Positions 1 through 64,000 of a stretch of DNA of 64,000 nt are shown one piece after another (the first letter of the stretch is position 1; each line of letters opens with the position of its first letter). The DNA is from Mycobacterium sp. DL592 (GTDB taxonomy: Bacteria; Actinomycetota; Actinomycetes; Mycobacteriales; Mycobacteriaceae), in the NCBI RefSeq assembly GCF_011694515.1, contig NZ_CP050192.1, positions 3,358,172-3,422,171 of the forward strand. Direction: 5' to 3'. A program made the position numbers and the translations under genes. The notes beneath the pieces were generated by a model. The model had not been told where the DNA came from, searched no databases, and saw nothing but the letters and a program-made list of their open reading frames with translations.

Positions 1-767
1 GCGTCGTGCTCAAGAACGGCGAGAAGGTCTTCGGCGACGCGGTCATCGCGGCCGATGGCGCCTACTCCCCCATCAAGCGGGCGCTGAAGATCGACTCGGA
101 CTACAACGGCTACTCCGCGATCGCGATCCGCTCGGAGATGCACGCCAACCGGGCCGACTCCGACCGCTTCGAGATCTACCTCAAGCTGCTGTTCCAGGGC
201 GACCAGCTGCCCGGCTACGGCTGGATCTTCCCGATGGGCGGCGGCCGGTTCAACATCGGGTTGGGCTACGTCAACAGCTACAAGAACTGGCAATCCATCA
301 ACGCCACCCACTTCTTCGGCGACTTCCTCAACAGTCTTCCGCGGGAGTGGGAGCTGCCCTCGGTCGAGGAACTGAAGAAGAACAAGACCGTGCGGGCGTG
401 GCGGCTGCCGATGGGCTTCACCGCGTGGCCGCCGTGGCGTCCCGGGGTGCTGTTCGCCGGCGACTCGCTCGGCGCCGGTAAGCCGGTGTCCGGTGCAGGC
501 ATCTCGAAGGCGCTCGAGTCCGGGCTGGCTGCCGGCGAGTGCGCGATGGCCGCACTGGAGAACGGCGGGCCCGACGACTTCACCAACTACCAGCTGCGGA
601 TGGAAGCGGCCTGGGGGCGCGAGTACAAGCGTGGGCGCTTCTTCAACAAGCTCGCCGGCTACCCGAAGGTCGCCGAGACAGGCCTGAAGCTGTTGGACAA
701 CCACACCTTCCGCGACTTCCTGCTCAAGTCGCTGTACAAGAAGCAACAGAGCCCGTCGCACACCTAG
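1..767 (+). CDS. FAD-dependent oxidoreductase, geranylgeranyl reductase family (5' end outside window)
   Basis: About 254 C-terminal residues are visible and the frame is open to the window edge, so the N-terminal Rossmann dinucleotide-binding domain is missing. AADGAYSP near the start and the later GDSLGAGKPVSGAGIS segment are the second and third FAD-contact motifs of this family. GYGWIFPMGGG between them is the usual substrate-cavity strand. Family members reduce isoprenoid double bonds, for example in menaquinone or geranylgeranyl groups. The sequence differs from mycobacterial MenJ as I remember it, so this is probably a paralogue. The substrate cannot be told from sequence. Confidence 0.8.
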   Translation, partial: VVLKNGEKVFGDAVIAADGAYSPIKRALKIDSDYNGYSAIAIRSEMHANRADSDRFEIYLKLLFQGDQLPGYGWIFPMGGGRFNIGLGYVNSYKNWQSINATHFFGDFLNSLPREWELPSVEELKKNKTVRAWRLPMGFTAWPPWRPGVLFAGDSLGAGKPVSGAGISKALESGLAAGECAMAALENGGPDDFTNYQLRMEAAWGREYKRGRFFNKLAGYPKVAETGLKLLDNHTFRDFLLKSLYKKQQSPSHT

Positions 768-776
768 TCTGGGCGC

Positions 777-1292
777 ATGGTCGGTGACGGCACGGTGACG
801 CTGACGCCAGGCCTCACCGACGACGAGTTGGCGCGCGTCGAGGACGAGTTCGGTTTCGAGTTCGCCGACGACCATCGGTCGTTTCTGGCGGACGCTCTGC
901 CGGTCGGGGATTCGTGGCCCGACTGGCGCAACGGGCCGCGCCGGGGCCTTCAGCAGCAATTGCAGTTGCCCGTCGAGGGAATCGTGTTCGCTGTCGAATG
1001 GCGCGACTTCTGGGGTGCCGAGTGGGGCGCACGTCCGGCCCGGATGAAAGACGCCCTGCGCAGCGCGCGATATCAGCTGGCGCGGGTGCCGCAGCTGGTG
1101 CCGGTGCATTCCAATCGCTATCTTGCCGGCGGGCGCGGGACACACGGCAATCCCGTGCTCTCGGTGTATCAGGCCGACGTAACCTGCTGCGGCACCGACC
1201 TTTTCACCTACATCGACAGCGATTTCGGGCGCAGCGAGCCCGTGACGTCGCCGCGGCAGACGGTGCCGTTCTGGTCTGAGCTGATCGGCTGA
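777..1292 (+). CDS. SUKH/SMI1-KNR4-like protein
   Basis: A 171-residue soluble protein starting nine bases after the preceding stop. The N-terminal pattern LTDDELARVEDEFGFEFADDH, followed by FLADALPVGDSWPDWRNG, fits the SMI1/KNR4 (SUKH) fold: an acidic helix, then a hydrophobic strand and a W-x-D-W type loop. In bacteria SUKH proteins often act as immunity proteins against secreted toxins, but stand-alone copies of unknown role are common in actinobacteria. No toxin gene is adjacent. Function not assignable; the family call is moderate. Confidence 0.65.
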   Translation: MVGDGTVTLTPGLTDDELARVEDEFGFEFADDHRSFLADALPVGDSWPDWRNGPRRGLQQQLQLPVEGIVFAVEWRDFWGAEWGARPARMKDALRSARYQLARVPQLVPVHSNRYLAGGRGTHGNPVLSVYQADVTCCGTDLFTYIDSDFGRSEPVTSPRQTVPFWSELIG

Positions 1293-1298
1293 CGAACG

Positions 1299-2096
1299 CT
1301 AGCTGCCCACGCCCAGGGTGTAGGACGTCATCGACAGCGAGCCGTATTCGCATCCGTCGGTGAGCACCTCGGGTGTGTCGTTCTGGGCGGCAGCCAGCCC
1401 GGCGAAGTACAGCAGCGGGATGAAGTGATCCGGCGTGGGCACCGCCGCGTCGTAGTCGGCGTCGGCCTGCAACCCTGCAGCCCCGGACGGATTGTCGAGG
1501 ATCTGGGCCCGCGCGGCGTCGTCGAAGCGCAATGCCCAATCGAAACCGTTGTCCCCCATCGAGGGCTGCATCGCGCCCAGGTTGTGCACCACGTTGCCGC
1601 TGCCCACGATCAGCACCCCGTGCTCGCGCAGCGCTGCCAGCTTGGCGCCGAGTTCGAGGTGGTAGTCCAGCGGCTTGTAGGCGTTGATGGACAGTTGCAC
1701 CACCGGCACCGAGTGGTCCGGGAAGGCGTGCGCCAGCACCGACCAGGTGCCGTGGTCGATGCCCCAGCTGTCGAGGTCGGCGCCCACCCAGGTCGGCTTG
1801 ACGACGTCGGCGATCTCCTCGGCGAGATCCGGCAGACCCGGTGCCGGGTACTGCATTTCGAAGAGTTCGGTGGGAAAGCCATAGAAGTCGTGGATGGTGC
1901 GCGGACGGACCATCGCGGTGACGGCCGTGGCGTTGATGTACCAGTGCGCGCTGATCGCCAGGATGGCACGCGGCCTGCCGACGGAGTCGAGCACCGACTG
2001 CCCGAACTGACGCCACGCCGTGGTGTAGCGATTGGACTCCAGCGCGTTCATCGGGCTGCCGTGCCCGATGAAGGCGGCAGGCATGGCGGTGGTCAT
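1299..2096 (-). CDS. 4,5-DOPA dioxygenase extradiol family (LigB class III ring-cleavage fold)
   Basis: A 265-residue protein of the DODA/YgiD group, the class III extradiol dioxygenase fold that opens catechol-type rings using a divalent metal. Candidate metal-ligand histidines are seen in FIGHGSPMN near the N-terminus, in SAHWY (about residue 50) and in GSGNVVHNLG (about residue 150). PTPDHFIPLLYFAGL near the C-terminus is typical of the family. It converges on the preceding SUKH-like gene. Physiological substrate is unknown in actinobacteria; YgiD of E. coli acts on L-DOPA. The family call is strong, the substrate is not known. Confidence 0.88.
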   Translation of the reverse strand: MTTAMPAAFIGHGSPMNALESNRYTTAWRQFGQSVLDSVGRPRAILAISAHWYINATAVTAMVRPRTIHDFYGFPTELFEMQYPAPGLPDLAEEIADVVKPTWVGADLDSWGIDHGTWSVLAHAFPDHSVPVVQLSINAYKPLDYHLELGAKLAALREHGVLIVGSGNVVHNLGAMQPSMGDNGFDWALRFDDAARAQILDNPSGAAGLQADADYDAAVPTPDHFIPLLYFAGLAAAQNDTPEVLTDGCEYGSLSMTSYTLGVGS

Positions 2097-2146
2097 CGGT
2101 CTAGTTAACCGCCATTGGCCGCGAGTAGCCAGTTACGTCACGCGCA

Positions 2147-3034
2147 TCACTCGCTGTGGGTGACCAGGTTGGCGTAGGCGGCGCCGGCGTTGCCGTTGAG
2201 CTTGGCCGCATCGAAGCCGTAGCCGACGGCGTCGCCGCGGATAGCGCGCAGCGGGTCCTCGAAGTCGCGGAAGTAGCCCATCGCCCAGGCGCCCTCCTGG
2301 TAGCCGATCAGCTTGAGCAGGTCGTCGTCGAGGGTGCGGGCGACTTCTGTTGGGACTGAGAGGAATTGGTTCTCCTCCTGGCGGACCCACCCGACGCAGT
2401 AGTTGACGTTGATGGCGCGGCGAACCTTCTGGCTGCGGTTGGCAGCACCGCTATGCACGATCTTGCCGGAGTACAGCAGCACCGAACCGCGCGTCATCTC
2501 GGCCTGCAGGCACTCGTCGTCGGCGTAGTCGGTGGGCTTCTTGTCGCCGACCTGACTTCCCGGCACCACCCGGGTGGCGCCCATCTCGGCGGTGTAGTCG
2601 GTCATCGCCCACAGCGTGTTGCACTGCACGTGGTAGTCGTCGGGAAACGGGTAGAAGTCAAAGGCGTTCTGGTCGCGGTGCAGCGCCTGGTCGGTTTCGC
2701 CCGGTTCGATCGAGATCACCTGGGTCAGCATCAGCTGGAACGTGCTGGCGTGGCCGAGGAAGTCCTGGCACACGCCGAGGACGCTGGGATTCTGAATCAG
2801 CGTGCGGCAGGCCGGTGAGCGGGCGACCAGCGCGCCGGTGCGCCGGGTCTTCTGACCGATCATCGCGTTGTAGCCCATTGGCGTCGAGTCGAGGTAGGGC
2901 CCCAGTTCGTCGGTGATGGTGTCCATCAACGACTCCGGCACCAGATTGTCGACGATGACGTAGCCGTCGCGGCGGAGGTGGTCGGCCAGCTCGGCCGCGG
3001 AGGTGGTGGCCGGAACGTGCGTCAGCGCGGTCAT
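2147..3034 (-). CDS. phytanoyl-CoA dioxygenase (PhyH) family protein
   Basis: A 295-residue Fe(II)/2-oxoglutarate oxygenase-like protein. The metal triad is visible as H119-x-D121 in LHRDQNAF and H194 in KIVHSG, with R200 a likely 2-oxoglutarate anchor. I chose the ATG at 3034 (MTALTHV) because the frame upstream of it shows no family resemblance and the longer start would add 16 residues. The family hydroxylates lipids or small molecules, and the substrate cannot be read from sequence. It lies between the DODA-type gene and a LysR-effector-domain gene on the same strand. Confidence 0.88.
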   Translation of the reverse strand: MTALTHVPATTSAAELADHLRRDGYVIVDNLVPESLMDTITDELGPYLDSTPMGYNAMIGQKTRRTGALVARSPACRTLIQNPSVLGVCQDFLGHASTFQLMLTQVISIEPGETDQALHRDQNAFDFYPFPDDYHVQCNTLWAMTDYTAEMGATRVVPGSQVGDKKPTDYADDECLQAEMTRGSVLLYSGKIVHSGAANRSQKVRRAINVNYCVGWVRQEENQFLSVPTEVARTLDDDLLKLIGYQEGAWAMGYFRDFEDPLRAIRGDAVGYGFDAAKLNGNAGAAYANLVTHSE

Positions 3035-3110
3035 CGCTCGAGTATCCCGAGCATGTGTGTTGACCAGGTAAAACAGCGTCACCTAGCCGTTACGGCTGAC
3101 CGGCGTTACC

Positions 3111-3818
3111 TCAGCGCCGCCCACGATCGCCGGGCTTGCGGGCGACCTTGCCCGCAGCGGCGCGGGCGGCCTGCTTGGCCAGGGTCTTCTCCCGCGCGGT
3201 GCGCTTGGGTGCGGGCTCGGCCTGGCCCCGCGACGAGCCGGGGGTGCGGCCCCGCACGATCCCGGTGAACTCCTCGACCAAGGCCGACGGTGGGCCTTCG
3301 GGGAAGGCCAGCGCCACCGGGCACTTCGGCCCGTCGACGATCGGGCGGTAGGTGAGATCCCTGCGGTGGTACAGCCGGGCCAGCGACTGCGGAACGATGA
3401 GCACGCCCATGCCCGCGGCGACGAGTTGTATTGCGTCCTCGGTGGTTTCGGGCCGGTGCTCGACCGGGACGCCGGGAGCGTCCGCCCAGGCGACGACGTC
3501 GTCGAGTGGCCGCAGCGTCGGCTCGCCGGCGAGGTCTGCGGAGGTGACCTCGTCGGCTGCGGACAGGAGATGGTCGGTGGGCACCACGGCCACCGTCGTC
3601 TCCTCGTAAAGCGGGATGACCGCCAGTGCCGAGGTGTCGGCCGGCAGCCGCAACAACGCCAGATCGACTGTCCCGGACCGCACGTCGGCGGCCGCGGCGG
3701 CGGCGGCAACGGCGCACAGCCGCAGCGGGGTGCGGGAGTGGCGCTGGGCCCAGATCCGCGCCCACTTCGCCGGCGTCGCCCCCGGGACGTACCCGAGGGT
3801 GAGCGAGGACTGGGTCAC
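3111..3818 (-). CDS. LysR substrate-binding-domain protein without DNA-binding domain
   Basis: 235 residues that align with the effector-binding (periplasmic-binding-like) half of LysR regulators: a start like SLTLGYVPGATPAKW, a middle GTVDLALLRLP, then VPTDHLLS and GMGVLIVPQSLA. No helix-turn-helix precedes it. The last 35 residues are a basic, Arg/Lys/Ala-rich tail that may bind nucleic acid or be disordered. The gene is divergent from the DUF5997 gene, with 25 bp between starts, a pairing I recall in other mycobacteria. The start is well placed for a domain-only protein, so this looks like a native form rather than a truncation. Confidence 0.8.
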   Translation of the reverse strand: MTQSSLTLGYVPGATPAKWARIWAQRHSRTPLRLCAVAAAAAAADVRSGTVDLALLRLPADTSALAVIPLYEETTVAVVPTDHLLSAADEVTSADLAGEPTLRPLDDVVAWADAPGVPVEHRPETTEDAIQLVAAGMGVLIVPQSLARLYHRRDLTYRPIVDGPKCPVALAFPEGPPSALVEEFTGIVRGRTPGSSRGQAEPAPKRTAREKTLAKQAARAAAGKVARKPGDRGRR

Positions 3819-3843
3819 CGTCTCAGGTTATAGGCTGACGGGC

Positions 3844-4224
3844 ATGAGCAGGCCGAACGCACAGTCCATGAAACCCGCCACAGCGGCCAAGAAGTTGGAC
3901 GTATACCTGCCTGCGACCCCGGCGGATTTCCAGGAGAACGCGATCACCCGCGACGAGTTGGCGGCTCTCCAGGCGGAGCCGCCGCAATGGCTGCAGGACC
4001 TCCGCAAGAACGGGCCGCATCCGAAGAACCTGGTGGCCGCCAAGCTGGGTGTGTCGATCTCGGGCCTCACCCGCGGGGGTATCACCGATGCGCTGACCAC
4101 CGAGCAGATCGACGCGCTGCTCGCCGAGAAACCGGACTGGCTGATCGCCGAACGCGAGAGCTACCAGGCGGTGCTCAGCGAGGAGCGGCGCCTCAAGGCG
4201 CTACGCGCCGAGAAGGCTCGCTGA
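3844..4224 (+). CDS. DUF5997 family protein
   Basis: A 126-residue protein starting at the ATG in MSRPNAQSMKP. The conserved core is MKPATAAKKL, then YLPATPADFQE, then WLQDLRKNGPHPKN and LGVSISGLTRGG, a pattern I recognise as the actinobacterial DUF5997 family. Charged C-terminal helix rich in Glu and Arg. Divergent from the LysR-effector-domain gene across a very short shared promoter region, which suggests co-regulation. No biochemical function is known to me. Confidence 0.82.
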   Translation: MSRPNAQSMKPATAAKKLDVYLPATPADFQENAITRDELAALQAEPPQWLQDLRKNGPHPKNLVAAKLGVSISGLTRGGITDALTTEQIDALLAEKPDWLIAERESYQAVLSEERRLKALRAEKAR

Positions 4225-4290
4225 GACAGCGTTCACGGCTAGGAATTCGCCAAGTCTGCTGTTAACGCATGCGCTATCACCGAAGGTGCA

Positions 4291-4793
4291 TCAGCGCGCC
4301 GTCTTGGTGCCGAAAGTTGTTGGATCAGGCGATGGTTCAGGATCCCCCCCATCTCCCCAATCCCGGCAGTACGGGCACCATGGGCGCAGGCGATGGTGGA
4401 CCCACTCGGAGTACACGACCGTGAACGTCCACACCATCTGTGGTAAGTAGAAGAAACGGGGCTAGGCGCCGGCATCACGTGGGTGACCAGTATCGGGAAG
4501 ATCGTCAAAGCCAGCAGGATAAGAATCGCCGGCAGTGTCGTTGTGAAGTGCGAGAAGCGGAGAACCCAGTCTTGTCGCTCCACACGCACAGGTGCGTCGG
4601 CGGGCACGTCGGCCATACAGCGAATGCAGAGTCGGTCTGAGCGGCGGTGAAATGTCGAGATCACTGCGCTGGCGAGAAAAACCGCAACAACGACGTAGTA
4701 GAGGTCCAGTAGTACCCCAAAACACGATGCCACCATCGTCACCACAGCGGCAACGAGAAGATACGGCAGCGAATGAGCGAAGACCGCCGACAA
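4291..4793 (-). pseudogene. frameshifted multi-pass membrane protein gene
   Basis: Reading from about 4793 (TTG, start uncertain) the minus strand encodes a hydrophobic segment (YLLVAAVVTMV), another (YYVVVAVFLASAVI), the cysteine pair CIRCMADVPADAP, and a third segment ending ILVTHVMPAPSP. That frame then becomes junk. The next frame carries a convincing tail that continues FFYLPQMVWTFTVV, then RPWCPYCRDWGDGG, and stops at 4291. One extra base in the G4 run at 4458-4461 would join both halves into one protein with paired CxxC motifs on cytoplasmic loops. It is therefore either a recent one-base deletion or a sequencing error. Family unknown. Confidence 0.6.
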
Positions 4794-4969
4794 TCGCGAT
4801 CCGCGGGACGGTCCTCCGGGTGCAGCAGCTGGCGTCACTCGGCAACGATATGTCCGAGGTCCGACATCTGGCGCCGACACCGTGATCGCCCAGAATGAGC
4901 TCTTCTCTGGTGCATCTAGACATGTAGCAGGCCAGAGTAAATGCCCCTGGCCTGCCAAACGTCATACCC

Positions 4970-7135
4970 CTACAGCATGCAGCTGACGCAACCCTCCACC
5001 TCAGTGCCTTCCAGCGCCATCTGCCGCAGCCGGATGTAGTAGAGCGTCTTGATTCCCTTGCGCCAGGCGTAGATCTGCGCCTTGTTGACCTCGCGGGTAT
5101 CGGCAGTGTCCTTGAAGAACAACGTCAGCGAAAGGCCTTGGTCCACATGCTGAGTGGCCGCGGCGTAGGTGTCGATGATCTTCTCGTAGCCGATCTCGTA
5201 CGCGTCCTGGTAGTAGTCCAGGTTGTCGTTGGTCATGTAGGGCGCCGGGTAGTAGACGCGGCCGATCTTGCCTTCCTTGCGGATCTCGACCTTCGACGCG
5301 ATCGGATGGATCGAGCTCGTCGAGTGGTTGATGTAGGAGATCGACCCGGTCGGCGGGACGGCCTGCAGGTTCTGGTTGTAGATACCGTGGGCCTGCACCG
5401 ACTCCTTGAGCCGCTGCCAATCCTCGTGCGTCGGAATGTGAATGCCCGCGTCTGCGAACAGCTGCCGCACCTTGTCGGTCTTGGGCTCCCACACCTGCTC
5501 GAGGTACTTGTCGAAGAATTCACCGCTGGCGTACTTCGACTTCTCGAAGCCCTTGAACGCCGACCCTCGCTCGATGGCGATCTTGTTCGACGCACGCAGG
5601 CAGTGGTAGAGCACCGTGTAGAAGTAGATGTTGGTGAAGTCGATGCCCTCGTCGGAGCCGTAGTAAATCCGTTCGCGCGCAAGGTATCCGTGCAGGTTCA
5701 TCTGGCCAAGGCCGATGGCGTGCGAGTCGTTGTTACCCTGCTCGATCGACGGCACCGACCAGATGTGCGTCTGGTCGCTGACCGCGGTCAACCCGCGGAT
5801 GGCCACCTCGATGGTCTGCGCGAAGTCCGGCGAGTCCATCGCCTTGGCGATGTTCAGCGAACCGAGGTTGCACGAAATGTCCTTACCCACCTTGGAATAG
5901 GACAGATCCTCGTTGAACTCCGAGGGTGTCGAGACCTGCAGAATCTCCGAGCACAGGTTCGAGTGCGTGATCTTGCCCTCGATCGGGTTCGCGCGGTTCA
6001 CCGTGTCCTCGAACATGATGTACGGGTAACCCGACTCGAACTGCAGCTCGGCCAGCGTCTGGAAGAACTCGCGTGCCTTGATCTTCGTCTTGCGGATCCG
6101 GCCGTCGTTGACCATCTCGTAGTACTTCTCGCTGACCGAGATGTCGGCGAACGGCACGCCGTACACGCGCTCGACGTCATACGGCGAGAACAGGTACATG
6201 TCCTCGTTCTTCTTGGCCAGCTCGAAGGTGATGTCAGGAATCACCACACCGAGGCTCAGCGTCTTGATGCGGATCTTCTCGTCGGCGTTCTCCCGCTTGG
6301 TGTCCAGGAAGCGGTAGATGTCGGGATGGTGCGCGTGCAGGTACACCGCCCCGGCACCCTGGCGGGCTCCGAGCTGGTTGGCGTAGGAGAACGAATCCTC
6401 CAGCAGCTTCATGATCGGGATGACACCGGAGCTCTGGTTCTCGATGTTCTTGATCGGCGCGCCGTGCTCGCGAATGTTGGTCAGCAGCAACGCGACTCCG
6501 CCGCCGCGCTTTGACAGCTGCAGCGCCGAGTTGATCGAGCGGCCGATCGACTCCATGTTGTCCTCGATACGCAGCAGGAAGCAGCTCACCGGCTCGCCGC
6601 GCTGCTTCTTGCCCGAGTTGAGGAACGTCGGGGTGGCCGGCTGGAACCGTCCGTCGATGATCTCGTCGACCAGCTTCTCGGCCAGCATCGTGTCACCGGC
6701 GGCCAGCGTCAGCGCCACCATCACCACGCGGTCCTCGAAGCGCTCGAGGTAGCGCTTACCGTCGAAGGTCTTCAGCGTGTAGGACGTGTAGTACTTGAAT
6801 GCGCCGAGGAACGTCGGGAACCGGAACTTCTTGGCGAAAGCCCGGTCCAGCAGCGACTTCACGAAGTTGCGCGAATACTGGTCGAGCACCTCGCGCTCGT
6901 AATAGTTCTCCCGCACCAGATAGTCGAGCTTCTCGTCCTGGTTGTGGAAGAACACCGTGTTCTGGTTGACGTGTTCGAGGAAGTACCGGCGCGCGGCCAG
7001 CCTGTCCATCTCGAACTGGATCTTGCCTTCTGCGTCATACAGATTCAGCATCGCGTTCAGCGCGTGGTAGTCAGTCTCCCCCGGCAACGCGTGCGTCGGG
7101 GCTACAGGCTCAGCAGCTGTGACCGTTGGTGGCAC
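4970..7135 (-). CDS. nrdE: class Ib ribonucleoside-diphosphate reductase alpha subunit NrdE
   Basis: 721 residues, full length for NrdE. Reduces ribonucleoside diphosphates to deoxyribonucleotides using the tyrosyl-radical NrdF subunit. Visible hallmarks: [23 protein letters not shown] (first active-site Cys), the NLCSEI and [10 protein letters not shown] blocks of the catalytic barrel (second active-site Cys), and the C-terminal CVSCML redox pair that relays electrons from NrdH. The N-terminus (MPPTV...[16 protein letters not shown]) matches mycobacterial NrdE, so I keep the ATG that overlaps the end of nrdI by 34 bp. The partner nrdF is not in the window. Expected to be transcribed from the nrdH promoter. 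Confidence 0.98.
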
Positions 7136-7581
7136 GTGTCCTCGTCCTTCCAGAATTCAGCCAGTTCCGCACGGACGGCTTCCACGTCCTCTACGGTTCC
7201 CATCATTTCGAAGCGGTATAGCAGTGGCACGTTGCACTTGTGTGAGACCAGGCTGGCCGCAAAGCAGTACTCGGCACCGAATTGTGTGTTGCCGGCCCCG
7301 ATCACTCCACGGATCAGGGACCGATTGTGCGGATTGTTCAAAAACGCGATGACCTGCTTGGGCACGTAACCCTTCGCATCGAGGGTGGGGCTGTCCCCCC
7401 GGCCCTTGCCGTACGTGGGCAGGAGCAGGACGTAGGGACGTTCCACCTCGATGCGGTCGTGCAGTGGAATCCGGATGGCGGGCAACCCCAGCTTGACCGC
7501 GAAGCGGTGCGTGTTCTCCGAAACGCTGGAGAAGTACACCAATCGCGGCGAGCTCTCGAGGCTGCCATCCGGACTCATCAC
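7102..7581 (-). CDS. nrdI: flavodoxin-like NrdI, activator of class Ib ribonucleotide reductase
   Basis: 159 residues. Contains the FMN-binding loop [13 protein letters not shown] near residue 15, LPTYGKGRG (about residue 54) and [12 protein letters not shown] (about residue 95), all typical of NrdI. NrdI is the flavoprotein that supplies oxidant to assemble the manganese-tyrosyl radical cofactor of NrdF. It sits between nrdH (23 bp gap) and nrdE (34 bp overlap), consistent with one operon and translational coupling. The two adjacent ATG codons at 7581 and 7578 leave the exact start open by one residue. Confidence 0.96.
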
Positions 7582-7604
7582 GTTCCCCCAGTGGCGCCCG
7601 GGAG

Positions 7605-7847
7605 TCAGGCGCTGACTGCGACGCCGCCGGCGAGAGCCTTGATGCGATCGGGCCGGAATCCGGACCAGTGATCGCCGCCGGCAACGACGACAGGTGCCTG
7701 CAGGTAGCCCAGGGCCATCACGTAGTCACGCGCCTCGGGCACCTCGGTGATGTCGACGATGTCGTAGGTGAGGCCTTCTTTGTCCAACGCCTTGTAGGTG
7801 GCATTGCACTGCACGCACGCGGGCTTGGTGTACACGGTGATGGTCAT
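7605..7847 (-). CDS. nrdH: glutaredoxin-like redoxin NrdH
   Basis: 80 residues with the CVQC redox pair at residues 11-14 and the NrdH-specific [13 protein letters not shown] segment near the C-terminus. NrdH passes electrons from thioredoxin reductase to the NrdE C-terminal cysteines. First gene of the nrdHIE operon; preceded by 465 bp of non-coding DNA with candidate NrdR boxes. Start is the only ATG that gives a full N-terminal strand [11 protein letters not shown]. Confidence 0.97.
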
Positions 7848-8013
7848 CTTCGGGTGGCTCCTCAGCGAAACATGGAGATGGACTCAAGTCGGTTACGGGA
7901 CTGGCTGTGCGCAGGCACTCACGGATATTCAGCTCGCTGCCAGACCCCGTCATTCCCAACCGGCGGAGGTGTCCGGATCGGCACTCGGTCCCGATTTCGG
8001 CGCTCCGGCGAAC

Positions 8014-8060
8014 CTGTGAATCTTGTGGTCTTTCGGCGTCTCAGACACTACACCTAGTGG
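8014..8060. promoter_or_regulatory. candidate NrdR box pair upstream of nrdH
   Basis: ACACTACACCTAGTGG at 8045-8060 matches the published NrdR-box consensus acaCwAtATaTwGtgt at about 12 of 16 positions. A weaker match (about 9 of 16) begins 31 bp away at 8014. NrdR boxes usually occur as pairs spaced by whole helical turns (about 31 bp), so the spacing supports the call. The pair lies 167-213 bp upstream of the nrdH start, which is rather far. Confidence 0.4.
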
Positions 8061-8252
8061 CCGACAACGAGAAGAGATACAACATGTTCTGAATAACAAT
8101 TGTGAAATTCCCAGGTCGTAAGCCCTCCACCCCCGCCACAGACGGCGTGTCGCACGTCACAACACGCCGATCAGACGGTCATCGCGTCAGGTCTATCAGC
8201 GAGCACCGACAAATCCGGGCCACTGCGGCGCGCACGGCCCCGCCAAACAGCA

Positions 8253-8290
8253 AAAGCCGCCAGTGCGTCCCGCGACGCACTGGCGGCTTT
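8253..8290 (-). terminator. strong hairpin terminator after the FMN reductase gene
   Basis: A perfect 17-bp stem (8253-8269 with 8274-8290) and a four-base loop CCGC. On the minus strand the stem is followed by TTTT-GC, a short U tract. It begins 23 bp after the stop codon of the FMN reductase gene and so would insulate the nrdH promoter region from read-through. Confidence 0.65.
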
Positions 8291-8312
8291 GACGATGCAA
8301 CGATGCTTTAGG

Positions 8313-8855
8313 TCAGCTCACCTCGGCGGCGAGCTTGCCCACCGCGTCGCGCACGGCGGCGGCCACCTCGGCGGTCTCCCGCGGGTGCTTACCGTCGAAG
8401 GTCGGGGTCGGCACCGACAGGCTGATCGCTTCCACCACGCGGGGGCCGGCGATGCCGAAGGACTTGCGCGTCTCGTCGTGCGCCCACACGCCGCCGTACT
8501 GGCCGAGCGCGGCACCGATGACGGCCAGCGGCTTGTCCTTCAGCGCGCCGTTGCCGTAGGGGCGCGACAACCAGTCGATGGCGTTCTTGAGCACGCCCGG
8601 AATGCTGCCGTTGTATTCCGGGGTGACCACCAGGGTGGCGTCGGCGTCAGCGGCCGCCGCACGCAACGCGGCCACCGCGGCCGGCGCGTCCTCGGTGTCG
8701 AGGTCCTCGTTATAGAAGGGAACGTCACCAAGCCCTTCGTAGATGGTGGCCGTCACGCCGTCGGGCGCCGACTCCACGGCCAGTTCGGCCAGCTGCCGAT
8801 TGATCGATGCCGCCCGGAGGCTGCCTACCAAAACCAGGACCTTGATGTCCGCCAT
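8313..8855 (-). CDS. NADPH-dependent FMN reductase family protein
   Basis: 180 residues, flavodoxin fold. GSLRAASINR at residues 11-20 binds the FMN phosphate, and TPEYNGSIPGVLKNAIDWL at about residue 78 is the family signature. Members reduce FMN or quinones with NAD(P)H. The gene is divergent from a TetR regulator with 86 bp between starts; the regulator may control it. The same neighbours occur beside nrdH in M. tuberculosis (Rv3054c/Rv3055, from memory). The substrate is unknown. Confidence 0.9.
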   Translation of the reverse strand: MADIKVLVLVGSLRAASINRQLAELAVESAPDGVTATIYEGLGDVPFYNEDLDTEDAPAAVAALRAAAADADATLVVTPEYNGSIPGVLKNAIDWLSRPYGNGALKDKPLAVIGAALGQYGGVWAHDETRKSFGIAGPRVVEAISLSVPTPTFDGKHPRETAEVAAAVRDAVGKLAAEVS

Positions 8856-8941
8856 GTCCGTTCCTTCCGTTGTGTTCGGATCTTCGCACGAGGTAACCGG
8901 ACTACGGTCCGATTAATTCCACCTGAGCTAAAGTGGCGGAT

Positions 8942-9544
8942 GTGACCGCCGTCAACGGGGTGGGTGGGCTGCCGATTTCGGCGCCGCAAGAGCGTGGCGA
9001 TGCTGCGCGCAACCGCCTGTTGCTGCTCGACGCCGCCCGCGCACTGATCGACGAGCGCGGCACCGAGGCCGTGTCGATGGACGACATCGCGGCTGCTGCC
9101 GGCGTCGGCAAGGGGACGCTGTTCCGTCGCTTCGGCAGCCGCGCGGGCCTGATGATGGTGCTGCTCGACGAGGACGAGCGGACCCTGCAGCAGGCCTACC
9201 TGTTCGGGCCGCCACCGCTGGGCCCCGACGCCCCGCCGCTGCAACGGCTGCTGGCCTTCGGCCGCGAACGACTGCGCTTCGTGCACGCCCATCGCGAACT
9301 GCTCTCCGAAGCCAACCGCGACCCCGAAGCCCGCTACAACGCACCGTTCGCCGTGATGCGCACGCACGTGCGTGTTCTCCTCGAGGCGGCGGGCAGCAGC
9401 GGAGATCTCGCCGCCCAGGCCGACGCCCTGCTGGCACTGCTGGATGCCGACTACGTCACCCGTGAACTCGCCGACTCGGGCCGAAGCCTCGAGAGCCTGG
9501 CCGACGCCTGGGACAGCGTCGCGACCAAGCTGTGCGGGACGTGA
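8942..9544 (+). CDS. TetR family transcriptional regulator
   Basis: 200 residues from the GTG at 8942 (VTAVNGVGG); a GTG nine bases earlier is possible. The N-terminal helix-turn-helix is seen in VSMDDIAAAAGVGKGTLFRRFG (about residues 45-66). The C-terminal ligand-binding part is all-helical and unassigned. Its stop overlaps the GTG start of dinP by four bases (GTGA), so the two are translationally coupled. Likely regulates itself and the divergent FMN reductase gene. Orthologous position to Rv3055. Confidence 0.92.
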   Translation: MTAVNGVGGLPISAPQERGDAARNRLLLLDAARALIDERGTEAVSMDDIAAAAGVGKGTLFRRFGSRAGLMMVLLDEDERTLQQAYLFGPPPLGPDAPPLQRLLAFGRERLRFVHAHRELLSEANRDPEARYNAPFAVMRTHVRVLLEAAGSSGDLAAQADALLALLDADYVTRELADSGRSLESLADAWDSVATKLCGT

Positions 9545-10587
9545 CCGCGACCGAGCCCCGACACTGGGTCCTGCACGTGGACCTCGACCAGTTCCTGGCC
9601 TCAGTCGAACTGCGCAGGCATCCCGAACTCGTCGGCCTTCCGGTCATCGTCGGCGGCAGCGGCGATCCCACCGAGGCCCGCAAGGTGGTGACGTGCGCGT
9701 CCTATGAGGCAAGGGAATTCGGTGTGCACGCAGGCATGCCGTTGCGCAGTGCGGCGAGGCGCTGCCCGGACGCGACGTTTCTGCCCTCAGACCCGGCGGC
9801 CTACGACGAAGCCTCCGATCAGGTGATGGGCGTGCTGCGCGACCTCGGCCATCCGGTAGAGGTGTGGGGCTGGGACGAGGCCTACGTGGGCGCGCAGGTC
9901 GCTGACCCGGTGGCGCTCGCGGAGCGCATTCGCGCCGAGATCGCCGCCGCGACAGGCCTGGTCTGCTCGGTCGGTATCAGCGACAACAAGCAGCGCGCCA
10001 AGGTGGCCACCGGGTTCGGCAAACCCGACGGCGTCTACACCCTCACCGACGCGAACTGGATGGACGTCATGGGTCAGCGCCCGGTCGACGCGCTGTGGAG
10101 TGTCGGGCCGAAGACCGCCAAAAAGCTTGCCGCCCTTGATATCACCACAGTGCGGCAGCTGGCGTCGACCGATGCCGAACTGCTCAGTGCGACGTTCGGG
10201 CCGCGCACCGGGTTGTGGTTGCTGCTGCTGGCCAAGGGTGGCGGGGATGCCACCGTCAGCGCGCAGCCGTGGATTCCGCGCTCACGCAGCCACGTGGTGA
10301 CCTTCCCGCAGGACCTGACCGACCGCGCCGAAATGGACGCAGCCGTCGTCGATCTCGCGAACCGCGCACTCGATGAGGTGGTGGGTCAGGGGCGCATCGT
10401 GACCCGGGTGGCCGTGACGGTGCGGACCAACACGTTCTACACGCGCACCAAGATCCGCAAGCTCGACGCGCCGAGCACCGAACGCGAGGTGATCACCTCC
10501 GCGGCCCTGCGGGTGCTGGACCTCTTCGAACTCGACCGTCCGGTGCGGCTGCTCGGCGTGCGGCTGGAACTGGCTGCGCCGCAATGA
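9541..10587 (+). CDS. dinP: Y-family DNA polymerase IV, DinB2 type
   Basis: 348 residues. The catalytic first motif is HVDLDQFLASVE (residues 12-23), and YEAREFGVHAGMPLRSA and VWGWDEAYVG are the fingers and second catalytic motif (Asp-Glu). CSVGISDNKQRAKVATGFGKPDG is the palm/thumb junction. The residue in the sugar steric-gate position (FL rather than FF or FY, L19) is leucine, as in the M. smegmatis DinB2 enzyme that tolerates ribonucleotides. The protein ends just after the little-finger domain, with no C-terminal clamp-binding motif. Coupled to the upstream TetR gene by a four-base overlap. Confidence 0.94.
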   Translation: MTATEPRHWVLHVDLDQFLASVELRRHPELVGLPVIVGGSGDPTEARKVVTCASYEAREFGVHAGMPLRSAARRCPDATFLPSDPAAYDEASDQVMGVLRDLGHPVEVWGWDEAYVGAQVADPVALAERIRAEIAAATGLVCSVGISDNKQRAKVATGFGKPDGVYTLTDANWMDVMGQRPVDALWSVGPKTAKKLAALDITTVRQLASTDAELLSATFGPRTGLWLLLLAKGGGDATVSAQPWIPRSRSHVVTFPQDLTDRAEMDAAVVDLANRALDEVVGQGRIVTRVAVTVRTNTFYTRTKIRKLDAPSTEREVITSAALRVLDLFELDRPVRLLGVRLELAAPQ

Positions 10588-10590
10588 TTT

Positions 10591-11460
10591 TCAGGCAGGC
10601 GGCAGAGACTGCGCGCCGCGTGGCCGAAGCGCCCGGGTGAAGAACACGTTCACCCGGGTCATCGCCACGCTGTAGGGCCACCAGGCCAGCCGTTTGAACG
10701 CATACAGCGCGCGGATGTCCGCCGAGGTGTAGATCAGGAAGCGGTTCTTCGCCACACCGGACACGATGCGGTCGGCCACCTTGTCGGCAGTCACGGCGTG
10801 ACCGCTGAAAAGCTTGACCCAGCGCTGCACTTTGGGGTGCTCACGGTCGACCCCGGCGATGTGCACGGTCTGCACGAGTGGGGTGTCGACCGCTCCCGGC
10901 ACCACCAGCGACACCCCGATGTCGTGGCGGGCGAGGTCGAACCGCAGAACCTCCGAGAGGCCGCGCAGCCCGAACTTGCTGGCGCTGTAGGCGGCATGCC
11001 AGGGCAGCGCCACCAGGCCCGCCGCCGAGGACACGTTGACCAGATGACCGCCGCGGCCGGCGGCGACCATCGGCGGCAGGAACGTCTCGATGACGTGGAT
11101 CGGACCCATCAGGTTGACGTCGATCATGGAGCGCCAGTGCAGGTGGGTCAGGTGCTCGACGGTCCCCCACGCCGAGATGCCCGCGACGTTCATCACCACG
11201 TCCATCGCGCCGAACCGGGTGTGGATGTCGGCGGCGAAGTGGGCGACGGCGTCGTAGTCGGAGATGTCCAGGGCGCGATGCTCGGGCACCGGCGCACCCA
11301 GTGCGCGAACGTCGGCGACCGTGGACTCCAGGCCCTCGGCGTTGATGTCGGTCAGATACAGCTCGGCGCCCTCCCGGCCCAGCCGCAGCGCCGTCGCGCG
11401 GCCGATGCCGCTGGCCGCACCGGTGACGAACACCTTCTTGCCCGCGAAACCGCCGGTCAT
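10591..11460 (-). CDS. short-chain dehydrogenase/reductase (Rv3057c-like)
   Basis: 289 residues from ATG at 11460 (MTGGFAGKK). NAD(P)-binding TGAASGIGRA at residues 12-21, NVAGISAW, catalytic Ser in NVSSAAG and the catalytic YSASK. The last 60 residues (ADIRALYAFKRLAWWPYSVAM) form an amphipathic, aromatic-rich tail that may associate with membrane. It starts four bases after the stop of the TetR gene, so the two form an operon. Divergent cyp136 suggests joint action on a lipid or steroid-like substrate, but this is inference from position. Confidence 0.9.
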   Translation of the reverse strand: MTGGFAGKKVFVTGAASGIGRATALRLGREGAELYLTDINAEGLESTVADVRALGAPVPEHRALDISDYDAVAHFAADIHTRFGAMDVVMNVAGISAWGTVEHLTHLHWRSMIDVNLMGPIHVIETFLPPMVAAGRGGHLVNVSSAAGLVALPWHAAYSASKFGLRGLSEVLRFDLARHDIGVSLVVPGAVDTPLVQTVHIAGVDREHPKVQRWVKLFSGHAVTADKVADRIVSGVAKNRFLIYTSADIRALYAFKRLAWWPYSVAMTRVNVFFTRALRPRGAQSLPPA

Positions 11461-11464
11461 CCGC

Positions 11465-12103
11465 TCAGCCGCCGACCCGTCCACCCCACAGGGCGCGCAG
11501 CCACAACTTCTCCAGGATCCGCACCGCGGCATCCATGTCGCGCTCCGGGCCCAGGAACGCCGTCTCCCCGGACAGGGTGAGCCCGGTCGTCGCCACCAGC
11601 GTGCGGACCAGACCGTAGATGTCGTCGGTGATCGGGTCGGCGGTGCCGTTGCGGATCTCGGCTTCGACGATCGGCACGATCTGGGCGACGACGGCCTCGT
11701 TGTATCCGTCGAGGATCTCCCGGATTTCGGCATCGGTGTGCCGGGCGGCGTTGCACGCCCTCATCAGCGGGTCGTTGTGGGCGTACACCGCTGCGGCGCT
11801 GCGGACCATGCGCTCGGCGAAGGCGGCGGGAGTCTCCTCGGGGCCGCGCGGGGCATACGAGTGGGTGAGGTCGTCGAGTTCCTGCCCGGCTTCGCCGACG
11901 AGGTACGCCAGCACCGAGTACTTGGAGTCGAAGTAGAAGTAGAAGCCCGAGCGGGCCACCCCGGCGCGGTCGCTGATCATGCTCACCGACAACTCGGAGA
12001 ACGGTTTCTCCTCCAGCAGCTCCCGAACGGCCTGCACGATCGCATGCCGCTGCTTGTCGCCGCGGCGGCGGGGCGCCTCGACGGAGTGCTGGTGCGCGGT
12101 CAC
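11465..12103 (-). CDS. TetR family regulator beside cyp136
   Basis: 212 residues from the GTG at 12103 (VTAHQHSVEAPRRRGDKQRH); a longer GTG/ATG form starting at 12154 would run into the operator and is less likely. The helix-turn-helix is FSELSVSMISDRAGVARSGFYFYFDSK (about residues 35-60). It reads with the SDR gene and divergently from cyp136. The palindrome at 12139-12156 lies 36 bp upstream of its start and is the natural operator. It corresponds to Rv3058c by gene order. Confidence 0.92.
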   Translation of the reverse strand: MTAHQHSVEAPRRRGDKQRHAIVQAVRELLEEKPFSELSVSMISDRAGVARSGFYFYFDSKYSVLAYLVGEAGQELDDLTHSYAPRGPEETPAAFAERMVRSAAAVYAHNDPLMRACNAARHTDAEIREILDGYNEAVVAQIVPIVEAEIRNGTADPITDDIYGLVRTLVATTGLTLSGETAFLGPERDMDAAVRILEKLWLRALWGGRVGG

Positions 12104-12138
12104 CCGTTCACCTTGCACCACGGCACGCCCGAAGTGAA

Positions 12139-12156
12139 ACTTGACACACGTCAAGT
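12139..12156. promoter_or_regulatory. palindromic operator between TetR gene and cyp136
   Basis: ACTTGAC-ACAC-GTCAAGT, a perfect inverted repeat of 7-bp arms with a four-base centre, in the 140-bp gap between the divergent TetR and cyp136 genes. Length and symmetry are usual for TetR-family operators. Expected to bind the adjacent TetR protein and to control both directions. Confidence 0.65.
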
Positions 12157-12243
12157 GTCGTGGTGAGGATGGTGTTACCTCAAGTATCAGTCCCGGCCGG
12201 CACCCATGATCCGTCCCGCCCGTCCCCTTCCCCAGGAGCGTTG

Positions 12244-13725
12244 ATGGCCACGATCAGTACCCCGCAGTACCTGTTGGACCAGGCTCGTCGCCGGTTCACC
12301 CCGACGTTGAACACCATCCCCGGGATGGGTGCCGTGGAGAAGCGGCTGCGCGAGCGCGAGTGGCCGCAGTTCCCGCTGGCCGAGCCGCCCGCCGGCAGCG
12401 ACCTCAAGACGATCATGGGCGATTCCGGGCTGCCGCTGCTGGGCCATATGATCGAGACGTTCCGCGGCGGACCCGACTATCTGATGCAGGTCTACCGCAA
12501 GTACGGCCCGCTGCACTACGCCTACTCGCCGGCCCTGCCCGCCGTCGTCGCGCTGGGCCCCGACGCCACCCAGGCGGTGTTCTCCAACAAGAACAAGGAC
12601 TTCTCGCAGAAGGGCTGGCACCCGGTGATCGGGCCGTTCTTCAACCGCGGCCTGATGATGCTCGACTTCGAAGAGCACATGTACCACCGCCGCATCATGC
12701 AGGAGGCGTTCACCCGCACCCGGCTGTCGGGCTACGTCGAGCACATCGACCGGGTCGCCTCGGCGGTCGTGGCCAACGACTGGGTCACCAATGATCCGCG
12801 GTTCCTGTTCCATCCCGCGATCAAGGAGCTGACGCTCGACATCGCCTCGGTGGTGTTCATGGGCCACGAGCCGGGCTCCGACCACGAACTGGTCACCAAG
12901 GTCAACCAGGCGTTCACCACCACCACCCGCGCCGGCGGCGCGATCATCCGCACCAGCGTGCCGCCCTTCAAGTGGTGGCGCGGGTTGCAGGCCCGCAAGG
13001 TTCTCGAGGAGTACTTCGTCGAGCGGCTCAAGGAACGCCGCAACTCCGGCGGCACCGACATGCTGTCGGTGCTGTGCCAGACCACCGACGACGACGGCAA
13101 CAGCTTCACCGACGACGACATCGTCAACCACATGATCTTCCTGATGATGGCCGCCCATGACACGTCCACCTCGACGCTGACGACGATGGCCAATCAGCTT
13201 GCGGCCAACCCGGAATGGCAGGAGCGCTGCCGCGACGAGTCGGCCCGCCTCGGCGACGGCCCGCTGGACATCGAGGCACTGGAGAAGCTAGAGACTCTCG
13301 ATCTGGTGATCAACGAGTCGCTGCGCCTGGTAACGCCGCTGCCGTTCAACGTCCGCCAGGCCGTCCGCGACACCGAGCTGCTGGGGTACTTCGTGCCGGC
13401 CGGCACCAGTGTCAACATCTGGCCCGGCCTCAACCACCGGCTTCCGGAGCTGTGGACCGACCCGGAGAAGTTCGACCCGGACCGCTTCGCCGAGCCGCGC
13501 TCCGAGCACAAGCGGCATCGCTACGCGTTCGCCCCGTTCGGCGGCGGCGCGCACAAGTGCATCGGCATGGTGTTCGGCCAGCTGGAGATCAAGACGGTGA
13601 TGCACCGGCTGCTGCGCAAGTACCGGCTAGAGCTGCCGCACCCCGGCTACAAGGCACACTACGACTACGCCGGAATGCCGGTGCCGATCGACGGTATGCC
13701 GATTGTGCTGCGCCCGCTGCGCTGA
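12244..13725 (+). CDS. cyp136: cytochrome P450 of the CYP136 type
   Basis: 493 residues from ATG at 12244. Heme-binding FAPFGGGAHKCIG near residue 430 with the thiolate Cys, the ExxR pair in INESLRLV, and the oxygen-activation I-helix MMAAHDTSTST. The sequence is CYP51-like in general build. M. tuberculosis CYP136 (Rv3059) has almost the same length and the same neighbours. The natural substrate is not established; a sterol or lipid is likely. Redox partners are not in the window. Regulated by the divergent TetR gene by inference from the shared operator. Confidence 0.93.
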   Translation: MATISTPQYLLDQARRRFTPTLNTIPGMGAVEKRLREREWPQFPLAEPPAGSDLKTIMGDSGLPLLGHMIETFRGGPDYLMQVYRKYGPLHYAYSPALPAVVALGPDATQAVFSNKNKDFSQKGWHPVIGPFFNRGLMMLDFEEHMYHRRIMQEAFTRTRLSGYVEHIDRVASAVVANDWVTNDPRFLFHPAIKELTLDIASVVFMGHEPGSDHELVTKVNQAFTTTTRAGGAIIRTSVPPFKWWRGLQARKVLEEYFVERLKERRNSGGTDMLSVLCQTTDDDGNSFTDDDIVNHMIFLMMAAHDTSTSTLTTMANQLAANPEWQERCRDESARLGDGPLDIEALEKLETLDLVINESLRLVTPLPFNVRQAVRDTELLGYFVPAGTSVNIWPGLNHRLPELWTDPEKFDPDRFAEPRSEHKRHRYAFAPFGGGAHKCIGMVFGQLEIKTVMHRLLRKYRLELPHPGYKAHYDYAGMPVPIDGMPIVLRPLR

Positions 13726-13740
13726 GTGCTCTTCGCCGCG

Positions 13741-13801
13741 CGAGATTGACTTGGCGCACAAGAAGTTCGAGAAGGACTCTGCGTCACGTCAATCTCGGCG
13801 C
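13741..13801. repeat. dispersed inverted repeat, copy 1
   Basis: An inverted repeat downstream of cyp136 with core arms CGAGATTGAC (13741-13750) and GTCAATCTCG (13788-13797). Twenty-five bases at 13777-13801 are identical to the reverse complement of 44743-44767, so this is one copy of a dispersed intergenic element. It sits between the convergent cyp136 and the LeuA-domain gene and could act as a bidirectional terminator. Confidence 0.7.
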
Positions 13802-13804
13802 GGG

Positions 13805-14281
13805 TCAGCCTGCGACAAGACGGTTGGCGCAGGCGATCACGGCGCGCAACGCCGACTGGGTGGGGTCCTCGGCCCAGCCCATCGCCCACCGGTCGTGGCG
13901 GCCGTTGGCACCCCTGACGAAGGTGGCGGTGTGCGCACCGGATTGCAGTTGGTGGAAGGCCATCATCTCCACGCCGATGCCGCGCTCGTAGAGCATCGCG
14001 GTCAGCGCGGCGAGCGGTCCACTGGCCTGGGCGATCGCCGTTTCGATGCGATCGCCGAGCGCCAGGGTGGCGCGGAAGGTGTGGGCCTGCGCACCGCACC
14101 TGCTCGATGGCCGGCCGGCCTGGTCGGACTCCCAGGTGCCGAGCCGAACCGGGCCCGAGCTGGGGCTGTACCGGGCGATGAACGCACTCCAGGACAGGGT
14201 TGCGGCGTCTTCGCGCACGCCGTGCGGTAGCGGCGCGCAGAACCGTGGCGACGGATCCGGGATGGTGGTGATGGGGCTCAT
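13805..14281 (-). CDS. orphan 2-isopropylmalate synthase regulatory (LeuA allosteric) domain protein
   Basis: 158 residues from ATG at 14281, preceded by the purine run GAGAAG. After an N-terminal segment resembling the LeuA linker (SAFIARYSPSSGPVRLG), the rest aligns with the C-terminal leucine-sensing domain of LeuA: a strand like ATLALGDRIE, then SGPLAALTAMLYERGI, FHQLQSG, a W-A-M-G-W strand, and ALRAVIACANRL. The catalytic TIM barrel of LeuA is entirely absent. The role is unknown: it could be a leucine sensor or a partner of the real LeuA. The upstream region has a leader peptide and hairpins (see 14292-14402). Confidence 0.8.
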   Translation of the reverse strand: MSPITTIPDPSPRFCAPLPHGVREDAATLSWSAFIARYSPSSGPVRLGTWESDQAGRPSSRCGAQAHTFRATLALGDRIETAIAQASGPLAALTAMLYERGIGVEMMAFHQLQSGAHTATFVRGANGRHDRWAMGWAEDPTQSALRAVIACANRLVAG

Positions 14282-14291
14282 GATGCGGTCT

Positions 14292-14388
14292 TCTCGTAGT
14301 ACTCGAGGGGACCGACGTCGGCGCAGCTGATGACCCACAGCGGGGGGTCGGTCTGGATCAGACCCCGCTGTGGGTTGCTACTACGAGA
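14292..14388 (-). promoter_or_regulatory. structured mRNA leader (attenuator-like) of the LeuA-domain gene
   Basis: On the minus strand, TCTCGTAGTA (14388-14379) is perfectly complementary to TACTACGAGA (14301-14292), which overlaps the ribosome-binding region of the LeuA-domain gene. Enclosed is a second perfect 13-bp stem, ACCCACAGCGGGG (14375-14363) with CCCCGCTGTGGGT (14345-14333), whose loop holds a five-base-pair hairpin. The left strand of the outer stem contains the Leu-Val-Val codons of the upstream leader peptide. A ribosome stalled there would free the ribosome-binding site, which is the logic of translational attenuation. Confidence 0.6.
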
Positions 14389-14402
14389 CGCGCACTATGC
14401 AC
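14358..14402 (-). CDS. putative leaderless leader peptide of 14 residues
   Basis: GTG-initiated frame of 14 codons and TGA, reading M-H-S-A-R-L-V-V-A-T-H-S-G-V. The central Leu-Val-Val codons (CTC GTA GTA) lie exactly in the strand that can pair with the ribosome-binding site of the downstream LeuA-domain gene. No Shine-Dalgarno is present, but a TACCAT -10 element ends eight bases before the GTG, so transcription would start on or next to it. Leaderless GTG starts are common in mycobacteria. Coding status is inferred, not shown. Confidence 0.45.
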   Translation of the reverse strand: MHSARLVVATHSGV

Positions 14403-14410
14403 GGTCGCCG

Positions 14411-14440
14411 ATGGTAGACCTCGCCGCGACGGCGGTGCAA
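14411..14440 (-). promoter_or_regulatory. putative SigA-type promoter for the LeuA-domain leader
   Basis: TTGCAC (14440-14435) and TACCAT (14416-14411) with an 18-base spacer on the minus strand. Both fit mycobacterial housekeeping elements (TTGNNN and TANNNT). The predicted transcription start falls at about 14402-14404, the first codon of the leader peptide. Confidence 0.4.
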
Positions 14441-14488
14441 ACGGGTTTCGGAAGCCCCGCCCACCTTCATCGAATCTTCATCGAACGA

Positions 14489-15079
14489 CTAGCGAAAGCC
14501 CCGCCAGCGGCGGCAACCCTCGAAGAACAGGACGTGCGGCGCGCCGCCGCGCGTACCCGACCGAGAGGACCCCATCACGATGGACACCCGTTCGGCGGGT
14601 GCGGCACCGGTGGTCTGCGGCGCTCTGCGGGGCCGCCGCAGCATCGCCTGAACGCGGGCAACGAGTTCGCGGGGGCTGAACGGCTTGGTCATGTAGTCGT
14701 CGGCGCCCACCGACAGCCCGACGATGGTGTCCACCTCGGTGTCCCGTGCGGTCAGCATTACGACGTAGGCGTCGGAGAATGTTCGCAGCTGGCGGCAGAC
14801 CTCCAACCCGTCGATACCGGGCAGGCTCAGGTCGAGGATCACCACATCGGGGTCGCACTCCCGGGCCAGGCGCAGAGCGTCGGTTCCGTCGGCCGCAGAG
14901 GTCACCTCGAAGTGTTCCCGCGTGAGATAGGCGGCGACGACTTCGGCCAGGGCGATCTCGTCGTCGACGACGAGTGCCCGATGACTGGCCGCTGTGGTCT
15001 CTCTAGGAGTCTCCGAGCGAGTCGATCGCCGTCTGCAGTTTGGCGCCGACCTCGTCGGCGACCGGCCGCAGTGCCGCAT
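14489..15079 (-). CDS. receiver-only response regulator, effector domain missing
   Basis: A complete CheY-like receiver: acidic pair in VVDDE, phospho-acceptor Asp in VVILDLSLPGIDG, Thr in VMLTARD, and Lys in MTKPFSPRELVARV, an OmpR-subfamily pattern. The winged-helix domain expected next is absent; about 45 residues of unrelated sequence follow and then a stop. No ATG, GTG or TTG lies between the DUF302 stop and the receiver. The first usable start (15079) is inside the DUF302 gene, so the protein would carry an odd 35-residue lead. Either a stand-alone receiver or a decayed regulator. No histidine kinase is nearby. Confidence 0.65.
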   Translation of the reverse strand: MRHCGRSPTRSAPNCRRRSTRSETPRETTAASHRALVVDDEIALAEVVAAYLTREHFEVTSAADGTDALRLARECDPDVVILDLSLPGIDGLEVCRQLRTFSDAYVVMLTARDTEVDTIVGLSVGADDYMTKPFSPRELVARVQAMLRRPRRAPQTTGAAPAERVSIVMGSSRSGTRGGAPHVLFFEGCRRWRGFR

Positions 15080-15416
15080 CGCCGGTCACCTCGACGAGCA
15101 GCTGCGGGTTCATCGCCTCGACGACCACCGAACCTTCGTGGTCCGGGTCGGTGCGTACGACGACGTTGCACGGAAGCAACAGCCCGATCTGGCGGTCGAT
15201 ACTCACGGCGCGATGGGCCAGGGGCGGGTTGCAGGCCCCCAGAATCAGGTAGTCGCCGAGGTCGTCGCCGGCGGCGGCGCCGAGTTTCTTGCTCAGCGTG
15301 GCTTTCATGTCGATCTCGGTGAGCACCCCGAAGCCCTGGGCCGCCAGCGCCTCCCGGGTGCGCTCGACGGCGTCGCCGAACGAGGCCTTCAGCGTGGTTG
15401 ACAGAGCGATGCTCAT
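15003..15416 (-). CDS. DUF302 domain protein
   Basis: 137 residues. The family pattern is clear: ALAAQGFGVLTEIDMKATLSKKLG, then YLILGACNPPLAHRAVSID, then LLLPCNVVVRTD. DUF302 proteins are small dimeric cytosolic proteins of unknown function, often found with thioredoxins and CsoR-type repressors. Here the gene follows the CsoR/CstR-family gene by 27 bp on the same strand, so it is probably under that repressor. The conserved Cys in GACNP and LLPCNV suggests redox or persulfide chemistry, which is inference. Confidence 0.88.
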   Translation of the reverse strand: MSIALSTTLKASFGDAVERTREALAAQGFGVLTEIDMKATLSKKLGAAAGDDLGDYLILGACNPPLAHRAVSIDRQIGLLLPCNVVVRTDPDHEGSVVVEAMNPQLLVEVTGDAALRPVADEVGAKLQTAIDSLGDS

Positions 15417-15443
15417 CGTGACTCCCCCTTGAGTTGGTGCGGA

Positions 15444-16268
<825 letters not shown>

Positions 16269-16287
16269 TCACAACAGAGGAGTGATC

Positions 16288-16425
16288 ATGTGCTACCCCG
16301 TTGAGTGCCCGAGCTGCCACAAGATCACGTGGGCAGGCTGCGGCGAACACGTCGCCGACGTGCAGCGTTCGGTGCCGGCCAACCAGTGGTGCACCTGCGC
16401 GGCCAACCAGCCGGCAAACCGCTGA
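16288..16425 (+). CDS. 45-residue Cys-rich small protein (putative zinc ribbon)
   Basis: Starts at ATG 16288 with AGAGGAG six bases upstream, 22 bp after thioredoxin. MCYPVECPSCHKITWAGCGEH contains a CPxC pair, W-x-G-C-G-x-H, and the end has W-C-T-C. Five regularly spaced Cys after the first and one His suggest a zinc ribbon. Similar 40-50 residue proteins (C-x-P-V-x-C-x-x-C-x-K-x-T-W-x-G-C-G) recur in bacteria and some eukaryotes, from memory, with no function known. Same operon as thioredoxin. Easily missed because of its size. Confidence 0.8.
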   Translation: MCYPVECPSCHKITWAGCGEHVADVQRSVPANQWCTCAANQPANR

Positions 16426-16444
16426 CTGCTGCTGCGCCACAGGG

Positions 16445-17257
16445 CTATTCGGCCACCGACAGCGCATCCAGGAACACCGGCAGGAACGGGCGGTGATTGG
16501 CCGCTCCCGCACGCCGGAACGGCATGCTGTCCCGCGATGCCGCATACCACTGAGCCCGGCTGACCCCCGAGAGGTCCAGCGTGTGACCGCACACCGCGGC
16601 CAGGGTGTGCAGCAGCAGCGTCCCGGTGCGGCCGTTGCCCTCGCGGAACGGGTGCACCTGGTTGTAGTCGACGTACCACCGGGCGAACTCGTAGGCCAGG
16701 CGGGCGGTGTCGGTGATGTCCAGCTCGTCGGGCAGAGCCCGTGCCCGCCGCTCCAGCTCGGAAACCGCATCGGCGAGGTCGGCCTGCCAGGCGAACACGG
16801 TGTCACCCCGGCGCAGTTCGGTGACCCGCAATCGTCCGGCCCAGGAGTAGACGTCGGCGAAGACGTGCTGGTGCAGAGTGCAGATGTCGAGATCGGCGAC
16901 GCCGGCTCGGCCCGCAGCCAGGCGCTGGTGCCACTGGGCGGTGCGTCCGGCGGTTGCGACGAACTCCAACTCTGCGAGCACCTCGGCCGAATCGGTACCG
17001 AAGTTGTTGCGCAGCATGGTCGTTCCCGGAATGAGGTAGGGACGCCGCCGGCGAAAGCTGCGTCGCGGCGCTCGCGGCGGCGGGTGACGCGCCCGGTGCT
17101 CGGCGAGGTAGTCGGCGAATGCGCGCTCGCCACATATCAATTCGGCCAGGGTCGCCAGGTGGTGATCGGTCGGCCGCCAGCCCTCGAGTCGCTGCGCCGC
17201 CACTGTCTGGTGGAGGCCGTGCCGCAATCCGGGTGAGAGCCGATCCATGGGGTTCAT
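16445..17257 (-). CDS. Fic-domain protein with fused VbhA-like inhibitory helix
   Basis: 270 residues. The Fic core motif is HPFREGNGRT (about residue 203), which uses His to transfer AMP (or another phosphate-containing group) to target hydroxyls. The second motif arginine (R in GNGRxxR) is threonine here (GNGRTGT). The first 50 residues, AAQRLEGWRP...LAELICGERAFADYLAEH, match the VbhA antitoxin helix that inserts an inhibitory Glu into the active site, but the Ser of the S/T-x-x-x-E-G motif is Ala. This is a class II, self-inhibited Fic layout. Target unknown. Lies 11 bp downstream of the nucleotidyltransferase gene. Confidence 0.9.
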   Translation of the reverse strand: MNPMDRLSPGLRHGLHQTVAAQRLEGWRPTDHHLATLAELICGERAFADYLAEHRARHPPPRAPRRSFRRRRPYLIPGTTMLRNNFGTDSAEVLAELEFVATAGRTAQWHQRLAAGRAGVADLDICTLHQHVFADVYSWAGRLRVTELRRGDTVFAWQADLADAVSELERRARALPDELDITDTARLAYEFARWYVDYNQVHPFREGNGRTGTLLLHTLAAVCGHTLDLSGVSRAQWYAASRDSMPFRRAGAANHRPFLPVFLDALSVAE

Positions 17258-17268
17258 CCGGGCGGCGG

Positions 17269-18399
17269 CTAGTGCGGTATCGAGGACAGAAAGGCCAGTT
17301 TGCGCCTGATGCCGCTGACCTCCCGAGCCACCGTGCGCACCGTGGCCCGCTCCTGTGGCGCCAGTGCCGATATCGACACGGTGTCATCCACCGGCTTGCC
17401 GTCCAGCCACGGTCCGGTCCGCAGGCGCCAGCGAATCCGCGACAGCGCGACGTAGCAGTCCCGCAGGCTCGACGCGTCGTCGCTGTCGAGCACCGAAGCC
17501 GCCGCCGCGTCGTTGAGACGCTCCATGGTGGTCAGCGCGTCCGAGCCCGCCGACAGCGCGCCCCAGCGGGCGATCTTCACGATCGGGTCGATCACGGCAG
17601 CCTTGAGGTCTGCCCGGTCGACCTGGGTGGCAAAGATGCGCAATCGGCCCGGGATCGAGGCTCGCACATAGGTGGCGTCCTGCAGCATCGACTTGCGCGC
17701 GATCGCATGCCGCCGCGCCGCCGCGATCGCGTGCGGCCGAAGCCGTTCGCGCCGTTCAGTTTCGGTGACGCTCCACGCGTCGGCCAGCAGCCCGAGCATC
17801 ACCACACCGCGGTCCGACTCGGGTTCTGCCGCCCACCGCTCGATGCCCTCGGCCCAGCTCATGTCGCGCCGGCAGAACCGCAGCCGGCTGCCCAGCACCC
17901 CGTTGTCGTCGAGCAGCAGACCGCACGACTCCAGCAGCGTGTGCACCTCGGCGGCCAGCGTCAGCGCCCGGGACTTGCCCTCGTCGTCGACGTCGTCGGC
18001 CAGCGCGACCAACGTCTCGACATCGGAACCGGGCACGGCCTCACCGCGGCCGACGCTGCCCGAGACGAACCACGTCCACCGCGGCTCCGGCCCCTGCTCG
18101 ACACCGGCGACCAGCCGCGCCGCTGTCGCCACCGTGCTGCGCATCGCCTCCGACCAGCCCGCGGCCAGCGCCAGCGTCGGCGTGTGGCGGCCCAGTTCAG
18201 CGGCGACGGCCTGCTGAGCCCGCTTGACCGCAGCGCGCAGAGCCTGCTCGTCACCGGCGGCGTCGATGTCAGCGACCGTCGCCACCATGTTCCGGCTGGA
18301 CTCGGATTCGGCGGGCATGAGGATGATTGTGGCCTGCCCGGGCGCGGCCCGTGCGACCTTGGCGTGGTCACGCAGATGTGATGCGGCGGAAACCGTCAC
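17269..18399 (-). CDS. DUF294-type putative nucleotidyltransferase
   Basis: 376 residues (an ATG at 18318 would give 349). FVSGSVGRGEAVPGSDVETLVAL at about residue 112 carries the GS-x9-D-x-E signature of the Pol-beta nucleotidyltransferase fold found in DUF294/GlnD-like proteins. The C-terminal half (RLRIFATQVDRADLKAAVIDPIVKIARW) fits the substrate-binding DUF294_C helical domain. These proteins are thought to modify another protein or small molecule. It is divergent from an APC permease and may sit in an operon with Fic, giving two nucleotide-transfer enzymes side by side. Confidence 0.82.
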   Translation of the reverse strand: MTVSAASHLRDHAKVARAAPGQATIILMPAESESSRNMVATVADIDAAGDEQALRAAVKRAQQAVAAELGRHTPTLALAAGWSEAMRSTVATAARLVAGVEQGPEPRWTWFVSGSVGRGEAVPGSDVETLVALADDVDDEGKSRALTLAAEVHTLLESCGLLLDDNGVLGSRLRFCRRDMSWAEGIERWAAEPESDRGVVMLGLLADAWSVTETERRERLRPHAIAAARRHAIARKSMLQDATYVRASIPGRLRIFATQVDRADLKAAVIDPIVKIARWGALSAGSDALTTMERLNDAAAASVLDSDDASSLRDCYVALSRIRWRLRTGPWLDGKPVDDTVSISALAPQERATVRTVAREVSGIRRKLAFLSSIPH

Positions 18400-18421
18400 G
18401 ACAAACTTCTGACCTAAATTT

Positions 18422-18435
18422 CTGTCACATGACAG
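18422..18435. promoter_or_regulatory. palindrome between nucleotidyltransferase and permease genes
   Basis: CTGTCA-CA-TGACAG, perfect six-base arms, 59 bp before the permease ATG and inside the AT-rich segment that should hold both divergent promoters. Probable repressor operator; the regulator is not identifiable and is not encoded next to it. Confidence 0.4.
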
Positions 18436-18493
18436 TTATTAGCTCCGGGTCAACGGCGATCCGGCCCCTCCCGACCACAGGAGCACACACCAC

Positions 18494-20026
18494 ATGACCG
18501 CAACCTTCGATCCGGCGATCTCGTCCGAAGAGGACGCCGAGACACTCTCCGAACTGGGCTACACCCAGGAACTGCACCGTGGCATCGGCGGGTACGCCGC
18601 CTTCGCCTCGGGCTTCTCCTTCGTGTCGATCCTGACGACTGTATTCGCCTTCTTCCCTTTGGGCTTCGCACTCGGCGGGCCGGCCTTCTTCTTCACCTGG
18701 CCGATCGTGTTCGTCTGCCAGTTCTGCGTATGCCTGATCTTCGCCGAACTGTCCGGAAAGTTCCCCGTCGCCGGGGCCATCTACCAGTGGTCACGGCGGC
18801 TGGCCGGAAACGCCGTCGGCTGGTTCGCCGGCTGGTTCATGTTGATCGGCTACATCGTCAGCATCGCCGCACTGGCCATCGCCATGCAGACGGTGCTGCC
18901 GCCGATCTGGAGTGGCTTCCAGCTGGTCGGCACCGACATCGACCCGCTGTCGGTCGACGGTGCCACCAACGGCATCATTCTTGGCTCGATCACGATCGTG
19001 CTCTGCACGATCATCAGCGCCGCGGGTGTGAAGTTCATGGCCCGCATCACCGTCACCGGCGTCACCATCGAGATCATCGGTGTGGTGCTGATCATCGCGG
19101 CGATGTTCTTCACCGCCGAGCGCAATCCGGTACAGGCCGTCGCGGACACCGGCGGCCACGGCAGCGGCATCCACTACCTGCCCGCATTCCTGGCCTCCAT
19201 GCTGATGGCCGCCTACGTGATGTACGGATTCGACAGTGCCGCAGAGCTTTCCGAGGAGACCAGGGATCCCCGCCGCACCGCCCCCAAGGCCATCGTCAAC
19301 GCGCTGCTGGTCTCGTTCGTCGGCGGCGGCCTGATGATCCTGGCTGCGCTGATGTCGGCACCCCAGTTGGGCGACGACCTCGCGACCGGCGGCATGGCAT
19401 GGGTGATCGAGAGCCAGCTCGACACCTGGCTGGGCAAGACCCTGCTGGCTCTGGTCGCGGTGGCGATGTTCTCGGCCACGTTGGCCATCCAGGCCTCGGC
19501 ATCGCGGGTGATGTTCTCGATGGCCCGCGACAACCGGCTGCCCTTCGGCAAGTTCCTCGCCAGGGTCAACAAGCGCACCGGCACCCCGGTGATCACCGGT
19601 ATCGCGGTGAGCCTGCTGGCCATCCTGGTGCTGTTGGTCAACCTCGGCCAGTCCAGCGTGTTCGCCGCGATCGCATCGGTGTCGGTGGTGATCGTGTACC
19701 TGGCCTACCTGATGGTGACCGTGCCCGCGTTGATCCACCGGCTGCGCGGCACCAGCCTGTCCTACGGGCCGCCGGTGATGGACCTCGGTAAGTGGGGCAT
19801 CCCGGTGAATCTGATCGCCGTGGTGATGGGCGGACTGCTGGTGATCAACATCGGCTGGCCGCGCCAGGAGGTATACAACCCGGCGGGCGACTCGTGGATC
19901 CTGCAGTACTTCGCGCTGATCTTCACCGCCGCCACCCTGATCGTCGGCTATGCAGCCTACCGGGTGGTCAAGGACCGCGAGGGCGCACCGGACCCGGTCG
20001 ACGCTCTGGTCGGCAAGAAGAAGTAG
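18494..20026 (+). CDS. APC-family amino acid/amine permease
   Basis: 510 residues with about 12 hydrophobic segments and the APC start pattern ELGYTQELHRGIGGYAAFASGFSFVSI, which opens the first membrane helix. Cytoplasmic-loop signature YGFDSAAELSEETRDPRRTAPKAI is typical of APC permeases. Start at ATG 18494 with AGGAG ten bases upstream. It imports an amino acid or amine by proton symport; the substrate is not evident. A 20-bp stem hairpin follows its stop by 22 bp. Confidence 0.92.
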   Translation: MTATFDPAISSEEDAETLSELGYTQELHRGIGGYAAFASGFSFVSILTTVFAFFPLGFALGGPAFFFTWPIVFVCQFCVCLIFAELSGKFPVAGAIYQWSRRLAGNAVGWFAGWFMLIGYIVSIAALAIAMQTVLPPIWSGFQLVGTDIDPLSVDGATNGIILGSITIVLCTIISAAGVKFMARITVTGVTIEIIGVVLIIAAMFFTAERNPVQAVADTGGHGSGIHYLPAFLASMLMAAYVMYGFDSAAELSEETRDPRRTAPKAIVNALLVSFVGGGLMILAALMSAPQLGDDLATGGMAWVIESQLDTWLGKTLLALVAVAMFSATLAIQASASRVMFSMARDNRLPFGKFLARVNKRTGTPVITGIAVSLLAILVLLVNLGQSSVFAAIASVSVVIVYLAYLMVTVPALIHRLRGTSLSYGPPVMDLGKWGIPVNLIAVVMGGLLVINIGWPRQEVYNPAGDSWILQYFALIFTAATLIVGYAAYRVVKDREGAPDPVDALVGKKK

Positions 20027-20048
20027 CCGGGCCTCCGGCCTTCACCGC

Positions 20049-20104
20049 GAGCAGGCGCAAAATCGCACGAATCCGGCCCGGCCGGTGCGATTTTGCGCCT
20101 GCTC
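20049..20104 (+). terminator. long perfect hairpin between permease and kinase genes
   Basis: Perfect 20-bp arms (20049-20068 with 20085-20104) around a 16-base GC-rich loop, between two convergent genes. No U tract on either strand. Serves best as a bidirectional terminator or transcript-end stabiliser; one of several such long hairpins in the window. Confidence 0.6.
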
Positions 20105-20128
20105 ACCGGTCGTGGGGTGGGGTGCCGT

Positions 20129-21202
20129 TCAGGTGAACGGGTTGTCGCCGGCGGCGACCCGCTCCCCCAGCCCGATCAGCCGGCTGGCCGAATCATGCAG
20201 CCGCTCACCGGCTTCCCGGTGTGCCTGCCCGGCCAGGTACCGCGAGTAGGTGCCCTCGATGACGATCGCCAGCTTGAAGCACGCCATCGCCACATACCAG
20301 TCCAGGTGCTCGGTGGATCTGCCGCCGGCGTCGGCGTACGCGGCGATCAGTTCGCTTCGGTTCGGCAGACCCCCCAGCGCGGCCAGTTCCCGCCCGGCAT
20401 TGATCGGGTCGGGATCATGCGGCCAGCACACCAGGATCCAGCCGAGGTCCAGCAGCGGATCGCCGACGGTGCACATCTCCCAGTCGACGAATGCCGCCAC
20501 TTCGGGCACCTCGCGCCGCAGCAGCGTGTTGTTCAGGTGGGCGTCGCCGTGCATGATGGCCGGCTCGGCGTCGGGCGGGCGGTATTCGCCGAGCCAGTCC
20601 GCAAGCCGGTTCACCTTGAGTGACTCCGGACGGTAGCGCTCGTGACGGTAGCTCTCCAGCAGTGTGAGGAAGTTCGGAACCTGGCGCTGCAGAAAGGATC
20701 CCGGCCGTTGCAGCCGCTCCAGCGGACGGCCCCGCCACGGTGCCCGGTGCAACCCGGCCAGCGCGGCGGCATAGTTGAGGCCGACCTGGTGTCGCAGCGC
20801 CGGGTCGGCGGCGTAGGCCGGGGCGACCTCGGTGGCCGGGTTGAACCCGTCGACCTCGGCCATCAGGTAGAAGACCACCCCGAGCACGTCGAGATCCTCG
20901 CAGGCCGCCACGATCTGCGGGTGCGGCGCGTCACTGCCGGAAAGGGTTCGTAGCACGGCGATCTCACGCTGCATGGTGCGGTTGCTGTTGGGCCGGGGAT
21001 GCGGCGGCGGTCTGCGCAACACCAACGGCCGGCCGTCGAGCCGTAGCCGGGCGACCACGTTCTGGGTACCCCCGGCCAGTGGTTCGACGTCGGTCACCTC
21101 GGAGCCGATGCCGTTGGCCCGCACCCAGTTGGTCAGCGCCGTCACGGCCGCGTCGTCGATCGTGGCCGGGACCTCGGCGGCCCAGTCAGTGGTGTCGGCC
21201 AT
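20129..21202 (-). CDS. APH-family phosphotransferase (ACAD10/11-like)
   Basis: 357 residues, protein-kinase-like fold. The catalytic loop is MHGDAHLNNTLLR (about residue 220) and the metal-binding segment FVDWEMCTVGDPLLDLGW follows. These belong to the APH/choline-kinase-like group, including the ACAD10/11 kinases that phosphorylate 4-hydroxy fatty acids. Its start is two bases after the hypE stop on the same strand, so it may be read with the hyp genes although its function seems unrelated. Substrate inferred only by family. Confidence 0.88.
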   Translation of the reverse strand: MADTTDWAAEVPATIDDAAVTALTNWVRANGIGSEVTDVEPLAGGTQNVVARLRLDGRPLVLRRPPPHPRPNSNRTMQREIAVLRTLSGSDAPHPQIVAACEDLDVLGVVFYLMAEVDGFNPATEVAPAYAADPALRHQVGLNYAAALAGLHRAPWRGRPLERLQRPGSFLQRQVPNFLTLLESYRHERYRPESLKVNRLADWLGEYRPPDAEPAIMHGDAHLNNTLLRREVPEVAAFVDWEMCTVGDPLLDLGWILVCWPHDPDPINAGRELAALGGLPNRSELIAAYADAGGRSTEHLDWYVAMACFKLAIVIEGTYSRYLAGQAHREAGERLHDSASRLIGLGERVAAGDNPFT

Positions 21203-21204
21203 CG

Positions 21205-22281
21205 TCAGCAGATGCGCGGAAGTTGTTCACCCAGTTCGCGTTCGATCACCCGGGTGGTCCCGAAGGCCGTGCGCCCGACGACCATTCCCGGATGCACCTC
21301 AACCGCCCGACCGATGATGACCGCGTCGGCTCCTTCGGGCCGAGATCGCATGGCCGCCAGCACGGCCTCGCTGTGCGCGGGGTCGACAAACGCCACCAGC
21401 TTGCCCTCGTTGGCGACCTGCAACGGGTCCAGACCCAGGAAGCTGCAGGCCGATGCCACGGTCTCGGGCACCGGTATCAGATGCTCGTCGAGTTCGACGC
21501 CGACGCCCGCCGTGCGGGCGATCTCGACCGTCGAGGCGACCAGGCCGCCGCGGGTGGGGTCGCGCAGCGTGTGCACCGCGTTCGGGTCGCCGACCGCCGC
21601 CAGCATGGCGGCCACCAGTCGGTGCAGTGGCGCGCTGTCGGTGGTCACGGTGGTGCCGAAGTCGATACCTTCGCGCACACTCATGATGGCCACGCCGTGC
21701 TCACCGATGTTTCCCGAGATGATGATGTGGTCGCCGGGGCGGGCCTGGTCGGGTCCGATGCGCAGCCCGTCGGGCACCACACCGACACCGGCGGTGTTGA
21801 TGAAAAGCCCGTCCGCGCCGCCCTTTCCGACCACCTTGGTGTCGCCGGTGACGATGCCGACGCCGGCGTCGCCAGCGGCTTTGCCCATGGTCTGCGCGAT
21901 CGCGCCGAGCACCTCGAGTTCCAGTCCCTCCTCGATGATGAACCCGGCGGTCAGTGCCAGTGGCTGCGCACCGCTCATGGCGAGGTCGTTGATGGTGCCG
22001 TTGACGGCGAGGTCACCGATGTTGCCGCCCGGGAAGAACAGCGGGTTGACGACGTAGGAGTCGGTGGTCAGTGCGATCCGGCCGCCTGCGACGTCGAGCA
22101 GTGCGGAATCCCGCGCGGGACCGCCTGCCGACCCGAACGCCGGCAGGAACAGGTTCTCGATCAGTTCCTCGGAGAGGATGCCGCCGCCGCCGTGACCCAG
22201 CAGGATGCGTTTGGTCTCGCGCAGCGGCAGCGGGCACACCCAGTCCGACGGATCGATGGACGTAACGGGTTGCTCAGACAT
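21205..22281 (-). CDS. hypE: hydrogenase maturation protein HypE
   Basis: 358 residues from ATG at 22281. Glycine-rich [15 protein letters not shown] and [23 protein letters not shown] form the ATP-binding region of this PurM-like enzyme. The C-terminus ends in PRIC, whose cysteine accepts the carbamoyl group from HypF and is dehydrated to the thiocyanate that becomes the CN ligand of the NiFe centre. Overlaps hypD by eight bases, so translation is coupled. Function as a complex with HypF, HypC and HypD. Confidence 0.97.
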
Positions 22282-23377
22282 TCGCCGCCGTTTCCAACCG
22301 CCGGAATTGGTAGTACGCCGCGCATGCCCCTTCACTGGAGACCATCGTGGCGCCCAGCGGTGTGCGCGGGGTGCAGGTGGTGCCGAACGCGGGGCACTGG
22401 TTGGGCTTGAGCAGACCCTGCAGCACCTCTCCGGCGTGGCACTCCGCGGACTCCGCCACGGTCAGATGCCCCACCCCGAACTTGCGTTCGGCGTCGAACG
22501 CGGCGTACTTGTCCGACAGCGCCCAGCCGGATTTCGGGATCATGCCGATGCCGCGCCACTGCCGGTCGGTCACGGTGAACACGTCGGCCAGCGCCTGCTG
22601 CGCGACGGTGTTGCCCTCGTCGCTGACCGCCCGCGGGTAGGCGTTGCGGAGTTCGACCTTGCCCGACTCCAGCAGGTCCACCGCCTGGCGCACGCCTTCG
22701 AGCAGGTCGAGCGGTTCGAAGCCGGTCACCACGATCGGCACGCCGAACTTCTCGACCAGCGGGCCGTACTCGGAGGTGCCCATCACGGTGCAGACATGCC
22801 CGGCGGCCAGGAAACCCTGGACCCGGTTGGTCGGCGAACTCAGGATCGCGGCCATCGCCGGCGGCACCAGCACGTGGGAGATCAGCACCGAGAAGTTGGT
22901 GAGGCCCAGCCGCTGGGCGTGCAGCACCGACATCGCGTTGGCCGGCGCGGTGGTCTCGAAGCCGACGCCGAAGAACACCACCTGTTTGTCGGGGTTCTCG
23001 GCGGCAACGCGGGTGGCGTCCAGCGGCGAGTACACGATGCGCACGTCCCCACCGCGGGCGCGCACGCTGAACAGATCCTGGTGGCTGCCGGGCACCCGCA
23101 GCATGTCACCGAACGAGCAGAAGATGACGTCGTCGCGCGAGGCGATCTCCAGCGCCCGGTCGATCATCTCCAGCGGGGTCACACACACCGGGCAGCCGGG
23201 TCCGTGGATGAACTCGACGGCCCCGTCGAGCAGCTGGTCGATCCCGTTGCGGATGATCGAATGCGTTTGTCCGCCACAGACTTCCATGATCGTCCACGGG
23301 CGGGTCGAGCGTCGCCGGATGGCCTCCACCAGCGCCTTGGCCGCGACCGGGTCGCGAAACTCGTCGAGATACTTCAC
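22274..23377 (-). CDS. hypD: hydrogenase maturation protein HypD
   Basis: 367 residues from GTG at 23377, overlapping the hypC stop as GTGA. Signature segments [21 protein letters not shown] and [13 protein letters not shown] are all present, and [11 protein letters not shown] near the C-terminus holds cysteines of the 4Fe-4S cluster. HypD with HypC carries the Fe(CN)2CO unit for insertion into NiFe hydrogenase. Full length and intact. Confidence 0.97.
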
Positions 23378-23649
23378 GCCGGTTCCCTCCTGCCCTGACC
23401 TTCGACACCGCTCAGCTCCTCCTCGAGGATGCCGAGGTCTTCGAACATCTTCAGCGTCTCGTGGGCCGAGGCCTCGTCGAGTCGGGTGATCGCGAAACCC
23501 GCGTGCACGATCGTGTATTCGCCGATCTCCATATCCGGCAGGTAGGCCAGGCACACCGTCTTGGTGGTGCCGCCGAACTCGACGGTCGACATCCTGGTAC
23601 CCGCCTCTTCCCAGATCTCGATCACTTTGCCGGGGATTCCGAGGCACAT
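23374..23649 (-). CDS. hypC: hydrogenase assembly chaperone HypC
   Basis: 91 residues beginning MCLGIPGKV, with the invariant Cys2 that binds the iron unit. [20 protein letters not shown] is the family OB-fold core. Overlaps hypF by 28 bp and hypD by four, so the whole hypF-C-D-E string is tightly coupled. Chaperone for delivery of Fe(CN)2CO to the hydrogenase large subunit. Confidence 0.97.
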
Positions 23650-26075
23650 ATGCCATTCCTTTCCGGTACTGCCGCCGCGTCGCAGAGCATCGCGGCGGCG
23701 ATGGTGGCCTGGCCGAGCGCCAGACCTCCGTCGTTGCAGGGGACGATTCGATGAGTCAGGACCTCGAACCCATGCTCGGCGAGCGTCCGCCGAAGTCCTT
23801 CTACGAGAAGACGATTAGCGAACACTCCGCCGGTCAAGCCGATCACCGAGATGCCCGCGGCCCGCGCGCACGCGGTGGCCGCGGCAGCCGTCGCACCGAT
23901 GACGGCATCGTGGAAGCCGGCGGCCAGATCAGCGCTGGGTGTGCCGGCACACAGGCCGGCGACGATGCCGGTGATCACCGGCGCGGGGTCGAGCACCCCG
24001 TCGGTGACGGTGAACTCCAGCGGCACCGGCGTGCCGCGGCGCGCCAGGTGCTCGAGTTCGACGGCGGCCTGCCCCTCGTAGGTGACGTCCTGGCAGACGC
24101 CGAGCAGGCTGGCCACGGCGTCGAAGAGCCTGCCCATGCTGGTCGTGGCCACACAGCCCAGCCCGCGGGGGATCTGCTGGCCCAAGATGTGCAGCGCGGT
24201 GGCGTCCAGGGATGCCACCGGCGGCAGGTCGGCCGTCCACGGCACGCCGGCCCGGCTCAACAGATCCAGTGCGATACGCGCGGGCTGGCGGGCCGCACCG
24301 TCGCCGCCGGGCAACGCGAACTCACGCAGGTGCCCCACCCGGGTGAACCGGGCGGCGTCGCTGACGGCCAGCAGTTCTCCGCCCCAGATCGTGCCGTCGG
24401 TGCCGTAGCCGGTGCCGTCGTAGGTGACGGCGATGACCGGGGTGCCCAGCCTGCCGTGTTCGGCCAGCAGGGACACCGCGTGCGCGTGGTGGTGCTGCAC
24501 GGCGATGACGGGCCGGCCTGCGGCATACCGCTGCGCCCATGCCGTGGTGGCGTAGCCGGGATGCAGGTCGCGGACGATCACCTCGGGCCGACGGTCGGTC
24601 ATGAAGGCCAGGTGCTCGAAGGCAGCCTCGAAACAGCTCTGGGTGCGCGGGTCCGCCATGTCGCCCAGATGTGACGACATGTGCGCGTAGCCCGCCCGAT
24701 TATCAGAGCCGCCCATCAGGCAGAACGTCGTCTTCAGATCGCCACCGGTGGCCAGGATGGCCCGCTCGAGGCCCGGGTGCGGCACCGACACCGGCAGCGG
24801 CGCGTAGCCGCGGGAGCGGCGCAGCGGCAGCTCGTTGCCCTCGTCGTCGATGGTGACCACCGAGTCTTCGCAGGGCACATGGATGGGCCGGTCGTGGGTT
24901 AGCACGGCGTCGGCCAACCCGTCGATCCACGACAGGTCGGCATCCCGGAACACGATCGGCGAGCCACCCTGGTTGGCCGAGGTCATCACCAGCGGCACGG
25001 TGCCCGATGTCGCCGGCCCAGCGGCTCCAGTGCCCGATGTCGCCGGCCCGGCGGCTCCAGTGCCCGATGTCGCCGGCCCAGCGGCTCCAGTGCCCGATGT
25101 CGCCGGCCCAGCGGCTCCGCCCAACCGGTCGAACAGCAGATGGTGCACCGGGGAGTACGCCAGCATCACGCCCAGTTCGCCGAGGCCAGGAGCCACCTCG
25201 TCGGCCACGATGCCGTGCCGGCGGGGCACCAGCACGATCGGTGCCGCCGGGGAGCTCAGCGCCGCCGACGCGGCGTCGCTCAGGACGGCGACCTCGGCTG
25301 CCCCGGCCAGGTCGGCCACCATGACCGCCAACGGCTTGGTCGGCCGGGTTTTGCGGCGACGCAGTTCGGCGACCACGTTCACGTCGTCGGCACGGCAGGC
25401 CAGGTGGAAGCCACCGATGCCCTTGATCGCGACGATCGCCCCGGCCAGCAACGCCGACACCGCCGCACCGATCGGGTCGGCGTCGTCCGCCTCCCCCGCC
25501 GCGGGCCGCCACTGCAGGCGGGGTCCGCAGTCCGGGCAGGCGATGGTCTGCGCATGGAACCGGCGATCCATCGGGTCGTGATACTCCGCCGCGCACGCCG
25601 GGCACATCGGGAAGGCGGCCATGGTGGTCGTCGGCCGGTCATACGGCAGGTCGGTGATCACGGTGTAGCGGGGGCCGCAGTTGGTGCAGGTGATGAACGG
25701 GTGGCCCGATCGCCGGTCGGCCGGGTCGCGCATTTCCCGCAGACAGTCCGCGCACACCGCGACGTCGGGTGGGACCAGCGTGCGGGAGTCGTCACCACTA
25801 CGGCTGTCGATGACGTGAAAGCCCTTGTCGCCCTTGGCTTCCACGGGATGGGCGCGGAGCGTGTCGATACGGGCCATCGGCGGCGGGCGGTGGCCGATCG
25901 CGAGCACCGCGGCGTCGACGTCGGCGGGCGGCCCCTCGAGTTCGGCGTGCACCGACCCGGCGTCGTTGAACACGAAACCGCTCAGCCCGTGCTCGGCGGC
26001 GATCCGGGCGACCGCGGGGCGAAAGCCGACGCCCTGCACCACACCGGTGACGTCGAGACGCACCCGCACGTTCAT
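23622..26075 (-). CDS. hypF: carbamoyltransferase HypF with an internal repeat insertion
   Basis: 817 residues. Domains in order: acylphosphatase-like ([17 protein letters not shown], residues 1-90), two C4 zinc fingers (CADC...CTNCGPRY and CPAC...CPDCG, about 107-185), a YrdC-like adenylation domain (about 200-385) and a Kae1-like carbamoyltransferase domain ([15 protein letters not shown] onward). Between LLFDRLGG and [10 protein letters not shown], inside YrdC, four copies of [10 protein letters not shown] are inserted, encoded by a 30-bp tandem repeat (25000-25119). All catalytic motifs look intact. It makes the carbamoyl group for HypE. Confidence 0.96.
25000..25119. repeat. 4 x 30-bp tandem repeat inside hypF
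   Basis: Four head-to-tail 30-bp units starting GTGCCCGATGTCGCCGGCCC on the plus strand, nearly identical: one unit has a single A-to-G change at 25050 and the last differs at its final base. The length is a multiple of three, so hypF stays in frame; the repeat encodes four [10 protein letters not shown] decapeptides. The near-identity suggests recent slippage and probable copy-number variation between strains. Confidence 0.9.
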
Positions 26076-26293
26076 CAGCTCACCCGTATCTCAGCCCACC
26101 GGCCGCAGGGGTAGAAAGGTGCTCATGAACCTCCGCAGCGATGACACGGCTACCCGCGAAGGTGGGCTGTCAGCGCGGGCAAGTGCCACTCACGGTAGTC
26201 CCGGACCCCTATGACCACAATCACATTCCGGCACCAAAATCCTGCGCTTTTCCGCCCCCAAACAGGCCCGATCCGCGCCGCGCCGGACGTAAG

Positions 26294-26307
26294 GTGCAGG
26301 CCTGCAC
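26294..26307. promoter_or_regulatory. perfect palindrome upstream of hypA
   Basis: GTGCAGG-CCTGCAC, a perfect 14-bp palindrome with no spacer, 38 bp before the hypA start and inside the 270-bp gap between the divergent hypFCDE and hypAB units. Plausible operator for a dimeric regulator. The rest of the gap shows no open frame that I can support. Confidence 0.45.
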
Positions 26308-26345
26308 GATCCGGGGTGATTGGGGTGAAGGGGTAGTGGCCGACG

Positions 26346-26681
26346 GTGCATGAATTGTCGCTGTGCCATGCGATCGCCGGAGTGGTCAGGCCGTACGCCC
26401 AGGACCGGCGCATCGACGTGGTGCACGTTCAGATCGGCGCGCTACGCCAGGTGGTGCCGGAGTCACTGTCGTTCTGCTGGAGCATGGTCCGCGAACACGA
26501 AAGCATGCCCGAGGCCGAGCTGGTGCTGGAGTGGGTCACCGCCGAAGTCCATTGCCGCGGATGTGGGAAGCAGTCCGAGATCACCTCACGGTGGTCGGTC
26601 AGCTGCCCGCAGTGTGAGAGCGCCGATGTCGAGGTGGTCCGCGGCAATGAGTTCATGGTGACCTCCCTCGACGTGTCCTGA
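26346..26681 (+). CDS. hypA: hydrogenase nickel incorporation protein HypA
   Basis: 111 residues. I chose the GTG at 26346 because it gives M-H-E at the N-terminus; His2 is the nickel ligand of all HypA proteins. The zinc site is CRGCG...CPQC near residues 70-88. HypA passes nickel to the hydrogenase large subunit together with HypB, which begins 23 bp downstream. Confidence 0.95.
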   Translation: MHELSLCHAIAGVVRPYAQDRRIDVVHVQIGALRQVVPESLSFCWSMVREHESMPEAELVLEWVTAEVHCRGCGKQSEITSRWSVSCPQCESADVEVVRGNEFMVTSLDVS

Positions 26682-26704
26682 TCGACGAGCGAAAGGTCTT
26701 CACC

Positions 26705-27463
<759 letters not shown>

Positions 27464-27469
<6 letters not shown>

Positions 27470-29611
27470 CGCCGCGCTGCCCAGGCTGAACCGGACCGCG
27501 ACCACGCACACGTCGTCGTTGCGCGGCGCCGGGGCCATGGTCTGCGAGAGCCGCTGACATGCCTGCTGCAGCGGTTCGTCAGCCGCCCAGTCCTGGATCA
27601 GCCGCTGCGCCCACCGGATTCCGGTCTCGATGTCCTGGCCGCGCCGTTCGATGAGGCCGTCGGTGTAGAGCACCACGATGTCGCCGTCGGCGAGCTTGGT
27701 GTAGCCCTGGGCGTAGCTGATGTCCTCGACCGGGCCCAGGACCGGACCGTGGCCGGTGGCAAGCCGCACGACGTCCCCGGTGGCCGCCCGGCGCAGCAGC
27801 GGCGGCGGGTGACCCGCCGAGGCGTAGGACAGTGACCTGTCGCCGGGGTCGAAGATCGCGACGCTCATGGTGGCGAACTTGCCGTGGCTGGCATGCCGGG
27901 TAAACGTGTTGAGCTCACCGAGCAGCCGCGCCGGGGAGAGTCCCTGCAGCGCCATCGCCCGGGCGGCGCTGCGCAGTTGGGCCATGTCCTCCACCGCGGG
28001 CAGTCCGTGGCCGACCACATCGCCGACCGTCACATAGGTGCGGCCCTGCCGCAGAGCCATGGCGTCGTACCAGTCGCCACCCAGTCCGTGCACCGCATCG
28101 GCCGGTTCGTAGCTGATCGCCACGTCGATACCGTCGATCGCCGCCGGGCTGCTCGGCAGCACCGCGGCCTGCAGGACGGCGGCGCGGGCATGCTCGTCGG
28201 CGTAGACCCGCGCGCGGACCAGCGCCTGGGAGATCATCGTCGCCACCGCCGACGCGTAGGCCAGTTGGGCGGTGTCCAGCGGTTGCGGCCGGTCCCACAC
28301 CAGGACCAGCGCCCCGATCGACTTGCCACCGCCGGTCAGCGGCCAGCTGACCGTACAGACGGCTCCGCTGGCCGCCAGCCACGCGGCGTTGTCGGGATAC
28401 CTGCGCTGGTAGTCCGCCTCGCTGCGGATGACCACCGGCTGCCCGGTGCGGACGACCTCGCAGGCCGCGATCTGTTCGTCGAGGGACACCCCGCGACCGA
28501 ACCTGGCTACGACCGGCTCCGGATATCCGGCCATCGTCACCCACTCGAGTCGGGTTCCGTCCGGTGACACCAGTCCGAAGTTGAGCGCTGCAGCGCCGGC
28601 GTCGTTGAGCACCTGCGATTTCACCGCGTCGCCGATCTGCTCCTGGGTCAGCGCGCCGGACAGCAGCTGGCCGAGCCGGGCCAGCGTCTCCAGGCGCAGC
28701 CGTTCGCGCCGTTCGGCCTGCTGCTGCCTGACCGCGGCGACCCGGCCCGCGGCCTCCTGGGCGATGAGCATCGATACCAGGACGACGACCGCGATGAAGG
28801 CCTGGGCAACCGCCAGCCGCCCGGGCGCCGGGAGGTCCAGCTGCGCGAAGGTGCCGTAGCCGGCGTCGGTCATGACGTTGGCGGCCAGGGCCAGTACCGC
28901 TCCGGCCAGCGCGGCACCGAGGACGTCGAGCCGAAAGGCCGCCCACGCCATCACGGGCAGCAGGAAAAGCGCCGGCGGTACGGCGGTGGCGAACGCCGCC
29001 ACCGACAGCGCCGCCGTAGCGAGCAGAGTCAGGGCCGTCTCGAGCTTGCGGGCGGCGAGAATGTGACTCTGCTTGGGCCACAGGAGAATTGGTGCGCCGA
29101 TCACCAGCACGCCGATGCCGTCGCCTGCCCACCAGTGCAGCACGGCCGACGGTAGCCACGCTCCGTCACGGATCGCGACGGTGACGAGCCCGCCGATCAG
29201 GGCGCCCGCCAGCGGACCCAGCACCCCGGCCCCGGCGACGAAGCGGGCCAGGTCATCACGCCGGCGCAGATCGGGCGGCCCCTTGCACCATCGGTGCACC
29301 ACCGATGCGCCGACCAGTGGTTCGACCACATTGGCCGCGGCGAAGCCGGCCGCCGCGGGCCAGCCTGCGCCGTAGCGCAGATCGACGGCAAGTTCGGCGA
29401 CGACGATCGCAGCGACGATCACCGGCCACAGCGACCGGCGCGTCAGGAGCATCGCGGCCACCGTCACCCCGGCCGCGGGGAAGAACGCCGGACCGACGCC
29501 GCCGCCTAACGTCTGCCACGACAGGACGGCCCCGACGACGTAGGCCAGAGCTACCCAACCGAACAGACCCGATGCCGCTCCCACACGGTCCTGACGGTTA
29601 GCGCCGGTCAA
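27464..29611 (-). CDS. MASE1-GAF-SpoIIE-type (PP2C) serine phosphatase
   Basis: 715 residues. Residues 1-290 form about eight membrane segments of MASE1 type (VGPAFFPAAGVTVAAMLLTRRSLWP, then HWWAGDGIGVLVIGAPILL). About 300-465 is a GAF domain (GDAVKSQVLNDAGAAALNFGLV). About 490-710 is a PP2C/SpoIIE phosphatase with metal-binding aspartates in GGDWYDAMAL and GDVVGHGLPA, and later VVLYTDGLIERR. It probably dephosphorylates an anti-sigma-factor antagonist in response to a membrane or cytosolic signal. No partner switch gene is adjacent. Confidence 0.92.
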
Positions 29612-29743
29612 ACAGGCTCACCCTTCGACGACTCGGCGAACGAAAAGAGCACCCGCCGAGCCTAGTCATAGCTGTACGGCGGGCGCAGCCGAACCACCCG
29701 AGTGATTCGGCACCACCCGGAGCAGGTGCCCTCAGTAGACGAA

Positions 29744-30421
29744 TCATGTTGTCGTCGGCGGTCTTTCGACGACGAAAGTGGCTTCCACCTCGGCGCTGAC
29801 CTCCACATCCTGCGGACACAGCACGAACTCGGCGGGGCCGTCGGCCGACGGCGCCCCCTGAGCGAGCATGGCGGCCCTGGCGACCGGCGCGGGCCGGTTC
29901 ATGCCCGGGTCGCTGACGCTGCGGACGGTCACCGCGCCGAGGTCCAGAGCGTCGGCATAGTCCTGGGCACGCCTGCGCGCCTCCTGCACCGCCCGCTGCC
30001 GGGTGTCGCGCTCCACACGCAGCCGGCTGGTCTCGGTCAACTCCCATTCGATGTGATGGATCGACAACCCGTCGACGCCGGCCGCCCACGACACCCAGGT
30101 GGCCAGCTCGTCGACGTCGGCGAAGGTGGCCTCGACCGTCACCGAGGCGGCGTGGACCAGGGGTAGTTTCTTGCCGTCCTTGTGCCACGGGCGGTAGGAA
30201 TTCACCCGCACCTGGTCCACCGAATACCTGGTCACCGGGCCGTCCTCGGGATGGTGGCGTCCTTCGAGGGCGGCCTTGACCTCCGCCAGCGCGGCGGCGA
30301 CGGCCCGGAACACCGGCTCGGGCTGCGGGCCCTCCAGCGCCAGCGTGGCGTGGACGGTTCCGAGTTCGGGTGCCAGCGTCACCGAGTGTGCGCCGCGGAC
30401 GTTGATCGCAACATCAGTCAT
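29744..30421 (-). CDS. SIMPL domain protein
   Basis: 225 residues from ATG at 30421 (MTDVAINVRG). The SIMPL/DUF541 pattern is seen in LAPELGTVHATLALEGPQPEPVF at the start and ERDTRQRAVQEARRRAQDYADALDLGAVTVRSVSDPG later. SIMPL proteins form ring-like assemblies of unclear role; most are exported, but no signal peptide is present here. Precedes nothing obvious in function; the SDR gene lies 19 bp upstream on the same strand. Confidence 0.85.
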   Translation of the reverse strand: MTDVAINVRGAHSVTLAPELGTVHATLALEGPQPEPVFRAVAAALAEVKAALEGRHHPEDGPVTRYSVDQVRVNSYRPWHKDGKKLPLVHAASVTVEATFADVDELATWVSWAAGVDGLSIHHIEWELTETSRLRVERDTRQRAVQEARRRAQDYADALDLGAVTVRSVSDPGMNRPAPVARAAMLAQGAPSADGPAEFVLCPQDVEVSAEVEATFVVERPPTTT

Positions 30422-30440
30422 GCGGCCCACCCTAGAGAGA

Positions 30441-31457
30441 TCAGCCGACATGCTCCCGTCGCCGCCGGATGAAGAACTCCACGGCATCGCGAATCGACTC
30501 GTGCACGTCGCGCGGCTGCCAGCCCAGTTCACGGACCGCTTTGCCGTGGTCCATCGGCGCCATGATGTCCATCAACCGCACCGAGGTCGGTGTCAGCTGC
30601 AGGTCGCGGCGGGTCAGCGCCGCCGCCACGCCGCCGAGGAGCCCTGCGGCGCGCAGCGCCGGCTTGGGAATTCCCCACCGGGGCGCGGGCACCCCCGCGG
30701 CCTGCGCGGCGGTCTCGTACAGCTCGCGATAGGGCAGGAACCGCTCCGAGACGATGTAGCGCTCCCCGACCCGGCCGCGTTCGGCGGCCAGCACAAGTGC
30801 CTGCGCGGCGTCCACGACGCCGACCACCTCGGTCGCCATCCCGGCCATGTAGAACCCCAACTTCCCGAAGGCCGCGGCGGCCACCAGCGCACCGTGCGGG
30901 GTGGGCTGCCAATCCCTGGGCCCGTAGGTGTTGGACACGCACAGCGCGACCGCGGGCAGACCCTTGTCCCGGGCGTAGCTCAACACCAGTTCCTCGGCCT
31001 GCACCCGAGACCGGATGTAGTCCCCCGCCTTCGCACCCCAGTCGAACGGGGTGTTCTCGTCGACGGTGCCGCCGTCGCCCAGCCCGATGGTGCCGATGGT
31101 GCTGGTGAAGACGAAGCGGTGCAGATCGGCCTCGACGGCGGCGTCGAGCACGTGGCGCAGGCCCTCGACGTTGGTCCGGTAGAGCGGCGCGGCGTCCCGC
31201 AGGTAGGCGCGGGTGTCGACGACGCAGTAGTAGACGACGTCGCAGCCGGCCATCGCGGTGCGCAGCGCGTCGTCGTCGAAGATGTCGCCGTAGAAGCGCT
31301 GTACGGGCAGGTCGTCGATCGGTCGGGTGGAGCTGGTGCTGCGCAGCATCACTCGCACGGTGTCGCCGCGTTCGACGAGCTGACGCGCCACATGCGACCC
31401 GAGGAAGCCGCTCGCCCCGATCACCAGTTTGTCCGCACGCGCCACGTCCGGCAGCAT
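30441..31457 (-). CDS. extended SDR, NAD-dependent epimerase/reductase-like
   Basis: 338 residues. LVIGASGFLGSHVARQL (residues 11-27) binds NAD(P). The C-terminal half is of dihydroflavonol-reductase/3-beta-hydroxysteroid-dehydrogenase type. The usual catalytic YxxxK appears as YIRSR (about residue 168), with Lys replaced by Arg, so activity may be altered. FTSTIGTIGLGDGG contributes the Ser/Thr. Substrate unknown; hydroxy-lipid or steroid substrates are typical of the group. Confidence 0.85.
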   Translation of the reverse strand: MLPDVARADKLVIGASGFLGSHVARQLVERGDTVRVMLRSTSSTRPIDDLPVQRFYGDIFDDDALRTAMAGCDVVYYCVVDTRAYLRDAAPLYRTNVEGLRHVLDAAVEADLHRFVFTSTIGTIGLGDGGTVDENTPFDWGAKAGDYIRSRVQAEELVLSYARDKGLPAVALCVSNTYGPRDWQPTPHGALVAAAAFGKLGFYMAGMATEVVGVVDAAQALVLAAERGRVGERYIVSERFLPYRELYETAAQAAGVPAPRWGIPKPALRAAGLLGGVAAALTRRDLQLTPTSVRLMDIMAPMDHGKAVRELGWQPRDVHESIRDAVEFFIRRRREHVG

Positions 31458-31574
31458 GCCCCATGAGCAGCTGAAAAGACAATGTCGAGAATCTGTTCAC
31501 CGCCCGTGCGGGATGACCGGGGCGGCGCCGTTCACTAGGATCGGCGGGGTCCGATACTGCGGAGGCTGAGCACC

Positions 31575-32087
31575 ATTTCGTCGACCACTGACCAGACCAC
31601 GACCGATACACCGGCGACGGCAACCACCCGGCCGCTGTATCTCGGCACCGGCAACGACGTCAGCGCTGCGGCCGACGCACTCGACGCGGCATGGTCGTCG
31701 GCGGTACCGCTGAGCGAGACGGAGTTACCCGACTTCACTCCGCAGCGCCGCTGGACCTCGGTGGTGCTGGGCGCGCTGGGCATGGTTGCCCTGGCGACTC
31801 TGGTGGCCGCGGTGATCGCGATGGCCAACCGCTCCGCGGAGCCCGCAGGGCCGTCAGCCGTCCCGACGCCCGCTGCCCCGACGACGGCCGCGGCGACCAC
31901 CACCGCGGTGGCCCCGTCACCGTCGGCCTCCGTCAAGCCCGCCCCAGCACCGCCCTTCTCCAGCGTCACGGCGACGGCATCGACCTTGGCGCCACCACCG
32001 GTCCTCCGGCCGGGTGCACCCGAGCCGAAACCCGGTGTGCGCGAACGACTCCACGACCTGTTCCCGCGGCTGTTCCCGAATTCCTAG
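31575..32087 (+). CDS. single-pass membrane protein with low-complexity tail; apparent ATT start
   Basis: About 170 residues: a Thr-rich cytoplasmic start, a segment with LYLGTGNDVSAAADALDAAW, one membrane helix (VVLGALGMVALATLVAAVIAM), and an exported Ala/Pro/Thr-rich region ending with RERLHDLFPRLFPNS. Between the upstream in-frame stop (31536) and the membrane helix there is no ATG, GTG or TTG in frame. An ATT at 31575 has GGAGG nine bases upstream and is the best start. The alternative GTG at 31761 would begin inside the membrane helix. Its stop overlaps that of the convergent LysR gene in CTAG. Function unknown. Confidence 0.6.
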   Translation: MSSTTDQTTTDTPATATTRPLYLGTGNDVSAAADALDAAWSSAVPLSETELPDFTPQRRWTSVVLGALGMVALATLVAAVIAMANRSAEPAGPSAVPTPAAPTTAAATTTAVAPSPSASVKPAPAPPFSSVTATASTLAPPPVLRPGAPEPKPGVRERLHDLFPRLFPNS

Positions 32088-33013
32088 CCGATGCGCAGAG
32101 CCGACCGGTGGGGATCGTCGGCAGGTAGCCACGACGGCCCCTCGGCGGTCTGCAGATCACCGATGTCTGTGGTCAGCGCGTGGACGACGGCGGCCACGGT
32201 GGGCCGGTTCTCGTCTCGGCGCGATACCAGCGACCAAGTCCACACCGGCTGGGGTCTGACCACTGAGATCCGCGCGAGATCCTTTGGGATGGGCGTGATT
32301 CTGTCTTTGGGCGAATTGAGCACCGGGCATCGCAGCCGCCGAACATGTTCGAAGAACGCGGGTCCGGTGATGCCACCGTCATCGATCCGCACCATTCGCG
32401 CGCCGGTGTCGTGCGCGAACTGGGTGGCGTATCTGTTCCACGACGACCAATTGGCGGTGTCCGCGTCAAGCAGGACGACCGTATCCCGGGCGTCGACCGT
32501 CCCGGCGCCCGCGTCCGGCCCCACCGCATAGAGAACATCCATCCCGAGCAGCCTGGCCTCGAGACCGTGTTCGTCGAGTTCCTGGCGCTGCAGCCAGCAG
32601 ATCGCCAGATCGATGGTGTTCTCCGCGACGCGCGTCGCCTGGGTATGCGACGGCAGCACCCACGCGTCGATCCGGAGTTGCGCCACACCGGCGGTGCGCT
32701 GGGCCAGATCCGGCGGATACCAGCTGACATACCCGAGCCGGACCGGCTCGACGTCGGCCAGCCCGTCGGCTTGCGTCCGCAACTCGTCGGCATGGGCCAG
32801 CAACTCCCGCACCTTCGGCAACAGGGCCGCCCCGGCAGCGGTCAAAACCACCGATCGCCGATCGCGGTCGAACAACGGGACGTGCAGATCGCGCTCGAGC
32901 GCCTTGATCTGTTGGGACAGCGAGGGCCCGGCGATGTGCAGCCGAGCCGCCGCCCGGCCGAAGTTCAGTTCCTCGGCGACGGCGACGAAGTAGCGCAGCT
33001 GGCGCAGCTCCAC
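32084..33013 (-). CDS. LysR family transcriptional regulator
   Basis: 309 residues from GTG at 33013 (VELRQLRYFVAVAEELNFGRAAARL). Winged helix-turn-helix LHIAGPSLSQQIKALERDL follows, then a hinge and an effector-binding domain with GMDVLYAVGPD. I rejected the longer upstream start because it lacks family residues. Divergent from the four-gene operon at 33165 with a 151-bp gap, the classic LysR arrangement. It is therefore the likely activator of that operon, with an unknown aromatic-type inducer. Confidence 0.9.
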   Translation of the reverse strand: MELRQLRYFVAVAEELNFGRAAARLHIAGPSLSQQIKALERDLHVPLFDRDRRSVVLTAAGAALLPKVRELLAHADELRTQADGLADVEPVRLGYVSWYPPDLAQRTAGVAQLRIDAWVLPSHTQATRVAENTIDLAICWLQRQELDEHGLEARLLGMDVLYAVGPDAGAGTVDARDTVVLLDADTANWSSWNRYATQFAHDTGARMVRIDDGGITGPAFFEHVRRLRCPVLNSPKDRITPIPKDLARISVVRPQPVWTWSLVSRRDENRPTVAAVVHALTTDIGDLQTAEGPSWLPADDPHRSALRIG

Positions 33014-33164
33014 GGACCCATCGTAGTTCCCGCCGATCCGTACGAGGTTGAACCTCTCAGCAGCGAGGAGATTGGTCGTGGCCGGCGGACATGTGTGCGG
33101 CTGACGATGGTTACACCTGTTGGGCCGCTGATCTGTTGGGCCAATGAATACGGAGGGCAGTTCC

Positions 33165-33872
33165 ATGAGTCAGAAAGTCGCCATCATCACCGGAGCGTCG
33201 AGAGGCATCGGCGCGGGACTCGTTCCGGCATACCGCAAGTTGGGATACGCGGTCGTCGCGACGGCCCGCTCGATCGACGAGTCGAACGATCCGATGGTGT
33301 GCAATGTCGCCGCCGATATCGCCGAGCCCGGCACCGGGGGGCGGATCGTCGACGCGGCGCTGAGCGCATTCGGCCGGGTCGACACGGTGGTCAACAACGC
33401 CGGGATCTTCATCGCCAAACCGTTCACCGACTACACCGACGAGGACTATGCGGCTGTCACCGGAGTCAACCTGCGCGGATTCTTCGACGTCACGCGCAGC
33501 GCCGTCGCCGCGATGCTCGCCGGCGGCGAGGGAGGACATGTCGTGAACATCTCGACCAGCCTTGTCGACCATGCCAATTCCCAAGTGCCCTCCGCCCTCG
33601 CCTCCCTCACCAAGGGCGGCCTGAGCGCAGTCACCAAGTCGCTGGCCATCGAGTACGCCGGGAGCGGCATCCGGGTCAACGCCCTGGCGCTCGGTGTCAT
33701 CCGCACGCCCATGCACCCGCCGGAGACCCACGCCGCCCTGGCGGCGCTGCACCCGGTGGGCCGGCTCGGCGACATCGACGACGTCGTGGATGCGGTCGTC
33801 TATCTGGAGAACGCACCGTTCGTCACCGGCGAGGTGCTGCACGTCGACGGCGGCCAGAGCGCCGGGCATTGA
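33165..33872 (+). CDS. SDR-fold protein lacking the catalytic tyrosine
   Basis: 235 residues from ATG at 33165 (GGAGGG eight bases upstream; an earlier ATG at 33144 is less well placed). TGASRGIGAGL binds cofactor and NNAGIFIAK and NISTSLVDH are in place. At the YxxxK position the sequence is SALASLTKGG: Lys is kept but Tyr is Ala. I recall other SDR proteins with this ALASLTK variant, so it may be a real subgroup with changed chemistry. First gene of an operon divergent from LysR. Confidence 0.88.
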   Translation: MSQKVAIITGASRGIGAGLVPAYRKLGYAVVATARSIDESNDPMVCNVAADIAEPGTGGRIVDAALSAFGRVDTVVNNAGIFIAKPFTDYTDEDYAAVTGVNLRGFFDVTRSAVAAMLAGGEGGHVVNISTSLVDHANSQVPSALASLTKGGLSAVTKSLAIEYAGSGIRVNALALGVIRTPMHPPETHAALAALHPVGRLGDIDDVVDAVVYLENAPFVTGEVLHVDGGQSAGH

Positions 33873-33919
33873 AATATCAACGCAATATCAACGCGCAGAA
33901 CTGATGAGAAGGACTTGCC

Positions 33920-34525
33920 ATGGAGTTCTTGGTCGACATGACCACCCATGTCCCGGCGGGCACCCCACCGGAGACGGTGGAGGACATCCGCACCCGCGAG
34001 GCGGCCCGCGCTCGCGAACTCGCCGCTGACGGAACGGTTTTGCGGCTGTGGCGGCCACCGTTGGCGCCGGGTGAATGGCGCACGATCGGACTGTTCGCCG
34101 CCGACGGCGACCGGGCGCTCGACGAGAGCTTGGCGTCGATGCCGCTGCATGTCTGGCGCACCGACGCGGTGACACCGCTGGCGCCGCATCCCAACGATCC
34201 GCGGTCCACGCGGGGTCGCCACGATCAGGAGTTCCTGACCAGTTTGACGATCACCGTTCCGCCCGCGACGACCGATGACGTTGTCGGCGAACTGAAAAGG
34301 CAGGAGGCGATCCACGCCCGCGAGCTCGCCGGCGAGGGCAGGCTGGTCCGGCTGTGGACACCACCGAACGCTCCGGGCCAGTGGCGGACGTGGGGTCTGT
34401 GGAGCGGGCGGGACCGGTCCGAGCTGTCGGCGACCCTCGAGTCGCTGCCTCTGCACGTGTGGATGACCGTCGAGACGACACCGCTCACCCCGCACCCCAA
34501 CGACCCGCAGGGAGTCCGATCATGA
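33920..34525 (+). CDS. duplicated muconolactone-isomerase-like protein
   Basis: 201 residues made of two copies of a ferredoxin-like muconolactone delta-isomerase (MIase/YciI-like) domain, about 1-98 and 103-201. Matching landmarks: ARELAADGTVLRLWRPPLAPG and ARELAGEGRLVRLWTPPNAPG, then LPLHVW-x-T in both, and HPNDP near each end. Normal MIase is about 95 residues and oligomeric, so this is a fused tandem dimer. SD GAAGGA before the ATG. Its stop overlaps the next start in ATGA. Confidence 0.85.
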   Translation: MEFLVDMTTHVPAGTPPETVEDIRTREAARARELAADGTVLRLWRPPLAPGEWRTIGLFAADGDRALDESLASMPLHVWRTDAVTPLAPHPNDPRSTRGRHDQEFLTSLTITVPPATTDDVVGELKRQEAIHARELAGEGRLVRLWTPPNAPGQWRTWGLWSGRDRSELSATLESLPLHVWMTVETTPLTPHPNDPQGVRS

Positions 34526-35934
34526 GCACCGTGTCGGCGACGACCACCGCCTCGAGACGATTCGCCGTCGACGCGCTGGCCGATTTCGTGGTGTCTGCCG
34601 AGCCGGCCGACATTCCCGGCGGCGCCGCGGCGCTGTTGCGCCGCAATGTCCTCGACAGCATCGCCTGCGCGATCGCCGCCCTCGACGGTGAGACCGTGCG
34701 GGCGGTGCGCGACCAGATCGAAGCCGTGGGCGCCAGGCCGCGAGCCCGACTGATCGGTGGCGGCTGGTCGAGTGTGGATCAAGCCGCGCTGTTCAACTCT
34801 GTCGCGGTGCGCTACGTCGATCTGCTCGACACCTTCCTGACCCCCGGCGGACTGTGCCATCCGGCCGACAACTTCGGCGCACTGCTGTCGGTGGCCGAGA
34901 GCACAGCGGCGACCGGATCTGAGTTCCTACTGGCGCTTGCCGTCGCCTACGAAGTGCAGTGCCGGTTCTCGCAGTCCGTGCCGGTCATGGCGCACGGTCT
35001 CAACCATGCGCTGCAGCTGGCCATGTCGGTGGCGGCGGGATCGGCCAGGCTGCTGGGTCTGAGCGCCGCGCAGACCGCCGACGCGATCGCGATGGCCGCT
35101 GCGGACAACGTCTCGGTGGCAGCCATCCACTCCGAGCCGGTGTCCCACTGGAAAGGCATCTCGCCGGGGATCACCGCACAGCGCGCCGTATACGCGGCCG
35201 CCCTGGCTCAGCGTGGTGTCACCGGGCCGCGCGGGCTCATCGACGGACCCAATGGCCTCGAGCACCTGTTCGGCCAACACATCGATCTCCGGCTCGACGA
35301 GCCCACACTGGGCGCGGTCGAACACACCTACCTCAAGAAATACTGCGCGTTGATCCACGGCCAGGCGCCCATCGACGCGGTGCTCGCGCTCGCCGCCGAG
35401 CACGGTGTCCGGCACAGCGACGTCGAGACCGTCCGGGTCGACACCTTCCAGACCGCCTACGACATCGCAGGCGGCGGGAGCTTCGGCGACAAGGATGCGC
35501 CCCGAACCAAGGAGCAGGCGGACTACAACCTGAAGTACCTTGTGGCCGCGGCGCTCATCGACGGGCAGGTCGGCCCTGACCAACTCGACACCGGCCGCAT
35601 CCGCCGAGCCGATGTCCAGGACCTGCTCAGCCGCGTGACCGTGCGCGCCGACGCCGCGCTCACCGCGCGCTACCCCAGTCATACCCCGGTACGCGTCACG
35701 ATCACACTGCGCGACGGACACCGGATCACCCGCGACCAGGACGACTTCGAGGGAGCACCCAGCCACCCCATGACATGGGATCGTGTAATCGAGAAGTTCC
35801 ATTGGCTCGCCGCACCCCGCGTCGGGGAGCCGCGGCGCATCGACATCGTCGCGGCCGTCGCGCACCTCGACGACATCACGGTGCCCGCGTTGATGGATCT
35901 GCTGACCGGCTTCGCACCAGGGGAACCCCGATGA
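34522..35934 (+). CDS. MmgE/PrpD family protein
   Basis: 470 residues from ATG at 34522, overlapping the previous gene by four bases. Family landmarks: RRNVLDSIACAIAALDGE near the N-terminus, HPADNFGALLSVAE, ALAVAYEVQCRF, and HSEPVSHWKGISPG. These enzymes include 2-methylcitrate dehydratase, aconitate decarboxylase and other hydratases or decarboxylases of tricarboxylic-like acids. In this operon it would act on an acid from ring cleavage or a related route; substrate not determinable. Confidence 0.9.
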   Translation: MSTVSATTTASRRFAVDALADFVVSAEPADIPGGAAALLRRNVLDSIACAIAALDGETVRAVRDQIEAVGARPRARLIGGGWSSVDQAALFNSVAVRYVDLLDTFLTPGGLCHPADNFGALLSVAESTAATGSEFLLALAVAYEVQCRFSQSVPVMAHGLNHALQLAMSVAAGSARLLGLSAAQTADAIAMAAADNVSVAAIHSEPVSHWKGISPGITAQRAVYAAALAQRGVTGPRGLIDGPNGLEHLFGQHIDLRLDEPTLGAVEHTYLKKYCALIHGQAPIDAVLALAAEHGVRHSDVETVRVDTFQTAYDIAGGGSFGDKDAPRTKEQADYNLKYLVAAALIDGQVGPDQLDTGRIRRADVQDLLSRVTVRADAALTARYPSHTPVRVTITLRDGHRITRDQDDFEGAPSHPMTWDRVIEKFHWLAAPRVGEPRRIDIVAAVAHLDDITVPALMDLLTGFAPGEPR

Positions 35935-36959
35935 ACTCGCCATTGTCCTCACTGGGGGTTTCCCTGCCCGTCGTGGCCGCACCCATGGCGGGCGGACCCA
36001 CCACCGTCGCGATGGTGCTTGCCGCGGCCGAAGCCGGATCGTTCGGTTTCCTCGCCGCCGGATACAAGACGCCAGAAGCGGTGCAGGCCGAGGTCGGGCA
36101 GCTGCGTGCGGCGGGGGTGCCGTTCGGTGTCAACGTGTTCGCGCCGAACACCATTGCGGTGGACAGGCAGGCATACCGCGCGTACGCCGCGTCGCTGCAG
36201 CCGGAGGCCGACCGCTTCGGGCTCACGCTGCCTGCCGAACCGATCGAGGACGACGACGCCTTCGAAGCCAAGATCGACCAGCTGCGCACCGACCCCGTTC
36301 CGGTCGTCAGCTTCACCTTCGGAATTCCTGACCGTGCGGTGATCACCAGCCTGCAGTCGGCCGGAACGTTCGTCATCCAGACCGTCACGTCGGCGGCTGA
36401 GGCACAGTTGGCCGCCGACGCGGGAGTCGATGCGCTGGCCGTCCAAAGCGCTTTTGCTGGAGGACATTCGGGTACCTTGACGCCCGCCCGACGCCCCGCT
36501 GAGGTGCCGCTCACCGATCTGGTCGCCCAGGTCGTTCACCGCGTCGCCGTGCCGGTGATAGCCGCCGGCGGCATTGCCAGCGCCGGCGACGTGGCTGCGG
36601 CGCTACACGCCGGTGCCGCGGCCGTGGCCGTGGGTACCGCCTTGCTCCGCAGTGCGGAAAGCGGAGCCTCGGCAACCCACCGGGCGGCGCTGGCCGACCC
36701 CGCGAACACCGAAACGGTTGTGACGCAGGCGTTCACCGGACGGCCCGCCCGCGGCGTGCGTAACAGCTTCATCGACGCCCACGAAGCCGACGCCCCGTTG
36801 GGCTATCCGGCGATCCACCACCTCACCAGTGCGCTGCGGAAGGCCGCAGCGGCCGCCGGCAGGCCCGATCTGCTGCATTTGTGGGCCGGCACCGGATTTC
36901 GCCACATCACCGAGGAGCCGACGGCGCAGATCCTGACCCACCTGGTAGCCGAGGTCTGA
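35931..36959 (+). CDS. nitronate monooxygenase-family FMN enzyme (NPD/2-nitropropane dioxygenase type)
   Basis: 342 residues from ATG at 35931, ATGA overlap with the MmgE/PrpD gene. TIM-barrel flavoprotein pattern: VAAPMAGGPTTVAMVLAAAEAGSFGFLAAGY, then FGVNVFAP, VQSAFAGGHSG, and the FMN phosphate loop PVIAAGGIASAGDVAAAL. Family members oxidise nitronates or reduce enoyl-type substrates, for example FabK. It is the last gene of the operon. Confidence 0.9.
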   Translation: MNSPLSSLGVSLPVVAAPMAGGPTTVAMVLAAAEAGSFGFLAAGYKTPEAVQAEVGQLRAAGVPFGVNVFAPNTIAVDRQAYRAYAASLQPEADRFGLTLPAEPIEDDDAFEAKIDQLRTDPVPVVSFTFGIPDRAVITSLQSAGTFVIQTVTSAAEAQLAADAGVDALAVQSAFAGGHSGTLTPARRPAEVPLTDLVAQVVHRVAVPVIAAGGIASAGDVAAALHAGAAAVAVGTALLRSAESGASATHRAALADPANTETVVTQAFTGRPARGVRNSFIDAHEADAPLGYPAIHHLTSALRKAAAAAGRPDLLHLWAGTGFRHITEEPTAQILTHLVAEV

Positions 36960-36963
36960 ATCC

Positions 36964-37779
36964 TCAGCGCCGCCGGGCGGTCACCACCAGGTACTCCCAC
37001 TGCATCGCCGGTGAATCGGCCAGTGCCCGGTCACCGAGTGCGGCCAGGTCCGCGTCGAGTGCAGCGGCCTTGTCCGCGTCATCGATGGACCGGTAGGCCG
37101 ACACCATCGGCCCGTAGTTGACCTTGAAGTAGTCCCGGAAGCGTGCACCGTCGGCGAAGGCGTCGACGGCCAGCTCACCGCGCCGCAGGTCAATGTACTC
37201 GACACGGTCACCGAACAACGCCCGGACATGGGTTTCGTCACCCCACAGCGGAGCCGGTTGCACACCGGGCGGCGGCGGCGCCACATACGGCTTGAGCGTG
37301 GCGAACATCTGCCCGATGAAACCCTCGGGCGTCCAGCTCAGCACGGCGATCCGGCCGCCGGGCCGACACACTCGGACCAGTTCGTCGGCCGCCTGCTGAT
37401 GGTGCGGGGCGAACATCACCCCGATACAGGACATGACGGCGTCGAACTCCGCGTCGCCGAACGGCAGCGCCTCGGCGTTGGCCTCGCGGAACTCGACATC
37501 CACGCCGCGCCGGTCAGGCAGGCTCCGTCCGTGCGCCAGTAGTTCCGGGCACAGGTCGCTGGCGATGACGCGGGCGCCGGCCGCGGCAGCGGCGAACGCC
37601 GCGTTGCCGGTACCGGCCGCAACGTCGAGAACCCGCTGTCCCGGCTGGATATCGGCAGCCGCCACCAGGTCGGCTCCCAGCGGGGCGACGAGATCGTCGG
37701 CGACGGCCGGATAATCTCCCAGCGCCCACAGTGCCCGATGCCGGGCCTCGAGTTCACGGTCGACAGTTGTTGCACTCAT
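36964..37779 (-). CDS. class I SAM-dependent methyltransferase
   Basis: 271 residues. SAM-binding motif LDVAAGTGNAAFAAAAAGARVIASDL (motif I plus acidic post-I residue) near residue 50, then AEALPFGDAEFDAVMSCIGVMFAPHH and LVRVCRPGGRIAVLSW. The UbiE-like pattern does not define a substrate. Divergent from the HxlR regulator across a gap with a perfect palindrome, so it is the likely regulatory target. It converges on the nitronate monooxygenase gene. Confidence 0.9.
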   Translation of the reverse strand: MSATTVDRELEARHRALWALGDYPAVADDLVAPLGADLVAAADIQPGQRVLDVAAGTGNAAFAAAAAGARVIASDLCPELLAHGRSLPDRRGVDVEFREANAEALPFGDAEFDAVMSCIGVMFAPHHQQAADELVRVCRPGGRIAVLSWTPEGFIGQMFATLKPYVAPPPPGVQPAPLWGDETHVRALFGDRVEYIDLRRGELAVDAFADGARFRDYFKVNYGPMVSAYRSIDDADKAAALDADLAALGDRALADSPAMQWEYLVVTARRR

Positions 37780-37860
37780 GGTGTTCTCCCCTCTCGAAGT
37801 GCTGATCTCATCGTGCGCGCGGCGGCGACGCGGTTCCAGTGCCGGAAGTGAACCGAATGC

Positions 37861-37877
37861 AGTACAGGATCTGTACT
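37861..37877. promoter_or_regulatory. palindromic operator for the HxlR regulator
   Basis: AGTACAGGATCTGTACT: perfect arms AGTACAG and CTGTACT around GAT, midway between the methyltransferase and HxlR starts. A further GTACT half follows at 37900. Fits an operator for a dimeric winged-helix protein such as HxlR. Confidence 0.65.
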
Positions 37878-37931
37878 AGTCACGGTCGCCGTGAAGGCGT
37901 GTACTGGAAGGACCGCGGAAAGGAGCACGCC

Positions 37932-38606
37932 ATGTCGGGCTATGGGCAGTTCTGTCCGGTCGCCAAGGCGATGGAGTTACTCGACGAGCGCTGGACGCTT
38001 CTGGTGGTGCGCGAATTGCTGCAGGGCAGTGCGCATTTCAACGACCTGCGCCGCGGCGTGCCCAAGATGTCACCGGCGCTGCTGTCCAAGCGACTCAAGT
38101 CGCTGGCGCGCGCCGGGGTGGTGCAGCGCAGCGAGATCGACGGGCGCGCCACCTACAGCCTGACCGAGTGCGGCCGTGAGCTGGCAGGCGTGGTCGACGC
38201 CATCGGCGCGTGGGGGGTGCGCTGGATTCCGCAGATGGGCGACGACGACCTCGATCCGCACCTGCTGTTCTGGGATGTCCAGCGCAACATCCCGATCGAC
38301 AGCTGGCCGCGGGCCCGAACCACCGTGGCCTTCGAACTCGACGGCGTCGCCCCGAAGGCGTCGCGGTGGTGGCTGGTGGTCACCGAGGGTCACGCCGACG
38401 TCTGTGACTTCGACCCGGGATACGACGTCGCCGCCACAGTGAAGACGAGCCTGCGCACCCTCACCGAGATCTGGCGCGGCGACGTGTCATGGTCGCGGGC
38501 GCTGCTCGACGGGCGCACCGCCGTCTCGGGTGACGCGGCCGCCCGCAAGGCCTTGCCCGAGTGGATCGGCCAGTCCAAGATCGCCGCGGTACCGCGGCCC
38601 GCCTAG
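37932..38606 (+). CDS. HxlR family transcriptional regulator with SCP2-like C-terminal domain
   Basis: 224 residues from ATG at 37932, preceded by AAAGGAG. Winged helix: YGQFCPVAKAMELLDERWTLLVVRELLQGSAHFNDLRRGVPKMSPALLSKRLK, typical HxlR/MarR-like with the N-terminal Cys that can sense electrophiles. The extra C-terminal 110 residues (RTTVAFELDGV...VCDFDPGYDVAATVKTSLRTLTEIWRGD) resemble a sterol-carrier-like SCP2 fold, suggesting a lipid ligand. Divergent from the methyltransferase gene. Confidence 0.88.
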   Translation: MSGYGQFCPVAKAMELLDERWTLLVVRELLQGSAHFNDLRRGVPKMSPALLSKRLKSLARAGVVQRSEIDGRATYSLTECGRELAGVVDAIGAWGVRWIPQMGDDDLDPHLLFWDVQRNIPIDSWPRARTTVAFELDGVAPKASRWWLVVTEGHADVCDFDPGYDVAATVKTSLRTLTEIWRGDVSWSRALLDGRTAVSGDAAARKALPEWIGQSKIAAVPRPA

Positions 38607-39946
38607 TTCTTGAGGCAGGATTCGGCGCCGTTGATGACGCCGTCGCGGTAGTGCCGGATCCGCTCGAACCCGGCGCCCTGGCGGTTGACGTCACCGTCGC
38701 CGCGGAACACCAGCAGCGCGGTGATCGCCTCGTCGAGGTCTCCGGGCGAGATGCGGAAACTGCTTGTCTGCGAACGGTTTCCGAGCACCACGCTGGCGGT
38801 GTAGGCGCCCGCGAAGCAGTCTGCGCGCAGCGACTGGGTCTTGTCGTCGGACTTGTCGTTGGCCCGCGTCAGCGCGGCCAGGCCGTACTGGGTGGCCAGT
38901 AGTGTGGCCACCGCGAAGTCGCCGCCCTGGCGATACACCGTCGGCATGGCGTCGACGTTGTCCCAGCCGATGTAATCGTCGGGGACGCAATAGAACAGTG
39001 CGTAGTCCTTGGTGGAGTTGCCGCCGCACGTGGGCGGGTTGGCCGGGTCGAACGGCTCGAGTCCCTTGAGCGGTAACCACTTCCCGCCGTCGGTGAGCTC
39101 CGGGTACACCTGGCTCCAGTAGTCCTCCAGGTCGTAGGGCACCCCGTTGATGATGGAGTCGTACGGCGCATCCCCGCCGCTGGCCGCGTCCTGAGCGTCG
39201 TTGAAGGGCAGTTCGACGACCACCGGGTTGTCGTCGCGGTAGGCCTTGCAGGCAGTGGGCCCGTTGTCGTATCCGTCCTGGAAAGCACCGACGCGGTCGA
39301 AACCACTGCCGTGTGCCGACGGGTCGATCTTGCTGGTGCCCGGCGAGTCTCGAAGGTCGAGGATGCCGGCCAGCGCGGTGTCCAGTTCGGCGGCGTTGGC
39401 CTTGAAGAGTCCGGTGTCCTGGGCGTGTTTGGCCCACCCACCGGCGAAGCAGTCGGCCTGAAGTTCCTTGGTGACCGTGCGGGCGGTGAAGTTCGAGCGG
39501 GCCTGCACCGCGTGACCCCACTCGTGGGCCAGCACGATGGGGATGACGAAATCACCGAACTTGGATTGCAGTTCCGGCAGCAGCTTCTCGGAATCCCAGG
39601 CGACATCGTCCTTGGTCGAGCAGTAGAAGGCATTGCCGGCGATCTCGCTGGCATCGGCGGCGCACGGCGGCAGATCGCCCGAAGACGGGACCACCGCGTA
39701 GAAGCCGCCCTCGACCGGCTTGTAGTCGCTGCCGTACAGCTTGGGGAACTCATCGCCCCAGTACTTCTGCAGATCGGCGATCGCCGCGACGGCGATCTTG
39801 TTCACCGGCGTCGAGGCGTCACCGTGGATGGTGATGTCACTGGACGGCGGCGCCTGCGACACCGGCGTGGCCGTCACCGTCTTCGAACCACCGCAGCCGG
39901 CCACCAGGATTGCCACCGCGACAACGGGCAGTACACGCGCACGCAT
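38603..39946 (-). CDS. secreted zinc metallopeptidase lipoprotein with duplicated, degenerate second domain
   Basis: 447 residues. Lipoprotein signal with lipobox LVAGC (Cys18). The first domain (about 57-235) has the zinc motif H141-E-W-G-H145 and a likely third ligand at Glu161 in KELQADCF. The second domain (about 272-447) repeats the same landmarks (YWSQVYPEL, then LFYC, then LRADCFAGAY, then GFERIRHYRDGVINGAESC) but its motif is ATQYG, with no zinc ligands. It resembles mycobacterial LpqM-type neutral metallopeptidases. The dead copy may be structural or regulatory. Confidence 0.88.
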   Translation of the reverse strand: MRARVLPVVAVAILVAGCGGSKTVTATPVSQAPPSSDITIHGDASTPVNKIAVAAIADLQKYWGDEFPKLYGSDYKPVEGGFYAVVPSSGDLPPCAADASEIAGNAFYCSTKDDVAWDSEKLLPELQSKFGDFVIPIVLAHEWGHAVQARSNFTARTVTKELQADCFAGGWAKHAQDTGLFKANAAELDTALAGILDLRDSPGTSKIDPSAHGSGFDRVGAFQDGYDNGPTACKAYRDDNPVVVELPFNDAQDAASGGDAPYDSIINGVPYDLEDYWSQVYPELTDGGKWLPLKGLEPFDPANPPTCGGNSTKDYALFYCVPDDYIGWDNVDAMPTVYRQGGDFAVATLLATQYGLAALTRANDKSDDKTQSLRADCFAGAYTASVVLGNRSQTSSFRISPGDLDEAITALLVFRGDGDVNRQGAGFERIRHYRDGVINGAESCLKN

Positions 39947-39983
39947 GCGCGAACATTAGCCAGAAACCACGCATTATGCGTCC

Positions 39984-40003
39984 CGTACGGCAAAAGCCGT
40001 ACG
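39984..40003 (-). terminator. small hairpin after fadE22
   Basis: CGTACGGC-AAAA-GCCGTACG, a perfect eight-base stem with an AAAA loop, about 30 bp after the fadE22 stop and 38 bp before the metallopeptidase start. Could end the fadE22 transcript or act as an operator for the metallopeptidase gene; the sequence alone does not decide. Confidence 0.4.
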
Positions 40004-40032
40004 TCCGAGTTCCGCTGAGCGTTGCTGAGTGT

Positions 40033-42207
40033 TTACTTGATCAACGGATCGCGCGGCATGCCCAGAATTCGTTCGGCGATCTGATTGCGGGTGACCTCCG
40101 AGGTGCCACCGGCGATCGCCATTCCGCGGGCGCCCATCGCCGCACGGGCTGCCAGCTCACCCTCGCCACCCTCGAGCACCAGTTCGGGGCCCAGCAGCGA
40201 TGCCGCGATGGCACCCTGCTCCTGAAAGTGCTCGGCGAGTTTGAGTTTGGTGATGTTGCCCTCGGGGCCGGGGCCGGCACCCTCGATACTGCGGACGACG
40301 CGGCGCAGGTTCAACAGCCGCAGCGCGTGGTCCTCGGCGAGGAACCGGCCGACCCGCTGCTTGGCGCCGATGACATGGTCGCCGTTGCGCTTGGCCAGGT
40401 CCACCAGCCAGGCGGAGGCGGGTGCGATGCCGCCGGCGCCGCCACCGATACTGACCCGCTCGTTGCCGAGGGTTGCCCGCGCGACGGTCCACCCGGCGTT
40501 GGGTTCACCGACCACGTCATCGTCCGGGACGAACACGTCGGTGAAGAACACCTCGTTGAACTCCGAGCCGCCGGTGATCTGCCGCAGTGGCCGAACCTCG
40601 ACACCCGGTGCCTCCATGTCCAGGATCACCATCGTGATGCCCTGGTGCTTGGGGGCATCGAAGTCGGTGCGCACCGTGGCCAGTCCGCGCTTGCAATAGT
40701 GCGCGCCGCTGGTCCACACCTTCTGGCCGGTGATCTTCCAACCGCCGTCGACCCGGGTGGCGCGGGTCTTGACCGCCGCCGCATCCGAGCCGGCCGACGG
40801 TTCGGAGAATAACTGGCACCAGATCTCGTCCTTGCGCAGCGCCTTCTCCACGAATCGTTCGATCTGCGAAGGTGTTCCGTGCTGGACCAGCGTCAGGATG
40901 ACCCAGCCGGTGATGCCGTAGTCGGGACGCGTGATACCCGCTGAGGCGAACTCCTCCTCGATCAGAAGCTGCTCGATGGCACCTGCGGCGCGACCCCACG
41001 GCTTGGGCCAGTGCGGCATGATGTAGCCCGTGGCGATCAGCTCGTCGACCTGAGCCTTGTCGTCGAGCTTGGCGAGTTCGGCAGCATCCGAACGGATCTG
41101 CTCGCGCAGCGCATCGGCGTCGGCGGGCAGGTCGAGGCTGTTGGACCGGCTCACCCCCAACGCAGTCAGATTGAAAACGTCGGTCGACGGTCCGTCTCCA
41201 CCCAGCAGCGCCTGCAGGGTCAGGGCACGGCGCAGGTGCAGATGCGCGTCGTGCTCCCAGGTGAAGCCGATACCGCCGTGCACCTGAATGTTGAGCTCGG
41301 CGTTGCGGACATAGGCGCCGAAGGCCAATGTCGCTGCGGCAGCGGCGATCAGCTCGAACTGGGACTGCCCTTCCTCGGCGGACTCTCCCGCCGCGCGGGC
41401 GGCATCCCACACCACGGCGACCGTGGACTCGGCGGCCACCACCATGTTGGCGCAGTGGTGCTTGACCGCCTGAAAGGTGGCGATGGTGCGGCCGAACTGT
41501 TCACGCACCTTGGCGTATTCGACCGCGGTGTCCACGCAGTCCGATGCCCCACCGGCTGCCTCAGCCGCGAACAGGGTGCGCGCGTAGGCGACCGCGGCCG
41601 AGCGCCCTTCGATCAGGATGTTGTCGCCTACGGAGACCTCAGTCAGCGACACCCGGCCCGAGCGGCGGGTGCGGTCGAGGTTTCCGGGCACCTCGACCGT
41701 CACCCCGCTCGCGTGCCGGTCGACGAGCACCACATCCTCACCGGCCACCAGAAGCAGCAGATCGGCCAGGCCGGCACCCAGAACAACACCGGCGTCACCG
41801 GTTGCCGTCTCGCCCGAGAGTGCGACGTCACCACCCAAACCGATTGCGGCGGTGACCGTTCCGTCGATCAGGCCGGGCAGCAGCCGGGCCTTCTGTTCGT
41901 CGGTGCCGGCTGCCGAGATGACGGCCGAGGCGACGACGGTCGGGACGAACGGCCCCGGCGCCACAGCGCGGCCGAGTTCGTCAACGACGACGACGAGTTC
42001 GGGCAGTCCGTATCCCGAGCCGCCGTACTGCTCGTCGACGTGCAGGCCGAGCCAGCCGAGTTCGGCCAGCTCGGCCCAGAACGCCGGCCGGGCCTCGTCA
42101 TCTGAGTCGAGGAGCTCTCGCGCCGCCCAGCGCGCCTTCTGCGCGGTCAGAAAGGAGCGCGCCACCTCCCCGAGTTCACGGTGATCGTCGGTCAGTGCGA
42201 TACCCAT
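40033..42207 (-). CDS. fadE22: double-domain acyl-CoA dehydrogenase, FadE22 type
   Basis: 724 residues, twice the normal length: an N-terminal acyl-CoA dehydrogenase unit (MGIALTDDHRELGEVARSFL to about 370) fused to a second (about 375-724). In the first, FTWEHDAHLHLRRA carries the catalytic-Glu position. The second has the FAD-binding CQLFSEPSAGSDAA and AGGTSEVTRNQIAERILG. M. tuberculosis FadE22 (Rv3061c) has the same length and gene order before ligB, from memory. Oxidises an acyl-CoA at the alpha-beta carbons; reads in an operon after an HSD10-like dehydrogenase. Confidence 0.9.
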   Translation of the reverse strand: MGIALTDDHRELGEVARSFLTAQKARWAARELLDSDDEARPAFWAELAELGWLGLHVDEQYGGSGYGLPELVVVVDELGRAVAPGPFVPTVVASAVISAAGTDEQKARLLPGLIDGTVTAAIGLGGDVALSGETATGDAGVVLGAGLADLLLLVAGEDVVLVDRHASGVTVEVPGNLDRTRRSGRVSLTEVSVGDNILIEGRSAAVAYARTLFAAEAAGGASDCVDTAVEYAKVREQFGRTIATFQAVKHHCANMVVAAESTVAVVWDAARAAGESAEEGQSQFELIAAAAATLAFGAYVRNAELNIQVHGGIGFTWEHDAHLHLRRALTLQALLGGDGPSTDVFNLTALGVSRSNSLDLPADADALREQIRSDAAELAKLDDKAQVDELIATGYIMPHWPKPWGRAAGAIEQLLIEEEFASAGITRPDYGITGWVILTLVQHGTPSQIERFVEKALRKDEIWCQLFSEPSAGSDAAAVKTRATRVDGGWKITGQKVWTSGAHYCKRGLATVRTDFDAPKHQGITMVILDMEAPGVEVRPLRQITGGSEFNEVFFTDVFVPDDDVVGEPNAGWTVARATLGNERVSIGGGAGGIAPASAWLVDLAKRNGDHVIGAKQRVGRFLAEDHALRLLNLRRVVRSIEGAGPGPEGNITKLKLAEHFQEQGAIAASLLGPELVLEGGEGELAARAAMGARGMAIAGGTSEVTRNQIAERILGMPRDPLIK

Positions 42208-42284
42208 CAGTGTCCTCTCGAGGCTGCGCCAGTTCTCCTAATGCCTTACCACAACCGCCGTCAGTCGCTTCCGGAACCCGGCTC

Positions 42285-43052
42285 TCACTTGGGGGCGAAA
42301 CGCTGCCCGGCGTCCAGGCGGATGCACTGCCCGTTGAGCATCGGGTTCTCGACGATCGCCGCGACCAGCTTGGCGAACTCCTCGGGCTTGCCCAGCCGCT
42401 TGGGGAAAGCCGCGTCCTTGGTCAGCGCCTTGGCGAACTCATCGGGGATGCCCTTGGTCAGGCCGGTGGCGAACAGGCTGGGCGCGATGGCCAGCGCGCG
42501 GATTCCCACACTGCCCAGGTCGCGGGCCATCGTCAGCGACATCCCGGCGATACCGGCCTTGGCTGCGGTGTAGGCCACCTGGCCGATCTGTCCCTCGAAC
42601 GCCGCGATGGACGCAGTGTTGATGATGACGCCGCGCTCGCCGGTCTCCTCGTCCTCGGGCTCGTTCTTGGCGATGTGGGCAGCGGCCAGCCGGCTGATGT
42701 TGAAGCTGGCGATCAGGTTCAGGTCGATCGTGCTGCGGAAGGTCTCCAGCGCGTGCGGGCCGTTCTTGCCCAGGGTCTTCTCCCCGATGCCGCCGCCGGC
42801 CGTGGTCAGGATGACGTGCAGGCCACCGAGTGCGTCGACGGCGTCGGCGAGCACCTTCTCGGTGCCCTCGAAGTCGGTGACGTCGACAGCGAAGAACGGG
42901 CCGCCGATGGCAGCCGCGACCTCGGGTCCGTCGGTGCCCTCGCGGTCCAGGATCGCCACGCTGGCGCCGCGCGAGGCCAGCAGCTCGGCACTTGCCCGCC
43001 CGAAGCCCGAGGCGCCGCCTACGACGATCACCTTCTTGCCCGAGATCTCCAT
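42285..43052 (-). CDS. HSD10-type 3-hydroxyacyl-CoA dehydrogenase (SDR)
   Basis: 255 residues. VVGGASGFGRASAELLASRGA binds NAD, LTTAGGGIGEKT follows, NTASIAAFEGQIGQVAYTAAKAG contains the catalytic Ser and YxxxK, and the family-specific tail APSLFATGLTKGIPDEFAKALTKDAAFPKRLGKPEEFAKLV marks the HSD17B10 group. It oxidises 3-hydroxyacyl-CoA, especially branched (2-methyl-3-hydroxybutyryl) or steroid-derived ones. Precedes fadE22 by 77 bp on the same strand; together they give two beta-oxidation steps. Confidence 0.92.
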   Translation of the reverse strand: MEISGKKVIVVGGASGFGRASAELLASRGASVAILDREGTDGPEVAAAIGGPFFAVDVTDFEGTEKVLADAVDALGGLHVILTTAGGGIGEKTLGKNGPHALETFRSTIDLNLIASFNISRLAAAHIAKNEPEDEETGERGVIINTASIAAFEGQIGQVAYTAAKAGIAGMSLTMARDLGSVGIRALAIAPSLFATGLTKGIPDEFAKALTKDAAFPKRLGKPEEFAKLVAAIVENPMLNGQCIRLDAGQRFAPK

Positions 43053-43086
43053 CCGATTCCTCCTGTTGTCGGTGCCGCCTCGGCCC

Positions 43087-43147
43087 TTACCGTGCAGCTT
43101 TCAGTTCCAAATCGGTAAGGACGTTACCGCTCGTCACCGATCGGTAA
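43087..43147. promoter_or_regulatory. array of TTACCG/CGGTAA half-sites upstream of the HSD10-fadE22 operon
   Basis: Four half-sites occur in 61 bp: TTACCG at 43087 and 43124, and CGGTAA at 43113 and 43142. The middle pair forms CGGTAA-GGACG-TTACCG. The last overlaps the perfect palindrome ACCGATCGGT (43136-43145). The gap separates the operon from the divergent molybdopterin oxidoreductase gene. Likely binding sites of a dimeric repressor, perhaps TetR type; the regulator is not encoded here. Confidence 0.5.
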
Positions 43148-43195
43148 TGAACGTGGGTCACCCCCTCGGCGGTAGGTCAGCGGTACGTTGGCGAC

Positions 43196-44737
43196 ATGGC
43201 CCGAACCAGCGTTGGTCTGCGGATGGGCGCCGGTATCGCCGCGGCTGCGGTGGCCGTCGGCGTGGCGCAGTTGCTGGCGGTGCTGTTCTCCCCCGCAGCC
43301 GACGCCCGCACCGCGGTCGGGACGGCCGTCATCAACCTGACGCCGGGTCCGGTCAAGGAATGGGCGATCCAGACCTTCGGCACCGCCGACAAGTTGTTCC
43401 TGTCAGTCATGGTGCTCGTGGTGATCGCGGCACTGGCCGCCGTCAGCGCAATCTGGGAGCGCTCCCGGGTGCCGACGGGCACGCTGGCGATCCTGGCGGG
43501 CGCCGTCGCCGGAAGTGCCGCAGTCCTGTCCCGGCCCGGTGCCCACGTCACCGACATCATCCCGACCCTCGTCGGGGCGGCGGCGGGCATCGCCGTGCTG
43601 CGCTGGTTGACCTCCGGGCGGATCACCGATGGCCGCGAAACCGCCTCGACGCAGGCCGCCGGCGTCGACCCGGGCCGACGACTGTCGCTGGTGACGTTCG
43701 GTCTCGCCGGGCTCGGGCTGCTCAGCGGGGTGGCCGGCGCGGCGATCAGCCGGGGGCTGCGTTCGGTGTCCGGCGACCGGGACAGCTTCGCGTTGCCCAC
43801 CGTGACGCCACCGGCCCCGCCGGTACCCGCAACTGTGCAGCCGGCCGGCGTGCAGCTGCCGAGCTTCATCACCAGCAACGCCGACTTCTATCGCATCGAC
43901 ACCGCGCTGAGTGTCCCGCAGCTCTCCCGCGCCGACTGGCGGCTGCGGATCCACGGCATGGTCGACCGCGAGATCACCTACACCTTCGAGGATCTGCAGA
44001 AGTTCACTCCGATCGAGAAGGTCGTGACGCTGGCGTGCGTGTCGAACCCGGTCGGCGGTGACCTGATCTCCAATGCCACCTGGACCGGCTACCGCGTGCG
44101 GGACCTGTTGAGCGCGGCCGGAATTCATTCCGATGCCGACATGGTGCTGTCCACCTCCGTCGACGGCTTCACCGCGGGCACCCCGGTCGAGGCGCTCACC
44201 GATGGGCGCGATTCGATGCTCGCGATCGGGATGAACGGCGCACCGCTGCCCGTCGAGCACGGCTACCCGGCGCGGCTGGTGGTTCCCGGGTTGTACGGAT
44301 ACGTCTCGGCCACCAAATGGGTCACGGACCTGGAGCTGACCCGCTTCGACCGGGCGCAGGCCTACTGGACCAAGCTGGGCTGGTCCGAGCGCGGCCCGAT
44401 CAAAACCGAGTCACGCATCGACGTCCCCCGCGACGGGCAGAAAGTCGCCCAGGGACCGGTCACCTTCGGCGGGGTCGCCTGGGCCCAGAACCGCGGCGTG
44501 AAAGCCGTCGAGGTCCAGATCGACGACGGACCGTGGCAGCCGGCCCAGTTGGGGGCGTCCTACTCCAACGACGCCTGGCGACTGTGGAGCTTCCCGTGGA
44601 CCGCCACTCAACCCGGTGCGCACACCGTCACGGTGCGTGCCACCGACAATACCGGCGCAGTACAGACCCAGGACCAGGCTCTACCGGCACCCGACGGGGC
44701 GACCGGCTGGCACTCGGTGCGCTTCGACGTCACCTAG
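43196..44737 (+). CDS. membrane-anchored molybdopterin oxidoreductase (sulfite-oxidase fold)
   Basis: 513 residues. The first about 200 residues hold four to five membrane segments. The rest is the sulfite-oxidase-type molybdenum domain with the Mo-ligand cysteine in VVTLACVSNPVGGDLISNATWTGYRV, followed by GYPARLVVPGLYGYVSATKWV and a C-terminal dimerisation (Ig-like) domain (VQIDDGPWQPA). The catalytic domain faces outside. Substrate is unknown; some relatives reduce oxidised methionine or act on sulfite. Starts at ATG 43196 after a promoter region full of TTACCG half-sites. Confidence 0.88.
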   Translation: MARTSVGLRMGAGIAAAAVAVGVAQLLAVLFSPAADARTAVGTAVINLTPGPVKEWAIQTFGTADKLFLSVMVLVVIAALAAVSAIWERSRVPTGTLAILAGAVAGSAAVLSRPGAHVTDIIPTLVGAAAGIAVLRWLTSGRITDGRETASTQAAGVDPGRRLSLVTFGLAGLGLLSGVAGAAISRGLRSVSGDRDSFALPTVTPPAPPVPATVQPAGVQLPSFITSNADFYRIDTALSVPQLSRADWRLRIHGMVDREITYTFEDLQKFTPIEKVVTLACVSNPVGGDLISNATWTGYRVRDLLSAAGIHSDADMVLSTSVDGFTAGTPVEALTDGRDSMLAIGMNGAPLPVEHGYPARLVVPGLYGYVSATKWVTDLELTRFDRAQAYWTKLGWSERGPIKTESRIDVPRDGQKVAQGPVTFGGVAWAQNRGVKAVEVQIDDGPWQPAQLGASYSNDAWRLWSFPWTATQPGAHTVTVRATDNTGAVQTQDQALPAPDGATGWHSVRFDVT

Positions 44738-44742
44738 TCCTT

Positions 44743-44806
44743 GCGCCGAGATTGACGTGACGCAGAGGCGCACTCGCAGTGTGTCTGCGTCCGTTCAATC
44801 TCGGTG
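44743..44806. repeat. dispersed inverted repeat, copy 2
   Basis: Imperfect inverted repeat between the molybdopterin gene and ligB, with arms GCGCCGAGATTGACGTGACG and, at 44783-44806, a mostly complementary copy. The 25 bases 44743-44767 are the exact reverse complement of 13777-13801, so both belong to one dispersed element family. Confidence 0.7.
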
Positions 44807-44835
44807 ATGTCAGTCGGCCATGCCACTCTGGAGGC

Positions 44836-46374
44836 ATGTTGCTCGGCGATGTTGCGGCGGCCTCAGCCGATGTGACGGCGACGTCATCGCGGCTGGCGAA
44901 GGTCGCCCGGATCGTCGACCTGCTCGGCGCGACGACGGACCCCCGCCTGATCGCGATCGTGGTGTCCTGGCTGTCCGGCGAACTGCCGCAGCGCCAGATC
45001 GGTGTCGGCTGGGCCGCCCTGCGTTCGCTGCCCTCCCCTGCCGACGTCCCGGCGCTGACCGTTAGCGAGGTCGACGCCACGTTCAGCGAGATCGGCGCGG
45101 TGGCGGGCAAAGGCTCGCAAACCCGGCGTACCGGCCTGCTCGGCGAGCTGTTCGGCGCTGCGACCGCCGACGAGCAGCTGTTCCTGCACCGGCTGCTGTC
45201 CGGTGAACTGCGCCAGGGCGCCCTCGGTGGGGTGATGGCCGACGCCGTCGCCAAGGCCGGTGGCCTCCCGGCAGCTGCGGTGCGCCGCGCGGCCATGCTC
45301 GGAGGTGAGCTGCCCGCCGTCGCGGCTGCGGCACTCACCGGCGGTGTGCAGGCCCTCGACGAGTTCACCCTGAGCGTCGGCAGACCCGTTGGGCCGATGC
45401 TGGCCCAGACCGCGGCAGGAGTCGCCGAGGCACTCGAACGCCTCGGCGGCGAAGCTGTTTTCGAGGCCAAGCTCGACGGGGCGCGGGTGCAGATCCACCG
45501 CAGCGGTCAGGACGTCACGGTGTACACCCGAAGCCTCGACGATGTCACCGCCCGGCTTCCAGAGGTGGTCGCGGCCGCCCGCGGTCTTCCGGTCAGCGAC
45601 CTCATCGCAGACGGGGAGGCCATCGCCCTGCGGCCCGACAACCGCCCGCACCGCTTCCAGGTCACCGCATCCCGGTTCGGCAGGAGCGTCGACATCGCAG
45701 CCGCCCAAGCGGCTCAACCACTTTCGGTGTTCTTCTTCGACATCTTGCACCTCGACGGCGTCGACCTGCTCGACCAACCGACCCACCGGCGCATCGCCGC
45801 GCTGGAGCAGATCGTGCCCGCCCGCCAGCGGGTCGACCGCCTCGTCACCGCCGATCCTGTTGCAGCGCAACAGTTTCTGGACGCCACCCTGGCAGCCGGG
45901 CACGAGGGCGTGATGGCCAAGTCGCCGGCCGGGCCCTACGAGGCAGGCAGGCGGGGCGCCGGCTGGCTGAAGGTCAAACCGGTGCACACCTTGGACTTGG
46001 TGGTGCTGGCCGTCGAATGGGGTTCGGGCCGCCGCACGGGCAAGCTGTCCAACATCCACCTCGGCGCGCGCGATCCGGTCAATGACGGCTTCGTCATGCT
46101 GGGCAAAACCTTCAAGGGCATGACCGACGCGATGCTGGAGTGGCAGACCGCGCGGTTCACCGAGCTGGCCACCAGCCCGCTGGACCACTACGTGGTGCAG
46201 GTCCGCCCCGAGCAGGTCGTCGAGATCGCATTCGACGGTGTGCAGGGCTCCAGCCGCTACCCCGGCGGGATGGCGCTGCGCTTCGCCCGCGTGCTGCGCT
46301 ACCGCGACGACAAGAGCCCGGCCGAGGCCGACACCATCGACACCGTGCGGGCCTTCTACGAGCGCGGCGCCTAA
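44836..46374 (+). CDS. ligB: ATP-dependent DNA ligase LigB
   Basis: 512 residues from ATG at 44836 with GAGG eight bases upstream. Motif [11 protein letters not shown] holds the adenylated Lys212. Downstream are the [23 protein letters not shown], and WLKVK motifs, all in order. The opening [20 protein letters not shown] and length match M. tuberculosis LigB (Rv3062). Seals nicks with ATP; non-essential beside LigA. Its stop overlaps by four bases the stop of the convergent GNAT-AAA gene. Confidence 0.97.
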
Positions 46375-47645
46375 ACGCGGGCGAATTCGGCTTTGCCGCG
46401 CTCGAATTCGGCCAGCATCTCCGCGGTCAGCGTCGGCCGGATCTCCCCGATGGCGTCGAGGTAGTCCGGCGTGCCCGCGGGCTCGCCACGGCCATGGCGC
46501 ATCTCGCGTTCGAACGCGGCCTGCGATCCCTTGCGAGCGGCGAACTCGATGTCGGCCGGGGTGAAGAACTCCGAGGCCGCGACCAGCCGGTCGACGTCGA
46601 CTTCGGCGCAGGCCTTGCCCAGATAACGCTGCCACACCGCGCGGCGCGCGGGCTGGTCCGGCGGGCCGACCGGGATGACGTAGTCGAAGCGCCCCGGCCG
46701 CAGGAACGCCGAGTCCAGCGAGTGCACGGCATTGGTGGCGCACACCAGCAGCCTGCTGTCCTTCTGGCGGAACGCCGGAATGAGTTTCAGCAGCTCGTTG
46801 GTCACCCCGAGTTCGGCCGTCGAGGCCCCCGAGCGTGCCGTCGCGATCTCCTCGACCTCGTCGATGAACAGCACGAGCTCGTCGAGTTCGGCCAGCTCGG
46901 CGAAGGCCTCCCGCAGCGAGGCCGCCAGCCCGCCGGGTCCGCTGGCCAGCCGCGACGGGAACAGTTCGACGAACGGCCAGCCCAGCCGCGAGGAGATCGC
47001 CTTGGCGAAGCTGGTCTTGCCGGTTCCGGGCGGCCCGAACAGGATCACCGCCTTCGGCGGCTGCACCCCGTAGCGTTCGGCGACGTCGGGATGGGCGAGC
47101 GGGTCGACGATGCGGCGCTCGATGATCTGCTTCTCCTGCTCCATACCGGCCATCTCCCCGAGCAGGCCGGGCGGCAGCAGCTGGCCGCCGAGTTCGTCGA
47201 GCAGATTGGCCTGATCCAGGCCCAGGTGCTCGACCATCTCGAAGTAGACCAGCCCATCGCGTCGCACATAGCCGGAGTTCTCCAAGGCCGCCGCACCGGT
47301 CGCCCCATCGGGCATCACCGCACAGATCCGGCGAACGCCTTGTGATCGCAGCCGGCGCTCTAGGTCACCGAGCAATGCGCTGCCGATACCGCGGTGCCGC
47401 CAGCGGGAACCGAGCGCGACCAACAGGATCCAGGCCCGCTCGCCCTGGGTCTGCGCCACCGCCATGCCGACGACCTCGTCGCCGACCTCGGCCACCACAG
47501 CGGGCTGACCGCTGCGGGCGGCCGCCATCACCTCGGCCACGGTGAACACCGGCTCACCCGAACCGAGGGTACGGCTCTGATCCCAGACCTGAATGGCTTG
47601 ATCGAGGTCCTCGTCGTGATAGTCGCGCAAACGCCACGGCGGCAT
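46371..47645 (-). CDS. GNAT acetyltransferase fused to AAA ATPase
   Basis: 424 residues from ATG at 47645 with AAGGAGG six bases upstream. Residues 1-140 are a GNAT N-acetyltransferase ([25 protein letters not shown] is the acetyl-CoA loop). About 165-424 is an AAA domain with Walker [18 protein letters not shown], Walker [16 protein letters not shown], and FLRPGRFD with the arginine finger. The AAA part resembles classic FtsH/proteasome-type ATPases, without a protease or peptide-binding extension. The combination in one chain is unusual; it may acetylate or remodel a shared substrate. Confidence 0.88.
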
Positions 47646-47776
47646 CGTCCACCTCCTTCGGTGTCGGGGGAATCGTGCACCGGCCGACGGGCGGCGGCAT
47701 CCCCCGATCGGTGGTTTTCGGGTGTGGTTGTGACGTGGATGCGATGATTTGCACCTCCCGAGCAGAAAGCGAGTCG

Positions 47777-49165
47777 ATGAGCACCACCGAAGCCGACTTG
47801 GTAGACGGCGTCCCGCGCAGCCGAATCGTGGTCGCGTCGATGGTGGGCACCACCATCGAGTTCTACGACTTCTACGCCTATGCCACCGCGGCGGTCCTGG
47901 TGTTCCCCCAGCTGTTCTTCCCGAAGGGCAACCCGACCACCGCACTGCTGGCCTCGCTGGCCACCTTCGGCTTGGCGTTCGTGGCCCGGCCGGTGGGCTC
48001 AATCCTGTTCGGCCACTTCGGCGATCGGGTCGGGCGAAAGGCAACCCTGGTCGGCTCCCTGCTGACCATGGGCATCGCCACGTTCATCATCGGGCTGCTG
48101 CCCACCTACCCCGAGGTGGGTCTGGTCGCTCCGGCGCTGCTGGCGGTGATGCGATTCAGCCAGGGCCTGGCGCTGGGCGGCGAGTGGAGCGGCGCCGCCC
48201 TGCTCGCCACCGAGACCGCCAAACCGGGCAGGCGGGGCTGGGCGGCGATGTGGCCGCAACTGGGGGCACCCTTCGGATTCCTGTTGGCCAACGGATTGTT
48301 CCTGGCGCTGATCACCTGGCTGGGCAACGGCACCGCCAAACCCGATCCGCAGGGCGCGTTCATGACGTGGGGATGGCGCATCCCGTTCTTGCTCAGCGCG
48401 GTGATGGTCGCGGTCGGGCTCTACGTGCGGCTGCGGTTGACCGAGACGCCGGTGTTCCAGCGGGCGCTCGAGCGCGGTGAACGGGTCAAGACGCCGCTGA
48501 CCGAACTGTTCCGCACGAGTTGGCGCCAACTGATCATCGGCACGTTCGTGATGCTGGCGACCTACACCCTGTTCTACATCGTGACCACCTGGGCGCTGAG
48601 CTACGGCACCGGCAAGCGGCCACCGGACGGCACCGGCCTGGGCTTCGGATACGTCGAATTCCTTCGTCTGCAATTGATTTCGGTGCTGTTCTTCGCCGCG
48701 CTGATTCCGGTGGCGGGCCGGCTCGCCGACATCTTCGGACGGCGCCGCACCCTGCTGGTCATCACCGCGGCGATCATGGTCTACGGAGCCTTCTTCGGAT
48801 TCCTACTGGCGCCCGGGCGGGCCTCAGACGGGGCGATGCTGCAGTTCCTGGTGATCGGCATGACGCTGATGGGCCTGACCTTCGGACCGATGAGTGCTGT
48901 ACTGCCGGAGCTGTTCCCGACCAATGTGCGCTACACCGGTTCAGGTATCGCCTACAACGTGGCCAGCATCCTGGGTGCCGCGGTGGCGCCGTTCATCGCG
49001 ACCTGGCTGGCCACCAGCTACGGCGTCGGCTGGGTGGGCGTCTACCTGATGGTGGCCGCGGCTCTCACGTTCGTCGCGCTGCTGGCGATGCGTGAAACCA
49101 AGGACGCCTCGCTGGATTCGAACTCGATCGGCGATCACCTCGGCGACAGCGTCCACCCCGGCTGA
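47777..49165 (+). CDS. MHS-family (MFS) metabolite:proton symporter
   Basis: 462 residues with 12 membrane segments. MHS signature: IVVASMVGTTIEFYDFYAYATAA at helix 1 and FGHFGDRVGRKATLVGSL in the loop 2-3, then RFSQGLALGGEWSGAALLATE. Members import organic acids, such as shikimate, alpha-ketoglutarate or proline. Start at ATG 47777. The opposite-strand GNAT-AAA start is 131 bp away. A long hairpin follows its stop. Confidence 0.92.
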   Translation: MSTTEADLVDGVPRSRIVVASMVGTTIEFYDFYAYATAAVLVFPQLFFPKGNPTTALLASLATFGLAFVARPVGSILFGHFGDRVGRKATLVGSLLTMGIATFIIGLLPTYPEVGLVAPALLAVMRFSQGLALGGEWSGAALLATETAKPGRRGWAAMWPQLGAPFGFLLANGLFLALITWLGNGTAKPDPQGAFMTWGWRIPFLLSAVMVAVGLYVRLRLTETPVFQRALERGERVKTPLTELFRTSWRQLIIGTFVMLATYTLFYIVTTWALSYGTGKRPPDGTGLGFGYVEFLRLQLISVLFFAALIPVAGRLADIFGRRRTLLVITAAIMVYGAFFGFLLAPGRASDGAMLQFLVIGMTLMGLTFGPMSAVLPELFPTNVRYTGSGIAYNVASILGAAVAPFIATWLATSYGVGWVGVYLMVAAALTFVALLAMRETKDASLDSNSIGDHLGDSVHPG

Positions 49166-49197
49166 TCGGATCGGCCTCGCCTGCGAACTGAGCGCAC

Positions 49198-49254
49198 CGA
49201 CAGTAACGCCACGGCGAATTACCGACCCCGGATTCCGCCGTGGCGTTACTGTCG
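49198..49254 (+). terminator. long perfect hairpin after the MHS transporter
   Basis: Perfect 19-bp arms (49198-49216 with 49236-49254) around a 19-base loop, lying between two convergent genes, the MHS transporter and the P-loop kinase. No U tract. Bidirectional transcript end or REP-like element. Confidence 0.6.
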
Positions 49255-49268
49255 CGATCGGATCCGGC

Positions 49269-50949
<1,681 letters not shown>

Positions 50950-50952
50950 CGT

Positions 50953-51019
50953 CGCGCCGAGTGGCCACTTAGGGCACGCGATTCGACGGTTGGCGTGTCA
51001 CATCTGGCCACTCGGCGCG
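50953..51019 (+). terminator. 15-bp-stem hairpin with 37-base loop after the antigen 85-like gene
   Basis: Perfect 15-bp arms CGCGCCGAGTGGCCA (50953-50967) and TGGCCACTCGGCGCG (51005-51019), four bases after the stop. The loop holds weaker inner pairing. Fourth of the long hairpins in the window. Confidence 0.55.
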
Positions 51020-51035
51020 GCCCGCATATGACGAA

Positions 51036-51066
51036 AGGCCCGGTCCCTTGTTCAGGGACCGGGCCT
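51036..51066 (+). terminator. terminator-like hairpin
   Basis: AGGCCCGGTCCCT (51036-51048) and AGGGACCGGGCCT (51054-51066) form a perfect 13-bp stem with a five-base loop. It is followed by CTC rather than a U run, as is frequent in mycobacterial terminators. Insulates the acyl-CoA dehydrogenase operon from upstream transcription. Confidence 0.65.
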
Positions 51067-51208
51067 CTCAGTGTCACGTTGTGTCCGCACCCCACGGGCC
51101 GACCTCACTAGTTCCCCCCGCGGCGGCCAACCAAACCCGGTTGGGCGGAAAAATCGGACACGGTTTACCGTCGTTTGATAACGGTGGTGTGCAGATAAGG
51201 GGTCGTGG

Positions 51209-52441
51209 ATGGATCTGTCCTGGTCAGCCGAGGATCTGCGGTTCCGCGATGAGGTGCGCGCGTTCCTCGACGAGAAACTCACACCCGATCTGCGCCAGGC
51301 CGGCCGACTGATGACCAGCGTCTACGCCGACCACGACGCCAGCATGGCCTGGCAGGCGATCCTGCACGAACGCGGCTGGGCCGCCCCGGCCTGGCCGCCT
51401 GCGTACGGCGGCTGCGACTGGTCTCTGACCCAGCATTACATCTTCAGCCGCGAATCGACCCTGGCCGGCGCTCCATCGCTGTCGCCCATGGGCATCCGGA
51501 TGGTCGCCCACGCCATCATCGCCTTCGGCACCCCCGAGCAGAAGGACTACTTCCTGCCGCGCATTCTGACCGGGGAGGTGTTCTTCTGCCAGGGTTACTC
51601 CGAGCCGGAGGCCGGCTCGGATCTCGCCGCGCTGTCGATGGCGGCCGTCGACGACGGAGACGACCTCGTCTGCACCGGCAGCAAGATCTGGACAACGCAT
51701 GCCGGAGAGGCGAATTGGATCTTCGCGTTGGTGCGCACGTCGCGGTCGGCCAAGAAGCAACAGGGCATCACGTTCGTTCTCATCGACATGACCAGCCCTG
51801 GCATCGAGATCCGGCCGCTGGTGATGACCTCCGGTGAGAAGGTGCAGAACCAGATCTTTTTCGACGGGGTCCGGGTGCCCAAGTCCAATGTGCTCGGCCA
51901 GATCGACGACGGCTGGACGGTTGCCAAGTACCTGCTGGAGTTCGAGCGCGGCGGTGGCGCCACCGCGCCGGCCCTGCAGGTGATGGCCGAGTCGGTCGCT
52001 GCCGAAGCCGAAACTCAGACCGGCCCGTCAGGCGGTCCGCTGATCGATGACGCCGCCTTCGCCGCGAAACTCGCCGACATCCGCATCCGCACCGAGGTTC
52101 TCGAGATCCTCGAATACCGGGTGCTGGCAACGGTTGCCGAGGGCAAGAACCCCGGCGCGGCGTCCTCGATGCTCAAGGTCCTGTCCACCGAGCTGTCCCA
52201 GGCGATCACCGAACTGGCGCTCGAGGCGGCCGGGCCGCGCGGGCGGGCGTATCAGCCGCACGCCACCCGTCCCGGCGGGCCGGTCGAAGACTTCGAGCCG
52301 CCCCGCGACGGCTACATCAGCGGCCAGCCGTGGCAAGCCGTCGCCGCACTGCGCTACTTCAACGACCGGGCCGGCTCGATTTACGCCGGCTCCAACGAGA
52401 TTCAACGCAACATCCTGGCCAAAGCGACGTTGGGGCTGTAG
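51209..52441 (+). CDS. acyl-CoA dehydrogenase, subunit A of a probable heteromeric pair
   Basis: 410 residues. MDLSWSAEDLRFRDEVRAFL, WPPAYGGCDWSLTQHYIFSRE, FCQGYSEPEAGSDLAALSMAA, and IYAGSNEIQRNILAKATLG are the family blocks. The catalytic-base position in the last 80 residues is not a clear Glu. Its stop abuts the next start with no gap, so the two are translated together. In mycobacteria, paired fadE genes like this form alpha2-beta2 enzymes for steroid or short side chains. Confidence 0.9.
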   Translation: MDLSWSAEDLRFRDEVRAFLDEKLTPDLRQAGRLMTSVYADHDASMAWQAILHERGWAAPAWPPAYGGCDWSLTQHYIFSRESTLAGAPSLSPMGIRMVAHAIIAFGTPEQKDYFLPRILTGEVFFCQGYSEPEAGSDLAALSMAAVDDGDDLVCTGSKIWTTHAGEANWIFALVRTSRSAKKQQGITFVLIDMTSPGIEIRPLVMTSGEKVQNQIFFDGVRVPKSNVLGQIDDGWTVAKYLLEFERGGGATAPALQVMAESVAAEAETQTGPSGGPLIDDAAFAAKLADIRIRTEVLEILEYRVLATVAEGKNPGAASSMLKVLSTELSQAITELALEAAGPRGRAYQPHATRPGGPVEDFEPPRDGYISGQPWQAVAALRYFNDRAGSIYAGSNEIQRNILAKATLGL

Positions 52442-53584
52442 ATGGACTTCAATCTGAGCAAAGAACAAGAGTTGCTGCGCGACGGCCTCGGCAAGTTCCT
52501 GGCCACCCGCTACGAGCTGGAGAAGAGCCGCACTGCTGCCAAGGTCGGCCTCGGCTGGCAGCCCGACATCTGGCGCGGCTTCGCCGAGGAACTCGGCATT
52601 CTGGGTGCCACGCTGCCCGAGTCGGCAGGTGGGATCGGCGGTGGACCTATCGAGATCATGGTCATCGCAGAGGAATTGGGCCGAGCACTGGTGATCGAGC
52701 CGTTCGTCGAGACCGCCGTCGTGGCGGCCGGCCTGCTGCAGCGCGCCGACGGACCGGCCGCCGCCGCGGTGCTCGAACGGATCGCCGAGGGTAGTGCGAT
52801 CGTCGCCGTAGCCGCCGCGGAGCCGGACTCCGGGGACCGTTGGGCCAGTGTGTCCACCACCGCCGTCCGCGACGGCGCCGACTGGGTGCTTACCGGCGGC
52901 AAGGCGGTTGTCGTCGGCGCACCGATCGCCACCCATCTGCTGATCACCGCGCGGACCTCGGGCCAATCCGGAGAAGCGCAAGGGATTTCACTGTTCCTGA
53001 TCGAGTTCGACCCCGCCGCACCGCCGCACGGGATGACGTTGCACAGCTACCACACCATCGACGACCGGCGGGCCGCCGACCTCGATTTCGACGGGCTCCG
53101 ACTGCCGGTGGATGCGTTGCTCGACGACGACGTATGGCCGTCGCTCGCTCAGGCCCGCGACGAAGGCGCGGCCGCGGTGTGCGCGGAGGCGGTCGGCGCG
53201 ATGCGCAAGGTGCTCGCCGACACCGTCGATTACAGCAAGCAACGTCAGCAATTCGGCCAGCCGATCGGCAGCTTCCAGGTGCTGCAGCACCGCATGGTGG
53301 ACATGTACATGGAACTCGAACAGGCGGTGTCCGCGGTGTATCTCGCCGTGCTCAACCTCGGTGCCGAAGCGCACGCGCGGGCCAAGGCCGTGTCGGCGGC
53401 CAAGGTGACCGTCGGGCGCGCGGCGCGGTTCATCGGCCAGAACGCCGTTCAGTTGCACGGCGGCATGGGCATGACCGAGGAATTGGCGATCGGCCACTAC
53501 TTCAAACGGCTGACCGCGGTGCAGTACGAGTTCGGATCCACCGACCACCACCGCACCCGCTACGCCAAACTGTCTCGGCCCTAA
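52442..53584 (+). CDS. acyl-CoA dehydrogenase, subunit B of a probable heteromeric pair
   Basis: 380 residues, with MDFNLSKEQELLRDGL and AVQLHGGMGMTEELAIGHYFKRL, where the Glu pair near the C-terminus is in the expected catalytic position. The middle lacks the usual FAD-binding Glu-Pro-x-Ala-Gly-Ser-Asp block (it has VAAAEPDSGDRW), so it probably depends on subunit A. The mutual complement of defects supports one alpha2-beta2 enzyme. Convergent with an SDR gene. Confidence 0.88.
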   Translation: MDFNLSKEQELLRDGLGKFLATRYELEKSRTAAKVGLGWQPDIWRGFAEELGILGATLPESAGGIGGGPIEIMVIAEELGRALVIEPFVETAVVAAGLLQRADGPAAAAVLERIAEGSAIVAVAAAEPDSGDRWASVSTTAVRDGADWVLTGGKAVVVGAPIATHLLITARTSGQSGEAQGISLFLIEFDPAAPPHGMTLHSYHTIDDRRAADLDFDGLRLPVDALLDDDVWPSLAQARDEGAAAVCAEAVGAMRKVLADTVDYSKQRQQFGQPIGSFQVLQHRMVDMYMELEQAVSAVYLAVLNLGAEAHARAKAVSAAKVTVGRAARFIGQNAVQLHGGMGMTEELAIGHYFKRLTAVQYEFGSTDHHRTRYAKLSRP

Positions 53585-54420
53585 CCGTTTTGGGCTGCCT
53601 TGCGGTTGCGTTCCCGCATGGAGGCGATCACTCCGCCGTCGTTGAGGATGTCGGTCCCGGTGAGATAGGCGGCTCGGTCGCTGACGCAGAAGGCGAACAA
53701 CTCGGCCATCTCCTCGGCTTTGCCCCAGCGGGGCACCGCGAAGTCGGCGACCATTGCCCCAGCGCCGGCCTTCTCTTCCAGCCGGCCCATTTCGGTGTCG
53801 ACCGACCCCGGTGACACCGACACGATGCGCAGCCCGCGGCCGTTGAACCGCTCGGCCTGCGCGGTGCTGTACCACCGCACGAAATACTTGCTGAGGCTGT
53901 AGGCCAGCCCGGAGCGCATCTGCTCACCAGCCAGGTTGCAGGCCGTCAGCATCTCCTCGAGGAACTGCGTCTCGTCGGTCAGGGCGAGGTCGAAGTGCTG
54001 GGTGGGGACGATCTCGTCGGGCAGCATGTGCGAGGCCATCGACGCCACGTTGACGATGGCGGCGCCTTCCGGAGCCGAGGCGAAGAAGGCCTCGTTGACT
54101 TCAACGGTGCCGATCGCGTTGGTGCTGACGATGTAGTCGGCGTCGCCCATGCTGGGACTGACGCCGGCGGTATGGACGACCGAGGCGAGCGGCCCGAGTG
54201 CCGTCGCGGTCTCGAAGAGGCGCGTGACGGCGTGGCGGTCGGTGACATCGGCGTTGACCGTGGTTGCCGTGATGCCGAGATCGCTCAGCGTGGCCGCCGC
54301 CTGCTCAAGGCGTTCACCCCTGACGTCGCACAGCACCACGTGGTGGTCATGACCGAGGATCTTCGCCGTGGCCAGACCCATGCCACCCGCGCCCCCAGTG
54401 ATGATCGAGACCGTGTTCAT
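53581..54420 (-). CDS. short-chain dehydrogenase/reductase
   Basis: 279 residues from ATG at 54420 (MNTVSIITGGAGGMGLATAKIL). NAD(P)-binding TGGAGGMG, then VNADVTD, HTAGVSPSMG, NVASMASHM and the YSLSK catalytic motif. The insert between NVASMAS and YSLSK, about 50 residues, is longer than usual and is seen in one group of mycobacterial SDRs. Possible roles are oxidation of a hydroxyl on a steroid-like or lipid substrate; a palindromic operator lies 14 bp upstream of its start. Confidence 0.9.
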   Translation of the reverse strand: MNTVSIITGGAGGMGLATAKILGHDHHVVLCDVRGERLEQAAATLSDLGITATTVNADVTDRHAVTRLFETATALGPLASVVHTAGVSPSMGDADYIVSTNAIGTVEVNEAFFASAPEGAAIVNVASMASHMLPDEIVPTQHFDLALTDETQFLEEMLTACNLAGEQMRSGLAYSLSKYFVRWYSTAQAERFNGRGLRIVSVSPGSVDTEMGRLEEKAGAGAMVADFAVPRWGKAEEMAELFAFCVSDRAAYLTGTDILNDGGVIASMRERNRKAAQNG

Positions 54421-54434
54421 GCCCAGGAGGTTAT

Positions 54435-54450
54435 CTGAGCGGTCGCTCAG
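54435..54450. promoter_or_regulatory. palindrome upstream of the SDR gene
   Basis: CTGAGCG-GT-CGCTCAG, perfect seven-base arms. The motif TGAGCGnnCGCTCA is often the operator of TetR-family regulators of fatty acid or steroid genes. No TetR gene is adjacent. It could control this SDR and perhaps also the SOUL gene on the other side. Confidence 0.5.
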
Positions 54451-54552
54451 CGGAACTGGGGGGCGGTCGTCCGGCGTTAGGAAACTGTCATTGGCGAGCG
54501 CCTGACAGATCGCCTGCAAAGGGCTTGACTGGTGGACAGAAGGAGGGTGGTC

Positions 54553-55191
54553 ATGCTGAACAAGATTGTCGGTGCGGTCACACAGATCGCCGAGGCCGGC
54601 GGGTCGATAGTGGGGATCCGAAGCGGCACCGAGGAGCCGGACTACACCGTGGAGCGAGAGATCGACGGGGTGCAGATCCGCCGGTACGGCCCGCGGATCG
54701 CCGCCGAGACCACCGTCGAGTCGGCCAACGAGGAGGCCAGCCGCAGCGAGGGTTTCCGACGCCTGGCCCGCTACATCTTCGGCGCCAACTCAGGCAAGGA
54801 CAAGATCGCGATGACAGCCCCGGTCGCCCAGCAGCAGAGCGAGAAGATCGCGATGACAGCCCCGGTCGCCTCCCAGCGCGACTCGACCGGCGACTGGGTC
54901 ATCCAGTTCTTCATGCCGTCGAAGTACACGATGGACACGCTGCCGACCCCGAAGGACGAACGTGTTCGTCTGGTGGAGGTGCCCGGCGAGACGGTGGCCG
55001 TGCTGCGCTACAACGGGCCCTACGGGTCCAAGGGTGTCGCCGCGCATGCCGAGAAATTGTTGGACACGTTGAGCCGCAACAAGATCGAGGCGATCAGCGA
55101 ACCGCAGGCGTGGTTCTACGATCCCCCGTGGACGGTTCCGTTCCTGCGCCGCAACGAGGTTCTCGTTAAACTCGCCGACACCGTGAATTAA
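54553..55191 (+). CDS. SOUL heme-binding family protein
   Basis: 212 residues from ATG at 54553 with AGGAGGG ahead. The SOUL/HEBP pattern DYTVEREIDGVQIRRYGPRIAAE opens the domain and VLRYNGPYGSKGVAAHAEKL and FYDPPWTVPFLRRNEVLV close it. An exact 27-bp repeat (54802-54828 and 54844-54870) gives two copies of KIAMTAPVA, whereas the family normally has one or two variable copies here. Proposed role is heme binding or transport; no direct evidence. Confidence 0.88.
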   Translation: MLNKIVGAVTQIAEAGGSIVGIRSGTEEPDYTVEREIDGVQIRRYGPRIAAETTVESANEEASRSEGFRRLARYIFGANSGKDKIAMTAPVAQQQSEKIAMTAPVASQRDSTGDWVIQFFMPSKYTMDTLPTPKDERVRLVEVPGETVAVLRYNGPYGSKGVAAHAEKLLDTLSRNKIEAISEPQAWFYDPPWTVPFLRRNEVLVKLADTVN

Positions 55192-55243
55192 CCACGCCGC
55201 GGTAGTCCGCGACGTCCCGGTGGCACGGTGGCACAATTCCGGC

Positions 55244-56914
55244 GTGCCCACACCCGCACCCTGGCTGGCCCCGGCGATTCGGCCGTACCACGCGACATGG
55301 CTGCGCAGCGACATCATGGCGGGCCTCAGTACCGGCGCGGTGGTGATTCCGCTGGCGATGGCCTACGCCACCGTCGCCAACATGCCGGTCCAGATGGGGT
55401 TGTACACCTGCATCTTCCCGGTGATGGTGTACGCGTTCATCGGTGGCGCCCGCGCCGTCAGCATCAGCACCACCTCGACGGTGTCCAGCCTGACCGCCTC
55501 GACCATGCTCGCCGGCGGGATCCTGATCGGCTCCACCGACCAGCGTGGCGACTTGGTGACGCTGACCATCCTCGTCGGCGGGTTCTTGTTGATTGCCAGG
55601 CTGTTTCGGCTTGGCATGCTGGTCGACAACATCAACGACATGACGCTGATCGGCATCAAGATCGCAGTCGGCCTGACGGTCGCGGCCGCGCAGTTGCCGC
55701 GGTTGCTGGGCGTTCCGCCGCATCCGAACAACACCGGGTTCTTCCGCGTCGCCTGGGCGGCGCTGTCGCAGATTCGCGAGTCCAGCCTGGTGACCGTGGT
55801 CATCTCGGTGGTGTGCATCGTGGTGTTGCTGACGCTGGCCAAACTCGCCCCGAGGGTGCCCGGGCCGCTGGTCGTCATCGTCGCCGGGATCGTGGTGAGC
55901 GCCGTGTTCGCCCTGCCCGATCGCGGTGTGGCGCTGATCCCGCCGGTGCCCGCGGGGCTGCCTGTTCCGGAGCTGCCGCACCTCGACCATCACATCGTCC
56001 CGCTGCTGCCCGGGGCGCTGGCGATCGCGGTGATGGCGTTCCTGGAGTCCATCGCGGTGGCGCGGACCTCGCGCCGTACCGGCGAGCCGCCGGTCGAGCC
56101 CGACCGCGAACTGCTGGCGCTGGGGCTGGCATCGGTGGCCAGTTCGTTCTTCCATTCGCTGCCTCCCGCCGGCGGCTTCGCCCAGACCGCGGTGAACCTG
56201 CGCTCCGGCGCGCGCAGCCAGATCAGCGGGCTGGTGATGGCGGCGCTGGCCGTGCTGGTCGCACTCGTGGTCGCCCCGATTCTCGACCGGCTGCCCCAGG
56301 CGGTGCTCGGTGCGGTGGTGGTCGTCGCCGTCTCGCGGCTGGTCGACATCGCGGCGTTGCGCCGGCTCTACCGGCTTAATCCACGAGAGTGCTTGGGCGC
56401 CATCGCTGTTGCCGCACTCGGGCTGTCATTCGGGCTCATCGTCGCCGTTGCCGTCGCCGTGGCGGTGACCCTGCTGATCGTGCTGCACGTCGTCAACAGC
56501 CCCCACGTCGTCCAGCTGTTGCGAGCCGACAACGGGGCGTGGGTGGAGCAGCCGGAGAACGCGACGCTGGCGCCCGCAGATCCGTTGGTGCTGCGCTGCC
56601 TGGTGCCGCTCTACGCCGCCAATGTGCGTCCGAACATCGCCGTCATCCGCAATGCCGCGCTGAACGCCGAGACGACACCGACTGTGGTCGTGCTCGACCT
56701 GGTGCGTCAGACCGTCCTGGAGTCGACGGTCCTGCACATCCTGGTGGACCTCGACCTCGAATTGTCCGGCGCGGGTGTGCGTTTGATGTTCACCGGACTG
56801 CCCGAACGCGCGTTGCAGACCGTCGCGCGCACCCAGTGGTGGCACGAGGTGCTCGCCGACGAGCGTTACCAGCCCGACCCCGATCTCGCCCTCGAGGTCG
56901 CCAAGCGGCACTGA
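55244..56914 (+). CDS. SulP-family anion transporter with C-terminal STAS domain
   Basis: 556 residues from GTG at 55244 (VPTPAPWLAPA). About 11 membrane segments with the SulP landmarks LSTGAVVIPLAMAYATVANMP, then MGLYTCIFPVMVYAFIGG, ISTTSTVSSL and PPAGGFAQTAVNL. Residues from about 440 form a STAS domain. Transports sulfate, bicarbonate or dicarboxylate; the substrate is not distinguishable here. Confidence 0.92.
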   Translation: MPTPAPWLAPAIRPYHATWLRSDIMAGLSTGAVVIPLAMAYATVANMPVQMGLYTCIFPVMVYAFIGGARAVSISTTSTVSSLTASTMLAGGILIGSTDQRGDLVTLTILVGGFLLIARLFRLGMLVDNINDMTLIGIKIAVGLTVAAAQLPRLLGVPPHPNNTGFFRVAWAALSQIRESSLVTVVISVVCIVVLLTLAKLAPRVPGPLVVIVAGIVVSAVFALPDRGVALIPPVPAGLPVPELPHLDHHIVPLLPGALAIAVMAFLESIAVARTSRRTGEPPVEPDRELLALGLASVASSFFHSLPPAGGFAQTAVNLRSGARSQISGLVMAALAVLVALVVAPILDRLPQAVLGAVVVVAVSRLVDIAALRRLYRLNPRECLGAIAVAALGLSFGLIVAVAVAVAVTLLIVLHVVNSPHVVQLLRADNGAWVEQPENATLAPADPLVLRCLVPLYAANVRPNIAVIRNAALNAETTPTVVVLDLVRQTVLESTVLHILVDLDLELSGAGVRLMFTGLPERALQTVARTQWWHEVLADERYQPDPDLALEVAKRH

Positions 56915-56923
56915 CTGGCCGGC

Positions 56924-57379
56924 CTACGGTGTCGGTGCCGCCGGTGCGGCGTCCACGGGTGCCGCGGCCGAGGAACCGATCGGCCCGGACGGCGCCGACG
57001 ACTGGCCGGGTCCGGCGCTGGCGGTCATCGGGCGCTGAGCGAGCAGGAGAAGCGCGTCGCCCATCGTCACGTCCTGTGTCTGGATGGCGTGCCAGATCTC
57101 GCGCAGGTAGCCCATGTTGCGGGTCTGGGGCGGGGTGTCGGTGGTGCCCGGCGGCAGGTTGCCCGGGCTGGGCAGGTGCGGCACACCGTCGGCGAGCTGG
57201 GTCGGCTCGGCCGACACGGCCTGCGTGGTGGCGTCGACGGGAACGACCGGGGCGGGCGCCGGTTCGGCCGGATCGGCAAGGGCAGTAGGTGCGCTCAGGA
57301 CTGCCAACCCCGCGCCCAGCGCTGCGACCCCGAGGCAGGCTCGGCGCACTGGCGCCCAGCTGTGGACGGTCGTATTCAT
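56924..57379 (-). CDS. small secreted protein of unknown function
   Basis: 151 residues from ATG at 57379 (MNTTVHSWAPVRRACLG) or, five codons longer, from ATG at 57394, whose ribosome site GGAGGAG is too close. Clear signal peptide ending TALADPAEP. After a Pro/Ala-rich region there is a compact helix, LREIWHAIQTQDVTMGDALLLLAQRPM, then an Ala/Pro/Ser-rich tail. The 27-residue helical core is the only part likely to fold, and I recall it in other mycobacterial exported proteins. Function unknown. Confidence 0.75.
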   Translation of the reverse strand: MNTTVHSWAPVRRACLGVAALGAGLAVLSAPTALADPAEPAPAPVVPVDATTQAVSAEPTQLADGVPHLPSPGNLPPGTTDTPPQTRNMGYLREIWHAIQTQDVTMGDALLLLAQRPMTASAGPGQSSAPSGPIGSSAAAPVDAAPAAPTP

Positions 57380-57728
57380 GGTGATCGCCACCGTCATCTC
57401 CTCCGCGGTCGTTCCGGACGGCGAAAACCGGTCATCTCGGCCGGTGAGCGCCCTATACCGGTGATTCAGATACCACCTCCATTTTGTTACATCAGCCACT
57501 TGCGTCACCTCGGTTTCACCAGTCCCGCCCGCCTCGGTGTCAACGCCCCGCGGCCTGGAGCCGACGGCGCCCCGCAGCACCGTCTCGACTCCCCCTGACC
57601 AGCACGAACACCAAATCGGCTTGAAACGGGGCGTACCCGGGTGTAAAGATTCGTTGCCCGCAGAACCTGGGATATCGGGGTTCTGGCGCGCCTGAAGTCT
57701 CGAAACTTTCCCAGCTGATGCGGTCGTT

Positions 57729-58469
57729 ATGACTAGTAGCGAACAGAAGGCGATTCGGGCAGGGGTATCGATGCAGGTTCCGGATGATGACGTATTGACC
57801 GGGGGTGCCCTCGCCGGCGACGAGTCCGGCGGCCGGCCTGAGCAGGTCGGTTGGTTTCGGTTCTACTTCGCCGACGAGCGCTGGGAATGGTCCCCTGAGG
57901 TTCAGTTGATGCACGGCTACCAGCCGGGCACTGTCTCCCCCACCACCGAGCTGGTGTTGTCGCACAAACATCCGGACGACTACCAGGCCGTCGCGAACAC
58001 CCTCGACGAGGTCCGCAGGCATCATCAGGCGTTCAGCACCCGGCACCGGATTCTCGACACGGAAGGCCGCATTCACCACGTCATCGTGGTGGCCGACAAG
58101 CTGCTCGACGACGATGGCGTGGTCGTCGGCACGCACGGCTTCTACGTCGACGTCAGCCCCGCCGAACATCACCAGCAGCGGCGCCTGACCGAGGCGATCG
58201 CCGAGATCGCCGAAAACCGGGCGGCCATCGAACAGGCCAAGGGCATGCTGATGATCATCTACGGCATCGAGGCCGACGCGGCGTTCGACCTGCTGCGGTG
58301 GCGCTCCCAGGAAGCCAATATCAAGCTGCGGGTGCTTGCCGAGCAGGTGGTCACCGACTTCGTCAGCCTCACCCAGAGCGGAAAGCCCGCACCCCGATCC
58401 GCCTACGACAACCTGCTGCTGACTGCGGACCGTCGCATCGGAAGCTCAGCCGAGCCGCAACCGTACTGA
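57729..58469 (+). CDS. PAS-ANTAR RNA-binding regulator
   Basis: 246 residues. PAS-type domain (GWFRFYFADERWEWSPEVQLMHGY to VVVGTHGFYVDVSP, about 40-140), then a coiled linker and an ANTAR domain, NRAAIEQAKGMLMIIYGIEADAAFDLLRWRSQEANIKLRVLAEQVV (about 160-215), with the family Ala and aromatic residues. ANTAR proteins bind dual hexaloop RNA hairpins to prevent termination. Signal sensed by PAS is unknown. The target RNA is not evident in the window. Confidence 0.92.
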   Translation: MTSSEQKAIRAGVSMQVPDDDVLTGGALAGDESGGRPEQVGWFRFYFADERWEWSPEVQLMHGYQPGTVSPTTELVLSHKHPDDYQAVANTLDEVRRHHQAFSTRHRILDTEGRIHHVIVVADKLLDDDGVVVGTHGFYVDVSPAEHHQQRRLTEAIAEIAENRAAIEQAKGMLMIIYGIEADAAFDLLRWRSQEANIKLRVLAEQVVTDFVSLTQSGKPAPRSAYDNLLLTADRRIGSSAEPQPY

Positions 58470-58494
58470 GCGGCCGCCGGGCACTTATGCTCCC

Positions 58495-59412
58495 GTGGTG
58501 CCCGACGACCCCGCGCTGAGCGCGCGCATCGCCCGGATCCTTCGTGCCCGACCGCTGCTGTCGTTCTTCGTCCTGTCCTACGCGGTGACCTGGCTGCTCT
58601 GGGCGCCGCTGGTGATCACCGGCGTGCCCGCGTTCTCCGAGACCACCCACACACCGTCCTGGTATGCGCTGCCCGCCGTCGCCGTGGGTGTCACCGGAAC
58701 AGCGTTCTTCATGACCGCGGTCACCCAGGGCCGGGCCGGCGTGCACCGACTCGTCCAGCGACTGAGGTGCTGGCGGGTGGGCCCGGCCTGGTATCTGGTG
58801 GCGATGCTGCTCATCCCCGTCGGCCAGCTGCTGATCACCGCGGCCCTGGTCAGCCCAGAGGCCCTGCGGGCCCTGACCCCGTCGGCGCTGGCGCTCTACC
58901 CGAGCTCCTATCTGGCGCACTTCGTCTTCGGTCCGCTGTTCGAGGAATCCGGCTGGCGCGGGTTCGCCCTGCCGCGGATGCAGCACAGGTTCGGTCCGGT
59001 GCGGGCGACGCTGCTGCTCGGGCTGCTGTGGAGCGGGTGGCACTTCTTCCTCTACGCCCCGTCGTGGTTTGCCGGTGGTGCGGTCAATGGTGTTGTGGGC
59101 GTTGGCATTTTCGTGGTGTTCACCACCAGCATCAGCTTCGTCTTCACCTGGCTGTTCAACAACACCAAGGCCAGTCTGCTGCTGGCGATCCTGCTGCACG
59201 GCTCGGTCGACGGCACCGCCACCTATCTGCTGCGGCTGGCAGACAAGGGGGTGATCTCCTCGGATGTCGCCCAATTCAGCGGACAGTTCGGGGTGCTGAT
59301 CCTGTGTGTCGTGACAACGCTGGCGCTGGTGCTGGTCACCCGGCGCCGGCTCGGCTACCCGCGTTATCGCGCGGAGGCCGAGCGGCTCGACCTCGGGGAC
59401 GCCGGGCGCTGA
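58495..59412 (+). CDS. CPBP-family intramembrane protease (CAAX/ABI type)
   Basis: 305 residues from a GTG pair at 58495/58498. Eight membrane segments. The signature is FEESGWRGFALPRMQ (paired Glu and Arg), then GLLWSGWHFFLYAPSW (metal His) and LLAILLHGSVDGTA (third His). Family members are glutamic or metal-dependent intramembrane proteases, or accessory factors in bacteriocin self-immunity. Precedes the dipeptidase gene by 20 bp and may share its transcript. Confidence 0.9.
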   Translation: MVPDDPALSARIARILRARPLLSFFVLSYAVTWLLWAPLVITGVPAFSETTHTPSWYALPAVAVGVTGTAFFMTAVTQGRAGVHRLVQRLRCWRVGPAWYLVAMLLIPVGQLLITAALVSPEALRALTPSALALYPSSYLAHFVFGPLFEESGWRGFALPRMQHRFGPVRATLLLGLLWSGWHFFLYAPSWFAGGAVNGVVGVGIFVVFTTSISFVFTWLFNNTKASLLLAILLHGSVDGTATYLLRLADKGVISSDVAQFSGQFGVLILCVVTTLALVLVTRRRLGYPRYRAEAERLDLGDAGR

Positions 59413-59432
59413 CCGACAGGCACAATGCAGAC

Positions 59433-60092
59433 ATGCCCGCATTGCAGGGAGTGCTCGCCGGCCTGACCGTCGCATTGGTCTTGGCGCCGACGGCGGCGGC
59501 CGGCCCCGACGGCGGGGTGCCGCCGGTGAGCCCGCAGGCCGCGGCGGCCGGTTTCGTCGACGTCCGCACCGTGGTTCCCGACGCGATCGTCGATATGCGC
59601 TACGCCAGGGCGGACAACTTCACCGGCGTGCAGCTCTACCCCGCAGATGCCCGGTGCCTGGTGCACGAGTCGATGGCGCCCGGCCTGGCGGCGGCCGCCG
59701 AGGCACTGCGGGCCCAGGGCGAGGTTCTGGTGTTCTGGGACTGCTACCGCCCGCACGACGTCCAGGTCCGGATGTTCGACGTGGTGTCCAACCCGGCATG
59801 GGTGGCCAGGCCCGGACCGTATGCGCGCAGCCACGAGGCCGGCCGGTCGGTGGACGTGACGCTGGCGCAGCAGGGCCGGCTGGTGGACATGGGCACCGGA
59901 TTCGACGACTTCTCCCCGCGCGCGATGGCCTATGCCACCGACGGGGTCAGCGCGCAGGCGCAGGCGAACCGGGCGCAGTTGCGCTCGGCGATGGCAGCCG
60001 GTGGGCTGGCGCCGTACTCCGGCGAGTGGTGGCATTTCGACGGTCCCGGCGCCGGTGTGCAACGGCCGATCCTGGACGTGCCCGTCGACTGA
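59433..60092 (+). CDS. exported VanX-like D-alanyl-D-alanine dipeptidase
   Basis: 219 residues from ATG at 59433. Signal peptide MPALQGVLAGLTVALVLAPTAAAG. Catalytic motifs: WDCYRPHDVQ, then SHEAGRSVDVTL (zinc His and Asp), and GEWWHFDG (catalytic Glu and third His). It cleaves D-Ala-D-Ala during cell-wall turnover. Not a resistance cluster: no vanH or vanA is near. Convergent with ppdK. Confidence 0.93.
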   Translation: MPALQGVLAGLTVALVLAPTAAAGPDGGVPPVSPQAAAAGFVDVRTVVPDAIVDMRYARADNFTGVQLYPADARCLVHESMAPGLAAAAEALRAQGEVLVFWDCYRPHDVQVRMFDVVSNPAWVARPGPYARSHEAGRSVDVTLAQQGRLVDMGTGFDDFSPRAMAYATDGVSAQAQANRAQLRSAMAAGGLAPYSGEWWHFDGPGAGVQRPILDVPVD

Positions 60093-60103
60093 GCGCGGCG
60101 TGG

Positions 60104-62797
60104 TCAGCCGACGGCGGCCCGGCCGGCCTCGAGGCGGGCCACCGGCAACCGGAACGGCGAGCAGGACACGTAGTCCAGGCCCGTCCGGTGGAAAAAGTGG
60201 ATGGACTCGGGGTCGCCGCCGTGCTCGCCACAGACGCCAAGCTTGATGTGGGGCTTGGTCTTTCGGCCCTCCCGGGCGGCGATCTCCACGAGCCTGCCCA
60301 CGCCGTCGGCGTCGATGGTCTCGAACGGCGAAATGGTGAAGACACCTTTTTCCAGGTAGGCGGCGAACACCGTGGACTCGACGTCGTCGCGGGAGAAGCC
60401 CCAGGTCGTCTGGGTCAGGTCGTTGGTGCCGAAGGAGAAGAAGTCCGCGGCATCGGCGATCCGGTGGGCGGTCAGTGCGGCGCGCGGCAATTCGATCATC
60501 GTGCCGATCGGAACGGTCAGGCTGACACCGTTCTCGGCGGCCACATCGGCGAGGATCCGTTCGGTTTCGTCGCGGACCAGGTGCAGCTCCATCACCGAGC
60601 CGACCAGTGGCACCATGATCTCGATCTTCGGGTTCTTGCCCGCGGCGATCTGGTGACATGCCGCCTCGCTCAGTGCCCGCACCTGCAGCGCGAACAGGCC
60701 CGGGGTGAGCAGGCCCAGTCGCACTCCCCGCAGCCCCAGCATCGGGTTCGACTCGTGCAGCCTTTCCACCGCCGCCTGCAGCTTGCGGTCAGCCTCCACC
60801 TGCGGACCGGTCTCCCCCCTGGCCTCGGCGACGGCGACCTTGACCGCCAATTCGGTTCGGTCCGGTAGGAATTCGTGCAACGGCGGGTCGAGCAGGCGGA
60901 TGGTCACCGGCAGGCCGTCCATCGCGTCGAGCAGTCCGGTGAAGTCCTCACGCTGCAGGGTCAGCAAGGCGGCCAGCGCATCGTCGCGTTCGTCGGTGCC
61001 CTCGGCCAGGATGACCCGTTCGATGAGCACCCGACGATCGCCGAGGAACATGTGCTCGGTGCGGCACAAGCCGATGCCCTGGGCGCCAAGGGATCTCGCG
61101 CGGGCGGCATCGGCGGCGGTGTCGGCATTGGCCCGCACCGCCAGGCGCCGTCGGCTGTCGGCGTGGGTGAGCAACCGGTCGACGGCCTTGACCAGCGCGG
61201 CGGTCTCGTCGTCGGCGCCGGTGAGCGCCGCCTCGACACCGGACTCGAGATAGGTCTCGACCGGTGAGGGCACAACGGGCATCGCGCCCAGGAAGATCTC
61301 ACCGGTCGAGCCGTCGATACTGATCTGGTCGCCCTCGTTGATCACGACCGTGCCGATCCGCGCGGTGCGCCCGGCCGCGTCGACGTCGAGTGCTTCGGCG
61401 CCGCACACGCACGTTTTGCCCATGCCGCGGGCGACGACGGCGGCGTGCGAGGTCTTGCCTCCGCGCGCGGTCAGGATCCCGTCCGCGGCGATCATGCCTT
61501 CGAGGTCGTCGGGGTTGGTTTCCCGCCGGACCAGGACCACCTGCTCGCCACGGCCCGCCCACGCCTTGGCGGTCGGCGAGTCGAACACCGCGCGGCCCAC
61601 AGCGGCACCGGGTGAGGCGGCCATCCCCTTGGTCAGCAGATCGCGGGGCACCGACCGGTCGAACTGCGGGAACATCAGCAGCGCGAGTTGCGAGCCCGAC
61701 ACCCGGGCCAGCGCTTCGTCCAGCGTGATGAGGTTCTCGTCGACCAGCTGCGCGGCGATCCGGAATGCCGCTGCGGCAGTGCGCTTTCCGACCCGGGTCT
61801 GCAACATCCACAGCGTGCCGCGCTCGATGGTGAACTCGATGTCGCACAGGTCGCGGTAGTGGGTCTCCAGCCGGCGCATCACCTTCAGCAGCTGCTTGTG
61901 CGACTTGGGATCCAAGTCCTTGAGATCGTCCAGCGACAGGGTGTTGCGGATTCCGGCGACGACATCCTCACCCTGGGCGTTGGCCAGGTAGTCCCCGTAT
62001 GCGCCGGTGCGTCCGGTGGCCGGGTCCCGGGTGAATGCGACGCCGGTGCCGCTGGACTCCCCCAGATTCCCGAACACCATGGTGCAGATGTTGACCGCGG
62101 TGCCCAGGTGCTGCGGAATCCGCTCCCTGCGCCGGTAGAGCCGGGCCCGGTCGGTGTTCCACGAGTCGAAGACGGCGTTGATCGCCATGTCGAGCTGTTC
62201 GCGCGGATGCTGCGGGAACTCCTGACCGGAGTGCTCACGCACGGCGTCCTTGAAGGTGGTCACCAGCGCCTTGAGATCGTCGACGTCGAGGTCGAGATCG
62301 CTGGAGACGCCTTTCGTCGACTTCGCCTTGTCGAGCGCATCGGAGAACACCTCGCCGGGCATCTCCAGCACGGTCTTGCCGAACATCTGCACCAGCCGGC
62401 GGTAGGAATCCCAGGCGAATCGCTCGTCGCCGGACTCCTCGGCAAGTCCCTTCACGCTGGCGTCGTTGAGCCCGATGTTGAGCACCGTCTCCATCATCCC
62501 GGGCATCGAGAACGCCGCCCCGGAGCGAACACTGACCAGCAGTGGGTCGTGCCGGTCGCCGAGGCGGCGGCCCAGGTTGTCCTCCAGCTGGCGCAGCGCC
62601 ATCGTGACCTGCACCCGCAACTCGCCGGGCGCGCTGCCGTGGGCCAGATACTCCCGGCACGCCTCGGTGGTGATGGTGAAGCCGGGCGGCACCGGCAGCC
62701 CGAGTTTGGTCATCTCGGCCAGGTTCGCGCCCTTGCCGCCCAGCAGGCCCTTCTGGTCTTTGTCGCCCTCGGTGAAGTCGTAGACGTATTTGGTCAT
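60104..62797 (-). CDS. ppdK: pyruvate, phosphate dikinase
   Basis: 897 residues, full length, from ATG at 62797 with GGAGAA upstream. N-terminal ATP-grasp domain (LLGGKGANLAEMTKLGLPVPPGFTIT), central phosphohistidine in GGKTSHAAVVARGMGKTCVCG (H451), and C-terminal PEP-binding barrel with NPMLGLRGVRLG and CGEHGGDPESI. Interconverts pyruvate + ATP + phosphate and PEP + AMP + diphosphate. M. tuberculosis carries only a shorter form (Rv1127c), from memory, so a complete enzyme marks a more versatile carbon metabolism. Confidence 0.97.
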   Translation of the reverse strand: MTKYVYDFTEGDKDQKGLLGGKGANLAEMTKLGLPVPPGFTITTEACREYLAHGSAPGELRVQVTMALRQLEDNLGRRLGDRHDPLLVSVRSGAAFSMPGMMETVLNIGLNDASVKGLAEESGDERFAWDSYRRLVQMFGKTVLEMPGEVFSDALDKAKSTKGVSSDLDLDVDDLKALVTTFKDAVREHSGQEFPQHPREQLDMAINAVFDSWNTDRARLYRRRERIPQHLGTAVNICTMVFGNLGESSGTGVAFTRDPATGRTGAYGDYLANAQGEDVVAGIRNTLSLDDLKDLDPKSHKQLLKVMRRLETHYRDLCDIEFTIERGTLWMLQTRVGKRTAAAAFRIAAQLVDENLITLDEALARVSGSQLALLMFPQFDRSVPRDLLTKGMAASPGAAVGRAVFDSPTAKAWAGRGEQVVLVRRETNPDDLEGMIAADGILTARGGKTSHAAVVARGMGKTCVCGAEALDVDAAGRTARIGTVVINEGDQISIDGSTGEIFLGAMPVVPSPVETYLESGVEAALTGADDETAALVKAVDRLLTHADSRRRLAVRANADTAADAARARSLGAQGIGLCRTEHMFLGDRRVLIERVILAEGTDERDDALAALLTLQREDFTGLLDAMDGLPVTIRLLDPPLHEFLPDRTELAVKVAVAEARGETGPQVEADRKLQAAVERLHESNPMLGLRGVRLGLLTPGLFALQVRALSEAACHQIAAGKNPKIEIMVPLVGSVMELHLVRDETERILADVAAENGVSLTVPIGTMIELPRAALTAHRIADAADFFSFGTNDLTQTTWGFSRDDVESTVFAAYLEKGVFTISPFETIDADGVGRLVEIAAREGRKTKPHIKLGVCGEHGGDPESIHFFHRTGLDYVSCSPFRLPVARLEAGRAAVG

Positions 62798-62882
62798 CGG
62801 AGTTCTCCTTGCGGTTACCAAACGGTAAGCCGAAAGGCGGGCTCACCGTGCCGGTTCGGCAGCCGCCGACGAACATGGTCGT

Positions 62883-62929
62883 GCCGTTGCCCCAACAATC
62901 GATCATGGTGGCGCCGTTGCCCCAACAAT
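62883..62929. repeat. 17-bp direct repeat across the aldolase gene end
   Basis: GCCGTTGCCCCAACAAT occurs at 62883-62899 and 62913-62929, a 30-bp period. The second copy is in the last codons of the aldolase gene and the first is just after its stop. It looks like a small tandem duplication of the gene end. Confidence 0.75.
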
Positions 62930-63922
62930 GTCGAGGGCGATGTCGACGAGCATGTCCTCCTGGCCGCCGATCATCCCGCGCCGGCCGGCTTCTTCGAGCA
63001 GAGTGCGGGTGTCGAGCCCGTAGCGTTCGGCGGCGGCCTCGGCGTGCCGCAGGAAGCTGGAGTAGACGCCGGCGTACCCCAGTGTCAGGGTTTCGCGGTC
63101 CACCCGGACCGGTCGGTCCTGCAGCGGACGGACCAGTTCGTCGGCGGCATCTTCGAGCGCGTGCAGGTCACAGCCGTGATTCCATCCTCTGCGGCTGGCC
63201 GCGGCGATGAACACCTCCAGCGGAGCGTTGCCCGCACCGGCGCCCATGCCGGCGAGTGAGGCGTCGACCCGGTTGGCGCCGTGTTCGACGGCGACCATCG
63301 AATTGGCCACGCCCAGTGAGAGGTTGTGGTGGGCGTGGATTCCGATTTCGGTTGTCGTATGCAGGGTCTGGCGCAGCGCGTCGACCCGTTCGGCCACATC
63401 GTGCATCAGCATGGCACCGCCGGAGTCGACGACGTAGACACAGCCGGCGCCGTAGCTTTCCATCAGCTTGGCCTGGGTGGCCAGCGCCACCGGTGTGGTC
63501 AGATGGCTCATCATCAGGAAGCCCACCGCGTCCATGCCGAGTTCCCTTGCCGCAGAGAGGTGTTCGGCCGCGATATCGGCTTCGGTGCAGTGCGTGGCCA
63601 CCCGCACCACCGCCGCCCCGGCGCGGTGTGCATCGTTGAGGTTTCGCACCGTCCCGATTCCCGGCAGCAGCAGTGTCGCGACTTTGGCTCGGCGCACCAC
63701 CGATGCCACGGCCTCGATCCACTCCAGGTCGGTGTGGGCGGCGAACCCGTAGTTGCATGTCGATCCGGCCAGTCCGTCGCCATGGGCCACCTCGATGGAG
63801 TCCACCCCGGCGGCGTCGAGCGCAGCGGCGATCGTCGCCACCTGGCCAGTGCTGTACTGGTGGCGCACGGCGTGCATACCGTCGCGCAGGGTGACGTCGC
63901 TGATGTAGAGATCGCCGGTCAT
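62903..63922 (-). CDS. 4-hydroxy-2-oxovalerate (oxohexanoate) aldolase
   Basis: 339 residues. HMG-CoA-lyase-like TIM barrel: [15 protein letters not shown] with catalytic Arg, [18 protein letters not shown], and metal ligands in [18 protein letters not shown]. It splits 4-hydroxy-2-oxoacids into pyruvate and an aldehyde passed by a tunnel to the partner dehydrogenase. Start overlaps the acetaldehyde dehydrogenase stop as ATGA. It resembles HsaF/BphI-type enzymes; whether it serves steroid or aromatic breakdown cannot be decided in this window. Confidence 0.95.
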
Positions 63923-64000
63923 AGCGTGGCTCCGGTGGTGCGGGCGGCGTGGCTGGCGATGCGTTCGGCGGTGTCCTTGGCCGCCGAGGTCATGATGTCG
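63919..64000 (-). CDS. acylating acetaldehyde dehydrogenase (3' end only)
   Basis: Only about 27 codons are in the window: [15 protein letters not shown], ending G-A-T-L and TGA. DIMTSAA is the usual end of the MhpF/BphJ/HsaG type dehydrogenases. The four-base overlap with the aldolase start shows tight coupling, as expected for the channelled aldolase-dehydrogenase complex. Confidence 0.82.

Follow-up and report, generated by a model that had tools for sequence, protein, structure and literature searches.

A candidate LEU-type attenuator with conserved valine codons upstream of a stand-alone LeuA regulatory-domain gene in Mycobacterium

Results

Leader locus in Mycobacterium sp. DL592

The window analyzed here is a 64,000-nucleotide stretch of the Mycobacterium sp. 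DL592 genome. On its minus strand, a short gene is preceded by a compact leader (Table 1). Inspection of 14292..14440 found all features named in a preliminary description at the places given for them: a -35/-10 pair upstream of a GTG codon, a 14-codon upstream frame (uORF) with adjacent Leu-Val-Val codons, a 13-bp stem, and ten bases over these codons that are complementary to the ribosome site. In minus-strand order, TTGCAC (14440-14435) is followed after 18 nt by TACCAT (14416-14411) and, after a further 8 nt, by the GTG at 14402. The uORF (14402-14358) reads GTG CAT AGT GCG CGT CTC GTA GTA GCA ACC CAC AGC GGG GTC TGA. The leader folds with z = -4.16 relative to 200 shuffles. In a search of Rfam no family reached the gathering threshold, and the two matches obtained were at chance level (E 0.57 and 3).

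Just upstream of the leader, 14489-15079 (minus strand) encodes a receiver domain of the response-regulator type; no DNA-binding domain was recognised in it, and it is possibly a remnant. In a related locus (L306, 1139-1597 and neighbours), a gene that we take to encode a cytochrome P450 lies downstream of the lone gene in convergent orientation, as in the window, and a frame ending just upstream of the leader presumably encodes a CobW-like GTPase.

Table 1. Features of the leader and its downstream gene in the window
Feature	Position	Strand	Remarks
A-rich block upstream of -35, putative WhiB7-type motif	14446..14448	-	A/T at -8 to -5
-35, TTGCAC	14435..14440	-	TTGC in 144/144 genus leaders with called start, spacer 17-19 nt
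-10, TACCAT	14411..14416	-	TANNNT ending 6-10 nt before uORF start in 144/145 distinct leaders
Putative leaderless uORF, 14 codons, MHSARLVVATHSGV*	14358..14402	-	
10-bp helix, 5' strand	14379..14388	-	present in window; exact form not conserved
Val-Val codons, GTA GTA	14379..14384	-	near-constant in genus
P2 5' arm, CGTAGT as folded in window (arm counted in relatives: 14377-14384)	14380..14385	-	MFE; other-genus covariation
P3 5' arm	14363..14375	-	98.6% of cells paired in A1
GACCGAC, P3 loop, pseudoknot 5' strand	14347..14353	-	100% of cells paired in A1
P3 3' arm	14333..14345	-	paired with 14363..14375
P2 3' arm, GCTGCG	14322..14327	-	MFE
GUCGGUC, shared strand: pseudoknot 3' strand or P4 5' arm	14310..14316	-	
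10-bp helix, 3' strand	14292..14301	-	present in window; exact form not conserved
SD-like GAGAAG, inside P4	14290..14295	-	serves ATG at 14281
GACCG at RBS, P4 3' arm	14286..14290	-	P4 92.6% of cells paired in A1
Stand-alone LeuA regulatory-domain protein (predicted fold), 158 aa	13805..14281	-	AlphaFold2 pLDDT 87.5; 3fig_A E 2.4e-8

A stand-alone LeuA regulatory domain

The product of the downstream gene was modelled with AlphaFold2 (pTM 0.83). The best PDB match of the model was Leu-bound LeuA of M. tuberculosis, followed by the isoleucine-bound regulatory domain of citramalate synthase, and profile comparison pointed to 1sr9/3fig (E about 1e-7). The window protein scored 18.6 bits against PF08502 (LeuA allosteric domain), which is under the cut-off of 24.9; 23 of its 25 aligned relatives matched this family at E<=0.01. 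The predicted fold is that of the LeuA regulatory domain, and its match bears out the earlier designation of the gene. Some sources name the relatives 'homocitrate synthase', others 'hypothetical protein'; the former name is doubtful because 158 aa leave no room for a catalytic domain. A widespread protein that goes by these names is now identified from its predicted fold as a lone LeuA regulatory domain.

Protein matches (full-length leuA included) were detected in 144 of 148 genus genomes. As the preliminary description had proposed, we searched related mycobacterial genomes for the leader: its core was present, within two mismatches, upstream of the same gene at 158 of 159 loci, giving 145 distinct leaders. 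These loci comprise lone-gene matches and named loci, so that some genes were entered twice, once from each of two sources, and two lone-gene matches (G033, near a contig end, and G048, a partial match) were not fetched. L129 (G060) is the sole locus without the core in the fetched stretch. Among 121 genomes of the order, the listed short stand-alone frames (<=201 aa) all belonged to this family; in other families, the frames among the matches listed were at least 561 aa long, except one of 377 aa (G458).

Upstream frame and its valine codons

An in-frame start codon with TANNNT ending 6-10 nt before it was found in all but one of the distinct leaders (GTG in 123, ATG in 20, TTG in 1), and each of these 144 also had TTGC 17-19 nt before the -10. 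The conservation of start, -10 and TTGC strongly implies that the uORF is leaderless, with the transcript starting at its first codon (14402 in the window). A simple sigma-70 scan did not call the promoter of the leader, although TTGC/TANNNT is conserved.

The constant codons are those for Val (GUA), not Leu. Adjacent Val codons occurred in 143 of 144 genus uORFs; among these, the first of the two was GTA in 142 uORFs and the second in 141. Elsewhere GTA is rare (2 of 115 Val codons in six window genes). Immediately before Val-Val, Leu was the commonest residue (85 of 143), followed by Ala (33) and Val (20); the remaining 5 uORFs had Phe, Pro or Asp. Of the conservation proposed earlier for Leu-Val-Val, the Val-Val part holds and the Leu part does not; Leu was found anywhere in the peptide in 141 of 144 uORFs. 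Most genus peptides end in VVA(S)T[R/H]SGV. In other genera, GTA was present in frame in 50 of 50 uORFs and Val-Val in 43. The third base of the first GTA can also pair in helix P2 (see below). Its P2 partner is absent in 24 of 63 leaders of the genus alignment A1, and the A is retained in 23 of these 24, which points to selection on the codon itself and not only on pairing.

The end of the uORF was more variable outside the genus, where 5 of 50 frames stopped early, 15-17 nt before the P3 loop, and one ran past it. The early stops (L229, L255, L257, L261 and L264) are TAG or TAA inside P3; in L288 the uORF continues in another frame. The RNA core is kept in all six.

Promoter and possible WhiB7 input

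Upstream of the -35, the genus leaders carry a block of A/T at positions -8, -7, -6 and -5 (63, 89, 89 and 63% of 144 leaders, respectively). The leuA promoters averaged 30% A/T in the same block (30 loci, fixed spacer of 18), and promoters of other genera showed 26-47% (n=47), i.e., no enrichment. By this motif-like composition, the genus promoters of the lone gene look WhiB7-type. According to PMC10727445, the WhiB7 motif is AT-rich and sits 3 bp before the -35. Regulon promoters and the genus promoters share such a block just a few bases ahead of the -35; its distance is 3 nt there, whereas here it ends 4 nt before TTG.

Several reports on M. abscessus concern MAB_3424c. Tabulated data of PMC10727445 place a WhiB7 ChIP-seq peak (2.04 in the fold column) upstream of this gene, named there '2-isopropyl malate synthase'. 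In the whiB7 regulon section of PMC8191103, BB28_RS17050/MAB_3424c is 'hypothetical', has no M. tuberculosis counterpart and is 3.2-fold up. Ribo-seq data in the text of PMC4974804 revealed a ribosome-protected uORF upstream of MAB_3424c (leuA). MAB_3424c is probably the orthologue of the lone LeuA-domain gene, an identity of locus tags that we infer because M. abscessus has a 149-aa homolog named both 'hypothetical protein' and '2-isopropylmalate synthase', and because leuA and the lone gene are far apart in G050, which by its leader resembles a relative of the M. abscessus group. One statement counts against it: according to the text of PMC4974804, its uORFs, that of MAB_3424c included, resemble orthologue uORFs in M. 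smegmatis and M. tuberculosis; for a gene that M. tuberculosis lacks, such a resemblance could only refer to the leuA uORF. The ChIP-seq and Ribo-seq reports mostly fit the interpretation developed below. In the same M. abscessus ChIP-seq data (PMC10727445, as tabulated), valS, the valyl-tRNA synthetase gene, also has a WhiB7 peak. Apart from mentions of MAB_3424c, a literature search, mostly of papers available without subscription, returned no report of a leader of a stand-alone LeuA domain.

Conserved RNA helices

Helices were scored in two alignments. A1 holds 66 of the 145 distinct genus leaders, retained by a similarity filter from loci found through the protein. A3 holds 40 of 50 leaders from other genera; L236, L254, L255, L257, L261, L264, L271, L281, L284 and L288 were dropped for start, frame, length or duplication. 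The 50 were high-scoring R1 matches and are biased toward the P2/P3 model, in which pseudoknot and P4 are not pairs.

In A1, P3 (98.6% of cells paired) and the pseudoknot (100%) showed little variation, and covariation was slight: double changes were seen at 3 pairs, a score reached in 39 of 500 shuffles. In A3, 28 double changes were counted in P2 and the pseudoknot combined, whereas shuffles averaged 11.6 and none of 500 reached this number; pairing was 95.2% vs 23.1-44.7% for slid versions. Most of these changes (25 of 28) were in P2, whose support is somewhat circular because A3 was gathered by a model holding P2 and P3 as pairs. The remaining 3 were in the pseudoknot, which was 98.6% paired with an AU/GC exchange at one pair.

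P4 joins the shared strand GUCGGUC to the ribosome site. It was paired in 92.6% of cells in A1 vs 6.9-61.1% in slid controls, and no P4 covariation was found in these 66 genus leaders. In A3 the figure was 84.0%; the fifth pair was UA in 11, CG in 5, UG in 2 and unpaired in 22 of the 40. All 195 leaders were folded to their MFE structures (median -11.9 kcal/mol; z had a median of -2.1). In 188 of them, the GGUC part of the shared strand was paired with bases no more than 18 nt from the start codon (144 of 145 in the genus and 44 of 50 elsewhere, the other 6 of 50 not pairing against the RBS); a looser criterion, any partner, gave 193 of 195. Because GUCGGUC is needed by both pseudoknot and P4, the two are mutually exclusive and could form a switch. 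At the level of sequence and energy, the leader thus has alternative folds predicted to mask or open the RBS.

The preliminary description had placed the switch elsewhere. In the window, all 10 bases of TCTCGTAGTA (14388-14379) can pair with TACTACGAGA (14301-14292), a segment overlapping the SD-like GAGAAG, and this complementarity was not equalled in 100 mononucleotide shuffles. Its exact form is not conserved: across 66 leaders 47.0% of cells were paired vs 35.2-45.3% in slid versions, and 499 of 500 shuffles scored as high. Pairing so near the slid controls rules the helix out as a conserved switch. In L033, the closest relative with DNA examined, just its inner part (6 bp, TCTCGT/ACGAGA) is found again. 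Of the two stems proposed earlier for comparison across genomes, the inner one of 13 bp (P3, 14375-14363 with 14345-14333) was kept across the genus and the outer one was not.

Ribosome blocking was then modelled on nested folds. The mean unpaired fraction of the SD was 0.27 with a ribosome stalled on Val, 0.25 for naked RNA and 0.25 with the ribosome at the stop (n = 144). Stalling therefore gave no opening of the ribosome site through blocked codon bases, as had been envisaged; this null result counts against the simple version and led to the idea of competition between pseudoknot and P4. When the pseudoknot took the shared strand, SD openness rose from 0.27 to 0.50 and was higher in 130 of 144 leaders. 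Pseudoknot and P4 states were close in energy, with a median difference of -2.8 kcal/mol; no pseudoknot penalty was charged, an omission that favours the pseudoknot state.

Sister leaders of leuA

The DL592 genome carries a full-length leuA elsewhere (615-aa frame) with an element of its own. The leuA leader encodes VQRVLLLGRRDGV, has its -10 at 8 nt, a distance matching that of the lone-gene leader, and the same GGGGTCTGA end as the lone-gene uORF; by inspection, P3 and pseudoknot are also similar. A Leu-Leu-Leu peptide was encoded at 27 of 30 genus leuA loci by strict core match (L184, L195 and L197 excepted), and a loose match (<=9/33 substitutions) gave a start with -10 in 30 of 30. These 30 loci served for promoters and 29 for the RBS hairpin; the shared strand paired near the start codon in 28 of the 29 (loose criterion).

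A covariance model of the leader, based on 66 sequences from the lone gene, was run on the family and matched 264 of 301 genomes, representing 27 of 31 genera. Among the matches, 54 loci were tested, and each contained either the lone gene or leuA; 12 of one set of 42 matches had no locus and lay outside this test. In other genera, lone-gene uORFs mostly encode M[K/Q]RxLVVxRRSGV and leuA uORFs mostly M[Q/L]RxLLLxxR[DG]GV. Three other-genus genomes (loci L243, L247 and L248) have a second, more divergent leuA (58-60% identity across the part compared), which also matches the leader model.

Discussion

A possible switch

We consider it fairly probable that the leader is a Val/Leu-responsive translational attenuator of the LEU-element kind, either duplicated from the leuA leader or sharing a common ancestor with it. 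Part of this best explanation is that a LEU-type leader was recoded from Leu-Leu-Leu to Leu- or Ala-Val-Val. The sequence shows the uORF with its codons, P2, P3, the pseudoknot and P4; the start site, stalling, the direction of the response and the response to amino acids are inferred, and the scheme would operate as follows. Transcription would start at the uORF start codon, and ribosomes would load directly on the 5' end. With Val-tRNA (usually together with Leu-tRNA) plentiful, the ribosome would reach the stop codon and cover the P3 loop GACCGAC; the pseudoknot would be blocked, the free GUCGGUC could pair with GACCG at the ribosome site (P4), and translation would be off. With Val-tRNA short, the ribosome would pause at GUA, 27-32 nt upstream of the loop, leaving the upper part of P3 and the pseudoknot free to form; with GUCGGUC consumed in this way, the ribosome site would open, and the stand-alone LeuA domain would be made. 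In the genus, a WhiB7-type promoter may add transcriptional induction under translation stress, with WhiB7 control presumed for DL592.

The spacing is consistent with this scheme: every one of the 144 genus leaders has its stop codon starting 6-8 nt ahead of the loop strand, and the last GTA lies 27-32 nt before that strand, so that a ribosome should cover the loop at the stop and not at the Val codons. The early stops and the single frame running on in other genera indicate that this geometry is not universal. Overall, the data support the earlier proposal of a leaderless leader peptide in an architecture fit for translational attenuation.

It is possible, though rather unlikely, that the LEU-type RNA is a protein-binding or structural element whose uORF codons matter only as RNA, which would extend the 2005 proposal for leuA. 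The RNA is more conserved than the peptide requires, the uORF end is shifted in 6 of 50 other-genus leaders, and codon mutants cited in the text of PMC1262725 lacked the expected effect. However, start, -10 distance and GUA codons are retained in leaders that differ around them, GUA persists where its P2 partner is lost, and Leu-Leu-Leu vs Leu-Val-Val mostly tracks the downstream gene across genera. In several genera, the sister RNAs retain Leu-Leu-Leu where leuA follows and Leu-Val-Val or Ala-Val-Val where the lone domain follows. This argues that the codons matter, and the exchange, as seen in the sequences, is the main argument for attenuation against the interpretation given in PMC1262725. 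The leaders of the lone gene and leuA also provide a clean pair for testing codon specificity.

Less likely still is transcription attenuation, in which the uORF would govern termination inside the leader. The genus has an example of such attenuation in ilvB1NC, a branched-chain amino acid operon of M. tuberculosis (text of PMC13236596), but no intrinsic terminator-like site was found in 14200-14700, P3 has no T run after it, and the conserved competition sits at the ribosome site. Direct pairing of the Leu-Val-Val codons to the ribosome site, with unmasking by stalling, is very improbable despite the perfect 10 bp in the window, since this helix is not conserved, stalling opens no SD in nested folds, and helices from the 5' part to the RBS (p<=0.05 vs shuffles) were found in 36 of 145 leaders at differing places; other base helices of this kind (GTGCCG/CGGCAC, GTCTTCTC/GAGAAGAC) suggest that a base stem may add masking.

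If the lone-gene leader is a translational attenuator, a two-sensor circuit could be envisaged, which we regard as speculative and more likely wrong than right by a wide measure. In this circuit, sister RNA switches would open leuA when leucine is short and the lone domain when valine is short; the latter would join LeuA subunits and brake the enzyme, the common precursor ketoisovalerate would go to valine and pantothenate and not to leucine, and WhiB7 would be a general translation-stress input.

Comparison with known systems

Canestrari and colleagues reportedly described in 2020 leaderless polycysteine sORFs of mycobacteria that act as attenuators at cysteine genes. Both those sORFs and the uORF studied here are leaderless short frames proposed as amino-acid-responsive attenuators; the codons there are for Cys and the genes are cysteine genes. 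The ilvB1NC uORF of M. tuberculosis has LVVI codons, works with a Rho-independent terminator and senses charged tRNA, according to the text of PMC13236596. It shares branched-chain codons with the present uORF, but acts by transcription termination, whereas no terminator hairpin with a T run was found here.

The closest relative is the LEU element, predicted upstream of actinobacterial leuA by Seliverstov et al. in 2005 (PMC1262725), so the earlier statement that no such system had been described overlooked it. The present leader appears to be a paralogue of this element. The text of that paper mentions an alternative hairpin and cites Leu-codon mutants of S. coelicolor leuA with no effect, or with effects unlike classical attenuation; it takes these mutants as evidence against attenuation and suggests a bound protein. 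The action of the element was thus left open in 2005, when the codon-mutant evidence spoke against attenuation. Both the LEU element and the present leader occur in Actinobacteria and have a short uORF and a pseudoknot. The pseudoknot is equated with the published one by position and pairing, and its competition with the RBS hairpin is our interpretation, set beside the text of the paper. The LEU element also has a base stem toward the SD; a stem between codon run and SD is 10 bp in the window and clade-specific and shifting elsewhere. The element of that paper has a run of Leu codons and precedes leuA, whereas the window leader has Leu-Val-Val and precedes a stand-alone 158-aa domain. The kind of leader is therefore already known; what is new is the gene that it precedes, its codons and the switch proposed for it.
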